DNA of 64,000 nucleotides from Eudorina sp. 2006-703-Eu-15 (taxonomy: Eukaryota; Chlorophyta; Chlorophyceae; Chlamydomonadales; Volvocaceae): contig BDSI01000075.1 in assembly GCA_003117195.1 (NCBI GenBank), positions 186,001 to 250,000 on the forward strand, read 5' to 3'. Every line of letters starts with the position of its first letter. The first letter of the stretch is position 1. The notes below the pieces were generated by a model. That model saw nothing but the letters and a program-made list of their open reading frames with translations, searched no databases and was not told where the DNA came from. This document shows, in pieces, positions 1 to 64,000 of the stretch. Made by a program: the position numbers and the translations under genes.

Positions 1-262
1 GTGCTGGTTCTGAAATCTAAATCCCGGAATGAGGTGCTGCCTGTCATGCCAGCACAACCTGTTCGGCTGTCATGGCGGTGTGTTCTTCGCTGTCACCCGA
101 GTGGAGGCGTCAGGTCAGGAAGGTTGCGTGACGAATGGTGACGGTGGCAGTGGGCGGCGGATTGAGACCCCGGTCGGGGCCAATGTGTGGGATCACAACT
201 GCAGGTCATCGCGTATGGGTGCTTTCCGGTCGATATTACATATGGGCGCTTTCCGGTCGCAG

Positions 263-3200
263 GGCCACATCAACCAATTGCTCGCCATCAACAGCCTCCT
301 GTTCAGCTGCGGGCAGGACTGCAGCATTCGCGTGTGGGGCATGGAGGGCGAGGTATTCGTCTGCAAGGTGAGGGAGCGCAGGGTTAGAGTTGACGCATCT
401 GCGACGCACACCTGCCAAGGTTTTGGAACACGCTTTCGAAGACGCATCAGCATTACGTCGATTCCATTCAATGAACGCTGTGCAATCATCCCTTTTAGGC
501 TGGAATGGTTGCTGCGTCGCCCACTAAAACAAACACGCACGTACGTTTTTTTCTAAACGCACGCACGTACACTCACGCACCGGCTGTATGGGTCGGCCAT
601 TGGGTACACAGTGTATGCATACGGGCAGTTTTCGGGCGCTGCTCTGCCCCTAGCATGTTGCGCACCCCTGCTCATCCTGCCTACGAACACAAGCACGCGC
701 ACGGCTTTGAAAAGTGGGCATTGGCAGCGACCCACGGGAGCGAGGGTGCGAGGCTGTGCCGCTGACTAAGAACCGAGCGGCAGTGACGAGCTGGTGCACT
801 GTCACCGTTACCACCTTTGATGCGTGTCAGCGGCGGGGCCAAGTTTGCATGTCCCCATGTCCGTGGAAGGCGAGGGAGAGAGGGTGGGACTGTATACTAG
901 GAGGCTGAAAGACGCTGTCTTTTCCTGGTGTAGCGGGGTATACTCGCGGGTTCTTGGGATATGTTGTTGGGTGTGGCCCGTCAGCAACGAGGTTTTTTGT
1001 TGCATCGAACAAACCATCCGTGGATCAGGCCCTCCCCGCCCGCTGTTTGCGCGGTTCACTACGGTGGCTCGTCGGCGCCTTGGTCGTTACGACGCTACCC
1101 TGGGTTGCTCCTGCGTCGCGCAGCACATCCTGGACAAGGAGAAGGGCGGCCACACGCAGTCGGTGTTCTCCTTCGAGATGATCAACGGCTTCTTGGTGTC
1201 TGGGGACATGGGGGGATGCCTCAAGGTAAGCAGTAGGTGTCCCACGGGGGGCGGGCGGGGGCGGCGCATAGCGGGCTGCCGCCGCGGCGCGGCTGTGGCC
1301 ACTGCGTTTGCAGCGCATCATGCCATTTCAACGATCTCTGCCACCGCTCTGGTCACCACTCTGAATTCGAGGCACGGTCTTTCGGCAGCTGCCAGCAACC
1401 GAGCTGTACGCGGCATGGGGCATTAAGCACTCGACACGAGTATCTGGCCATACGGCCCTGTATTGATCTCGCCTGTTGGACGCCTGCCTTGCGGCCCCTT
1501 TCGTCTGCTTAAAAGTCAGCCGTTACTACACCCTCCGCCAATGGGGTCATTTTTACCCCCTCCACCCACTCACCCACGGCCGCAGATTTGGGACCCCAGC
1601 ACGGGGATGTGCACGCAAACGATCCAGTCGGCGCACAGCGGGACCATTACGGGCATCTTGCAGTACGGGGTGAGCATTGGGGGACTGAGGGAGGCGTTTG
1701 GGTGGATGGGCGGCGGGTGGCAGCCGGCTGTGGAGGCCGTCCGCGATGGAGGCCGTCCGCGGTGATGCGAGGACGACGGCATAAGCATGGGTTCCTGAGG
1801 TCGCTTCTCTCAAAAGCTGAGAAAGGTGTGAAACAGCTGGCATGTCTGCATTCTGCAGGGATGCGTCCTGCATTTTGGCAAATATCAGAGTCGTTCCTGT
1901 CTACGGCAGGTATCCTCCCCGTAACGACCCGCAAGCCCCCAAACCCGCAAGCCCTCAAAACCGCAACTGGCGCTCTGGGAGGTCGGGCGCCTCCATATTG
2001 TATTCTCATGCTCGAAGCCCCAGGGAGCGCGCATGGCTGCAGTACCTGGCCTGCATTCCTGTTCCCGACTCTGCGTCCGCAGATCAACGTCCTAACAACG
2101 TCGCTGGACGGGAAGATGAAGGTGTGGGAGCTGCTCAACCCGCCCATGCCAGGCGCTGTAGTGAAGCAGGAGCCAATCGACTGCTACTTCGGGGACGACG
2201 GCGGCGGCGGGAGTGGCGGGAGATACCGTCAGGTGCGTTGGGTTGGAGGCGGCGTTAGGCACAAGCTTGCGGGCTGGACAGCGCGACGGGTGGCGCGCGC
2301 CCAATCCTTTGCTGCGTGTCATCCTTATTGGACAGCAACGAAAGGGACAGCTGGAATCGATCTGGGAGCGGGTACCCCACGTCGCGGCACGCCGTGGCAG
2401 GATAGGAAACGGAAATGCCTTCCTGGTCGATGAGTTACTCATCGCCACGATCCGTAACGCAGTCCGGGTGCATACTTTCAGTGTACTTGGTTTTTTGTTC
2501 TCGCCGACTGCGGCCAACCTCCCTTGCACCGCTGCGCCTGGCGCCCCTTCCGAGCAACGCTGCGTCCGTCCCCGGTGGCAATGCCACCCACCACCCAGGG
2601 GGGGTCCGTGAACTCTATCCTGACGATGGACGGCTCCCCGGACAACAAGGGCGAGTGCATCGTGGCCATCGCGAACGTGCACGACGGCGTGCACCTCTAC
2701 AACGTGGACCAGAGCATGGCGCTGCTGGGGACGCTGCCGGGGGTGAGCGCCCGTCCGGGATTGCGCGCGAGCACGCGCTTTGTTGTGAACCGCAGTTGCC
2801 AGTGGGCGGGTTTATGCAGGAGGCATGAGTTTGCTTGCGGCTCAGCCGGATCACGTCAGGGGGGAGACATAATGGGTTGCACGCGGAAGAGACTCGACAG
2901 GATAATCTACGGATTTCAAGTTTTGAAAGCAGGGCGGGCTGTTGTACAGCGATGACGGCACAGGAATTCTGTGGCGCCGTTACCTGACAGCTGGTGAACG
3001 CCTCAGCGTTGAAGGTAACAGCTACTGTTTACGACCAGAAGCGCCAAGCTTAGAAGCCAGCTCGGTCCTTCATCGGACGCAGCAGCCAGGAGATCACCAG
3101 AATCCATATGCCTTGGTCCTTCGCAGTACGAGAAGCATGGCGACTAAGCCTGACAGCAGGGAAGGGGGAACACCCTGTGGCAGGATACCTATACCAGGGC

Positions 3201-3495
3201 TGCGGCAACGCCGTTCTAACTGCTTTCAGGGCTTCGAGCCGGCTGTGATCGCATGTCATGTCGCCACACTGTGGCTCAGGATGCTGTCCCGACGAACACT
3301 TTCGCTGCTTCTCCCCGTGTTGTACACATGGCCGCCTGGGCCGCCGTGTCGGGTAATGTGCCGTATTGAGTTTTCCCTCCCCCGCACATTCCCATACCGC
3401 AGGTGCTCATATGCCGGGCGATTACGAACGTTCCCGGCGCGGGCATCATCGTGGGTGACGACACAGGCAAAGTGCATATGTTCTCATGGACCTAG
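263..3495 (+). CDS. WD40-repeat propeller protein, C-terminal part (5' end outside the window)
   Basis: Exons I can join in one phase are 263-367, 1124-1225, 1586-1669, 2083-2232, 2599-2742 and 3403-3495 (stop TAG). They encode about 225 residues. Several WD40 blades are visible: SCGQDCSIRVWGMEG, VSGDMGGCLKIWDPSTG, TTSLDGKMKVWELL and a last blade GDDTGKVHMFSWT just before the stop. Spacing and the FSWT-type ending resemble the plant and algal CCCH zinc-finger WD40 (ZFWD) family, but any zinc finger would lie in exons to the left of the window, so that subgroup is a guess. Donors are GTGAGG, GTAAGC, GTGAGC, GTGCGT and GTGAGC; every junction falls in phase 0. The 756-nt gap between the first two exons could hide another blade. 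WD40 propellers act as protein-binding scaffolds; no enzyme activity is expected. Confidence 0.75.
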
Positions 3496-5775
3496 GCTTG
3501 TTCGGCTGCGACACGAATGGCACCGTGGTCGGCAATGTGTTCGGCGCCGTTGATAGCAGTAATGTTAGGAGAGCAGACGAGAGCGGGAAGGCTGTTGGAC
3601 GGCAGGCAGGGGCGCTGCGCTAAGAGACACAACTGGCGGTTAAGGGGATAGTCACTTGCGTACAGGGGAAACCCATGCCGCGCTCGGACTCCTTAGGGCT
3701 GGAGCAGGCATTGCTTGGGCGGTGGGACCATGAACTTCTGAGCCTAAAGCGGAAGATGGTTGAGGTCCACGAGCGTGGAGCGGTTCCTGTTTACTGCGGC
3801 TGGGATAAGACAACGCCGGGGTCGGATCGTTGGAACATTTGAGGTCAAGGTGAAGTTTGCAGAGTGAACGATGACGTGACGACGGCAACGGCGGTTTGTT
3901 GTCAAACCGTTGCAACGGTCTAACGATGGCATCTGTCCACTGAAGAACCGACCGCGGTCAAAGTGACCGACCTGCTCAATCCGCAAATCCACATCCAGGC
4001 AGGGACGGGTGCTATGCACCCTCAAAAAGTACAGGCCGAATGTGGATGAGACCCGCATGCAAAACGAACCCTCTCAAAAAATGGGTGCCAGCTTGCGTTT
4101 GCCTTCCTTTCGACTCTCCTGGTATGCACACCCCCACCACCACGTAAATAATATATGCAACAAGGAAATTCGTAGGCAAAAACCTCATTCCAGTGGCCCA
4201 AGAGCGGTGTTGTATTTGTATGTCTATGCGGTCGCTTAACTTTTGGGCAGCTGCAACACGCGCTTGCAAGCCCAAGCCGCAAACGGCGACGTGAAAGACG
4301 AGCTCGAGTTCCCAAGACCCCACCAAGGCACGAAAGATAATGCCCACCAAGCATGCGTGCGTGCCCACCCGCGAAACGTCCCGACCCGCCTCCACATAAC
4401 CGCAACCGGGGTCGAACCACGACCCCGAGGGTACTTCCCAAAGGGTATAATAAGCAAATACAATTGCCGGCCAGCAAGCCACTGCTGCCGCGCTCTGGCG
4501 CCGACACAGGTTTAGGGCTACACGTCTCAAGCTGGATCAGTGAAGCGCGCAAGCTTTTTGGTCATCTCACCGCACTCAACTCGACAGCCCTGTCAACCCG
4601 GCCCGACGTCCGCCCCATGGCCGTCATGTCAGAACGTCATGCTTAAGCCGACGACTGAATCAGGCCCACAATGCTATCACTGGCCGCCCGGGCCACCCGG
4701 ACAGACCAAATACCGGTGTTCTGCAGAGACTCCAGAGGCCCAACGGGACGACAATTAACAGTGCAAGGCCGAACAGGGGTGACGAATCCCAAACCGGCGG
4801 CCCTTCAGCCCACATAAAATTCTCCTTCCCCCTTCAACATCTCTCATCTCCTTCACCCGCCTCCCACACTCCGTGCTGCAGGCAAAGTCCAGAACTCCAC
4901 ATCCACCAGTCTCCTCAGTCCAACAGCCGCGCCTGGCTTCTGCAAACCCACTTCCACTGGAACCCCGCCTTCCCTTGCGACGCCCCAACACAAATACGGG
5001 GCCTCCGTCGCCCCCTAGCTGTGGCAACATGGGCGCGTCCAGCGCCGTGCTCGCCCTGCCACCCGTGCAGCATACCGGTATCTCCAGTTCCAACCCGTAA
5101 GCGGGATATGCATACAATGAACTGTAAGTGCCTGAAGCTTTTCTCTTGTCAAGACGACAGCAAACAATATGAAGCCCTATACAACGGAGCGCGGGGACAA
5201 TTGCTCAGTGCCGCATTTTATCCCAATACCGATTAACGAAAATAGTAGGTAGTAGGTATAAATCCTGGTCCTCGCAACCAAACCACAAAACAATGCTTAT
5301 GATTAGGAATGAACAGTGCTTTACGAGCAGCATGCTATGCAGGCGGCAGCCCCACAAAAAGGCAAGCACTTCGCAAATATCCAGGGTGGCAACGGCAGAG
5401 AGCTAGGGACGGCACCCGGTGCATCCATCCAACCGTGTCGCATGAACGAATGCCAACGGCGCCTGCCCTCAGAAATGTACAAGGATGTACGGAAAGCCCT
5501 TGCCCGCACGTTTTTCTGCATGGCACCGTGGGACGGTATGGCCCCTCCGCCCTGGCGCTGAATCCCTTACCGTGCTGACATTCACCCCAGCTACTGCTGC
5601 GTCAGTACACGAGCTACAGATCTCCACAGCGCATACGAGAGAATATGCGCATACAAGATAATATGAGACCTGCAATGTTCAAGCAATGCCTGGGCTTCTG
5701 CGCCAAGTCCGACTGACGGAAAGGCTGTAAATGCAGAACACGTCCGAGCCCACCCTCTGGAGCGGCCCGAGCTCC
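3496..5775. other. Spacer between WD40 gene and bZIP gene
   Basis: This is the 3' side of both flanking genes (they converge). It holds the tRNA-derived SINE-like unit listed separately (about 4400-4490). A pyrimidine-rich stretch ending in CTGCAG at about 4820-4880, followed by an open frame to about 5099 and a TGTAA motif near 5122, looks like a splice acceptor plus terminal exon on the plus strand. I could not link it to any upstream exon. No other coding signal is convincing. Confidence 0.4.
4400..4490 (-). mobile_element. tRNA-derived SINE-like unit with A-box and B-box
   Basis: On the minus strand, 4418-4408 reads GGTTCGACCCC, a perfect RNA polymerase III B-box. Positions 4481-4471 read TGGCTTGCTGG, close to an A-box, 52 bases upstream of it. 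The flanks do not fold into an intact tRNA: the T-stem fails after three pairs. This is what a decayed tRNA-derived SINE looks like, and such elements are known in Chlamydomonas. Target duplications were not found, so the outer borders are unknown. It could instead be a tRNA pseudogene. Confidence 0.35.
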
Positions 5776-7062
5776 TCATTCGACCTGGCCGCCGCGTCCC
5801 CCGAAGTCGCCCCGCTGGCCCGTCCCCGACCCGTGCCTGCACGCGTCGAGGTTGCGCCCGACAAGGTCGTTGCCGGGCCCTCGCCCAACCCGATACCCCT
5901 GGCCTCCGCCGCTGGAGCCGCCGACGGTGCCCTTCGGCGGCTTGGGTGCGTCCGCCCCTAGCAAGCCGCCCGCCCCCGTCATCTGCAGTAGCGACTGCAG
6001 GGTCTCCGCGGGTAGGGTGACAGACGAGCCCTGCTGCTTGCCCTCGATGCGTCCGCGCAGCATCGCATTCTCCTCCTTGAGCGCGATAATCTCCTTTTCG
6101 CTTTCCACGACCTGCCGCCGGCGACAATAAGGGTGACATTGTTATCCGGAAGTGCAGGGCAGAGCCTTTGTTAGGCACCTTCTGCGCCCGCCTGCAGACT
6201 GCCTGCCGCTATGTGTCGGTACTCCACTGCATGCCGTACCTTGTTCTGGAGGTCCTCCACGCGCTGCTTTAAGTTAGCTATCAAGTCCTTCTGCCTCTCT
6301 CTGAATCGGCGCTGGGCTTGCCGGTTCTTCTCTTTTGCGCTTGCTTGCGCAGTCACCCCCAAGCCGTTCTGGTTGCTGCGCTCGCTGCGTTCTCGTCCAC
6401 TAGGGGGTGGACTTTGGGACTCACTGCGACCGCTGCAGGAAACACGGGCGAACATAAGGAACCCGGCAAGCATGTTTTAAGTGCAGGAACCTTACAACTA
6501 TTTCGGCCGGAGTTAGTCGGCCTGTATAAAACGAGGAGAAACATACGTTCCGTGTACTCAGCGCGGCAACGTTGGCCTTCCCTTGCGCGGTATTTACATA
6601 ACGACTACTATTACATTATTATGAATTGTTTTACCTGTTGCTGGGAGATTCCACACTGGGCATACGCCGACGTTGCACAGGCGGTGGTACTGACGCACCC
6701 AAGTGCGACGACGTCGAGGGCCCAGCATGAGCGTTGTGGTTTGGTGGAACTGGTGCTGGATATGACTGCATCAGGGTCGCCTGCAGAAGGTTGTGAAGGC
6801 CATCTTCGCGCTGAACGCTATTTGGCACAGCCAGGCCGTCCAGCTGCAAGGCAAGATGTTGTTGTTGCACATGCTGCTCATGTTGTTGTTGTTGCTGCTG
6901 TTGTTGTTGGCGCTGCAAGTACTGCGCCAAGAGCGCGGTGGTCACCTCTGATTCCGAGGGCAGCGCACGGGCTGGACGAGGAGGCGGCTCCCGCGACTGG
7001 GCTGGCACCAAAGCGTAAACAGAACCATTTTGTGCTATGAAGAGCTGGCCCAGCCCATCCAT
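5776..7062 (-). CDS. bZIP transcription factor
   Basis: Three exons join in phase: 6635-7062, 6240-6432 and 5776-6111, giving 318 residues. The start is the ATG at 7062 (MDGLGQLFIAQNGSVYAL). The N-terminal half is Pro- and Gln-rich with a run of about ten glutamines near residue 55. The basic region is NRQAQRRFRERQK (from exon 2), containing the N-x7-R bZIP signature. A leucine zipper follows with Leu at heptad positions except one Ser, and exon 3 continues it (ESEKEIIALKEENAMLRGRI). The zipper is split by the intron between 6240 and 6111, which joins cleanly at AACAAG/GTC. It should bind DNA as a dimer in the nucleus. The C-terminus is Gly-rich with no domain I recognise. The target genes cannot be read from the sequence. 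Confidence 0.85.
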
Positions 7063-8729
7063 GAAAGGCAGATATCCTGCAGGCGGTCAACGGCGTCCTC
7101 CAGAGAGCTTCAGCACATGAATGTTGTCAAACAGGTAGGGGTTTGCTCACAAAACGTAACATCAACAGTCGTACAATGTATTATTAAAAATTAGCAAAGG
7201 TAATAATTTACGTGACACGCAGCTGATGCCGTAAATGTCGTGGAACGAAGGATGACTGTACCCTTGTTGTCATCATGCTTGCATTACATTATTCTATAGA
7301 GCAGCTGCCAAGTCGCATGGTCCATATATATTGCCGCACTCAGCTTTCTGTGTCAGCATGCGTTTACGGCAGAAGGTACATTTTTGACGTCAGGTCTGCC
7401 TTCATAAGCAACAAATTTAAAGGTACGAATGAGTTCAACCTAAGTACTGAATTCGTAAAATCTGACGGGAGCCTCTGAGACACACCCTTCGATCGTAGTA
7501 ATAATCTGTACATTGCTGGATGGAACTGAGCTGGGACACACGGCCTACGGTCAAGGGCATTCTTATCCATACCGATGTACTCATCCTAATTGCATGTGTG
7601 GCGTGCTGATCCTAATCCAGTCAGCTGTTTGCCGTTTGCCATCCACATCCCGAGGGGCGGGGTCCTAATCCTATAACCGAAGGCAAAGGGTGACGACCGT
7701 ACGTCCCGAAATTGTTGGGCATGGGCGGCCGCGACCAGCGGGGTACGCGCTAGTTTTCGTGTATCATTCTCCGCCTCTCCTAACCCGGCCCGGGAAGGAC
7801 CCTTCCATAATGCATCGGAGCTCAGCTAACCCCGCCGGCGAAGCCCGCACGTCCCCCTCGCTCCCATCACACCGGCTTTCACAGGTTCGATGCCCCGGCG
7901 CACATGTGACACCGCCCGTCTTCTCAATCCTAAACCCGGGTTGCTATCCCTATCCTGAGTTACACCTCCCGAGGCTCTTATCCTTATCCTAACCCCCCCC
8001 CTTATCCTTATCCTAATCTCTATTTTTCCCTGACCAGTACCCGGGCCCAATCTCTAATCCTTGCAACCCTCCACAAAGACGCGCTTGCCAGCGCTTGCAC
8101 GTCTGAATGGTCCGAAGAAAAAGGTTGTTAGGACAGTGCCGGCATGTTAAGACACAGCGCAGACCCAGTCCATGACTGCAGTCAGTTTTTTGATTGCATC
8201 TCCGATAACTCTTCACTAGGCGCCGTTTCCATTGCGCGACGGCCCGCCCCGACACCGCGACACGCCCATGAAGGAATGCGTACCCCTCCTGTACCGGCCG
8301 TAGGTTGGGTGCAGCGATACCATCCGACAGTCATTGTTGTTGGGGGCCTTGTTTCGTGGATAACCGGGTATGGTGCTGTCCTTCGTCAGTTGCTTCTTCA
8401 GAGCTAGGGTCTCCAAGTGTGATGACTTCAACAAGGAATTCGGGTTAAATATCTCAGTTGTGACCTTGAACCTAGAAGTCGTGTTGGCTGAACAACAGTA
8501 CAACGGAGGGCGATACGTCGCGGAATCCCAATATAATCAAGCCCATTAGCCATTGTCCAATGTAATGCCTCGATAACTTCTTGCAGCATAAGTGACCTAG
8601 AACTTAGTTACTAAAGATTCTTTTACCGTACGGCTGGAACGTTGGACTGTGTATGAGCACTGAGGTCTTTGGCAACAGTATCAACCCAACTGATAAGCGT
8701 TTTAGGATTCAGGTATTGCAGATTCCACC
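7063..8729. other. Divergent spacer between bZIP and VTC1
   Basis: Both neighbouring genes start from this 1.67-kb gap, so it must hold both promoters. The bZIP side (7100-7600) is AT-rich. The middle is a degenerate array of CCTAATCC/CTTATCC-like units, densest at 7975-8022. No long open frame looks coding. Confidence 0.5.
7975..8022. repeat. Minisatellite of CTTATCCTTATCCTAA units
   Basis: Two copies of CTTATCCTTATCCTAA flank a run of nine or more C. Weaker copies of CCTAATCC occur at about 7606 and 7662. The unit differs from the usual green-algal telomere repeats (TTTTAGGG and TTTAGGG), so this is not read as an interstitial telomere. Confidence 0.5.
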
Positions 8730-9607
8730 ATGCCGACAGTACTGAACAACACAAATGGCAAGATGGCCACCAGCTACATATTCGACAAGCTCTATGGTAC
8801 CAAGCAGTTTACCGCAGGTGCTGAGCTGCAGCTTCCACGCAAGGTTCCTATGCGCGTGGAGCCCAAGTCTTACTTTGGTAAGTTTGGCTATTTCTTTTTG
8901 CAACGACGGCTGGCGTGTTTTTTTATAAGATGAGCATTTATTTCATTTGCGGTGCGCAGCTAATGAACGGACGTACTTGAGCTGGATGGGCATGGCCATC
9001 ACGTTAGGAGGCGTGTCGTCGGCGCTGGTGGGGTTCTCCGGAAACGGGGACGATGACTCCACCGACCGCTTGATATCAAAGAGGACTATTGATGTTGTAA
9101 CGTGCATCTATTCGCCGTTGGCTATCCTTATTATGTGTTACGCCCTCTTTACGTACGAGTGGCGGAGCAAGTTCATGCGGACGAAACAGGTAATGCCGTG
9201 GGAGCGCGTTGGGTCACTGCTTACACATTGGAAGACGGAATAGAATTTGGGCAGGCCTATGCGAAGATGGGCTGAGGGGTTACAGGGCACCCGGTGGTTG
9301 ATTCACAAGGTACGGAGCCACTGTACCCTATCGCGTTCCTTTCATCGGACAGCGCTCGCCCAGCAGTCTGACCGCCCGGCACCTTAGCACGGTAGTCATT
9401 ATGAGTAACCGTTACAAGGTGGACCTTTAGTCCCGCCCGGGCGTTCTAACGGGCCCGTAGGCGCCTCATCTCGTTCATTATGCTCTCCACTGCGCCCTCC
9501 AGATTGGTTTCTTCGACGATAAGATTGGGCCCATCACCGTGGCGGGGCTGGTACTCATGACTCTACTGGTGATCTTCACCGTCGCGCTGGTTGACTACCT
9601 TTTCTGA
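8730..9607 (+). CDS. VTC1: VTC1, small membrane subunit of the vacuolar transporter chaperone complex
   Basis: Exons 8730-8877, 8960-9189 and 9503-9607 give 160 residues. The family signature VEPKSYFANERTYLSW (DUF202/VTC1) is formed across the first intron, which splits a GCT codon. Three membrane segments follow: MAITLGGVSSALVGF, a second around SPLAILIMCYALFTY, and a C-terminal one ending LVIFTVALVDYLF. VTC complexes make polyphosphate and move it into acidocalcisomes or vacuoles; VTC1 is the membrane subunit without the catalytic tunnel domain. Chlamydomonas VTC1 is known to be needed for polyphosphate storage and sulfur-starvation acclimation. The start is supported by CACC before the ATG and by the typical short N-terminus. 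Length is as expected, with an extended loop (GNGDDDSTDR) between helices 1 and 2. Confidence 0.92.
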
Positions 9608-10714
9608 AATGCTTGCCCTGTTGGGAGAAGCCTGGTGGAGCAGGTCATGAGGTTTGTGTAGCCGCATGGATGCGGGCTCATGTCATCATTGCATTATTGC
9701 AAGGACGATGCCAACATTGCAGCGGGGAGGCTTTCAGTTGTGCTTGTACCGGTGGGGTATGGGTGTGGGATAACACAGCGATGCGTGCGTGGGTGACGCC
9801 GTTCAGTGCCGCCTGCGACGCACTCGGGTTTCGTGGGCAGAGCTGGGTTCAGAACTGCTCGGCATGACGGGGTATGGCGTATGGGGATTCGCCCGAGACA
9901 CTGAGCGTGGCCAGTATGCGTGTTGAATAGACTGGTCGTCACCGGTTATCTAGGGTCCGGCGGGTGTTCAATGCTCATTGCTTGATATTCACGGTTGTTA
10001 GTACAGTGTTCGAAGCATTGGCTCGGGGTGGATTGGATCTGTTGGGCAGTGGCTATTGCACCTTGCACGTATACATCTCGGTGCTAACCAGGTTGTCAAA
10101 CTACATAACCTTCAGAGAGTATGCGTTGGTTCGGGGTCGTGCGTAAGGCCGGGATGCCGAACTTCTGCAACGTTGTTGCCGGCAATAGTTGCGACGACAC
10201 TTTGCGGCCAGCTATGGCCGACGACTTGCATATGCCACAACAACAACATATGCCACAACAACAAACGCCTGATTGTTCAAAACCCCGTGGATTCATTGCG
10301 TCGACGGCTTCTACTAAGCACACATGAAGCGCCAGCCGCCAGCCTCACGCCGTGCCCAGCAGGAAATGCCCTGCGTGGGTAATCATCGCGCCCGTCTGTG
10401 CCACTACTGCTAACTGCGTTCTATGCTGCGGATTGCCCTCCTCGTGCGGCGTGAACCTTTGCATGCGTTGGCCCTGACTGAATGCGCACTTCACATCTGC
10501 CCACTGTGCCCCCTCGCTGCTCATCGTCTTGTACAGACGATTGTGGCATGCACCTCGCCCTGGCACGCCATCGCGTTGCCCTCCCGCACTACCTCGCCGC
10601 GGCTGTGGTACAAACCCGTCATTTTCATCACGCACTGCAATCCTGCGACCGCGTGAAGCCATCTGCCAGCCGCCCTGGTCTAACTTCGCCGTGAGGCCCC
10701 ACCTTTCCCCAACA
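9608..10714. other. Spacer between convergent VTC1 and E4-E2 genes
   Basis: This 1.1-kb stretch contains both 3' ends. A short repeat of CATATGCCACAACAACAA occurs twice near 10230-10266. No coding signal or RNA gene is apparent. Confidence 0.45.
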
Positions 10715-13700
10715 TTACAATTTCCCCAGCAGCTCCAGAAGCCTGACCGCCTGCTCGTCCAGCTTGGCCCGCAGCTCCTCGTTGGGCGCTTCCCGCACCC
10801 AGCGCCGCACCGTGGCCGCGACCCGGCGGCGCAGCAGCCCGAAGTGCCGCGACACGATGTCCTCCGTGCCCGGTGGCGGGTGAAGCAGCATATCCACCAT
10901 GGCGTGCCGCATCACCAGCAGCTGCAGAAAGCATGTAAAGGAAGGACAGGGATAGGGGCTCTCGTAAAGCAAGTTGCTCCAGGGGAGCCAGCGAACATGA
11001 TGCCGCTGGGGCCGTGAGCGTACGTCTTGCGAGAGGGCGTTTGTGGCGCTCTGCACCATGGTGATTGCGTTACCGCCAGCGCATCACGGTGGTTGGCACG
11101 CACCTGCAGCCGTGAGTTGTACTCGGCCGTCTTAGCTGTTCCCTCAGACGTGCCGGCCATGGTCTCGGAGAGCGGCTCGTTCGTCATGGGGTCGGTGACC
11201 AGAATCTGGCTCTGGATAGACACAAGTACCTGCGGGAAGATACCAACAGGCGAGGGGACTTTTAACCCGCCTGTCAGCGTGCCAGGAGCACCTCCCGGCT
11301 GCGATCCCCCCCCCAGTTGCGCAGCCAATGTTGACGGCCGCCTGATGCCTCGCGTCTTGGCCTCACCTGGTAGATGGAGCTCAGCGCCGGGTTCCACTTC
11401 TCGCTGGTGTGGCCCGAATTGTACGTGCCCAGCAGCGACAGGCAGACCTGCGCGTCACACCGCCGCCGCGAACCCGCAAGCGGCCGCAATTTAAGGGGTG
11501 CATTTACCGCATGTACAGTCAGGGCCGTGCAAATTGGCGGCGAGGTTGCCTATCCGACACCGCTGCAAAGTGTCTAGGGAGGCCCGAAACGGTGAAATTC
11601 GGGCCTCCCTATTGTGTGCACTATGCCTGATCAGCCAAGCACAGCAAGCGACGTGGGTAGGCCGAGGCATGGGACGCAGTAACCGGTTCCATCGCACATG
11701 ACCCAAGTAACAATTTCACGCCAAGTGATGGTCCCAAACCCCCAAGCACACCCGCCCGTCGCAGCACCTTGCCGTCGGCGTACAGGTTGGGGTTGTATCG
11801 CGCCTTGCCGCCTCCCGTGTTGTAGACCATCATGACGGGCGGGTCGTTGGGGTAGCCGGCGGGGCAGAAGATGTCGAACACGAAGAGGCCGCCCTCGTAA
11901 GGGGTGCCCTGCACAGAACCAGCGGTCCAGCGCGCCTCTTTCCTTCCTTCAGCCACCAACAGCAGGCGCTTGAAAGCAGCCACCGCTGCCCGTGTACGCA
12001 TCCTACATTGCGTCCCGTTTCCCGCTGTTGTGGATACGACCAGCACAGCGTATGACTACGAACGACCACATCATCCGTGCCTCGCTGGTTTGCCTTCCGA
12101 CGTGCACTCGACTCCTGCTCAAAATAACAATGGGTCGCCCGCCCAACCCAACGTGCCAGCGCCGCACCTCAGGTCCCGTTATGACCGCGCGCATCTTGTC
12201 GATCCGGGCGCTGTCCTGGCGCAGGAAGATGGCGGCGGCGGCCAGGCAGGGCAGCGCCAGCCGGCCGCCCGGCTGCATGTCGTTGACCTCCTTGGCCAGC
12301 TGCCGCATCTTCTTGCGGGAGGCCCCCGAGTCCTGGTCCGCCAGGCGCGCCATCTACCGGGGCAGAGGACGGAGGGGCCGCGAGGTTATAGGAACTTGGT
12401 AGACATATTGAAGCTGAGGTGCGGGACGGGGGCAGCGGCCTACTCAGAAACCTAGTAGCGTCACACGGCCCGGGTATCCCGCACGCCCCCCCCCGCTAAA
12501 TTGCCGCTGAGATCCCTCAAGTAAGGAACGGCTCCGGCCATTCAGTTAACATAAGAGGCTGTGACGTTAACATAAGAGGCTGTGACGTAAGGCGGAGCCC
12601 CGCAAGTGTGCGACCCGTCATGCGCCCACAAGGCAGTGAAGGGCACCTACCGGTACTGTTAAGAGGAGGAGCCCGCCTACCTTAGTGTTGCGTTTGCAAT
12701 TGGAGCTACCCTTCAGCCAGCACCCACCTCCTTGAAAAATCCTCCTGGCACGGTGCTGTCGTACTCCCCGATGGACAACGGCCCCAGCTCCGCCGTGTAC
12801 AGCTTGTCCACATCTGCAGGTGATGTCTCGGGCACGGGCAGCTGCACCGCCTCGCAGGCCAGAGCGGAGGGCCGGGACGGCTCTGTATCCATGGGCTCCA
12901 CGCCTAAACCGGTATGGTAGGAAGAGCACGCAGGGCAGTCAGCTCGGACGCGGGCAGGCTCAGGCGTTTGTGGCTCGGGCTGTGCGGCATACCGGACCGA
13001 TGTTTTACCAGACCGGTGCAAGATACGGGCGGCAGTCGCTGGTCTGAACACTAGCAAACCAGGACGCACAGAAAGTCGCCGAGCCCGGCCGACGTGGCAT
13101 ACGCACGCCATGCCCCCAGGCCCTGCGAGGCCACAGGACCACAACGCGCGGTCAATTATGAGCGGACCCCGGTTGGCTGGGCACAAACGCACCAGAGCCC
13201 TCCCCGCTCTTGCGCCGCTTGAGAGGCGGCTGCGAGTCCGCACCCGGCGATGACTCCCCAGCGGCAGCGGCGGCGGCAGCAGTTGCGGCGGCGGTTGCTG
13301 GCGGCGGCGCGAAGCGGCCCTCGCCCGGCCCGGCGGCGCGGCCCCTCAGCTCCGCCGCGCGGGCCAGGAACTGCCGCAGCCGGGTTTCCAGCAGCGCCTG
13401 ATGGTGGGTCTCCAGGTGCTGCAGCGCCCGGGCCATGATCTGCGTACCGCACATACATAGGGTGCCAGCATTGCCAATAAACGTCACTGGATGAACGAGG
13501 GCTCGAGGAGTCACGGCAAGCGGACAGGGTTTTCCATATCGCCATGGCTGTTCCTCCGACACGCCAGTCCATGGTGTCAGCCGTGACCGGATCGAACACA
13601 CAGCGCACCAGGCGGCCCCCCCCGATTGCGCCACCCCTCGCAGATCGGGATTGCGGTACTACAGGCTATCCAGTCACATGTGAGACGCTGGGCTAGGCGG

Positions 13701-16700
13701 CCTGGTCTGGTCTTTGCGCTGCTCTCGGGGACGCGCACCTCGTCGCTGTAGTCCGGCTCCGAAACCACCGCCTGTACGAAGCGGTCGTGGCGGCCCAGCT
13801 GCAGCTGCACCGACAGTACGGCGCCCACCAGAACCGGCAGGTCGAAGCCGTACTGCTCCGGCTTGGCCACCTGTGGACATAGGTTACCAGAAAGCAGATC
13901 CAGGGCATGATTTAAGCTGACGAAGGCGCACCCAAGCAGTCGATAATCGCCGCGTGCTCAGTCCACCCACTCCTGCAGCCAAGGCACACCCGGACCTGCA
14001 ACCCGCCATCCCCGCCTATCTCGTTCTACTGGCCGCAGCTCCCCATTGGCCTACCCAGCTACCTGCAGCTTCTTGCACGCATCCCCCAGCAGCAGCTCCA
14101 GGGAGGACACTACCAGGAAGGCCGTCTTGCCCAGCAGCGGCTCGTGCAGGAAGGCAGCGGCGATGAGGGGGTCGGCTGCGTGTTCGAACAGCACAGGGAA
14201 CGATTACCACGGGGCGAAAAGTGACGAGGCTCACAGGGGAGCGACGGCCGACAAAGAACCAGACATGCCGGCATAATCCTGGCTTTAAGCCGAGGGCACG
14301 GGCACGAAAGGTATCGGAAGACCCACAACCGCCCCATGACCCTTCCTTGAGTCGGCTGTGTAACCATCCATTTCAGGTGCCGATAAACCCGGCACAGGCC
14401 GCCCCGTCAACTCACCCGTGAGGGTGTTGAGCCACTTGAGATTGTTGATGCCCATGCTGAGGAAGCCCACGGCGGCGCGCTGCTGGCCGCGGTAAAAGTC
14501 CTCCTTGCGCTGCCGCTCCTCCGGCGGCAGAGCCGCCCAGGCGGCCGCGTTGGCCTTGGAGCGCTCGATGGCGTAAATGTCCGCCAGCCGGTCCAGACCG
14601 TCCTACAGCAGGTGAGGGGTTACAGGGCGGGGAGGTGCAGTGGTTAGTCACCGCCGCTTCCCAAGCCAGTTCCACACCACACCACACCGCACCGCACCTT
14701 GAAGTAGTGCATGACGGTGTTGACGATGCCCGAGGCGTAGTCGGAGAACAGTTCCGACTCGCCGGTAGCCGCAGACCCGGAGCTGGCGGCCGTGCTGCTG
14801 GCGCCGTCGGCGGTCGGCCGGCCGTCCGCCGGGGCGTTGGCAGCGGCCAGGTCAGTGAGACAGCGCTTGAGTACCGAGTCCTTGATCAGCTCCTCCAGAA
14901 TCTTGTCTGCGGGGCAGAGTACGGCGCAGAGGGGTTGAGGACTTGGGCTGTGAGACTCCGCGACCGGTTCGAAGGCCGTTGCTGCTGCAGGAAGACGTCA
15001 AGAGGGCCGAACGACTTTGCCCCGGCCTGCATCGCTGCGCTGTCGTACGGATGCAGACTTCCCGGATCAATGATCCTGAGTTGTACCTCGCTGCTTGTAA
15101 CTCCTCGATCCATCCAGTCGCCCAACCCCAAGCGCATCCCACACGACACGCACCAATGTGGTACCGCATGCCGTACTTGTCGTACGAGTCCTTGTCCACG
15201 TCCAGCCCCACCACGAGCTCGGCGTTGACGTGCGCGCGCAGCAGCGCCGGTATCAGGTCGCGCTGCGTTACGGGGGTGCCGAGCACCGCGCCCACCAGCG
15301 CGCGCTCGCCCGTGCTCATGCGGTCGGGGGCAAGCGCCAGACCGCGCGCCTCGCGGACCTGCGCGCAGCTCGGACAGCAGGCAGGGGGGCCAGTGTGCTC
15401 TGGATCGAGGGATGGCGGTGCGGAGCTCACTGGGCAGCGGAACCCCCCTAGCAAGCTTTGCAGGGCCGCGCCCGTTGGGCAGCAGAAATGCGCCGTCATA
15501 CCTGCACGTTCTGCAGCTGGCTTGCTAACATGGCAAGCAGCAGGTTGACGATCTTGTTCTGGAGCATGGCGCTGCGGACCACGTCGTTGGCGTTCAGCAG
15601 GGTCACCTGCGAGGGGAGGGAGCACCGGCCGGACGCGCAGTGGCAGCGGCGGGTGCGGGAGTGAGGGCCGGTGAGGGGCCGGTGTCGAGTCATGCGCAGT
15701 GAGTGAGCGCAACCCTTGACGGGGGATAGGAAACGTAGCTCTCTGCTGCCGCCAGATGGTTCACAAAGCCCCTGCCAGCGCAGCCTGTCAGCTGCCGCCG
15801 CGACCCACTACATGCTCCTCCAATGCCACATAACAAATGTCGTTGCGGGCCCGGGGCCCATCCGCAGGCCTGACCGCAACATGCGACCCCGCCCTCACGC
15901 CCCGTCCCCCAGCCGCCCCGACCCACAATGGCCCGCATGATGACCATGATGGGCTTGGAGGCCACCAGGTCCGCCCGCCCCGCGTACAGCACCGCCGTCA
16001 GCCAGTCCAGCGAGTCGCCCAGCGCGTACTCGGGCACCAGCTGCATCACCGCGGCGGCGTTGCCCGCCCCGCCCCGGGACAGCCAGGCCATCCAGTCCAA
16101 CTGGGGCCGTACGGGGACCAGAGGTATGGGGAACGAGGGCTTAGTCACTTTGTGTGGCAGGGTTTGAGGACGCGTTCCGGTAAGTGCGGGTGGAGAGGTG
16201 ATGAATGCACGTCAGCGGCCCAGGTAGGCAGGCAATAGGGAGGGAGTCCGAATTCGTTCGCGTAGCCCACGGGGGTAACGAGCGAGGCGCCCATGTTGGG
16301 CGTGGGTGTGAAGCGCGGGTGCGGTCATCAGGGGCTTGGGTGCGCTGCGGCACTCAGACCAAAGACCGATACGCCAGCGCAGCAGCATACTCTGTAGTCC
16401 CATCCGATTTCCGCTTCTGCAAAGACGCACACTCGTACAAGAGCCCCCAAGACCGTAGCCACATCCCAGCGCTCCCAATCATCTCCATATTTAACCCCTT
16501 ACCTCCAGGACCGCGAACGCCGTCAGGTTGTCCGCAAGCAGCGGCTCGTTCAGGTGTGATTCGCAGCAATCGTCGTACAGCCGCATCTCCGTGGCCAGCG
16601 GGTTGGCCCATGGGTCGCGGCCGCTGCGGACCTCGGAGGGGTCAAGGCCGTCGGCGCCGTCGCCATCGGCGCTCGCCGCCGCCCCCATCTCCATCTGGTA

Positions 16701-19700
16701 GCGCTGCCGGAAGCGGTGCAGAATGGCGCGCCGCCTAGGGGCCGAAGACAGGATTGGAACGAGCCCGGGTTCGCATAGCCGCATGCCCGAGCAAACACAA
16801 TATGATTTTTTAGTTGCATACAATACGTCAATACCCTTACAAGCCCCACCTACCCCATCCCAAGCCTGCGCATTTCGTTGGGCCCCACTTCCTAGGGCAA
16901 GTCTTGCGTCCACTTCCACGCAGGTACTGTCCTCCAACACCAATGATGACAGGAAAACAGTAGTTGGTGACGGCCATCCAGCGTTAACACTCAGCAGCTC
17001 TGGAGCCGCCCCAGCATCCTCCCGTCTGCCCGCAGCCTGACACGCCGGGGATGTTGCGGCCACACTGCCGACGCCCATACTTCGCAACACTGGTTCATAA
17101 TACTTGGCAAATGCCTTTGGAGGGTCACGAATTGATCGAGATGGGATCATCCATTTCGCCCCAGACCCCGTTGGTCCTCGTCCTCACCGGAAGATGCTGG
17201 GGATAGGGCCCACGTGCATCATGAGCTGTGTGAGGAAGAAGACGTCCGCCATGAAGCTGGGGGCGCCCTCGCCACCCACCGTATCACCCTGCGGGCACCA
17301 CCGAGGTTTGGGGATGGGGCGCCAAGGCAGCCTCACCAGGTGTAGCAGGTCAACTGCAAAGAAGACGAGAAGGCGAGTACGCGCTGAATGTGGCAGCAGA
17401 CGCGCAACACTGGCGTCCCAACGAGGAGGACAACGGAGTGGTCCATGAGCAATGCACGCCACACCAGACGCCGCCACCTGGATCTCAACAGCGCGCCGTG
17501 GCCTATCATGGCTGTGGCGGCGAGCCATGGGGCTCCTTCGTCCTTCCTGTCCCGATATAGGGGACACGGGTGGTGAGGGGCTTGTCCCGCCCGGCTCATA
17601 TCCTCATACCCGGCTCACCGGGGCCAGCAGCGGCGGCGCCGTGGTAGGCGGGTCATCGTCCGGCGTGCAGCCGCCGGCGCCCCGGGCGCCCGTGGCGTTG
17701 TACACCCCCGATAGGTCGCCCAGCCGGTGCCGCTGCGTGCGGTAGTAATCGGGGCGGAGGTGCTTGTCGAACAAGTCCGCGAAGCGGGGCAGCGGCGGCG
17801 CCGCACCGCCCCCGGCGGCCGCGGCCGCTGCGGCCGCCGCTAACGGGTCCGCGCCGCTGCGGTAGAGGTCCAGCCAGCCATTGACGAAGGGCATCGCCAG
17901 ACGCAGGCAGCCGCCCGTGACGTTAAGCAGGAAGCCGTCACTGCCGCCTGCCGGGCGGTGCGGGTGGGTGGGGAGATGCAGGGAGCAGCGGCAGTTTGGT
18001 GAGGCAGGTGAGCAGAAGCTGCTCCAACGGAAATGGACATGAGGACGTCGAACACGACTCGGTATCGGACGGTGTCAAGAGCATGGACGAGAGCACCGAC
18101 GCAGCGTCGTTACTCAGTCACACCGCTTCATCCAGGCCCCTAGCCAGCCATACAACCGAATACACTCAAGGAATTACTCCCGGCTTTGCGGATGCGGCAA
18201 CACGACCTTTAGAAACCTTCAGAAATTCGTCCCCCAGTATACGTCCTTGCTAATCTACATAGTGAACGCACGTCTTCCAAACGTACTCATGCAGGGCACT
18301 CCATATGCGTGTAGCCAAACCTACCCCTCCCAACCCAACCCAAACCCAGTAAACCCATCCCTGGTGCTCCTTTTACGCAATGCTGTCCGATCGTCGTTTC
18401 AGTTTTGAGCCCCACGCCATGACGGCAACTACCTGCCAGGAAGTCCGCCACGTCCTGCTGGTTGCGCATCTCCTGCGTCTCGCCGAACGCCCGTCGGACC
18501 ACGTTGACGCGCCCCACCGTCGACACCCAGCTCAGCAGCGCCTCGCGGCTCAGGCCGCCGTCCTGCGCTCGTTGTGCGGAAGGGAGCAACGGAACAAGCA
18601 TCAGCACAAGAGGAGAAGTGGAACGGGGGTATGCAAACACAGCAGCGACCCGAGGCTGCACAGCGGAGCGGCACCCGTCAAATCACATCCACGTCGCGTC
18701 ACATCCTTGCTGCTAGACCTACACAGTGGGGTGCCTCGAGATCAAACACGGTCCTCAGCTGATTCGCGTCGCACGCGGTCTCGCGGTGACGTCCAGTTTG
18801 CAGGTCCGTGCTGATGCACAAGACGGATTTGCCTGCTTGTCCATCAGGACAGCGACACCGCCAAACGTCATCTAACCAGCGATTGTTGTCGCACATTCTC
18901 CCCTCCCCACCAATCCTCACCTGGCAAGCCCACCACGCCCTTTTCCTATGTGTGTGCGTCCGCCTGGTTCCAGTTGTCCGGAACCGCCCCAACTCGTCCC
19001 CTTGTTCGGGCCCCCCCCTTTTCCCAGCCCCGCTGCCTCACCTTGGTCCTGCTGAGACGCAGCATCAGGTGTCCTGTGCCGTCCTGTGGTAGCATACGGG
19101 TGCGGCGCGGGGTGAGGTGACATCGGCATCGCGCGTGTGTCGCCAGGAAACGCGCCACGTGCGCGGCACGTCCCCGCTTCAAGGCCTTGCCATTACGCGG
19201 GCTGCCGGACACATCAGACGCGTTCAGACACCGGTCCTCGCCGCCCCATCACCGCCCCGTCACCGCCCCGTTTTTCCCCGGCCGCCCGCTCTGTGATCTT
19301 ATCGCAAGCATCGAATTACACCACCTCACGCTCGCCCACCTGCACCCTGGCCATCATGCCCTGCAGCACGGTACGGCATGTCTGGCCGGCGGAGTAGTTC
19401 TTGGGGTAGCCGCGGGTCTCCACGAAAGCCTGCCGGGCGGGACTGGTCACCTTGTAGAAGTGCAGCGCGTCCTGCGGCACCGGGACACGCGGCGGACGGA
19501 CATGGGAAAGGGGTAGGGGTAGGCTTAGGCAAACTGCCGGTGTGGTGGATCGGCCGCAGGAGCAGGCCACCGGAGGGGCGGGACGGATGAACGAGTGAGT
19601 GCAGTTCGTGGAAGTCCTCATCCTGGTCGCACGAAAAGGCCCAGTGGGCGCTAAGGGTGTCGCTTCATCTGGCAGGCGGGAAACGTGGCGGGAGCAGCGG

Positions 19701-22700
19701 TAAGGCGGGTCGGGTCGCAGGCAGCGCCCACCTGCGCGTTGGGCATGGGGCTGGCCCCCAGCAGCGGTATCAGCACGCAGGACTGCTCTAGCGCCTTCGC
19801 CGCCTGGCCGGGACGCGCGCGGACCGCCGCCTCGACGTCATCCAGCAGCAGCGACGCCTGCAAGGGGTGAACGGCACACGCGGATGAACAAGCAGTAAGT
19901 TCACTGCAAACAAATGCCCGACGGATCGGGCCAGCGTGCCAGGAAGCTGATTACCCTGACGGCGCACAGCCGCGGAACTCAGCCTCGGGTGTAGGGCCCT
20001 TCTCGTATGGTGGACACGCACGCCAAAACCCGGCTTGTGGTCAACATGATCTAAAACCCATTTCAGAACCACAAGGCCAACTGACACACATGGGAGGTAA
20101 ATCGAGAAACAATCACAGAACGATCCTGGGACAACTTTGCAGGGTTGTCAAACACGCTCCAGCACCGGGCACGTGCTGGCCCCGGGGCACCCACTCACGA
20201 GGCACTGCTGCAGGCGCTGCGTGCTTGTGATGCGATCCAGCACCACCAGCGGCCGCTCAAAGCCCCCCGCGTCCGTCAGCTTGGCGGCCGGCGCGAACGC
20301 GGACCGGATGCTGTCCTTCAGCAGCCGCCGCCACACGCGCGCGTCGCGATCGGTGGCGGAGGCGTCCAGCATGGTGTCCAGGAAGGGGTCGCACATGGTG
20401 CCGGTGCCACCAGCCTTGGCGCCGGGAACGGGTTGACAGGCACGGGCGGGTACAGGGTTTCGGGCATAGACTGAATAAGCTCCCGGGTCAGTGGGATCTG
20501 ACACGGGATGTGGGTTGCTGCGCTGCCTAACAACTGCTCTGCATGGGCTGAGCTGAGTAGCATGAAACGTGAACAATATTCCCCCCCCCACATCGTCCCC
20601 GTGGTCGCGAGTGTGGACAGGACTGACACGGCCGCCCACCGCACACCTTCCAGCCATGCCGATTTTCGGCATCTACGCCGCGTTTGAACCGATGCCCAAG
20701 CCCTTTTCCCCTAGAGGAATACCTGAGGCGGCTACCACAGCCTCGCACACGCTCACCAGTGCATTCACGAACGCCGTCGTCTGCGCGCCCGTGTCGAAGT
20801 ACAGGTCCGCCCCGTCGTCCCGCAGCAGCGCCATCGTCTCGCGGCACAGCACCCCCGAGAACATCTCGACGGCGTCCGCCACGCCGCCGGCGCCGCTGCC
20901 ACTGGCGGGCAGCGACGCGGCTGCCGGCAGCGCGTCGTGGGCGCGATGGAGGGCCTGAGAAATGGGTGTACACGCGAGCGACGGGACGGCCGTGCGTGGG
21001 CTGACAACGAAACTGACATGGACGAATTCTACACGTCACGGGGGCGCCCAGTCAAGGCGAATCGTTTGGAATCCAACTCACAGAGAATGTCCTGATTCCC
21101 AGTCCCGGGCTTTACATTGGCAACGGCTGGCTGTGCAACGGGCAGTCGACAACAAAGCTCAACATTCCCCATCATCTAGGGTTTACGCGTGATTCAGTGT
21201 TCAGAAGTCTTGTTCTTCTTGTACATTCTTCGCAACGCCGGCTTTCCCCTGGCAATGGAGTTAGGAAACAGCAGACGCTATATCCAAATGCCGCCGCGGG
21301 ATAACGCCCACATCTTATGCCTGCATGTGACCATCGCCTTCATCCAGCACACCGCCCCCGCGCCCGCCCACCTGCAGCCGGTCCTTGGGTGCCACCTTCC
21401 GCTGCAGCAGCGCTGAGCTGATCACGCCCTTGAGCGTCTCCGCATTTAACTCTCGCGCGCCACTGCAAGGGCAGAATCGCACGCGGCGCGTTGAAGGCTG
21501 GTCGGACGATAGGCAATCGGCGCGAGGGGATTTGAATTTGGGGCTTTCCTGTACACGAGCTGCAAATCGTTCCGCATCCCGTCCGATCCATGGATGGTTT
21601 TTAAGGGCGGCAAGAGGCAAACACATCCGCCCTCACTTTGCGGCCGTCCCCGCAGCCACAACGCTGACAACAAATTCAGGGAGAAACCTGCAAACCCACA
21701 TCCCTGATTCAAGCCCTCTCGCCTCGCCACCCAGTTACCTACCCGCCTGCAGCCGTGGTCTTTAGGAAGAGCGTTCCCGCGCCCAGGGCCGCGGTGTCGG
21801 CCACCAGCTTCACCTGCCGCACCAGGGGGCCGTAGGCGATGCCTTCAATATCTCTCCGCGAACCAACACAGTAAACATCGACAGGCACATCCAAGGCACC
21901 ATGTGCAAAACGCCAGGAGAGCCATCCACCGCCCTTTTCAAGACAGCCATGCCTGACCGCAGGAACTGCGTTCCTTGCGGTGTCCGTCAGTCGAAAAGTC
22001 AAAGCTCTCCGAAACCATTCCACTGCACTACTTTGGAAGTTGGTAAGCCAACCTGAAGAGCTGATGCCAGGTGGCCAAGGACGGCTTGAAGCTGCTCCTG
22101 ACCCGCAAGCGTCACGCTGCTGGCATTGAAGGCGCCCGGCGCCTTCGCCGCGGTGTACCACGCCTGCAGTTTGCCCGCCCAACCGGGAAGCGGGCCAACA
22201 GGCAGTGGTGCGCCGGTGCGCGCCGCCGCCGCACGGCTAGCACCAACGGTCGCGACAGTGCCCTGCGCCGCACCAGCCGCTTGGCCCAGCTGCGCGCCGC
22301 CCAGCGCGGCGGCCAGGGCGTTCGCAAGGGCTGCTGCAGGGGCCTGCCCTTGCTGCTGTTGGGGCTGCTGCTGGGGTTGCTGTTGGGTTTGCGGCTGAGG
22401 TTGCCCAGGGGGAGCGGCGTGGCCTGCTAAGAACTGCTGCAAGAGCGACGCCAGCAAGTCAGCCTGTTGGGGCGGCGCGGCGGCTGCCGGGGCCGCCGCT
22501 GGCTGTGGAGCTACCAGAGGCGCAGGGGCCGGCGGCGGATGCTGAGGCGGCTGTGCCGCCTGGGCCGCTGCGGGGGGGAGTAGGCAAAGGAGTTCGTATT
22601 GTATTTGCAATTAGGTGCGGGGATTTCGGCGCAAGGTCGATCGCAAAGACAGGCGTGACCGGTGGACGAGTACGTCAGTTGGCGGCAGGACTTGTACGAG

Positions 22701-23297
22701 GGCCTAGCTGTCGCGGTAACCGGGTTGTGGGTTACAAACATTTGGCCAACTTCTTCCATGGGGCGAACAACCCCACCGCCCGCACACACCCTGCAGGCCC
22801 TGAGATAGCAGTGCGGCCAAGTCTGTAAATCCTTGGGCCATTGCCGGTGGCGGTGCGGGGACCGGTGTCGGTGCTGGTGCTCCAGCTCCAGCGGACGTTT
22901 GGGCTGGAGGTGGTGGTACGGCGCCAGAACCGCCCAGGTCCGCCGCAGTTGTCTCCTGCACCAATATGGAACCATGGGTACAATGGACTAACCAGCATGA
23001 AACTGGACACCCGTTAAGGTTTTCCAAAGTGCCAAAGCCACCTCGGGCATCCCCAGAAATGTCTCGAAAAGGCGAACGCGCCCTTTCACAGCAGGCAATG
23101 TGCGACTCAGGCGTGCATCAGTCGATTTTGATTAAATAATTATCATCGCATCGACGATGGGGAAACCTCACGCGCTCCTGGTCCCTAAAATGGACAGATC
23201 GATGGCGACATACAGTCACCTGAAGTGAAAGAGCCAATGCTAGCTGCAGCTGCATATCTTCATCCATAAAGTCTCCATCCTGTGCCGGGGGATCCAT
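10715..23297 (-). CDS. Ufd2/UBE4-type E4 core fused to a BRUCE-type E2 (UBC) domain
   Basis: A 27-exon model keeps phase from ATG 23297 to TAA 10715 (about 1,579 residues): 23220-23297, 22790-22955, about 22016-22567, about 21743-21842, 21372-21462, 20757-20954, 20199-20414, 19732-19857, 19340-19471, 18433-18562, 17619-17947, 17188-17288, 16503-16734, 15927-16100, 15502-15606, 15154-15358, 14698-14906, 14416-14602, 14063-14175, 13739-13870, 13193-13439, 12728-12903, 12168-12353, 11768-11908, 11367-11447, 11104-11229, 10715-10921. In order: UIM-like DEDMQLQLALALSLQ (13-26), Gln/Ala/Pro-rich region (30-230), Ufd2 core (about 550-1230; SYDKYGMRYHIG, KPEQYGFDLPVL), basic PPLKRRKS, then UBC (about 1345-1579) with YNPNLYADGKVCLSLLGT, catalytic Cys near 1444, and EKWNP. 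No U-box is found. Exon 3/4 borders are the least certain. Alternative: two genes, splitting between 13152 and 12892. A ubiquitin-chain-extending role is inferred. Confidence 0.8.
12545..12586. repeat. 21-bp tandem duplication in an intron
   Basis: The unit GTTAACATAAGAGGCTGTGAC is present twice head to tail, in the intron between exons 22 and 23 of the E4-E2 gene. It adds no coding sequence. Confidence 0.7.
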
Positions 23298-24504
23298 GAC
23301 CCCGACAACAGTCAGGTAAAAGGCACGTCAAGGAGAAAGGCACTGTTGCCGCAGATAGATGAAAAGGTTAAGAAATATACAATTTGAATGCTGAATTATC
23401 GGTGTCTCGCAAGATGCATAGCGCCGGTAGGACGCACGATGAATGCAGTTAGTTGGCCAACCGGGGCCAACCGCCCGACGACCTTGACACGATGACACCT
23501 TGGCTTGATGCGAACATGCGGTTGCGTTGCCCCGCAAGCAAAGGCAACTCTAATGGCATGTTACCGTGAAGAGATTGCACCGCTGTGTTCCTTGAGGAGT
23601 TTGATGCTGGTAAAGCTCATGCCGATAGGTGCCGATATAGTCCCCTCTAGACCCTTTTGCAATAAACCTATTTTTCTCATTACGATATTGGGCATAAGCT
23701 TCAGTTCAGCAGTTGACCGCCCATACGATGTGCCGTTCCTCGGTAACTCCAGTAGGCTCCAGTCACAGGACCCCACCCTTCCCGGTAACCCATCTCCGAT
23801 TGATCTGTCAGGCTTTAGCACAGGTGCTGTCGGGCTGTAATTTATTGAATCTAGGTTTTTACTGCCCATCGAGGTTGTCCAACCATGAAGCCAGCTAGTG
23901 GCGGTGGTTCCTCCGTGTGCAACTCTGGTAGATGACACTGCAGAACATCGTCGAAGGGTTGCACCTTGGAAAGAACCCTCCTCATCGTCTCGGCATCAGT
24001 CCACGATCAGTACAAAATTGGCTATCATGCATAAACGCATGCGCTTCCGTAGGCGTACCATAAACTCCACGTACACATCGTACCATAGCATTCACACATG
24101 CACGCCGTGTTTTCCATCAGGCACGACCACAACATGCCGTCACCTCGTTATCCCTGCCATTTCCCAGCTCTTCCCGTTGTCGTGTGGGTTGCACACCGTC
24201 AGATCACAAGGCTTAGTGAGTTTACAAAAAGCATTCCGACGCTCCGGCGACAGCGACGCTCCCGAGTACAAAGCCTTTAGGAAAAAGAGAACGCCGTTTC
24301 CGCGGAAAGAGGACAATGTGGGCGCCGCAGCAAGAAACAGTCGCAGTACACCTTTCTGCACCATGGTGATTAAAGCATGGCTGCCATGTCCACGTGCGGC
24401 CTTGGCACATCTGCAGCGACCGCCATGCAAGTACTGGCTGGTGATGTCGGGCCTGAGCGGGGCTAGACCAAACAGGCCGTGGTGTGTCGTGGGCAGCGCC
24501 CTTG

Positions 24505-25133
24505 CCCAGGACCATTCCTTCGTGGGTGGCCTGCTCTAGGCAAAATAAATGACCGCCCAGTGCCCTGTAACTTACTGATAGGCTCTCCACCACTGGTGCC
24601 ATAACTGAAACCAGGACTTCTGGGCCAGGACCAGGAACAGACCAGGACCAGGACTTCTGGGCTCCATGTGGTCAAGGCTGCTTGCGGACCCATACATGAC
24701 AGCAGTTTCGCGAGGGGGACTTGGACCCCTTTACCCGATTGGAAATCACCTTGTGTCCGTGCCTTCACTCATTCACAAATCCCCGCTGTGCACCAAAACT
24801 GCAAGTGCAAGCTGATTTCCACGCGGGTACTTCGAGGCTTCCAGTGGGATCCAAGTCCCCATCGCAGAAACCCCATCGCGCACTCTGGTCCTGGAGTTCA
24901 GGTGGCCAACCAGCATCCAGACCCCACTACGAATGGGGACGCAGAAACGCTGTCATGCATGGGTCCGCAAGCAGCCTCGACCACAAGGGGCCCACACGTC
25001 CGTTCTCGGCAAGATGATATTTCCTGGTTTCAGTTATGGCTCCAGTTGTGGAGGAACTTTAGGTGAGTTACAGGGCACTCGGCAGTCACTTATTTTGCCT
25101 TGCGCAGGCTACCCACGAAGGAATGGTCCTGGG
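24505..25133. mobile_element. Foldback-type element with long inverted arms
   Basis: The outer arms 24505-24617 and 25022-25133 are diverged reverse complements, roughly 80 percent by eye, beginning with CCCAGGACCATTCCTT and ending with its complement. An inner pair, 24664-24711 and 24940-24986, is also inverted (TGGGTCCGCAAGCAGCC). The left arm has extra CCAGGACTTCTGGGC copies at about 24611 and 24648. No transposase frame lies between the arms, so it would be non-autonomous. Target-site duplications were not found. Confidence 0.6.
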
Positions 25134-25417
25134 TACGTAAGTCGAGCATAATGGACGTTTGGCAGGAATCCGAGCACAAGAATGCGTTCTTATGTCGGAA
25201 AAATGGATAGAGTTCAATTTCTAAGATGAGCTTGAAAGGGGTGAGTTGGTTTCCGCAGGTAGCACTGGCAAACTTCGCTACCAAACCGAAGTCCAGCATT
25301 GGCTATAATAAACATGTGATGACTGGCCTACCACAAATAACACGTATAATAAAAGGGGCAGTGCAAACAATAGAAGGCCGCCACGGTGCCGTACAGGTGG
25401 TTCTGAACGAGGCTCCA

Positions 25418-25450
25418 TAACCTTTCCTGCTTCACCCTTTCTCTCTCTTC
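25418..25450 (+). promoter_or_regulatory. Pyrimidine-rich leader upstream of RPS28
   Basis: A run made almost only of C and T (CCTTTCCTGCTTCACCC and CTCTCTCTTC) lies 25-60 bases before the ATG. Ribosomal-protein genes often have such tracts at or near the transcription start. Its role here is inferred from position and composition only. Confidence 0.3.
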
Positions 25451-25476
25451 ACATACGAGCTTAAAGCAGCGCAAAG

Positions 25477-26169
25477 ATGGTGAGCCTTAGTTTTGGCTTG
25501 TCACCTGCCGCCACGACGCAGACAAATGGTTCCTGGTTGTTTTAGACGCTCTGACCTGGCCAAACCGATTTTTTCATGTAGGACGCCCCGGCAAAGCTCG
25601 CCATCGTCATGAAGGTCATCGGGCGCACTGGCTCGCGTGGCCAGGTACGTCGGCGGTGGTGGCTTGGCCAACTTGAGTATCGTCAATCAATCGCCCCGGA
25701 TATCAATTTAAAGTTTCCTTAAAAGAATAGTGGAACAGAACTTTGTTATTGCAGCGACCCCCCGCGTTGCATTGTGATGCTGAGCGGCGGCCCTTGCCGG
25801 TTGTCGCAGGTGACCCAGGTGCGCGTGAAGTTCCTGGACGATCAGAACCGTCTGATCATGCGCAACGTGAAGGGCCCCGTCCGTGAGGGTGAGTCGGTCA
25901 AGAGTGGTTCCGGGTTTCGGGCAACAGGGCCGCGCTTCGGCAGGGGGTTTGAATGGAAGATTGGCTAACATGCATGGCAATTTGTATGGAAATCTGTTTT
26001 GGTTCCGCTCGTGCGTTCCCCGCGCACCTGCTCCGTGCCGATTCCCCCTTGTCCCCCCCAATATGTCTACCAATTTCTTATACCCCCTTGTCCCCCTGGT
26101 GTCGTCCTCGTTACAGGCGACATCCTGACCCTGCTGGAGTCTGAGCGTGAGGCCCGCCGCCTCCGGTAA
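25477..26169 (+). CDS. RPS28: Cytosolic ribosomal protein eS28 (RPS28)
   Basis: Four coding exons: 25477-25479 (the ATG alone), 25582-25644, 25810-25888 and 26117-26169, giving 65 residues, the usual eS28 length. The protein reads [21 protein letters not shown], then [28 protein letters not shown] and ends EREARRLR, which is nearly invariant in eukaryotes. It is a small-subunit protein near the mRNA exit/E-site region. The first intron starts directly after the start codon (ATG/GTGAGC). I chose this because the family begins MDxxxK and the acceptor at 25581 supplies Asp2 in phase. A TGTAAC motif at about 26219 is a likely polyadenylation signal. Confidence 0.95.
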
Positions 26170-27595
26170 AAGCACCAAGCATGGAGGTTGCTTGCTGTTT
26201 TTTGATTAATGGAAGAAGGTTGTAACCGTGGCGCTGCGCACCACACGTCCCTGATTGTCATGGCCTGGCCGGCATTCTTTCGCAGATACAGCGGACTGTA
26301 AGCGGCGTGATACCGAACGAGCACAGATTTCACCTTGGAAGCTTGTAATGGGTCTGCCAGCACCTTGCCGTACGGAGTACAGGTCATGATGGAGAGGCTG
26401 TGTAGGCAAGATGACAAAGCGTCCAGCGTTTGCAGCATGGGACCTTATGGGAGGGGGCGCTGACGGCTGCATCTGATATGGCTCCCACGGAACGGCAGGC
26501 CTTCAATCTGAGCTTCTTAGTTGCAGCGAACCAGGAGGAATAGGTTTATTTGGCAGCGCGATAGTATCAGCAGTCAAAGGGGGAACAGAAGACACCGTAT
26601 TTTACGCATCCTCACCACCGAGTCCCGGAATACCTGCGCCCCGGAATACCTGCGCCGAAAACTTGGTGTTCCCTAAGTGGCTTTGTTATTGCCCTGATGC
26701 TTACCGCATCCGCGGTTGTTAGCGTGAGGACCGTACCCCCGGGAGAATAATACAGGGCTGCAGCACATTTGGCGGTTCTTTTTGCCAAAGCACTTGCAGA
26801 ACCGCCACGTACTGATGGATGCCGGATTGATTGTCGGTACAAAGTATGCACGACGAAGTCAGGCATAACGGCAGAAACCGCTGTGTGCATCACTGGTGGC
26901 TCGGAGCCCTGACTGCGCCGGCTGAGCTGCACCGGTGGCCATGACCTGCCATGATGATTGCACGCTTATGCGCAGTATGTTATGCGGTCATTGTTGTATC
27001 TCTGAGCAATGATCATGACAGCCGTCTTTATATAAGGTTGAGACGTGGAGTTGTGGCTACAGCGTGGTATAACAGGGTATAACCTCCTCGCAGCTGTCGA
27101 ACCCAGTTCATACAGCATTTCGCATGCTCGCAGGGCGCAGCGCAACAACACTTATTCAAAGCCGCAGCCTGGTAGCTGCGCGATAGGCTTGACAGGCAGC
27201 GCCTGTCTTCGGAGGCGAGGGGTGGCGCGAGGCCGAGCGGGCCGAGCATGACTGTGGGCGACCCAGAGGTCAGCGCGCATCCTGATGCGCTTTAGTCAGG
27301 TTTCGGATGTCTCATTAGCCATTTCGCTGTAACAATTGCTGTGGTTATTTATGCAAATGTTCCCGACGCCTACCCAGCTTTGTGAGGTTCCAGGGTCTGT
27401 TGGTTACATACAGCAAAACATGGAAAGGATCTACAAACAATGTATGGAAGTTGTTTGATTTCTGGTGACGAAGGTCTTGCCTCATCTTCGCATCTTGGTC
27501 TCATCAATCGTGACCACACACGACGGTTCAGCAAGTACAAGAAGGAACAGTATACTTATATTTCATATTACACTTATTACTTGTAGAAAGTCACC
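26170..27595. other. Spacer between RPS28 and the rubredoxin gene
   Basis: It contains the RPS28 3' end and the promoter of the next gene. A 15-bp unit (CCGGAATACCTGCGC) is duplicated at about 26626-26656. TA-rich sequence at about 27549-27563 (TATACTTATATTTC) lies close to the next ATG. No coding frame is convincing. Confidence 0.45.
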
Positions 27596-29534
27596 ATGGC
27601 GCTTATGCAGAAGCAGGCTGTCCGGCCCGCGTTCGGGTCGGCAAAGGCTCCGCGTCCGGTCGTCCGGGCCCCAAGGAGCCGTGCGTCTGCTGTCTCTGTT
27701 CGCGCCGATGGGCAGCAAATTCAGGTGCAAATTGTGGTTATGTTTTACGGACATATGCTTGCTTGGTGACGACGGACGAGTAACCCCAATCGGCAACAAA
27801 CCATCTACAGGTTGAAATTGACAAGCCTCTGGGTCTGCAGCTGGAGCAGTCAAGTGCTCCGGGTGGAGGACTTGTCGTGAAGGTAATATCAGGCGTGTCA
27901 ATGCGTCCCGTTCTCGCTGCTCATGCCCGAGAGTGATGGACTTTAAAAGTACTAATGCTGCCCCTTTGGTGTGCAGTCGTCTCGTGGCAACGCCGCGAAG
28001 GCCGGTATTAAGGCTGGCGACACTATCATCTACACCTCGAGCTTCTTCGGGGATGAGCTGTGGCCCGCCGACAAGCTGAGCTTCACGAACAACGCTGTCA
28101 CCAACTGCCCATCGCCTGTGACCTTCATCTACGTGAGTCGCAAGTGTCGCGTAACCCACTCCGTCGGGCCGCAAGCGGCGTGACCGGGTGCACGGACTGC
28201 ACGATCGGGCACATGTTTACGTTCAGTAGCCACCAGCAGTGATCATGTCCTGAATTCTGGTTGACGCAAGTACGAGCTGCCGTGTCCGTTCACCACATGC
28301 TCATGCTCACGGAGTAATTGGTCAATACGTAAAATGGACTGCACACTGCAGTGTGGGGTCTGAGCCGCAGTCGCACTATCCGTGCCTCATTGCCCGCGTC
28401 CTTGGGCGCACAGCATTCCCTCAATCTCACTCGAGCACAGCACCGCTGACCTGAACTCTATGACGCCTTCCTGGCAGGTGCCTGGTGAGAACACCAAGAT
28501 CAATGTTAAGCGCCTGCCCAAGCGGCCCGCTCCTGCGCGGTTCGGCCGCAAGCTGACCGACAAGGAGCGGCAGCTGGCCTCCCACATCTGCGTGGACTGT
28601 GGCTACATCTACTGCGACGCGTGAGTGTGGCGGGAGGTGACTGCGCAGGTGGCCCCATGAAGGGCAGCATGGGCGTGTGTCTGCTTCGCAGAGCCGCAGC
28701 TCTCGTATGCATTTGCGTTTGACCTGTCGCGCCGTCGATCCTTTTGTGATCCCCGGATTAAGGAGGTCATATATGTACGTCGCACGACTGCCTTGTCGGC
28801 TTGGGTTCGGCAGCAAGTTCCCTTTTAAGTCGCCCAGGGATCTGCTCCAGCAAGGATCGCACTCCCGCTGGCCGGAAAGTCGCAGCTAACGCCCTTCGCG
28901 TGTTAGTTTGACGACGACGGCAGGTTTCCATGAGTGTGCGCGTGCGGATCTCCACCTGTAACTCACACTCCGCGTGCACCAGCTGTGAGCGCTGCACGAA
29001 CGGCGCGCGGAAGTTTTCTCGTGACTGGCAACTTGAATGTCACGTAAACGTTTGACTCGCTGCCTATGTCACAGGCTGCCGTTCGACGAGACCGCGCCAA
29101 ACTACCGGTGCCCCCAGTGCAACGCGCCCAAGCGCCGCTTCGTCCCCTACGACGCTGATACCGGCAAGGTACGAGGGCAGATGGGGTTTTTCGGGCGCAC
29201 GCAGTAATGCATAAGCCCGTGTACGGCACGGCACGGAATCATATGACTTGACATACGAAGCGCTCCTTGGGCGACCTCAATGGTCATCTGGTCGCCAAAA
29301 CAGTCGGCATATCCACACTGGCGCACCTGTCACCCTGCCGATCCAAATGCACTCTGACCGCAGCAGAACGCCATCTTGTGGAGCAGAACCCTAGGTCTAA
29401 AACCTCAACCTCCCATCCCAACCCCGACCCTGCAGAGCACGGGTGTGGCCGAGGGCACCATTGGCACCATCGCCACCGTCATCGGTGGCCTGCTGGGCAT
29501 TGGCGTCCTTGCTTACCTGGGCCTGAGCGTCTAG
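27596..29534 (+). CDS. ENH1: Chloroplast PDZ-rubredoxin membrane protein (ENH1 type)
   Basis: Six exons join in phase: 27596-27724, 27811-27882, 27977-28132, 28478-28620, 29075-29168 and 29436-29534, giving 230 residues. Residues 1-40 are a transit-peptide-like stretch rich in Ala, Arg and Ser ([20 protein letters not shown]). A PDZ-like domain follows ([27 protein letters not shown]). The rubredoxin domain has both metal knuckles, CVDCGYIYC and CPQCNAPK, about 30 residues apart. One membrane helix lies at the C-terminus ([21 protein letters not shown]). PDZ plus rubredoxin plus a C-terminal helix is the layout of Arabidopsis ENH1, a thylakoid-associated protein. Iron binding through four Cys is expected. 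The electron partner is unknown. Confidence 0.88.
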
Positions 29535-30216
29535 AGTGTTCTGCTGGTACCGACCGTACGTGCAGTACACAGCAAACTCGGGAACATGCCGCAGGAGGGA
29601 AGTGTGGACTTGTTTTGCGGCTTTTTTTCGCGTGGATGAGTCTTTTGTGAGGCCATTTTTTCTGCCTTCTGGGACGAAGGTAGCCGATGGTTGTGTGGTG
29701 AATCGGGGCTATACGGGATGCGTGTGCTGACCGCTGCAGCGTCCAGTATGCCGACACCGCTGGGTCCATTGTTCGGTGCGATTATGGCAGCAGCCGCAAG
29801 GGGGGTAATCTGTGTGGTGATACGACTTATGTTGGGAGTCGGCCCCTGTATAAGCGTGGCGAAGTGGTGATGAGAGTGCGGATGCGTTCGGCCTTTGGCG
29901 AGGCGCGCCAGCTGTGCTCCTGCGTGCGGACGTGTGCATGCTACGGTAATGAACGCAGGTGGACGCTCAACAGTGCCGCCACACCGGCAGGTGTAAGCAA
30001 TGTAGTGTTCCGACGAGTTGCTTGCTCCTTTCCTTACCTGATGCAAGACGCAAGGCACTGCAAAAAGCTGATGATCGTTTTTGGCTGACGAAAATACCGG
30101 TACGATACATCAGTAAGACATGCAACGACGAGAAAGCTCATTCAAAGGACGATATACGAAATAATTTACACTATATCGATAAATACCTGAGTGTGTACAA
30201 GACAGACAGTTCAGGA
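29535..30216. other. Spacer between rubredoxin and SET genes
   Basis: It carries the rubredoxin 3' region, with a TGTAA motif near 29992, and the presumed SET promoter. No coding sequence is visible. Confidence 0.4.
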
Positions 30217-33200
30217 ATGCACCTGAGTTGTTTTGAGCGGCAGCAATGTCTCGTACGCCAGCAAGTCTCACCCGGCATCTGGCCCATAAGAAGTCATCAT
30301 CAAGAAAGAGTCTTAAATGCCATCAATTTTGCCAATTCAATTGTTAAAGTCCACTCCGTCGTCGCTTGCGCTGCCGGCCGCGGCGGCCGCGGCAGCGGTC
30401 AGGAGGAAACCAGCCGTGGCCGCACCGTCGCAGATCGCTCCAGGGGGCGCGGAGACCGGGGTGGCCGGGGCGGTAGGGGCCGGGGGTGGCGGGGCGGTCG
30501 GGGCCGGCCCCGCCGTGCTGCTGACGAGGACGATGCGTCGGATGATGGTATCGATGAGGGCTTCGTGATCATCGGTCGAGTGGAACGGCCCTCGCCGGCA
30601 CAGGTACGCTCGCGGACCGTCAGCCCCTGCCATGCCTATGTCTTGCTGCCCAGCTGGCGCTGGCGTCTGGGGTCCGACCTTCCCAACACCGGCACAACGC
30701 TGAACCAAACCGAACGGTCCCAGGACTGCACATGACGCGTGGCTGGTACCCCATTGCCCCATCCACTACCATATCCGATATTGCAGTGTGGGGTGAGGAG
30801 ATTGCAGCTATCCACATCATTTATAGCAATCCTTGCTCACACAGGACGGGGCAGCCGCAACGGCGGAGCCCGAGAGGGACCTCCGGGGCACCGCCTCCTC
30901 GTCGTCAACCTTGCCGGCGCCTTCGTCATCGTCCGAAGAAGGCGCCGGCGGCACCGCAGGCAGCTCGCCGCCCGCTGACCCTCTGGACGGCTCCCGCTTC
31001 TGGATCGAGGCGAGCGGGATCGATGACCTGGACCAGGAGGAGGACGAGGAGGGCGAGATGGAGGGGGAAGGCGAGGAAGGGGAGGATGAGGACGACGACG
31101 AACCCCAGGTGTGTTGGGGAGGCGCCGAGCCGCGAGACGGGCTACACTTGCAATCAGAATAAAGGCCCGGTACATGTGTATGCGTGCGTTTAGAGAAGAG
31201 ACCCGCCCGACCATGTGTATGCGTGTATGTATGTGCTTTTGTCGGCAGGCAAGGCAGGTATACCGTATGCGTGTGTGTGAATGAGGGGTGTGGGGTGTGA
31301 TGGGAAAGCCGGTGACATCAAGGTGATGCGCGTGTGGCGGGGTGTGGTGCAACCTGGGTTGTGCCCAGTTGCGGTGGTTTATAACCTTCTTAAGCAACTC
31401 ACAGATACCACACGCACCGGCCATCTGCTCTCACTGCCGGCGGGAGCGGGCCGTGAAACAACAGCATGGCGGCGAATGGCGGTTGGCGGCACGTGAGTGC
31501 GTGCGAGCGACCCGCGGTTCGCCTGACGACTGGACGAGCAGCCGTTTGCGTCGCAGCCGAACCTGCTTGCTGATTACAGCCAGCGGGCGCATCCTCCCTT
31601 TGTTCCCTTCGTTCTCAAACCGCGTCCCGCCCACTTGCCACACACCGTGGGTGGTGAGTGTGTCGCCTTTGGCGGTGTACTGGTCGGTACGGGGTTAACC
31701 AGGATTGGTCTCTTTCGTTCGCCCCGGCACCACGACCTCCACGGCAACCATCACCGCAACCACCGCAATCCTGATGAATACTACCACCACCACCACCGTC
31801 ATCATCATTACCACCACCATCATCACCACTTTATTCAGGGCCGGAACATGACGACGCCCGGCGGGTGGTTTCCCCGCTCATGCAGAGCCCTGAGGAGCTC
31901 CTAGAGAACATGCGGCTGCAGGGCTTCTCACTGCTGGAGGTCGTGGACACCCCGGCCGGCGCCGCCGTGGCGGCCGGCGGGTCGGGTACCGCGGCGCCAG
32001 AACCCGCAGCCATCGCGGCCGCCATCGCCGCCGCGGTCGCGGCCGCTGAGGCCTCGGACGGGGCAACGTCACCGCCGGGCGCCGCGGGCCGTGGCGGCAA
32101 CGCCGAAGCCCTCAGTGACTTGCGGGATACGTTCATTGCCACCATGAAGCCGCCCGTCCTGCCGCCCTGGTTCCTGGGGCCAGTGGAAGTGGCGGCGGCG
32201 CCGGCGGCGGGTTCAGGTGGCCAGGGCAAGCGCGGCAAAGGCAAAGCCGACGGGGGCGGTGCTTCGGGTCGCGGCACGGCGCTCCGCACCACACAGGCTG
32301 TAGCACCTGGGGAGCTGCTGGCGGTGTCGTTGCCACTAGCGATATGCTACTGCCGCCGTGGCACCACGCCCGAGAACGAAGACCTGGCGGACGCGATGCT
32401 GCAGTCAGAGGCGACGAACGGCGCCGCCGCCGCCGCCGCCGGGCGCTCGACTGCAGGCGAGCCGCTGGTAGTCAGCAGCTCTTTTCGGGGCCTGACGGAC
32501 TTGCAGCAGAGCCTCCTGGGGTGCCTTTGGTCCGGCCACGGCGGCCCGACGGCGCAGCCGACCCGTGGGTCCGGCGGCGGCGGCGAGGCGGGCGCGGAGG
32601 GCGGCGGCGGGGCCGCTGGGGTCCGGCGTGCGTTCCTGGAGATGGTCGCTCGCTCTGCGGCGGATGGCGGCGCGCCCCGCTCGCCGCCGCTGGTGGCGGC
32701 CCCTGACCTGTACCGCCTGGTCAACCTGAACTGCCTGGGCGAGGACTTCCAGGTGCGGTCGTGCGGACGTGCTCAGTGGCAGGCACACAGCGGCGGGGTC
32801 GCCATTTTTAGCGAATGCGGAATGCGCCTGGGGTTCTCCAAGTAATATGATCCAAGGGGCAACAACACAACATGAAGAGATTCCTAACACTGCAAGTGCA
32901 GGGAGAGCTGGTGAGGGAGTGGATGGCCGACTGCTTGTGGCGGAGCACCATGCAGCTTCGGGAATGGGGATGGGTCGTCTAGGTTGTTGGGGGGCCGGCG
33001 CCCGAGGGCTCGTGCCGGTACCCTCGTGAGTCCGGAGCGACCCGCGGGTCGGCAGCCTTCTCACCCCCTCACCTCCCGCCGCTCCCCGCGCCGTGCACCA
33101 GGCACCCGGCCTCCTCGCCCGGTCCACGCCACCACCCCTTTCCTGGCAGCAGCGCAGCTCCATTCTGTCTACACCAATTTCCTCCGTGTATCCCCCACCC

Positions 33201-35390
33201 CCTTGACAGGATCTTGCTCTGTGCGAGCTGCGCGGCGAGGCCCCCCAGGGGCACGTGGCTCTGTGGCCGGAGGCGGCCTTCACCGCCCACTCGTGCGCCC
33301 CCAACGCCACTGCCTCCGCGGTGGGGGACCGGCTGGTGGTGCGGGCGGCCGCGGAGATCCCCAAGGGTAAGGCTTTGGAGCGGCCCCGCTCCCATGGGAT
33401 GGCAGATGGGGGGCTGGGGGCTGGGGGCTGGGGGCTGGGGGGATGGGGGGATGTGAGCCAAGCCGAGGGTCACGGCCAGAGACTCCTCGGGTCCCATGAA
33501 CTGTGGGATTGGGGAGGAAGGGCGCGACGCCGCCTTCCGGTCGGTGCCGGGCTGCGCGGCCACCGAGGGGCATCTGCACCGCGCCCCAGCAGGTACTCCT
33601 GGAGGCGCGCTGCAACTACTGTATTCTCAGCTGGTGTGTGAGCTTATTGATTTCTCTTGGCCTGAATGGCGGTGGCAATACCGTACGTCAGCTGAATGTT
33701 CGCGCCGCGCCGCGCTTTTGCGTGCTGCTGCTCTGTGCTGCTGCTCTTCCCGCGGTAACATGTCGCGTGCGGCTGCCTCACTTCGGCCCTGCGGCCCCAA
33801 CCCCCAACCCCCAGGTGGCGAGGTGAGCCTCAACTGGCTGGGCTCCCTCCTGACCGCGCCGCTGGAGGTCCGCCGGCGGGAGCTGCAGCAGCAGTACGGC
33901 TTCACATGCGGATGTGCACGGTGTACGGCGGAGAGCAGGTACGGTACGACCCTCGGCATCGCGGCAGTATGCCTCGGCAGGGTCCCCCGGTACAGCTCCT
34001 CTACCTCCTGGCCGCAGCCAGGGCGTCCGGAACCGAAAATAAGGGTATCTAAGCTGGGAGTGGAATCACCCTACTCCGCGTGCTGCCCTCTCAGGTACGC
34101 GGGCACGCCGCTGGGGGCGCTCATGGAGTCGACCTACGCGCAATGTCAGGAGCTGTCGACGCGGATCGACGCCGCCATAGACCGGGGCGATGGCGACGCG
34201 GTGGTGGAGGTCAGGGCGGAGCTGCTGGACATGCAGGCCAGGGTGGAGGACGCGCTGCGCAACGCCAGCCCTAAGGCCAACGCCAAGACGCGCCGGTGGC
34301 TGCAGGTACTGCGACTTTGGATCTGTCGTACCGCAGTACGACAATGACATTGTGTTGTCGTTACGGTACCTGCGGAGCGCCTTTGTACGTCTGGGTGAGG
34401 TACGCCAAGAGCTCGCTGTCTTGACCCGCCGGCCCCTTGCGTGGACGTGTAACCGTGCGTGGCTGCAGGCGTCCGTGTACGACTTGTACGACTTGATCAG
34501 CCTGTGCGCGGACGATCTGGCGGCCGCCGAGGCGCAGATGGTGAGATCTGCACCATGGTTCATCAGTGTGTGTCTCCCTTGGGAAGGCTTGGGGAAATGT
34601 TTCGGGTTGCTGGGAGGCCGTTTCATTGCAGGATTGCCCCCCCGCGCAGCCGGAGTTCCCCATACGACATTGCTGGCCATACCACACGGCCGCCAGGTCC
34701 CGTTTGCCAAGTTCCGCGAAGCACAGGAAGCCACATGACTCCGTGGGAACGCGCGCCAGGCACAGTCCGCTCAGTACCGTGTGCAGTGGAATCCGGGCGT
34801 GCGCGTCGTCCCCGGCCCGACATGCTGCCACTGAGCCCACAAGGCCGCACGGTGACGACCCCGGCCCTACCCGGAATCATCATTCCTACCCACCAAGCAA
34901 CCTCACTTCCTGTGCCAACCCCCCTTACTTCTCTCCCCCGACACGCGCACAGACGCAGGAGGAGAACACCACCGGTGAAGAGGAGACCCCCGAGGCCGAT
35001 GGCTCCGGCGGCCAGGCCGCAAAGGTCGGTCGCCCGGCGCCGCGGCCTCAGAAGCCCGCCGCGGCCGCCGTGGAGACGGAGTCTCTGGTGCAGTGCTCGC
35101 GCATCGTGGAGGCGGTTATGCCGGGCAGCGACAGCAACGCGCTGCTCACGGCGGAGCTGGCGCTCCGCTGCCTGCAGCGCTTCGGCCCCAAGCACGAGGA
35201 GTACCGACAGGCGCGGGCGGCGCTGGTGCGCGCGTACCGCGCCCGGTACGGCAATGTGGGACCGGAGGTCATGGAGCTGCTCGTGGCGGCGCGGCTGGCG
35301 GCGGAGGCGCGCGAGGAGGCGGCGGGAGAGGAGGACGGTGGAGAAGCTGAGGAGGGAGAGGAAGAGGTCGTCGACGGTCAGGCGCCATGA
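30217..35390 (+). CDS. SET-domain protein-lysine methyltransferase (SMYD-like) with RG-rich N-terminus
   Basis: Exons: about 30217-30603, 30845-31108, about 31839-32752, 33210-33366, 33815-33938, 34095-34305, 34469-34540 and 34953-35390 (TGA). From exon 4 on all junctions keep phase. The join from exon 2 to exon 3 does not, so a small exon or a different donor is missing there. The first exon is rich in RG pairs (RGGRGRGWRGGRGRPRR) and then acidic. The SET domain starts with GTALRTTQAVAPGELL, continues with AHSCAPNATASAVGDRLVV and IPKGGEVSLNWL, and ends with post-SET-like FTCGCARC, the split order of SMYD proteins. Helical C-terminal sequence follows, ending in an acidic tail. The substrate is unknown; it could modify histones or other proteins. 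The start codon is unsure: in-frame ATG 30217, or an unjoined ATG at 30246. Confidence 0.72.
31786..31832. repeat. CAC/CAT trinucleotide microsatellite
   Basis: A run of CAC and CAT triplets sits just upstream of the acceptor TTATTCAG at 31838, in the intron before the main SET exon. Confidence 0.8.
33407..33450. repeat. G-rich GGGGGCT minisatellite in SET intron
   Basis: About five copies of GGGGGCT or close variants form a run of G tracts with short loops on the sense strand. This pattern could fold into a G-quadruplex in the pre-mRNA. It lies in the intron between 33366 and 33815. Confidence 0.7.
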
Positions 35391-38303
35391 GGGTCGGGAG
35401 ACTACTTACGGGCTGTTCGCGTGTACGCCATTTCAGCAGGGGTTTGCTGGTATACGCAGGCGTGCTGTACCAATGAGTACTAAGCCTTCACGGACGGTCG
35501 AACCGAGTAGCGGTACCGTGGCTCTTGACTGGATATGTTGGTTACTGGCGTTGTGCGGGCTTGGCCCCGGTGTGCTTGCCCTGCCGGTTCGTGCCTCCTC
35601 CGCCTCGCTGAGGTCTTCTCAGCCGGGATGGTGTTGCTGTCAAGCGGTCGGAGTACATGTTGAGGGCAGCGGCCGGCTGGCATTATGGTCAAATGTCTTC
35701 GTTTGACAAAGGTGGCTCACTTACGGCAGTCGTTCCCCCGAGCTACCCCGAGCTGTTATGGGTGAGGGTCGTGTGGGTAAGGGGTGGGAGCTGCTGTGGG
35801 AAGCGCCGGAGAGGCACGAGGCAGCATGGTTCCTTCTCGGCAGATCATCTGGACGGCGGATCAACATGACTGGGGCATATGACGAGCTCGCACGACTGGT
35901 TGCTTGGTGGCCTCGGTCTAACAGGCCATCACTGGCCCGAATTTTACCAGGAATGCTGAGGAGAGGATGAGCATGCGCCCTCGGGACCGTACCTGCACTC
36001 GTACGGACCGGGGCCCGCGTTACAAGTCGGGGCGAAGGTGTACCTGTTCCCAAGACCGATAAGGAGTAAATTAGATGCAACAAGATGCATCTGTCCGACT
36101 GTTGCAACGCAGAACGCACTGTCTCCCTCCGTAACGCTTTAGCCGATGTTCTCATCAGCGCCTAGTCCGCCGTTGAGCATTAGCACCCCTTTGCACGAGC
36201 ACAAGCAGTGACGGTTGGGCGCATGATTCTGTGTTCAAGTCTTCAAGAGCAGCAAGTATGGGATGCGTCGGCCCAAGTTGCGTCCGTCCGTTGGCCGTGT
36301 GCAGCGGAGGTACCCGACCCTACTGCGCACGACGACGACAGCAAAGCCAAAGGCTGCCACCGCATGACGCCGTCAACGTTGGCGATTGGCAGTTATGCCT
36401 AATCGGTGTACATAGGCAACCGTAAGCACATCTCTGTAGTAGGCGTCGTACAGAGCACGGCTATCTCTTAACTACAACCGGCGGCGGCCCGGGAGGAGGT
36501 CCAACCCCTGATCGAATGAAGTGAAGGCTGGTAAGGCGAGGACTTGCTGCGATAAGATGCCGCAGCTCCAATAGGCTCTGGTCCACGTATGGGGACTGAA
36601 CGTGCGAAACAGCACGACCATCAAGAGCTACGCTATAAAGACATCTAGGTGTTATGTATGGCAGAAGCTGTGGAAAATGACTTAAGAGACAGGGGAGACG
36701 CAAGCGGGGCAACAGGATGGCGAGGTCGTGCGGCAAGGGTTCCTTACGCGGGCATCATGGTTCCGGGTATCCTGAGGTACCCGGGGTTTACGTGAGAAAC
36801 GTCGGCTGTTATAATGATGGTGCGTGCAGCGCGCCAATCAGCATCGTTGCTTGGTCGTGTTGGGTAAATTTTGTTGTTCTGATGAAAGACCTGTGCACGT
36901 TCTTCTCACTACGTACCGTGTTTTGCCGGAACTCGCGTAGGGCGCCATGGGCAGGCGTGGGCCGTTTCCAAGAAACTAAGCAACCATTGTAATGATATAA
37001 AACGACTGACTAAAAACAGTTGCCTATATCATCATCACGTTACGGGGATACGGGCCACCCCTTCCACCGCCCGTTCGGTGTCGGACAGAGCGGCTGGACG
37101 CGGACCATGAAAATCGGCCATAACACCCTTTCCAATATCATTACGCTGAAAGAATGGTTACGATGATCTGCACTTGTGATACGGATTCCGCTGCATGGAA
37201 TGTCATGCGAATCATACTGTACGACGTCACAGTTTCACGACCGCTTTCTCATGCAGTGAACAAAACGAATAATGACTATCACTCATGAATATGGACAGAA
37301 CAATTATTATAATGATACATGCAACCAGCGAGTGAACTACAACGAAGCGTTCAACCTCGCTATACGATTACCAAATGCAATAATGGTTCTTTGGTCATTA
37401 TAATAATAGCACCTCTTTAATACCGCGGTTTACTTAATTTCAGTTCGTGCCCCTTGGTTCGTCGCGACGACTCAATTATTACCAAAGAAGTGACGGCCCC
37501 TGGCTTGCCGTTGACCTTAGCTGGATTTTCCGTAGTGCAGCTCCGAGACGGTTTACAATACCGAGTGCTGGATTGCCTGCGATCGGATCGCCACCTCCAG
37601 CCTTACGGATTGAACTGTCGCCGCGACGGAGCCTGCTGAAAGCGCGGTGAGTCGCCATATTGATATTGAGAATTTCATCTGGTTTTCCGAGTTGCGTCGA
37701 CCATTATGATGCTTTCCGCCATGTTGTTCACAATTTCAGCACGAAGGATATTGAGCGTGTTGTCGCACGATGATACAAAAAGATATTTTGTCTGGGATGC
37801 ATAACCTTACTGCTCATAGCACACTTGTCCCAGCTTGCAGTCTTGCTTGTTGGCCGTTATCGTTGCCGTGATTGCTGGCTTTCGCGGTTACACTTGGACT
37901 CCTGGAGTTGGTTGTGCCAGCGTGAGCATGGGCATCATTCAAGTGATCCTCATGTGCCACCGCAAATGGGCCCGTCGATTGCATTGGACGGCGTTCGACC
38001 GGTTCTCAACTCTGTAACCGTTGCGTTGCAACCACCGTTGCCTTCGTCGGGAGCACACCATCAAGTTGCGCCGTGCTCCGTGTCTGCAGGACATGTGCCA
38101 AGCGCACAAAGCGGTGCGAACAGAGTCATCTGAAGTGCTGCAGTTGTATATTAAGGTGCGCAAGCCGCGCAGACCACACCGTCTGCCTGCGTGTCACCAC
38201 CTGATACCAACAAATCACTCTCGGAAACATGATCGTGTGCTTGTTCGAATGATGTGACACATCCTCACGAGAAGCGATGTCTTCGGTTTGCGGCTGTTGA
38301 CAG
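35391..38303. other. Long spacer between SET and kinase genes, partly AT-rich
   Basis: The part from about 36800 to 37440 is markedly AT-rich for this genome and has an inverted pair ATTATTATAATGA (37303-37315) and its complement (37395-37407). A segment 37442-37646 looks like an exon (acceptor TTAATTTCAG, donor GCGCG/GTGAGTCGCC). I could not place it: the most protein-like frame meets a TGA before the donor. It may belong to the kinase 5' end. Other open frames here look like chance. Confidence 0.4.
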
Positions 38304-39761
38304 GGAAATGGCTTGGGGTCGTTGCCGGACTGCGACCTTGATGAGCGTAGCGGTATTGAGGACAGCTCCATCGCAGACGCATCTTCGTTGGACGATTTTA
38401 ACGAGATAATCTCGCATGACTATCTTCTCGAGGTATGTGCGCATGCTGCATAAGCTTGTTACGGGGTTGATGGATCCCTTGTACCGTCGCCTTGCTGTCA
38501 GATGCAGGCTGCCCTGGGGTTGCACCAGGACGTCGTGGCAGTCGTGCACATCAGATTTCCCTCGCCCTGACTTGATGCCGTCTTTCTGTTTCTTCCGGGC
38601 GTGCTGCTCCCGACCCAGTTCCTGTCATTACAAGGCTTACAGAGCTGCAAGCCAGCGCGGTTACTGGGCACGGGTGCGACGTGTCGGGTGGAGCTGGTCC
38701 ACATCTCCCTGCCAGAGGGCGGGCCTGCAATGCCGGCGGCGCGCAAGACGATGCCGCGCAGCCGCGACCCTCATATGCGTGCAAAGGAGGACGCCTTGTT
38801 CGCGCGTGAGGTTGAGGGCCTGCGCGCTGGCCTGGTGTGCCCGTTCGTGGTGCGGCTGCTTGGCACCGCCACGTACGGTGACCGACAGGAGCTGCTGATG
38901 GAGCTGGCAGAAGGGAATACGCTCGAGCACGAGCTGGTGGGTGCCCGCCGGTGCGCTTGCGATCTGGGTCGGCACAATTGGAAGCACATTCTGATGCCCA
39001 GGAAACAATGGTTATACGTTGTTGCAAAACGATAGCTCCGCGATTTCGAATGCTGGGATCAGCATTTGCATTAGTTGCGCTACTTTGGCTTTATGGTTTG
39101 CTTGGCTCGGCATGGTCATTCGTTTTCGCGCTGGTGGTCGCTGTCCATATCATTTCGCCTTGTCTGGCTGGCTGCGCCGTCCTGTGCGGACCGTACGCAG
39201 AGCGACGCCCTGAGCGGAATTCGGGGCAACCTCACCCAGCCGCTGCTGTCCTCCGGGCGCCTCGCCGAGGTAGCCGCGTCAGTGCTGGCAGCGCTCGCGT
39301 CTCTGCATAGTAGCGGCTTCGCGCATCTGGACATCAAGCCCGCCAACCTGCTGCGCACAGCGGAGGGTCGGCTGATGCTGGGAGATGCCGGCTGCATTCA
39401 GCGCGTGGCGCCGGACGGCCTGCTGCGCGAGCCTGCGTCCGGCACGCCGCTGTTCGCCGCGCCGGAGACGAAACGTCGGGGCGCCTTCTCTACCAAAGCC
39501 GACATGTACTCTGTCGGCGTGTTGCTGGCAGTTTGCGCGGCCTGGCACCGGCAGACGGGTCGCGTGCTAGCGTTCCTGCGCGGTGACGTGACGCTTCCGG
39601 ACTTCGTGCCTTGGGAGCTGCGGGACCTGGTGTCACGGCTGGTGGCTGCAGACCCGGAGCAACGACCCACCGCTTCGGAGGCACTGGCGCATCCTTTCCT
39701 GGCGGGCGTCAACCTGGCTGTGCTGGCGCCGCTGCGCAGTACCGGCACGGTTCCGCGGTAA
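38304..39761 (+). CDS. Protein kinase, Ser/Thr type (N-terminal exons unresolved)
   Basis: Exons 38304-38432, 38643-38936 and 39201-39761 join in phase 0 and end at TAA. The first visible exon is acidic (DLDERSGIEDSSIADASSLD). The glycine loop is LGTGATCRVELV, the ATP-binding lysine is in ARKTM, and the helix-C Glu is in AREVEGL. The catalytic loop reads HLDIKPANLL: Asp, Lys and Asn are present, but the usual HRD Arg is Leu. The metal-binding motif reads GDAG instead of DFG. The activation segment ends TPLFAAPE, and a conserved Arg occurs in the C-lobe (PEQRPTASEAL). The protein could be active, as Lys, Glu and both Asp residues remain. The start is missing; at least one upstream exon must exist because this exon has no Met. 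The nearest plant groups would be MAPKKK- or Wee1-like, which I cannot decide. Confidence 0.8.
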
Positions 39762-41132
39762 TGGCTATGACTGCGGCTCAGCGTCAGACAGGACTGCCAG
39801 CATGTCGGGAAGGAAAGCCCGCGGCACGCTGCTACTCCGATCTTGCTTGTCGCATGCAAACGTCCCTGCCGCGGTCTTTGCGCGGCTGAGCGACAGGAAT
39901 TCATCTTCATTCAAGTGGTGGGTTCGTTCAAGTGGTGGGAAAGCAATGGCGCTACGTAAGGGTGAGGTTCTCCACAGTCTTCGGGTGCATATGGGGGTCA
40001 ACAATGCTGGGCGTGGTTCCCTCTTGACGGCGGATAACGTGCGCGCACGTGTGGGCGCGATGAAGCACAGCATGGTCTCACGCGCTCAGTGCCAAGTGTT
40101 TGTCAGCCATGCAGGGGTGTCGCCGAAGAACGACGGGGATGGTGTCATTTCGCACCCGATCGAGATATCTGCGCGTGTGAGCGTTTTTAACTTAACTTCA
40201 TGGTGTATAAGGTCTATATATAGGGTTCTTGACAATACTTGCATGTGCCGGATGACCGACCGCATCATGCCTTAAATCCATTCATCATTTGGCGTAACAC
40301 TGCCGAACAAATAATGTGTAGGACAAATAATGTGTACTGCGTACCCAACGGATCGTCCGGCTATTATTCTTGATTCCTGGGATCCCGTAGTCCTGTGATG
40401 CGCGTCTAGGACGGCACCGATGAGCATGTGACGCATCCGTCGTTGGAAGATTGTCAATAACGTGGAGTAGGGTACGGATACGTAGGGGAGCTTGATGCCG
40501 GCGGTTTTGGCCCATATGGCCCTCAACATACTACCCGGCCATCCCATTAATGATGAGGAGTTTATGGCACGGGACTGAAAGCGTTATTGGGGCTTCTTGT
40601 ATCGGAACTCCGAGTTGATTTTGTGCGCCTGCAGCGATTGGTGGTTGTACGGGGTCATGTGCTCAAGTCAAACCGACCATGGAACGCTATTTGTAACGGA
40701 ATGGCGCGCTACCATCTTCAGAGACTTTGTTAATCTTGCAGATCGCAATGTAATGCTAGAGATTTAAGCCACGGATAGAACAGGAGGCAACCACGCCGCA
40801 AGCTCGCCGGCCCACGGGTCCCGACAAAACTATTCAAATATCACTCTGGAACAACATAGTGCAAAGCCACAGTTACAGCGCCATCTTTGTCTGGAAACGT
40901 ATGCATGATTGATGCGGTGTTTGCTTGCAAGCATGTTTGTTGGATGCTTGAGCGAACTCACCATTCAGTTGCACCATAAAATAGCTATTGTATATAACTA
41001 AAACTGGACATTCACTGCCTCATGACGTCGCGAATCCCAACAAAGTTCGTTGATTACATGTACGACGCACTGTGAGAAGATAAGACAACTTTGAATGCTG
41101 TGCAGTGGGTGCATTGTCCGGTCACTATCAAA
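39762..41132. other. Spacer between kinase and FBP1
   Basis: A plus-strand frame of 157 codons (39802-40275) starts 41 bases after the kinase stop; it lacks any family likeness and probably lies in the kinase 3' UTR. A TGTAAC at about 40689 could end that transcript. The last 400 bases are AT-rich and hold the FBP1 promoter. Confidence 0.4.
40991..40997 (+). promoter_or_regulatory. Candidate TATA box of FBP1
   Basis: TATATAA occurs 136 bases before the FBP1 ATG in an otherwise unremarkable AT-rich stretch. It is the only good TATA match near this start. Position relative to the true transcription start is unknown. Confidence 0.35.
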
Positions 41133-44100
41133 ATGGCCGCCGTCGCTCAGCGTACCGTTAGCCAGACCGGCGTTGCCACCAAGGCAGGCCGCAAGGAGGT
41201 CGTGGCGGTCCGCGCGGTCGCCCAGCCCCGTCAGGTGCGTCGGTAGCGGATCGGCTCTTGCATGAAGTTTTGCTTGAGTTTATGCTGTCATCTGCAGGTC
41301 TCTGCTGCCGGTGCGTTCACGGCGTCGCCCTCAGATGTTGCTGCTCGCCGCTCGGTGGTCGCGAAGGTGCGTCGACGTTGGAAGTATATCCGCTGGGGCA
41401 CCCACTAACTGCCGATACTGTCTTACAGGCTGCTGCTGTTGAGGCCCCAGCAAAGCCAGCGACCAAGAGCAGCCAGTATGAGCTGTTTACGCTCACTACT
41501 TGGCTCCTGAAGGTGCGCCCTCATACCTACAGCATGTCACGATTGCTATTGATTTGCAAATTGTTTTTACATTGCAATAGCTGTGATTCTATTCTATGTT
41601 GACTGCAAGAGGCCTTCCTGGATAACGGTATGGCTGTGTACTAGACCCCAGAGATGTAAGCTTCTATATTTTTGCACAATCAAATTGTCTTCGTGCAGGA
41701 GGAGATGAAGGGCACGATTGATGGCGAGCTGGCGACCGTCATCTCTTCGGTGTCCCTGGCGTGCAAGCAAATTGCATCGCTTGTGAACCGCGCCGGTATT
41801 TCCAACCTGACGGGTGTTGCTGGCGCTCAAAACGTCCAGGCAAGCGTTCTATCAGCGCGTGGTTCAGCGCAACAGCGTTCGGTGGTACGCACGGGGCATT
41901 CCACGACCCGCTATCGCCACAGGGCCATGTCCGCGTAAATTCGCGTGCTGTTATTGCTGCACGACACCGATGCCGTTCAATGAAGCTTGATGATCACAAA
42001 ACCTCAAGCTGTGTACAGCTGTTTTTATTATTAGGATGTTACAGCGGACCCCGCGGGTCTGTATGCTATCGGGCACTCGGATTTCGGTCCTGACGGTTAA
42101 AGCTGCGTTCGCTTCGTCGCTGTGAACTCCCGTGCTCTGTTGTTAGGGCGAGGACCAGAAGAAGCTGGACGTCGTGTCCAACGAGGTCTTCAAGAACTGC
42201 CTGGCGTCGTGCGGCCGCACGGTAGGGAGCCCGGGACCCCTCGGCATTGCGGGTCCGCTGCCGCTTTCACGTACCTGGCTTCGAACCCCACGTGCATCTG
42301 TCTGAGCTGTGATCATAGCCCACGAGTCCGTGTCCATCACCAAATAGGTCACAAACTGACGCGGGGTACAGTTGACAATTCGTCGATAGCGGGAGGTTTG
42401 ATCTCTGTGATCGTGCATCAGGAAACGCCGCATTATGGGTTCTCTCTGCAATCTTTGTCGGCCTGCAGGGCATCATTGCCTCTGAGGAGGAGGACCAGCC
42501 TGTGGCCGTTGAGGAGACCTACTCCGGTGAGTTTTCACATCACAGAACGTTGGGTGTGCGGGATGTTGGTGTGAGCGAAAGCGAGATTATGACTGTGTTA
42601 TGCCCGTCCGACCTCAAACCGGTGGCAAGCTCTTCCCTTAATAGTAAGGCAATACAATTTTAAGGCCATACATGATACACGGGGTACACGGCCGTCGCGC
42701 CACCAACGGCTCGGTATGCAAACCAAGGATTGGACTGGAAGACAGGGTTGTGTGCCTTGTGAACAAGGCTGAGTGACAGGATGCGCGGGGCATCACCCAT
42801 TGTAGGGATGGATTGGACGAAAGCACTTCCGGGGCAAGGAATCATTACAGAGCAAATGTCAGGATGTGTGCGAGAGTCAGCATACGGCCGGGGGCGCTGT
42901 TGGAGACCCTCGGGTTTGGGCACCGGGCGATCGGCGTCTGTTGTCATGACAACAGTCAGCCGCCAAGTACCAGTTGTAACGCGCCTGTACGGTCGCCATG
43001 GTAACGCTTACTAAGCTTGGTTGTTGGTTCTCGCGGCTCCTGCCAGGCAACTACATCGTCGTGTTCGACCCGCTCGATGGCTCGTCGAACATCGACGCCG
43101 GGATCAGCGTGGGCTCCATCTTCGGTATCTATGAGCCGTCGGAGGAGTGCCCGCTGGACGCCATGGACGACCCGCAGAAGATGATGGTACGAATGGGAGC
43201 ATTGGGTACGGATCTGTTCCACTGCCGCGAGTCTTGGTTCGGAGCAGAGCATGGTCGAGTCGTGGGCGAAAGTATCGGACCGATGTTGCAGCCCCTATTT
43301 CAGCCGCGCGCGCGCAGCAAAATTCCAGTGTCGTCTGCAGGAAGCCAGAATCCAACTCGTGTTGTCGTTTGCAACCCCTCGTCTCGGCCCACAGGAGCAG
43401 TGCGTGATGAACGTGTGCCAGCCGGGCTCGCGGCTGAAGTGCGCCGGCTACTGCCTGTACTCGTCCAGCACCGTGCTGGTGCTCACCATCGGCAACGGCG
43501 TGTTCGGCTTCACCATGGACCCGCTCATCGGCGAGTTCGTGCTGACGCACCCCAACGTCCGCATCCCGGAGGTGCGTGCGGGGCAGATGGCGAGGCACTC
43601 TGGGGCAGCATTTGGTGTGCACCGCTAGGATAACAAGTGCATTGGGTCGCTGGCGAGACAGTGATGGCGTAACGAGCGGGCAGGGGTTCGCTTCCGGCTG
43701 GTCATGGTGCAACGCCGCTTTTTCGGATTGGTTGCGAGGCTGCTGCGTGCTGGGCCCCCCTTCGCTTCTACCCTCAGGCGGGCAAGATCTACTCGTTCAA
43801 CGAGGGCAACTACGCTCTGTGGGATGACAGCGTCAAGTCCTACATGGACAGCCTGAAGGACCCGGCTAAGTGGGGCGGCAAGCCGTACTCGGTGAGTGGA
43901 TGACTCCGCGCGTTGTGACCTTAGACCTCCGCTGCTCTGACGATCTCTGTGGTGGATCGCTGCTCTTGAGAATTTAGGTTCTACATTCCGCTTCTCTCCG
44001 ACGGTGAAGCGGTGGTCTTTCCGCATTCTGACAGGATTCGTGCTGTCACCTTCGCTCACAACCGCCCCATCGGCACCCTCGTCTCTGGCACAGGCCCGCT

Positions 44101-44375
44101 ACATCGGCTCGCTGGTCGGCGACTTCCACCGCACCCTGCTGTACGGAGGCATCTACGGCTACCCCGGCGATAAGAAGAACAAGAACGGCAAGCTGCGCCT
44201 GCTGTACGAGTGCGCGCCCATGTCGTTCATCGCCGAGCAGGCGGGTGGCGCGGGCTCCACCGGCGAGGAGCGCGTGCTGGATGTGAACCCGGAGAAGGTG
44301 CACCAGCGTGTGCCGCTGTTCATCGGCTCCAAGAAGGAGGTCGAGTACCTGGAGAGCTTCACCAAGAAGCACTAA
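41133..44375 (+). CDS. FBP1: Chloroplast fructose-1,6-bisphosphatase
   Basis: Ten exons join in phase: 41133-41234, 41298-41366, 41429-41512, 41699-41839, 42147-42221, 42469-42526, 43047-43186, 43395-43571, 43778-43891 and 44094-44375, giving 413 residues. It removes the 1-phosphate from fructose-1,6-bisphosphate in the Calvin cycle. Residues 1-60 are a transit peptide ([19 protein letters not shown]). Metal and substrate sites are present: [11 protein letters not shown] and the [21 protein letters not shown] segment. The redox loop of the chloroplast isoform is present, with Cys in EECPLD, EQCVMN and NVCQPG, so thioredoxin control is expected. The intron after exon 4 has a GC donor (CAG/GCAAGC), required to keep the family sequence [18 protein letters not shown] near 44966 is the likely 3' end. 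Confidence 0.96.
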
Positions 44376-45156
44376 GCGGCTTCTGCTGATGCTGCTGCTG
44401 CGCCGACGGCCATGCCGCTGACGAGGTGGTGGCGCAGGCAGGGCGACTGATCTCCGGACAGCGCAGTTCAAGCGCTGGTACTGCAGCCCGGCTGCAACGC
44501 GGCTCCTCTCTATTCTGTCGGGCGCGATGGACACAGCACTATTCCTTGCAATTGTGCGATTCAAGTGACGGCGGCGAGCGGGGCTTTTCGCTAACGACGT
44601 CTCAGGGTTGTCGCAGGGGAGTTGTGACACGGGCCGGCGGATGGGTGTGCAAAGTTGCGCGCTGGGCAGCTCGAAAATTTTGTAGTCGCCGACGTGGCGG
44701 TCTGTACTACTGCAGCCCAGACGCTGGGTTGCTTGCGATTTTGGATGAGGGGATGGGGGGGTTGGCGCAGCAACCATGTACCTCCGTAGGGAATGTGCTG
44801 CTGCCGTCTGCGGGGCAGCATTTTTGGATCGTGACCGAGCAGATAATCCCTGTCGTGTTGGACTGTGTTGTGGGTTGTTTGTTTTCCTGGAACCCCGCTT
44901 CCTGACACTGTTAAATCACAATCGGTGCGCTCTGTACAGAGTTCTCTTGGTAGTGCGTACCTGTGATGTAAAGCTGAGTTGGCTGAGTCATGGTCAAAAG
45001 ACTAAAAAGCGCAGCTCCCGCATGTGCGCCTGCCTTAAGTATACTCCATGCAAATCACAACACAACCTTAACCACAGCAGTTCCTCCCGACTGCTGTGAC
45101 CAAAACCTGCCCCATCAGACCGCTGCCTCGCGCGACCGTCCATCTCTTCCTCAGCA
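44376..45156. other. Spacer between convergent FBP1 and MED27
   Basis: This is the FBP1 3' UTR (up to the TGTAA near 44966) and the MED27 3' end. No further gene is seen. Confidence 0.5.
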
Positions 45157-48100
45157 CTACAGCGGCACCGCCAGCATCGGTGCTGCGGGTCCCCTCGCCG
45201 CTGCTGCGTAGGCAGCCTCTGCGGCCGCACCGCTGGTGGACCCCGCCAGCCCCTCCACCGCCTCCGCCGGCACATCCTCCGCCCAGCCCAGCTGCTGCAC
45301 GGGCGCCACGTGCATGTGGTACGCGGCCACACGGGAAAGGTCCACGGCACGCAGTCGGAGCTCCTCACGGGGCAACCTGGCAGCGGGGAGCCATCGGGGA
45401 TGAAGCCGGGCGCCGGGGTAAGATGGAAGTATTTCTTTCAGCGCGGTTTTCGAAGGAGGGGCCAAGGCGGCGTATCCGTATCGCCACTGTGTACTCCCAG
45501 GGTCAAACAACCCTTTCATTCCCCCACTCCGTGAGTCAAGCCAGCCGCACCCCGCCCCGTGCCCGTGCCCGCACGGCGGGACAATGAGTCTTGATTCACG
45601 CACTTGAAGCATCTGAAGATGGGCGGCACGGGGTACTGCACCGAGGGGTCCCAGGCCATGAGGCGTCCGGTGGCGGCGCAGCGCTTGGAGAACACGTCCC
45701 GGAGGGTCAGCAGCCACAGCAGCAGGTCCTCCAGCGCAGCGGCCCCCGGACTGCTGGGCTCAGCGGGCAGCAGCGCCGCCACGCCCGTGGCACTGCCGGC
45801 GCCAGCCGTCCCGGAGGTCAGCGCCCGCGGCACGGCCGATAGCGGCGCGCGTTTGACGAAGTAGGTGAGCACGCGGGTGGCCAGGGCACTGATGCGCCGG
45901 AAGACCTGGCGGGGGCCGCGATTGAGGGGAGGGGTATAGGAAATTGGGGAGGGGATTGCAAAAGAAAGAAACACCAAACTCAAAAGTAAACCCGGGCGCA
46001 ACCAATAAAGGATTACTTACGTGGCGATGTACCTGCATGGCAGTGGGAGGGGAGGAGAGGAGAGAACAGGTGGTACCCGAGTCACCCACTTGGTGAACAG
46101 GATAGCGGTGTGAAATGAACAACGCCATAAAGTCAAAGGAAGGAGACGCGAAATGCAGCGCACGCAGCTGCCGAGCTCTTGACCAGCCACTTCCCCGGCC
46201 TTGCAGCACACCTGGGTGGTGGGGGTGGCCCATGGGTCCAGCTCAAAGGCCTTATCCGCGCAGTCCACCGTCACGCGCAGCGGCGCGGGGTTGCCGGGGC
46301 CCTCAAGGAGAACGTTGGCCACGAACACGCCGGGCAGCAGCATGCGAACCTGCGGCGGGGCCCGGCGGCCAGCAACCGAAAGGCAAGGCAGGCCGGCGGG
46401 TTCCGGTTCCTTCGTTGAGAAGGAGGGAGACAGGCGAACACGTGGCACCCCAAGGCGTCACCCCGAGGAGCCTCCACTCAAACCTTGGCGGCTGAGTCTA
46501 ATTCAGCCAGCACGCCAGCAGCTATGTACATTCCCGCCCTCGCCCCTTCATCTGTATCCTCACCGAGTTCCCAACACTGCGTCCGCACTAGCACTGGATT
46601 CGAGGTCTGGCCTCAGGGAAATCCCGATTTGAGCCCTTGACCAACACGCCGTCGTCGCACCAGTCCTCCTCCTGCGGCCCCAACTCAAACCCGCCCAGCT
46701 TTGGCCTTTGCAGTCCATGGGTCGCCCCCCGTGCTGCCCTCGCATACGACTCCTGCCGGCAGTTTCCTGCCACCCGCCGCCCACCGCGCGCCCGTCCACA
46801 GATATGTCTACTACTGCCCGTCCCCCTCGCAACCCACCTGCGTCGCGGAGACCAGCCGCGCCGCCCCTTGGGCCAGATGGGACGCGTCCAGACGTGCTGC
46901 TGCCCCGCTGCCTCGCGACCCCGCCGCCGCCGCGGCTCCGCCGATGGGCCCCTGCGCCTGCGCCGCCGCCTCCAGGGCGTCCTTCAAGGCCGACGGCAGG
47001 GCTGGTGCGTTGCCGCCGTCATCCAGCACGTGTATCTTCATGCCGCCAAGGGACGGCGCGGGCCCGCCCGTCATGGCGGCAGCTGAGCCATCCAAGGCAC
47101 GAATGCGCAGCAGGACCCCCAGCAGGGCAGACGGGTTCCCCAGGACCTTGTGAAGGGTACTGCCGGCGGCGGAGGGGGAGGCGGCGGCAGCGGGCGTGGA
47201 GGCCGCGCCGGGGACGGGGGGAGAGGCCGCGGAGGCCGCCCCGGGGACGGGCGGGCTGGAAGGCGAGGCGCTGGAGGCGGCAGCCGGCGGGGCGACACCA
47301 GCGTCCCCCCCTGCGGGATGCGGACGCATGGAGACCTGTCAGAGCTCGTACCCAACACAAGAACATATCCCACATGTGACCAGTTCGCTGGACTGACGAT
47401 CCCTGGACTCCTCTCAAGGCATAGTGGGCGCGTGCTCCACGACACCACAGACCCGCCTTACATCCCCCACCACGTGGTTGCCTGGAGCGCTCCATTTCAG
47501 GAAGGTTTCGGACTGGCGGTGATTGACGGCCGCCGGCGGCTCCTTTCCGTACTTCCCATCCCGCCATCCGTCTGCCGCCTGCGCCCGCAGATCAGCCCCC
47601 GCGGGCAGGACCCCATCCTGCACCCTTTCGTATGTCCAGATATCGTGGATGGCCCCCCCCCGCCAGGTCAGGTCACGTGGCGGACCCGGCACACACCGGT
47701 CCTCGGCCGCTTCGTTGGCCGCTGCCGCAGCAATGGAGCGCCCCCTGCCGCCAGCATCTCCTCACACACGACCGCCTCCAACTGCTCCACCACTGATCGA
47801 CAGTGCGCCTGCAGCGCTGCCGCCGGCGCCGCGGCGGCGGCCGCCTCCGCCGCTGCCGACGCGCTTCGCGCTTGCCCCGTCCCAGCTGCGCCTGCCGCTG
47901 CCGCGCCTTTGCGGGCGTTACGCAACGCGCTGAGCTTGTTGGCCACCCGCGCCACCTCCAGCGCCGCTGACAGGCGGGGGTAGCCGTCGCGGATTTGGAT
48001 GTGCTCCTCCTCCAGGGACTGCCCGCCAGTGTACATACATCCATGCATTGGCACATGGATAAGTGCAGCAGTTGGCGCCGCACGCGTGAAAAGCCGCCCA

Positions 48101-49021
48101 GCACGTGTTCCCATTCACATGTGAGAAATTATGGGTGGGGTCAACTTCCCAGATGCATGCAGGTATATACATATTGGGCTTGTGGAGCGCAGACAGGGAT
48201 ACGGTTCCTCTTGGCTGCAGGCTCCCGGGCCGCAGCTGGCCTGCAAAGCCCCAACCCGGGTGGCCTCGAGCGCTCGTGGCGAGACAGGCAAGCGCGCTCT
48301 GGCCTGTGGGTGCTTCACACACGTGCCCGCCGCCGGGTCCCGCACAGCTCCAGCCCCCATGGTGTACCGTGTCGCGGTCCGCGTCCGGCTTGGGTCCGCG
48401 ACCGGTTTCGAGCGGGTGTCATCCCTGGGGCTGTAGCCCCACGGGGTTCAGGCGTCCCGCATGTCCCCCGCGCATCGGGGTGCCTCACCTTGATGATCTT
48501 GGTGAGGTACTGACGGCCCTCATCGGAGGCGAGGAGGTGGCCCTCGCCGCAGGCGTAAACCACCTTGCTCTTCATGGTGTTAAACTGCATGAAGCAGGAT
48601 AATCAGTGTAGAGACGAGGACGGAGGTTGGGGGCGAGGGAGGAACGGAGGGAGCGGGAGGGAGGAGGAGCGCTGAGGCGGATCTCAGGCGCCAGGTGTTA
48701 CGTTCGTTGCGGGCGCAAGGCAGCATCGGTAGCATCGTCGGGCGTCAGCACGTTGATTGCACCTGACCGATATCGCCCCCTTCAGTGCGAGCAGGTTGCG
48801 GAAAATAGATAGGTACACACGTACGGCCGTATAGGGAAGTCTTACAGTCGGTGCACACCGATCATATTTACCAGATATTGTGTGTTCTCCAGCACACGGA
48901 GGGCCTCCTTGAGCTGCCCCAGCGACGGCGTTGGCGGTGCATTCTGCACCACCTGTCCCTCATTCGTTCCGACAACGCTTTGATTCATGTTCATGCCCTT
49001 CGTAAGCTGTGATGCTAACAT
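45157..49021 (-). CDS. MED27: Mediator complex subunit 27
   Basis: Eight exons join in phase: 48872-49021, 48489-48584, 47697-48018, 46838-47310, 46212-46349, 46021-46032, 45604-45905 and 45157-45376, giving 570 residues. MED27 bridges the head and tail of Mediator, linking activators to RNA polymerase II. The N-terminal helix PSLGQLKEALRVLENTQYL fits the family. The C-terminal domain carries LPGVFVANVLLEGPG, VFRRISALATRVLTYF, LRDVFSKRCAATGRLMAWDP, VPPIFR and VAAYHMHVAP, in the same order as plant MED27. A long Ala-rich insertion (about residues 120-320) makes it longer than the plant protein. The usual CxxC and the final Cys that would bind zinc are CxxT and Val here. The 12-nt exon 6 is predicted from strict borders and phase only. 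The start is the first in-frame ATG. Confidence 0.8.
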
Positions 49022-49501
49022 AAACACGCGTTGCCTTTGATGAACTGCAGAAATAGTTTTCGGGATCTGGCCATTACATCATGTAATATACCAAAAATGT
49101 TGCGTATAAACAAATGTCATGAACATTCGGACATAATGAATATTCACACAAAACTTGTACCAAATAGCGCAAAAGAAGACTTCGTTGGCCTTTGTTGAAA
49201 GTTACAACTGAAGTAACATCGAGCATGGTAACCTGGGCACTATTCTGCGACACGGAGAGTGTAGCTTCACCTTCGCAAGGCTGTGTGCAACCAAGCTAAC
49301 GGACGCCGTACGTCTATGAGATTTTTCTGTCTTAACACGTAGTTACCCGGATCCTCTTGGCACTCTTGTATCCCATACTACGGACAACGCTCCTGCCGCA
49401 GGGATCGCAAGAACACGCACAAGGATTGATTTGGGTAGTTCCACTATCATTTTGCACGGTGAATTTTGTTGTCTTAGGCCCCGGACAACAACACGTTAAA
49501 T
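49022..49501. promoter_or_regulatory. Shared divergent promoter gap, MED27 and CHLI
   Basis: Only 480 bases separate the two start codons, and the sequence is AT-rich next to the MED27 side. Both promoters and 5' UTRs must lie here. I see no clear TATA box or known light-responsive element. Confidence 0.45.
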
Positions 49502-52500
49502 ATGCAGACAATTCATGGCCAGCGGGCTTTCACGGCTGCCCGGCAATGCCGTGCCTTCCGTCAGCGGTCTGGGACGGCGCTAGTGGTGCGCGCGGCCGTT
49601 GCCGCTGCCCCTACGACTAGCGGTTCGAAAAAGCCAAGCTTCCCATTCGTCAAGATCCAAGGCCAGGAGGAGATGAAGCTTGCCCTGCTGCTGAACGTCG
49701 TCGACCCGAACATTGGCGGTGTGCTTATCATGGGCGACCGCGGCACGGGCAAATCAGTTGCGGTAGGTATCAAAGCACAAGGCGATCCCCGACGACGAGT
49801 TATGCGGAGGATTGGTCACTATCCCTAGCTTTAGACAAGGAACGGGTACCGCCCTCAACGGGAATGGAGTTGGATCAGCCTTGAAACTCATAGGGCAGCA
49901 ACGTGCAACTGTGTGGCAGGTTATGCGTGTGCATAGGAGAGCGCTTTCGGTGCCCGCGCGCCTGGCGTTGGCGCCTGTGTCCAACCGAAGACCCGCAGTA
50001 CCCCATCAGCAACTCGTAGGAGATCCGTACCATGCCATCGGTGTTTCAAGGTGGCGAGACGGCACACCCACACTTGCCCTGGTCCCGCAAAACATGCTCC
50101 ACGCCTGTGCCGTCTGCCTGTTGAGCCGCTATTTTAGTGTGCCCAGGGTCTTCACCTCAGTCAAACCATAGGTCCCGGTCCGCTAAACACTTCCCACTTC
50201 CATCACGGAAGTCTCAGTCCAGATCCCCGCGCCTGGACCGACACCAGCGACAACCCGGCCCCCCCCAACGTCCCAACCGCCAACCCCTCGACGCAGGTCC
50301 GCGCCCTTGTGGACTTGCTGCCCCTGATCGACGTGGTGGAGGGTGACCCGTTCAACTCCTCCCCCACCGACCCCAAGCTGATGGGCCCCGATGCGCTGGA
50401 CCGCTGGCGGCGTGGGGAGAAGCTGCCTGCCGCCCAGATGCGCACCCCGCTGGTGGGTTCCGCTGCCCGCCTTGCCCAGGCCGACGGGCACCAAGCCGGG
50501 CCAGGCGCTGCAGGGATACCGCTGTGGGGTGCCCCATAGTGTATGGGCACGTGCGTTCGTAATCGTTTCATGGTCAGGGACAGAGAGGACGGGTCCCGCC
50601 TGGGCGCGGCGTGTACAAAGCGTGCCCAAACCACTCATCGAACGTCCATTGCAACCAGCTCCCTTGCCGGGCCCCCATTGATACCACTGTTCCTTTACTG
50701 CCCCGGTCTCAGGTGGAGCTGCCCCTGGGCGCCACGGAGGATCGCATCTGCGGCACGATCGACATTGAGAAGGCGCTGACCCAGGGTGTGAAGGCCTACG
50801 AGCCGGGCTTGCTGGTGAGCGTGAGGGTGCTTGAAGGGCGCAGGGGACACGGGACGGAGTGGGCGCGCGAGCTGGGCTGCAGTGCGTGGCTCGTTATGTA
50901 TCAGGCCGTTTCCACGGCAATCACTGACGTTGCTGCTATCGGCGACGGCCGCACCTACAGGGGCCTTGACTGGGGAAGGCGAGGTTGCCGATCTTGCCGC
51001 AGCGAAGCGAGCACGTGTTGGCGGGTGTGGTTGGGCTCTGCCGCGATGGGGATTGGCCACCTGGGGCATGGCTTCCGCTTGCGCGAAGCATACCGCGTCA
51101 ATGGCAGCGCTGCATGACCGACGGACGCAGCGATGGGACCGCTGCCGCTCAGCTCACGGGAGTGTGACGGCTGGTCGCCCTACCGGCTGACTGCGCACGT
51201 GCTTCGACCGGCAAGGCAGCGCCGCTGGCAGATGACCGTTCGGCGCGACGGGCCACCCTCACAGTCTGGGTGATAAGGCTGCAAACTTGGTGTCGAGAGG
51301 GTCCGACACATTCAGAATGAGTCGGGGAACATGACGGCCCCGGGGCGCGGCGGGACAATTTCGCATGCCGGCCCTAGCGTGGCGCAGTTCAGCCTATTTG
51401 GCTGCCTGCATTTAGTTCATTTTAACGAGCACCTAGGCTCCTTGGGCTCCACATCCGGCCGTGCCCCGCGTCCGGATTCTTGCAGCGCACACACACAACG
51501 TGGCTCGCGGCTAAGTTCTCTTTACACACAACGTGGCCCCCTGCTTGCCAACTGGGCTCTGGTAGATGCGCACTGAACGAGTGAGGGTGCAGAGGACCCC
51601 ACGGATCGGGGTCTTAACTGATACATGCACATACAGCTGCCCCTCCGTTCCTACCCGGGGACCACACGCATGCCCGACGCACGCTTGCTCACCAGTCTTA
51701 GACACCTGGGCCCGGCACCGCTCCACTGCAACCCGTTCTGGGGCCCGACCCGCCTCGAGGCCTCGACCCGTGGGTCTCATGGCGCCAGCCTCGGTACGAC
51801 CCGGCGCGCCCGCCTGTTTCCACCATCTTGCCTCACGATCCCGGCCCCGCGGCCCCAAGGTCCCGTTCAGCACCCCTACCATGACTGGGGTCGGGGATGT
51901 TGGCAAACACAGTGCAAAACTGGCTGAATGACATGGCACACTCTTACCTGACGCCTCGCAGGCCAAGGCCAACCGCGGCATCCTATACGTGGATGAGGTG
52001 AACCTGCTGGATGACGGCCTGGTGGACGTGGTCCTGGACTCGTCCGCCTCGGGCCTGAACACGGTGGAGCGCGAGGGTGTGTCCATCGTGCACCCCGCCA
52101 AGTTCATCATGATCGGGTCGGGCAACCCGGCGGAGGGCGAGCTGCGGCCGCAGCTGCTGGACCGCTTCGGCATGAGCGTCAACGTGTCCACGCTGCAGGA
52201 CACAAAGCAGCGCACCCAAATGGTGCTGGACCGGTGGGTGCTGCTCATGGCTCTAAGGGTATGTTGCGGGCCCAGCGTGTAGGCCCGGTCCGCCCCCAGT
52301 AAGCCGGATGGCGGGATGGGTACCGGCGGGAGGAAGGGGGCCCAGCTGGCATTGGCGAGGGTGTGGGCGTGACAGGGTGGGGCGCGGGGATCGGGCTGAC
52401 AGGGGCGGGAAGCTTCACCAGACGTCAATGCTCGGACACAGGAGGGCACTACTGAAGGACACTCGGGGGCCAGGCGTTGCGCGCGGTGCGTGGGGGCGTC

Positions 52501-53454
52501 CAATGGTTGGCCTCGCCCATGGCTGCTGCGCGCGTGCCTCGACCTTTAGCGCCAGCGATGATGTGGACGCTGATGACCGGTAGCGTCATCCCGTTCGTTA
52601 CGCCCCGCTCCTCGCCTACCTGTAACCACGCAGGATGGCGTACGAGGCGGACCCGGACGCCTTCTCCGCCACGTGCAAGGCTGAGGAGGAGCAGCTGACA
52701 ACGAAGCTGCAGGCCGCCCGTGACCGCCTCAAGAAGGTCAAGATCAGCAACGAGCTGCAGGTACGCGACATGCCCACTTGTGCAGTACAGTTCGAGTTCC
52801 TAAACATCACAATCTCAATACGCACGCACGACTCGGTCTTGCGCGTTTGGCCCAAACGGGTTTTGGATGGGACGACGCGAACTCAACCATGCATCCTGCC
52901 TCCTGTGTTGGTTAAATACGGCGACGTAAGAACCACGCGCAAAAAGCTGCGTGTCGTTTTACTGCGCTGAGAACCAACAGCCGCACCTCTTCTGGCAGAA
53001 CTCTTGCATCTTACCCTTGCTCCCTTTCCCCCTGCGTACCACCCCTGGCGGCCTCCGCTCTAAAACCCAAACCCAGATCCTGATCTCGGACATCTGCTCG
53101 CGCTTGGACGTGGACGGCCTCCGTGGCGACATCGTGATCAACCGGGCGGCCAAGGCGCTGGTGGCGTTCGAGGGGCGCACCGAGGTGAAGCTGGAGGACA
53201 TCGACCGGGTTATCTCGTCGTGCCTCAACCACAGACTCCGCAAGGACCCGCTGGATCCGATTGACAACGGCACCAAGGTCAGGGTGCTGTTCAAGCGGCT
53301 GACGGACCCCGAGGTGCAGCGCCGGGAGGCCGAGGCCGCCAAGGCCAGGGAGGAGGCCGCCAAGAAGGCCAAGGAGGGCGGCGCCGCAGCGGGGGCGAAC
53401 CGCCCGGCGGGAGCCAAGGCGGGGGCGTGGTCAGGCCTGCCGCCGCGGCGATGA
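49502..53454 (+). CDS. CHLI2: Magnesium chelatase subunit I (CHLI2-like)
   Basis: Six exons join in phase: 49502-49762, 50297-50452, 50713-50814, 51962-52233, 52634-52760 and 53077-53454, giving 431 residues. With CHLD and CHLH it inserts Mg into protoporphyrin IX in the chloroplast; CHLI is the AAA+ ATPase ring. After a transit peptide of about 45 residues come [18 protein letters not shown], Walker A GDRGTGKS, the insert [15 protein letters not shown], Walker [13 protein letters not shown], sensor and Arg-finger region [19 protein letters not shown], and a C-terminal helical domain. The C-terminal tail has a charged Ala/Lys-rich extension ([17 protein letters not shown]), which is why I favour the second isoform over CHLI1. 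Isoform naming rests on memory of the algal family. Intron 3 exceeds 1.1 kb. Confidence 0.93.
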
Positions 53455-55612
53455 GCGCCAGCGGCAGTTGGTAGCCGATAGGGATGGGTTGGTTGGGGTG
53501 GATGGCGCTGTCGGGAGTCTCGTGAAGTGCGCTGAGGGAGAGCGCGGGGTGGAGGGCTCGAGCGAGCGGGTGTTTCGGGGATGTGTCACGGGATATCTCA
53601 GGCGGGTGCTGTCGTGGGGGTTCTGCAGCGGGTTTGAATGGGTACAAGGGGGTGCGGCACTGCGTCAGGGGGATTCCGGGTCTAGGGTTTGTGACTTCGG
53701 CTTGAGTGACTTGCCTGCGCGTGTGTGCCTGACATTGAGGGGATCGCCGGTCGATGGGGTCGACTAGGTGCCCCTGTCCTAGGTACCAAGGCATGGTTGC
53801 AGGGGATATGTATCTGACTGAGTCGTCCAGCGGTGGCGCCGCTCGTTTTCAGTACCGTGGGATCGGGTCGGGTCTCACAGGGCCGAGGCGACAAGAGTCA
53901 TGTTGCGGAGGTTGCGGCGTGGTTCGTTGGTGCTTACTCGACAGTACTTGAAAGGCTGGACGCGGCGTGCCGCTGACATGGGAAATGGAACAAGGGAATT
54001 GTGCGACCAGTGCGTGCGTGCGGCATGGTGGGGATTCATGCGACTGAAATTTTGAACGGCTTGCCCTGGACGTCGTGCCCCGGTGCTCCGAGTGCCACCG
54101 GTGTATGCACGGGGACCCATCGAAGATGACGTACTCCTGTAAAAGAGAGGAAGGAGCCGCCTCGTTGAAGTTCGTACTTAATACGGTGCATGTACTGCCA
54201 TCACTCCAGGCGACCAACAGGTCAGCAGCACTGGCTAGCGAACGATGTCGGCAGATGCTGCGGGCCATGTCGCCCTGCACTCCGCGCCGTCTTCTGTCTT
54301 CCAGGGAATCCGCTGTTCGACTGCCGTTAGACTGCACACAATGATATGCGCGCTTGTGACGCGGTGTCTTCTGTTGACGTTCAGTGTACAAGCCGTCAAA
54401 ACAAACGTGAAGAGCAGCACCCTGTAGGAAGTGCTGATCCGCCTCCCTGTCAATCATACCTTGTCAATCATCGGCCCGTGCCGAGATCGGGCCTGCTCGT
54501 GCAGACAGCTCTCCTAACCTGGCACAGCACCAACTGCTATGGTCATCACTTGGCATCTGCAGCACCCAGGCGGTTCACGACAGTATTTCATTGTATCGTT
54601 CAGGACGTCGAACACAGTCGACCACCGCCAACATAACCCTCCAGCGTGAGGCTGCGGGAGGGGATGTCATGCAGGCAAGCAACGGGCACACCATCCAGGC
54701 CCAAAGTCGCGACAGTGCACCGTCAAGCTACGCTGTGCCCACGACTCAACCAGGGCATCGGCCTTCAATGTGCGCCCCCATGTGTATTCCACCAACCTTA
54801 CGGCATCACAGCCCGCAGCAGCAATTCCTGGAAACCCCACCAGCGATGACGTCCGTCTCCACTACCCGCTGATTCGCAACACGCACACTGCCCTGACGGG
54901 TCCACCACCCACCACCGATTGCACTCTTTCAGCAACGGCGCCAGGCACCCCGGCCTGGGGGACGGCTCCAAGCGTGGCACCATGCGCCCACGCGAGACCC
55001 AAATTCGGCCTGGCCCGCACCGGTCTCCCTTGCATGTCGAGGATACGTCAGAACGTCTGCCACTGTTTCCCCGAACTGCTGTTTGTTGGCGACAGTCTAC
55101 TGCGCATCAGTACAGCCATCTCAGCCGCACTCGCGGGTCCAGATGCCCGCAGTGGCACGCGGCGTCCAGGACTCCGCGGGTCCAGCTAACCCTCGCGTGC
55201 ACCATCTGACGTTACCGCCTCTGCTTTTGTTCCCCCTTGCAAGTGTTACCAACCCAGGACTAATACCTCGCTGTCAGGGCTGCCCAACCACAACCATCAG
55301 CCCGCTCCCCAGATGCGGGAACAGGCGTCCCCTGCGGCGCTGCCGCCTCAGGTGCGTAACCAGCGAGACCCCAGCAGCGGCTGATAACTGTCTGCTGGAC
55401 GCGCTGCCATGGAATCGATTGCCCAACTAGCAATACCAAGGCAACTGTGCCGAACCGTTCCCCAAGTAGGGTATTCCTGCTGAAGCTCGGCAGCCGCGCC
55501 TAGGGTCACCGGCCATCATGCATATCAACTCTAACCACCGTATTCCCTCTCCCTTACTTCAAGACCCTCCCTCCCCATCACCTCTCCCCGCTACCTGTTC
55601 ACAGTCAAGGCT
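53455..55612. other. Spacer between convergent CHLI and CPP1-like genes
   Basis: This 2.2-kb stretch holds both 3' regions. A TGTAA near 54136 could end the CHLI transcript. Several open frames (up to about 200 codons on the minus strand at 53849-54457) show no family likeness or splice logic. Confidence 0.4.
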
Positions 55613-57307
55613 TTACTTCAGGTACACGTTAGCAATGCCCACCACCATCACCACCAGGAATGCTCCCACTTGCCGAAGCTGCGACCCTAGCACTGCCGCG
55701 AGGGGTGTCGTCAGCGCCGCCATGAGCTGTGCAGCCGTTCCGGGTAGGCGAGGGTCAGACGGCAAGCGAGAAGGTTAGAATGATGCACGAGGAGGCAACG
55801 TGGAGGACAACAACAACAGGGCTGCTGTTCCCCAGATGATTCCCAAGCGTGAAATAGTCCCAAGCGCGAGCGTTTTGTAATCCACATGTCCCCATCACTA
55901 GCGCACTCTTACCCCGCACGCCGCAGCCAGGACGATGACCGTTGTGAGGATGGCACCCACAATGGGGTTGCCGCCAAAGAAGGGCCCCTCGGGATCCCGC
56001 TTTACGCGCTTCTGTTGGTACTTGTACACCGAGTATGCGAACGCGGCGGCCAGCGGGAAGGACTGGTCCGTCGAGAACATGGCCCTGCGATGTGACGTGA
56101 TGCGATGTGGCGTGATCCTCGTCATGGAGTGCGGTGTGGAATCCGGTGGAAGGTTTCCGGTCAGCATAACCAGACTACTGCCGCAAACACATGGAACCCG
56201 TAACGGCGTAACTGCCCGTTCTGGTCATGATTCTTAATTCGGTGGCACATTGACAGTCGCCGCTGTTCGCAGCGCACAAGCGAGGTGAGACTCGTGAAAA
56301 CCGGGGTAGTCAGCGGTTGCCCGCATGATTGGCGATGTATGACCGACCCATTTCACACAAGCCCGTGCACGATGAACACCCGACAACCAGACCACGTGCG
56401 CGGCCTGCGTGCCAACTGACCAGAGTGCCAACGCCGCGAAGACGGAACCCTCGTTGATCAGCGTCCGTATGGTGATGGTTGGATCGATCAGGTCGTTGAT
56501 CTTCTTGTCCCAGGAAGCCTTCGCCTGGCCCACGATGTCGCCTCGTCGCCCCGTCCGGATCGGCTGAAATCCGAACTTGTGTCGGGTTTTCAACTTCTCC
56601 TGTGGTGTGCAAAGGGAGCCCCCGTGAGTTTTTGTGTCGGGTTTTCAACTTCTCCTGTGGTGTGCAAAGGGAGTCCCCCTGCCGTGGAGTCCTTTAGGAG
56701 GCCATTTCCCAGCTCTTCTCGACCTCCCTCCCCTGTAGTCTCGTGAGACATAAAGGACCCGTACCTGGATAACGGTATCAAACGCGAGCTCCACCGCTTC
56801 CCTGCTTGGCTCGTGCCACTTGTAAAGCTCATAAAGGTAATTCCGTGCATCCTGGATCTCCTCAAAGCCAGCATCGCGGCCAAGGCCAAGCAACCTGAAA
56901 AGTCGCGAGGTGTTTCAGCATCCAGGGCGCACCTCAAACCGTACACAATCATGCGCTAAATTACCTGTAAGGGTCGCGTTCTTTCAAGCGGGGGAAAGGC
57001 TTGTAATCCTGGCCCTGAACGCGCTGTTGTTCTTCAGGCGACGACGCGTCGAATGCCGCAGACGCCGAAGGCGGGTGCGGCAGCGCTGTATGCAGCCGAC
57101 TATGATACCTACAGTATAGAACGAATCATGTGTTAGATCAATAGCTCAGCAAAAACAACGAACTGATGGCCAAGCGCCGTCAACTGCCCTATCTTGCTGG
57201 GTCAGCAAAGTTTTGAGCAGTCACCTTGAGAACTGTGGTGTGCGGCTGATCGGACGGCTACAGCACGGCCTGCTTTGGCCCGCGCTGAAGCGGCCCAAAC
57301 TTTGCAT
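55613..57307 (-). CDS. CPP1-like chloroplast membrane protein with J-like domain (DUF3353)
   Basis: Six exons join in phase: 57225-57307, 56965-57108, 56765-56894, 56421-56599, 55913-56084 and 55613-55726, giving 273 residues. The start MQSLGRFSAGQSRPCCSRP is a typical algal transit peptide. Next comes a J-like domain without an HPD motif: KERDPYRLLGLGRDAGF, EEIQDARNYLYELYKW and REAVELAFDTVIQ. Three or four membrane segments follow (FAALALWAMF, NPIVGAILTTVIVLAAACG, VGAFLVVMVGIANVYL). This is the layout of CPP1/CDF1, which protects the light-dependent protochlorophyllide oxidoreductase in plants. The intron 3 acceptor sits in a 55-bp tandem duplication, so two identical acceptors exist; only the downstream one keeps frame. 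Function in this alga is inferred from family. Confidence 0.85.
56577..56680. repeat. 55-bp tandem duplication carrying a splice acceptor
   Basis: Positions 56577-56625 and 56632-56680 match nearly base for base, with period 55. On the minus strand each copy contains CACCACAG/GAGAAG, the acceptor and first codons of exon 4 of the CPP1-like gene. Confidence 0.9.
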
Positions 57308-58365
57308 AGCTTCTCGTCGGTGCACGTAAGAGAACAGCGGCTGACGCTAGATCCAATATGCAGCAAATTGAATTCACCTGGGTGAAAAGATCTGGCCCTA
57401 TGTTGTTGTAAGTGTCTTGCGAACAGTAATATGCCGTACGCTGCTGGAAAACGCGTTAAAATGCGGAGCAAACCCGGCAATTCCGCGTATTTTAACATGA
57501 GTGTGGTAGTAAAATTTAACTCTTTGTTTATTCCGTGGGCCGTATTCGCTATTGGACTTGCCGCATCCATGGGCAGAAGTTGACAGTCATGAATTGCGAT
57601 CAAATAATTACCCCATTGTAATTTGCGCGTAAATTTATTGCCTCACCGAACAGACAAGATTGCATAGGCGGTTGTTTGTCGTTGGCGCAAACGGTCTCTC
57701 AAGAGACTGTAAACCGCGCAAGGCCAGGCACACTCGGCCATTGCATTCATGGGTTCTTATCACCTTAACTCCGCAGCGGAGATTCATGAATACCTAGGTA
57801 GTTCGACCCAGGGTTCCATGCACGCCCAGCTGCTGCGTCGGTTGAGGGTTGAGGTGTCGCTCACATCGCTTTGTAGAATGCCGGCGTCGCCGCCGAAACC
57901 GGAATCGGATATGTCGAGACCGCGGCAGGTAACAAAGGCCAGCAAAAAGTTACCATTATGATGCAGCCATTTCCAGAAGCGTGACCAGAAATGCACCCAT
58001 ACGTACCCCAAACACTGCACAGTGTTCTTGTTCCGGGAGACCTCACGACCGATAACCAAAAACCCGGAGGGTATCGAGAGCATTTGCCAAAGCTCTTCCG
58101 CCTCGCGCAAGTTCAAACATGATCAACTATCACAATTATCGTACACGGCTCTGCGAGCCGATACACCAGGCAGAACTGACACAGCTTGCCTGTAATGACC
58201 ACCCATGTCGCTCTATGCCCTCACCCACAACGTACGTCCAGGAGCAGAAAGGCGCCCGCCACGTCATCTGGCCATGACCGTTTCGACGGCGCTCACTGCA
58301 CCGGCGAAAAAGTTCACGACCATACACACACGCTGGCCTGAAATCCCACACTCTGCAGAACCCTC
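57308..58365. other. Spacer between HslU 3' end and CPP1-like 5' end
   Basis: Both flanking genes are on the minus strand, so this gap is the HslU 3' UTR plus the CPP1-like promoter. It is AT-rich around 57400-57660. No coding sequence is seen. Confidence 0.45.
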
Positions 58366-61300
58366 TCACAGGATGTACCGGGACAGGTCCTGCTTCTGCA
58401 GCAGCGTGCTCAGTGTCCGTTCCACGTGCGCCTTGTCAATGACGTACTTGACCCGTGCCGGCGGAGGCCCTTTCTGGAACCGCTGCTGCCCACCACCGGC
58501 CGCCTCCCCAGCCCCACCCGACGGCTTCGCCTCCACTACAACAGCCCCCTCCGTCCCTTGCCCTGTTGCCTCCCCCGCAGGCAAGGACGCGCCCTCAGAC
58601 GGCTTCGCCTGCTCTGCCTGCTGCTGCTGCTCCCGCCGTGCCGCCGCCACCAGCTCCGGCGCGGAGAAGCTGACGTCCTCCACCACGCGCTCAAGTACCG
58701 CATGCAGCCGGCGCGCGCCAATGTTGTCCAGCGTGCGGTTCACCTCCTCCGCCACGCGGGTCATCTCGTGCAGCGCCTCCGCCGAAAACTCCAGGTCCAC
58801 ACCCTCCGCCGCCAGCAGCACCTGGCGGAGAAAGTGCAGTAGGACGTCTTAAGGCCAGTCCAACTTAGGCACGATACTTGGCAGTGAATGGGGTGTGTGG
58901 AGGAAGACACATCCGGCAGGTGACCTGGTATTCTGCCACCTGCATCCAGCAGCCGCGCGTCCGAACGCCCGCGATGTAAAACCCGCCCCAGTCGCCCACC
59001 TGCTGCTGCTTGATGAGGTTGTACTCAGGTTCCGTGAGGATGCGGTAGAAGTCGTGGCGAGTCAGGGGCTTGAGCTCCACGCGGATGGGCAGGCGGCCCT
59101 GCAGACGGCGAGGTCGGATGGGGCCAGGGTCCAACACGCATAACAACATCCGTGTTGGGATGAGAAACATTCGTGGTCGCTGGGCAGTGTCACGAGCCAG
59201 GCGTGGGTCTTCCAAGACCTCGAGAGGGTGCAACGTTGGGTGCCTCAGGGGTGGTGGTAGCTGGGTGATGGGGTGCCTGTGTGGGCGACCTCCCCTGTGC
59301 TTGGCTTTATCCACTTCTGGGGATTCTGCCCTTAGCTGTGCCTATCCCTTTGGTAGTGTTGCCCCGCTGCGCGCCTCTGCTTGCTTCGGTGTCTGGCTGG
59401 GTGGGGTCATGGCCCGGTGTGTTTTTGGGTGCGGCGTTGAGGTGTGGAGGTATCCTGTCGCCTTGGCGGTGGGGCCTGCTGGGGCTTGCCCTGGTATACA
59501 CCGGTGATCCCTTTGGGGTCCGCTGTAACGTTCATTCATTCATTCATTCGTTGCTAGCTTTTACTATCAGTGCTATGACAGATGTACATGACGCCGCCAT
59601 CCTTTGGGGTCAAGTCGCCGGCATTCGATGTCTCGAGCAATTGTCCCTTTGACCTTGATGGACACAGCCCATCGCCCGTTTTGGACCACTCTCGCCATAC
59701 GCCACTACATGGCCCTCCCCGTTGTCGTTAAGGCCTTACAGTCAGCCCGCAGCGGGGTCCCTCCCGTCCCTTCAGTCCCTGCACGTCCTCCTCACCTGCA
59801 GCTCCGCCATGAGGTCCGACGGCTTGACGGAGTGGAACGCTCCCGCGCAGATGAACAGAATGTGGTCCGTGTTGACGTTGCCATGCTTTGTGCTAACGAC
59901 GGAGCCCTGCCCGGGATTGAGGCGCACAAGTGGACCTCATAAGGTTGCATTCGCTGCGGGACTGGTCAAGGTGAAGTCCAGGTGCTCACGGCCCCGTGCG
60001 CTCTCCTCGTGTTCTTCTTTTTTTAATTTAATCCCCACAACCCCCTCCCATCGCTCATCACAAGGTCAGAACCCTGCACACGTACAGGCGCACCTCGATG
60101 ATGGGCAGCAGGTCCCGCTGCACGCCCTCGCTGGATGGGTCGCCGCTGCGCCACCGCTCGCCCCGCCCCCCGCTCACAATCTTGTCAATCTGCGGGACAC
60201 CGAGAGGGGGGCGTCGCGGGCCGATGCGCGATATGGCAGTCAGGCAAGGCAGGGAGGCACGCCATGCGGATATCTGCGTAGAATGCTTGCTGACAGAACG
60301 CCCTTCAGCCGCGCCTGTCTGCAGTTCCAAAGTCACGACACCCTCATTCACTCAGCCGATATGCCGTGCGCGAGCGGCCAAACCAGCAAGCACCCGTTTA
60401 AGCACCTGTTTAAGCACCCTGTCAAGTCGGAAGGCCCCTCGAGAGAGCCCCTCGGTTGCTGCTCACCTCGTCAATGAACACGATACCATCTTGCTCTGTA
60501 GCCGCAATGGCCTCCTTGATGAGCTGCTCCGGGGGAAACATGCGCTCCGCCTCCACGTCCTCCAGCAGCGGCCGCGCCTCACGCACCTGCAGCTCATCAG
60601 GCGCGGGCGTGGTACAGCCGAAATTTCGAGGCAGGCGCCAGATGAAGGCACCAGGGTTTACTGCAAGAGAAACGGCTGCGATGCGGAGCAGAGCAAGCGC
60701 GGCCGCTCGCCGCATAACACGGGAAACACCCTTGCATAGCCGCAACTTGTATCCGTCACTACTCGTACGACAGCCCCGTGACGCCGGTACCCTCGTACAC
60801 ATGTCACCTTCATGCGACCTTTCCTCCCCAGCCCCTGGATCGCCCGCCTCGTCCCCGACTCAAACGCCCTTCTGCAGCCGGGTATGGTAACCTGGAACAC
60901 TTCAAGCCCACCGAAGCCCGCCGCGCCAGTCACCTCCCATCTGACCCCGGCCGTACCCGCAGCGTGCGGACGTCCCGCCTGCCCGGCATGAGGCGCTCCA
61001 GATTAATGACCACGGGGCCGCCGGGGGCGCCGCCGCCCGGGCCCAGGTCGATGACGCCGCCGCCCCGGCCCGACGCGCCGTTGGCTGGCGGCGTCAGGTC
61101 CACCTCAATAAACACGTCCTCCAGCTCGCCTTCGATGTGGGTTGGCAGCAGCAGGTGTGATTCACTGGCGACGGGTATGGAGGGCGTGACTGGGCGGCGC
61201 GGATATACTACATGAGCATGAGAGGCAAATGTCCCGGGGTCCGCATGTGCAGCAGACCAGCAATCCAGACTGCCATCAGCTACCGGGACACAACTGCTGT

Positions 61301-63451
61301 GCGCGTGGAGAGCGCCCGTTCCTTCACTCCCATGCCCCTGCGACTCGGTTCCCGTTGCCGGCGACCCGGCGACCATCATCCCGCACCACCCGTCGCCATC
61401 AGGTCTCCCAGCTGCAAACAATGTCCCCCCTCCCGTGTTCCGCCGCCGAAGCCGCACCTTTCCGCAGGCGCTCTCGTATGGCCTCCAGCCCTGCCCCGGG
61501 CCCCGCCGAGCCCAGTGGCTCCTGCTGTAACAGCGCGCGCAGGATGCGGTCCTCCACGGCCTGCCATGACCGGCAGCAACATGAGCGCGGCGCACGGGGT
61601 CCGGAGGTGAGCAAGAGCCCCAGATCAGAGGAGGAATCTTGGCTGCAGGGCCCCTTCCAGTCTCTGTGTTTCACTGTAGAGGTTCATCCTTGACCACTGC
61701 CGTGCTGCACAAACCGATGCTTCATAACTTCTCCGCATTGGTCCGGGCGTCACGCACGCACGCGCGGCAACCTCGTCGCCATCGCGCTTTGACCTTGGCA
61801 TTCCTTTCCCAACCCCATGGCGCCTTACCGCCTTGAGCGCCTGCTCATTCTGCTTTCGCAGCCTGGAGCGGACCAGGCTGATGGCCGCCTCCAGCAGGTC
61901 CCGGATAATGGTGTCCACGTCACGTCCATGGTAGCCCACCTCTGTGAACTTGGTCGCCTCCACCTGTGGTACGGCAACCGTACAGCGCGATGCCGCAGCT
62001 CGGGGATGCGCTTTGTTGCGCGGGACGCAGTGGCATGCGCGCCCCTGTGTGATTGCATTCACACGTGCAGCCTTTCCCTGCAAACCCGAATGCCGACCAC
62101 CCTCCTGACAATATGTTCCTACGTCAACGTGTGTTGGGGTGGTCGGGGCTTGACTTTCCGTGAATCTTTCCCTCACTTGCTGGACCTGATGCCCACACAC
62201 GGGCGGGTTTCTCGCCGAACACATGGGCCGGTAACAACGTCACATCTTCACCTGTCACGAATCCTCACCCAACAGACCATCCACAAAGCACAGTCCTATG
62301 GAGCCGTGCTATGTACGGAAGGAAAAGATGCCATATCTGGAACGACAGCAGCTGCAGCGACAGCGCAGTCTCGGCACCCGCCGGCCGCGGACACATACCT
62401 TGACAAAGGGGCTGTTTGCAAGCTTAGCCAGGCGGCGCGCGATTTCGGTCTTGCCGCAGCCGGTGGGCCCTATGAGCAGGATGTTCTTGGGAACAATATC
62501 ATCACGGATGGAAGGCGGCACGCGCTTACGCCGCCAGCGGTTGCGGTACGCCACTGCCACGGCCCGTTTGGCGTCATCCTGTCCGATGATGTACCTGCAG
62601 TGGAGGCACAGCGATGATTCCACAGCTGGGACCGGTTGCCAGCATGGGCACGCAAACGTCGATCGCCCCGGATGACCGACGCAGGGAACACAAGGGACTC
62701 CTCTGACTAGCACGCGCCTGATCGCCACCTGCTCATCATCCTTCCACACGCCCAAAGCCTTTGCCGCCCAGGTCATCGAATGATCCTCGTTCCAAGGGTT
62801 AAACGTCCGACTGCTCGCGTGTCTACGCGCACGCCTCCCAAGCCAAAAGGCACATTCTGAATGGCTCATACGCTCCCGGCCGCTCGCCGGGGCCTCAGTG
62901 GCATGCCGAGCCACGTGGCGGGCTGCATCCATGGCAGTAACCGCGCTGAGCTGAGCCGCGCTGAGCTGAGCCGCGCTGAGCTGAGCCGCGCTGAGCTGAA
63001 CGTTCGCTGCTGCCGCGGTGGCTCCTTAGGCCTATCCCAGCCAGGCTCACCTGTCCAACAACTCCACCACGGCCTTGGGGGTCATCTGCGCGTGCGGATC
63101 ATCCTCCGAACCAGTATTTTCAGGCAAACCCGCGACCGCCAAGATGGGTCCTGTGGGTTGCGCGGCCTTCACAGCGCTGCTGCTGAACGCGCGCGACTGG
63201 CAATGGAGCCGGAGCAGCTGCGTTGCAACTCCCCCAGCACCACCCGTGCAAGAGAATGGTCGGAGACCAGAAGTGGCGCCGGTGCTGGAAGGTTGCGGTT
63301 TGCTGGTAGTTTCTGCGTCTGCCAACGCCAGGGTTGCTGTGGGACCCAAGATGCATGGCCCAGAAACACGGGCGGTGTTTGCAACTTCCGAGGCTCTAAG
63401 GGCCTGGAGAATGGTGCCGCCTGATCGCCACAAAGCGCGTTGTGAGGACAT
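58366..63451 (-). CDS. HSLU: HslU, ATPase subunit of the mitochondrial HslUV protease
   Basis: Ten exons join in phase: 63051-63451, 62399-62594, 61829-61963, 61458-61560, 60957-61129, 60467-60586, 60094-60189, 59796-59906, 59000-59098 and 58366-58821, giving 629 residues. HslU unfolds substrates for the HslV peptidase. Motifs: [20 protein letters not shown] at the start of the core, Walker [20 protein letters not shown], the pore loop in [16 protein letters not shown] (GYHG, as GYVG in bacteria), Walker B GIVFIDE, then [19 protein letters not shown] and [14 protein letters not shown], and a C-terminal end [11 protein letters not shown]. About 130 residues before the core form a presequence-like region ([11 protein letters not shown]). 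A 60-70 residue Gly/Ala/Glu-rich insertion separates the C-domain helices. Bacterial HslU is about 443 residues, so the extras explain the length. Confidence 0.93.
59230..59549 (+). mobile_element. Possible non-LTR retrotransposon 3' end with ATTC-repeat tail
   Basis: The GC-rich stretch ends in CCCTTTGGGGTCCGCTGTAACG followed directly by about five ATTC repeats (59531-59549). LINE-like elements of green algae often end in such short repeats. It lies in an intron of HSLU in the opposite orientation. The 5' border and target duplication were not found; the left coordinate is a guess. Confidence 0.35.
62941..63000. repeat. 15-bp tandem repeat, four copies, in HSLU intron 1
   Basis: The unit CCGCGCTGAGCTGAG repeats four times, with a change only in the last bases. 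It lies in intron 1 of HSLU and has no open-frame effect. Confidence 0.9.
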
Positions 63452-63896
63452 TTCTCAGTTGAAACTAGGGTGCAGTGTTCCCGGCGAACGAATCGCGTGC
63501 GATCAAAATGTCAAATGTTGAATGCTCGCAACTTTACGTGAACGTGAACGTGAAACGCAACCAAGAGGCTCACGTCATACGTCACTCGACAGGGTAAAAT
63601 GTTGCACCGGTGTCAACGCATGATTTGTCATCAAAAAGCGATAATTTTCTTGCAGAAAGTGATAAAGCTGCCATCTGTTTGGGAATTATCATCCCGGACT
63701 TGGTGGGTGGCGATCCCTACTTCTTACGGCACGGCACCAGCATCCTTCATACAAGATTCATCACTCTGCCGTTGCACTTATAGCTCATCATCGTTTACGA
63801 AAATTCGCATACACCTTATGTTGGGAATTCTTGCTCTGCTTGACAACTCACGTCCAACAGTCTTACCCACCTGCTGCGTTCCTTCCGGCCTACAAA
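63452..63896. other. Divergent gap between HSLU and the possible right-edge gene
   Basis: This is the HSLU upstream region. It has no convincing coding sequence and no clear TATA box. Confidence 0.35.
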
Positions 63897-63989
63897 ATGT
63901 CGGATCAAGCATCTAGCGCTGATGGTGGTAGCCGGCCAACATGGAAATATGACAGGCATGTGTGGGCCTTCGTGCAAGATCTGCTGTAG
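63897..63989 (+). CDS. Possible first exon of a gene running off the right edge
   Basis: The ATG is preceded by CAAA and opens MSDQASSADGGSRPTWKYDR, a hydrophilic N-terminus that looks like real protein. The frame closes at TAG 63987-63989 unless a donor inside the stretch (for example CAT/GTGTGG near 63958) removes the stop. No family is recognised. It would be divergent from HSLU. Confidence 0.3.
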   Translation: MSDQASSADGGSRPTWKYDRHVWAFVQDLL

Positions 63990-64000
63990 ATATATGTTTG

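What the first reader, a model, noticed from the sequence alone, without database searches (positions are those of the whole stretch)
10715..23297. E4 ubiquitin-chain elongation core fused to a BRUCE-type E2 in place of the U-box
Seen: exons for a Ufd2 core (SYDKYGMRYHIG, KPEQYGFDLPVL, VSEPDYSDE) continue in phase into exons for a UBC domain with YNPNLYADGKVCLSLLGT and EKWNP. Known: Ufd2/UBE4 proteins end in a U-box that recruits an E2. Here the E2 itself occupies that place. Inference: a self-contained E4-E2 enzyme that would need no external E2 for chain extension. I know of no described enzyme with this order.
Basis: partly seen in the sequence, partly recalled or inferred. Interest (0 to 1): 0.88.

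Follow-up and report, generated by a model that had tools for sequence, protein, structure and literature searches.

The report
Ancient Ufd2-core enzyme with built-in E2
A volvocine green alga carries a gene for an enzyme that joins the body of a ubiquitin-chain-extending factor to its own ubiquitin-conjugating enzyme, and the same little-studied combination turns up in corals, snails, lancelets, a sponge, a chytrid fungus and many single-celled eukaryotes, which suggests a very old and overlooked branch of the ubiquitin system.

Summary
A 28-exon gene on the minus strand (23297..10715) encodes 1571 aa: a weak UIM-like motif, a Ufd2/UBE4 core (residues 476-1208), an NLS-like linker, then a BIRC6/BRUCE-type UBC domain (1373-1501) with its catalytic cysteine (Cys1436). 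No U-box was found. A relative's predicted structure matches yeast Ufd2 up to residue 879, about where the U-box begins, and then the BIRC6 UBC. It is not an algal oddity: of 200 listed relatives, 107 carry both domains (green algae, haptophytes, pelagophytes, a chytrid, sponge, corals, anemones, brachiopod, annelid, gastropods, chiton, lancelets; many unnamed). Seven bear transcript-assembly labels. Trees of the two domains both gather the fusions (98/97 for the core; 94/94 for the UBC, with two further proteins inside), and the same alga's ordinary U-box Ufd2, on another contig, groups with yeast Ufd2. So this is most simply one ancient fusion, a paralog beside canonical Ufd2. Most rows of the animal cluster add an EF-hand-like loop and a membrane helix. 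None of the papers that ten searches listed was seen to describe the architecture; one paper lists the Chlamydomonas gene as 'Ubc21'. Catalysis and 'needs no external E2' remain inference.

The parts
23220..23297 (-). exon 1: start codon and UIM-like motif (residues 12-27 reach into exon 2)
   Evidence: Pfam UIM 15.8 bits, below the cut-off of 21
22790..22955 (-). exon 2, low-complexity N-terminal region
   Evidence: GT-AG, phase fits
22053..22567 (-). exon 3, Gln/Pro/Ala-rich region
21743..21813 (-). exon 4 (start corrected from relatives)
   Evidence: aligns to Volvox P0001
21372..21462 (-). exon 5
20757..20954 (-). exon 6, approach to the Ufd2 core
20199..20414 (-). exon 7, approach to the Ufd2 core (residues 374-445)
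19732..19857 (-). exon 8, Ufd2 core begins (Pfam match from residue 476)
19340..19471 (-). exon 9, Ufd2 core
   Evidence: matches DGAGHLMLRLSRVK of Volvox
18433..18562 (-). exon 11, Ufd2 core
17619..17947 (-). exon 12, Ufd2 core (SDGFLLN)
17188..17288 (-). exon 13, Ufd2 core
16503..16734 (-). exon 14, Ufd2 core
15927..16100 (-). exon 15, Ufd2 core
15502..15606 (-). exon 16, Ufd2 core
15154..15358 (-). exon 17, Ufd2 core (GLDVDKDSYDKYGMR)
14698..14906 (-). exon 18, Ufd2 core
14416..14602 (-). exon 19, Ufd2 core
   Evidence: the own-genome Pfam match C75:200408-200611 is window 14408..14611
14063..14175 (-). exon 20, Ufd2 core
13739..13870 (-). exon 21, Ufd2 core (KPEQYGFDLPVL, VSEPDYSDE)
13193..13439 (-). 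exon 22, end of the Ufd2 core, Ala-rich linker and NLS-like PPLKRRKS
12904..13192 (-). junction intron between Ufd2-core and UBC parts, 289 bases, no TGTAA
12728..12903 (-). exon 23, helix region before the UBC domain
12168..12353 (-). exon 24, start of the UBC domain
11768..11908 (-). exon 25, UBC domain (YNPNLYADGK)
11367..11447 (-). exon 26, UBC domain with catalytic Cys1436 (VCLSLLGT) and EKWNP
11104..11229 (-). exon 27, UBC domain
10715..10921 (-). exon 28, C-terminal helices and stop codon (TTGTAA holds a TGTAA)

Best explanation
The gene encodes a member of an ancient, little-studied eukaryotic enzyme family: a Ufd2/UBE4 scaffold that lacks the U-box and carries its own BIRC6-type E2. 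Most likely the UBC domain is charged by E1 at Cys1436 and the tethered Ufd2 body brings ubiquitylated clients to it, so that the protein acts as an E2/E3 (E4-like) chimera in the manner of BIRC6 and UBE2O. In green algae an N-terminal UIM-like motif may help to hold ubiquitylated substrate; in some animal and protist members a VCP-binding-like motif may link it to p97/Cdc48. Shown here: architecture, single gene model, conserved active-site residues, predicted folds, common origin of the fusions, coexistence with a U-box Ufd2. Inferred: catalysis, substrate holding, independence of other E2s, p97 link.
Against: No biochemistry and no transcript from this species. The window protein has no VBM-like motif (its sequence), and its UIM match is below Pfam's cut-off. 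The chain-binding loops of yeast Ufd2 (residues 51-55 and 105-110, PMC5303827) lie before the region matched by the profile (from 112), so chain recognition as in yeast is not supported. The UBC set is not closed and its support is just under the tool's star: P0176 (itself with a weak Ufd2 core) and the cryptophyte P0085 (no Ufd2 core found) lie inside, so the label needs 3 changes and 0 of 200 bootstrap trees have the labelled fusions alone on one side; in the quicker tree P0085 fell outside. Deep forks of the core tree are weak (56/86) and long branches meet. Canonical Ufd2 is represented by two rows only.
Confidence: 0.8

Rival explanations
1. The Ufd2 part is only a substrate/p97 scaffold and the protein is an ordinary E2/E3 chimera of the BIRC6/UBE2O kind that ubiquitylates unmodified clients; it is no chain-extending E4.
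For: The E2 is BIRC6-type; the yeast chain-binding loops are outside the matched region (PMC5303827 passages).
Against: UIM-like matches at the N-terminus in 6 of 7 green-algal proteins given to Pfam, all below cut-off; the core is matched along nearly its full Pfam length in the window and in relatives such as P0126, P0011 and P0014.
Confidence: 0.4
2. Two adjacent genes (a truncated Ufd2 and a BRUCE-like E2) were joined on paper by a coincidence of splice phase.
For: No RNA from this species; without splicing the Ufd2 part would stop at 13152; an ATG lies near 12891; the Gonium model P0016 lacks the UBC.
Against: 107 of 200 listed relatives, from algae to animals, have both parts in one protein, 7 of the 107 labelled TRINITY, i.e. 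transcript assemblies; normal intron length and no TGTAA; alignment continuous across the junction.
Confidence: 0.02
3. The UBC arm is catalytically dead and only mimics an E2.
For: The canonical HPN histidine (recalled) is replaced: the motif reads NPN, as in BIRC6 itself.
Against: Catalytic Cys in 104 of 107 relatives; NPN shared with BIRC6, whose UBC appears in listed trapped complexes with E1 and ubiquitin (titles).
Confidence: 0.05

Closest known systems
Ufd2 / UBE4 (U-box E4 ligases)
   Same: Ufd2 core by sequence and, in a relative, by predicted fold; a VBM-like motif in the first 420 residues of 17 of 98 relatives that begin with Met.
   Different: No U-box; an E2 sits there instead. 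In the core tree it is a paralog apart from yeast Ufd2 and from the same alga's U-box Ufd2.
BIRC6 (BRUCE/Apollon)
   Same: BIRC6-type UBC with its flanking helices at the C-terminus, catalytic Cys, NPN motif.
   Different: No BIR domain found; the scaffold is a Ufd2 core; 1571 aa against chains of about 4860-4900.
UBE2O
   Different: No other Pfam domain shared was found; the UBC scores lower against UBE2O than against BIRC6 (with P0146 and the A2 profile).
Chlamydomonas reinhardtii Cre12.g510300 ('Ubc21')
   Same: P0005 (CHLRE_12g510300v5), 74.6% identical.
   Different: Listed in PMC7838096 as an E2 with PF00179; the Ufd2 part is not mentioned in the passages read.

Membership tests
Ufd2/UBE4 E4 family | Ufd2P core | tested here: met
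Ufd2/UBE4 E4 family | C-terminal U-box | tested here: not met
   no PF04564 in the full protein nor on contig C75 among 30 genome matches
Ufd2/UBE4 E4 family | p97/Cdc48 binding | not testable with these tools
   needs an experiment; VBM-like motif in 17 of 98 relatives scanned, not in the window protein
Ufd2/UBE4 E4 family | ubiquitin-chain extension or branching | not testable with these tools
   needs enzyme assay
BIRC6/UBE2O-type E2/E3 chimeras | C-terminal BIRC6-type UBC with catalytic Cys in a large scaffold protein | tested here: met
BIRC6/UBE2O-type E2/E3 chimeras | BIR domain or other scaffold domain of those families | tested here: not met
   Pfam on the full 1571 aa finds only Ufd2P_core, UQ_con and a weak UIM
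BIRC6/UBE2O-type E2/E3 chimeras | substrate ubiquitylation without a separate E3 | not testable with these tools
   needs enzyme assay

The most novel reading that the evidence does not exclude
A third, very old (perhaps near the eukaryote root) family of E2/E3 chimeras: a self-sufficient 'E4 with its own E2' working with p97. In animals it would be anchored in a secretory-pathway membrane, probably the ER, by a signal peptide, a lumenal EF-hand-like segment and a membrane helix, coupling lumenal calcium to ubiquitin-chain building on the cytosolic side in ER protein quality control. No vertebrate or land plant was seen in the two capped hit lists, so it may have been lost there.
Probability: 0.35. 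Interest if true: 0.92.

Novelty: new variant of a known kind. Interest (0 to 1): 0.78.

Why it matters
E4 factors are known as helpers that recruit an E2 through a U-box. A conserved line in which the E2 is built in would be a natural test of whether a U-box is needed at all for E4 work, and would add to the short list of E2/E3 chimeras (a review passage names BIRC6 and UBE2O as two, PMC10903993). Relatives occur in tractable organisms (Chlamydomonas, Volvox, Nematostella, Branchiostoma), so the questions are directly testable.

Tried and rejected
Tried without result: viral carriers of the fusion (viral contigs, 81 stretches matched a pattern, none a relative by tblastn). A search with the Volvox carteri Ufd2 core gave 13 hits, the query and 12 relatives, no protein with a U-box, so the core tree holds only two canonical rows, yeast and this genome. 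The own-genome search with P0005 for a second fusion copy did not complete. VIA-align covers both domains but says nothing on their mutual placement; no coordinates were in the Python box to compare with the Ufd2/Ubc4-Ub complexes. The bacterial promoter/terminator scan at the junction (one terminator-like site, 0.2 expected) is not informative for an alga. No Rfam family or tRNA in the window. Absence from vertebrates and land plants is only absence from two capped lists (120 of 159 and 120 of 243 shown), not a test.

Considered and rejected: gene-model chimera (see rivals); algal contamination in animal data (animal rows form their own clade, 100/93 in the UBC tree and 100/100 in the core tree, and many sit on contigs of tens of megabases); closer kinship of the UBC to UBE2O or UBE2Z than to BIRC6 (BIRC6 scores higher with P0146 and the A2 profile).

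Weak spots: UIM matches are under Pfam's cut-off in the green algae. EF-hand matches in four animal proteins scanned one by one are under the cut-offs too (best 25.1 bits against 30; EF-hand_1 in 4 of 35 at E up to 0.1), although the loop pattern occurs in 17 of 26 animal-cluster rows that begin with Met against 0.1 from shuffles. Signal peptides were judged by eye, membrane helices by a hydropathy window. My first count of the catalytic Cys (104 of 104 rows) was circular, as rows were cut out by a pattern containing the Cys; it is replaced.

Papers: ten counted searches, of which 21 asked for the Chlamydomonas gene number and 64 for Ufd2 mechanism; lists (8 of 43; 10 of 20) were capped. Passages seen: PMC6548493, PMC11354881, PMC7838096, PMC2408969, PMC5389986, PMC5303827, PMC10903993; all other papers as listings only. 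No passage or listing describes a Ufd2-core/UBC fusion. PMC6548493 notes a snail (Biomphalaria) ufd-2 model with only a Ufd2P core and puts the missing U-box down to annotation; I did not test whether it is a fusion. Subscription journals and preprints are not held, and domain databases already show both domains on these proteins.

Full report
WHAT IS THERE. The quoted peptides lie on the minus strand in the stated order. Splicing by hand first gave 21 exons (20414..10715) in one open frame of 1184 aa, all GT-AG; relatives then corrected exon 4 and added a 42-base exon, giving 28 exons and 1571 aa without an internal stop. Pfam on the full protein finds Ufd2P_core at 476-1208 (192.9 bits), UQ_con at 1373-1501 (79.9 bits) and a sub-threshold UIM at 12-27, nothing else up to E 1. 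The Ufd2-to-UBC junction is an ordinary 289-base intron (median 280) without a TGTAA; the stop codon overlaps one at 10719. That TGTAA is the volvocine poly(A) signal is recalled.

ONE PROTEIN. Proteins of Volvox africanus, Pleodorina starrii, V. carteri, V. reticuliferus and C. reinhardtii align with the model at 82.1, 83.6, 84.6, 82.2 and 74.6% identity, across the junction. Two protein searches listed 120 of 159 and 120 of 243 hits, 200 different proteins in all; by the precomputed Pfam column 107 of 200 have both domains and none a U-box. P0176 is a further candidate: hmmscan finds a weak Ufd2 core (22.4 bits, cut-off 20.4) and an N-terminal ubiquitin-like domain. Seven of the 107 bear TRINITY labels, i.e. 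assembled transcripts (P0047, P0050, P0147, P0154, P0168, P0170, P0173). The label Hpha (P0173) I take, from memory, for a diplonemid; higher group names are likewise recalled. Apart from the sponge ('E4 A-like') the named animal records are called uncharacterized, hypothetical or unnamed.

WHERE THE E2 SITS. A profile of 35 fusions (A2) matches yeast Ufd2 (9khs_A) from residue 112 to 876 (E 4.8e-69) and BIRC6 with the part behind it (E 5.5e-127). The AlphaFold2 model of the partial Astrephomene relative (73% identical over the searched region; pLDDT 85.6, pTM 0.87) matches Ufd2 195-879 over residues 1-810 and the BIRC6 UBC module over 872-1134. The Ufd2 similarity thus ends about where yeast's U-box begins (its position is recalled). 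The catalytic Cys is present in 104 of 107 relatives, the other three having aberrant or truncated C-termini, and in 48 of 49 and 35 of 35 rows of two alignments made without selecting for it.

A PARALOG, NOT A REPLACEMENT. The window lies in a 181-Mb assembly (G000, contig C75). The same Pfam search lists three more Ufd2-core exons, on C24:604670-608378, and a U-box follows at C24:610130-610303; the reading frames there look like a normal Ufd2 C-terminus with U-box. In C. reinhardtii a published table likewise lists Cre09.g398350 as Ufd2 (PF10408) and Cre12.g510300, the closest C. reinhardtii protein to ours here, as Ubc21 (PF00179); the Discussion calls both up-regulated under high lead (PMC7838096, passages). 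Core tree (40 of the 107 relatives plus the window): yeast Ufd2 and this genome's U-box Ufd2 group together against all 41 fusion rows (98/97); deep forks among the fusions are weak and some long branches meet. UBC tree (41 of 107 plus the window, against 24 of 92 UBC-only proteins and human BIRC6): all 42 fusions fall in one set of 44 with 94/94 support; the other two are P0176 and the cryptophyte P0085, in which no Ufd2 core was found. Because of these two the tool counts 3 label changes and 0 of 200 bootstrap trees with the labelled fusions alone; in the quicker tree P0085 stood outside. The same 14 green-algal rows and the same 11 animal rows form clades in both trees (98/94 and 99/99; 100/93 and 100/100). 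The simplest account is one ancient fusion inherited mostly vertically, with losses; transfers are not excluded.

N-TERMINI DIFFER BY LINEAGE. Of 7 green-algal proteins given to Pfam (one the window's N-terminus) 6 have a UIM-type match at the N-terminus, all below cut-off. In the animal cluster (27 rows: P0046 and P0121-P0146, 11 without an organism name) 20 of 27 have a hydrophobic helix after residue 25; of the 26 that begin with Met, 17 have an EF-hand-like loop in the first 200 residues (in 16 of them such a helix follows it) and 12 a VCP-binding-like motif in the first 420; shuffles give 0.1 and 0.05 rows. Among 72 other fusions that begin with Met, 0 have the EF loop and 5 the VBM-like motif (shuffles: mean 0.5, at most 4). 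The consensus EhRRRRLxhh for VBM is from PMC5389986; my pattern was looser. This suggests that animal members are secretory-pathway membrane enzymes with the catalytic part in the cytosol, some possibly tied to p97. The window protein shows none of these.

MECHANISM. Shown: anatomy, conserved catalytic residues, predicted folds, ancestry. Inferred: E1 charges Cys1436; the Ufd2 body, with UIM or p97 partner, presents ubiquitylated clients; ubiquitin passes directly from the tethered UBC, as in the E2/E3 chimeras BIRC6 and UBE2O (PMC10903993, passage). The loops by which yeast Ufd2 holds K29 chains (PMC5303827, passages) are not within the matched region, so chain preference cannot be read from the sequence.

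VERDICT. New variant of a known kind (E2/E3 chimeras), with an unusually broad and old distribution for something that none of the papers listed or read in passages was seen to describe.

Noticed in passing
8706..9243 (+): Neighbouring gene pieces, joined by hand, encode a short DUF202 protein (E 1.6e-12) that resembles VTC1 of the polyphosphate polymerase complex (resemblance recalled).
   Followed up: partly
relatives P0046, P0121-P0146 (animal cluster): An EF-hand-like loop (17 of 26), a hydrophobic helix (20 of 27) and a VCP-binding-like motif (12 of 26) precede the Ufd2 core: a possible ER-anchored, calcium-linked E4-E2.
   Followed up: partly
relative P0176: Carries an N-terminal ubiquitin-like (Rad60-SLD) domain before a weak Ufd2 core and the UBC domain.
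   Followed up: partly
relative P0170: UIM matches lie at the C-terminus, after the UBC domain (1457-1471 and 1500-1515), instead of the N-terminus.
   Followed up: no
relative P0064 (Crassostrea virginica): A record named origin recognition complex subunit 1 bears a UBC domain as well; may be a gene-model fusion.
   Followed up: no
G000:C24:604670-610303: Ufd2-core exons followed by a U-box in the same genome: the canonical Ufd2.
   Followed up: yes
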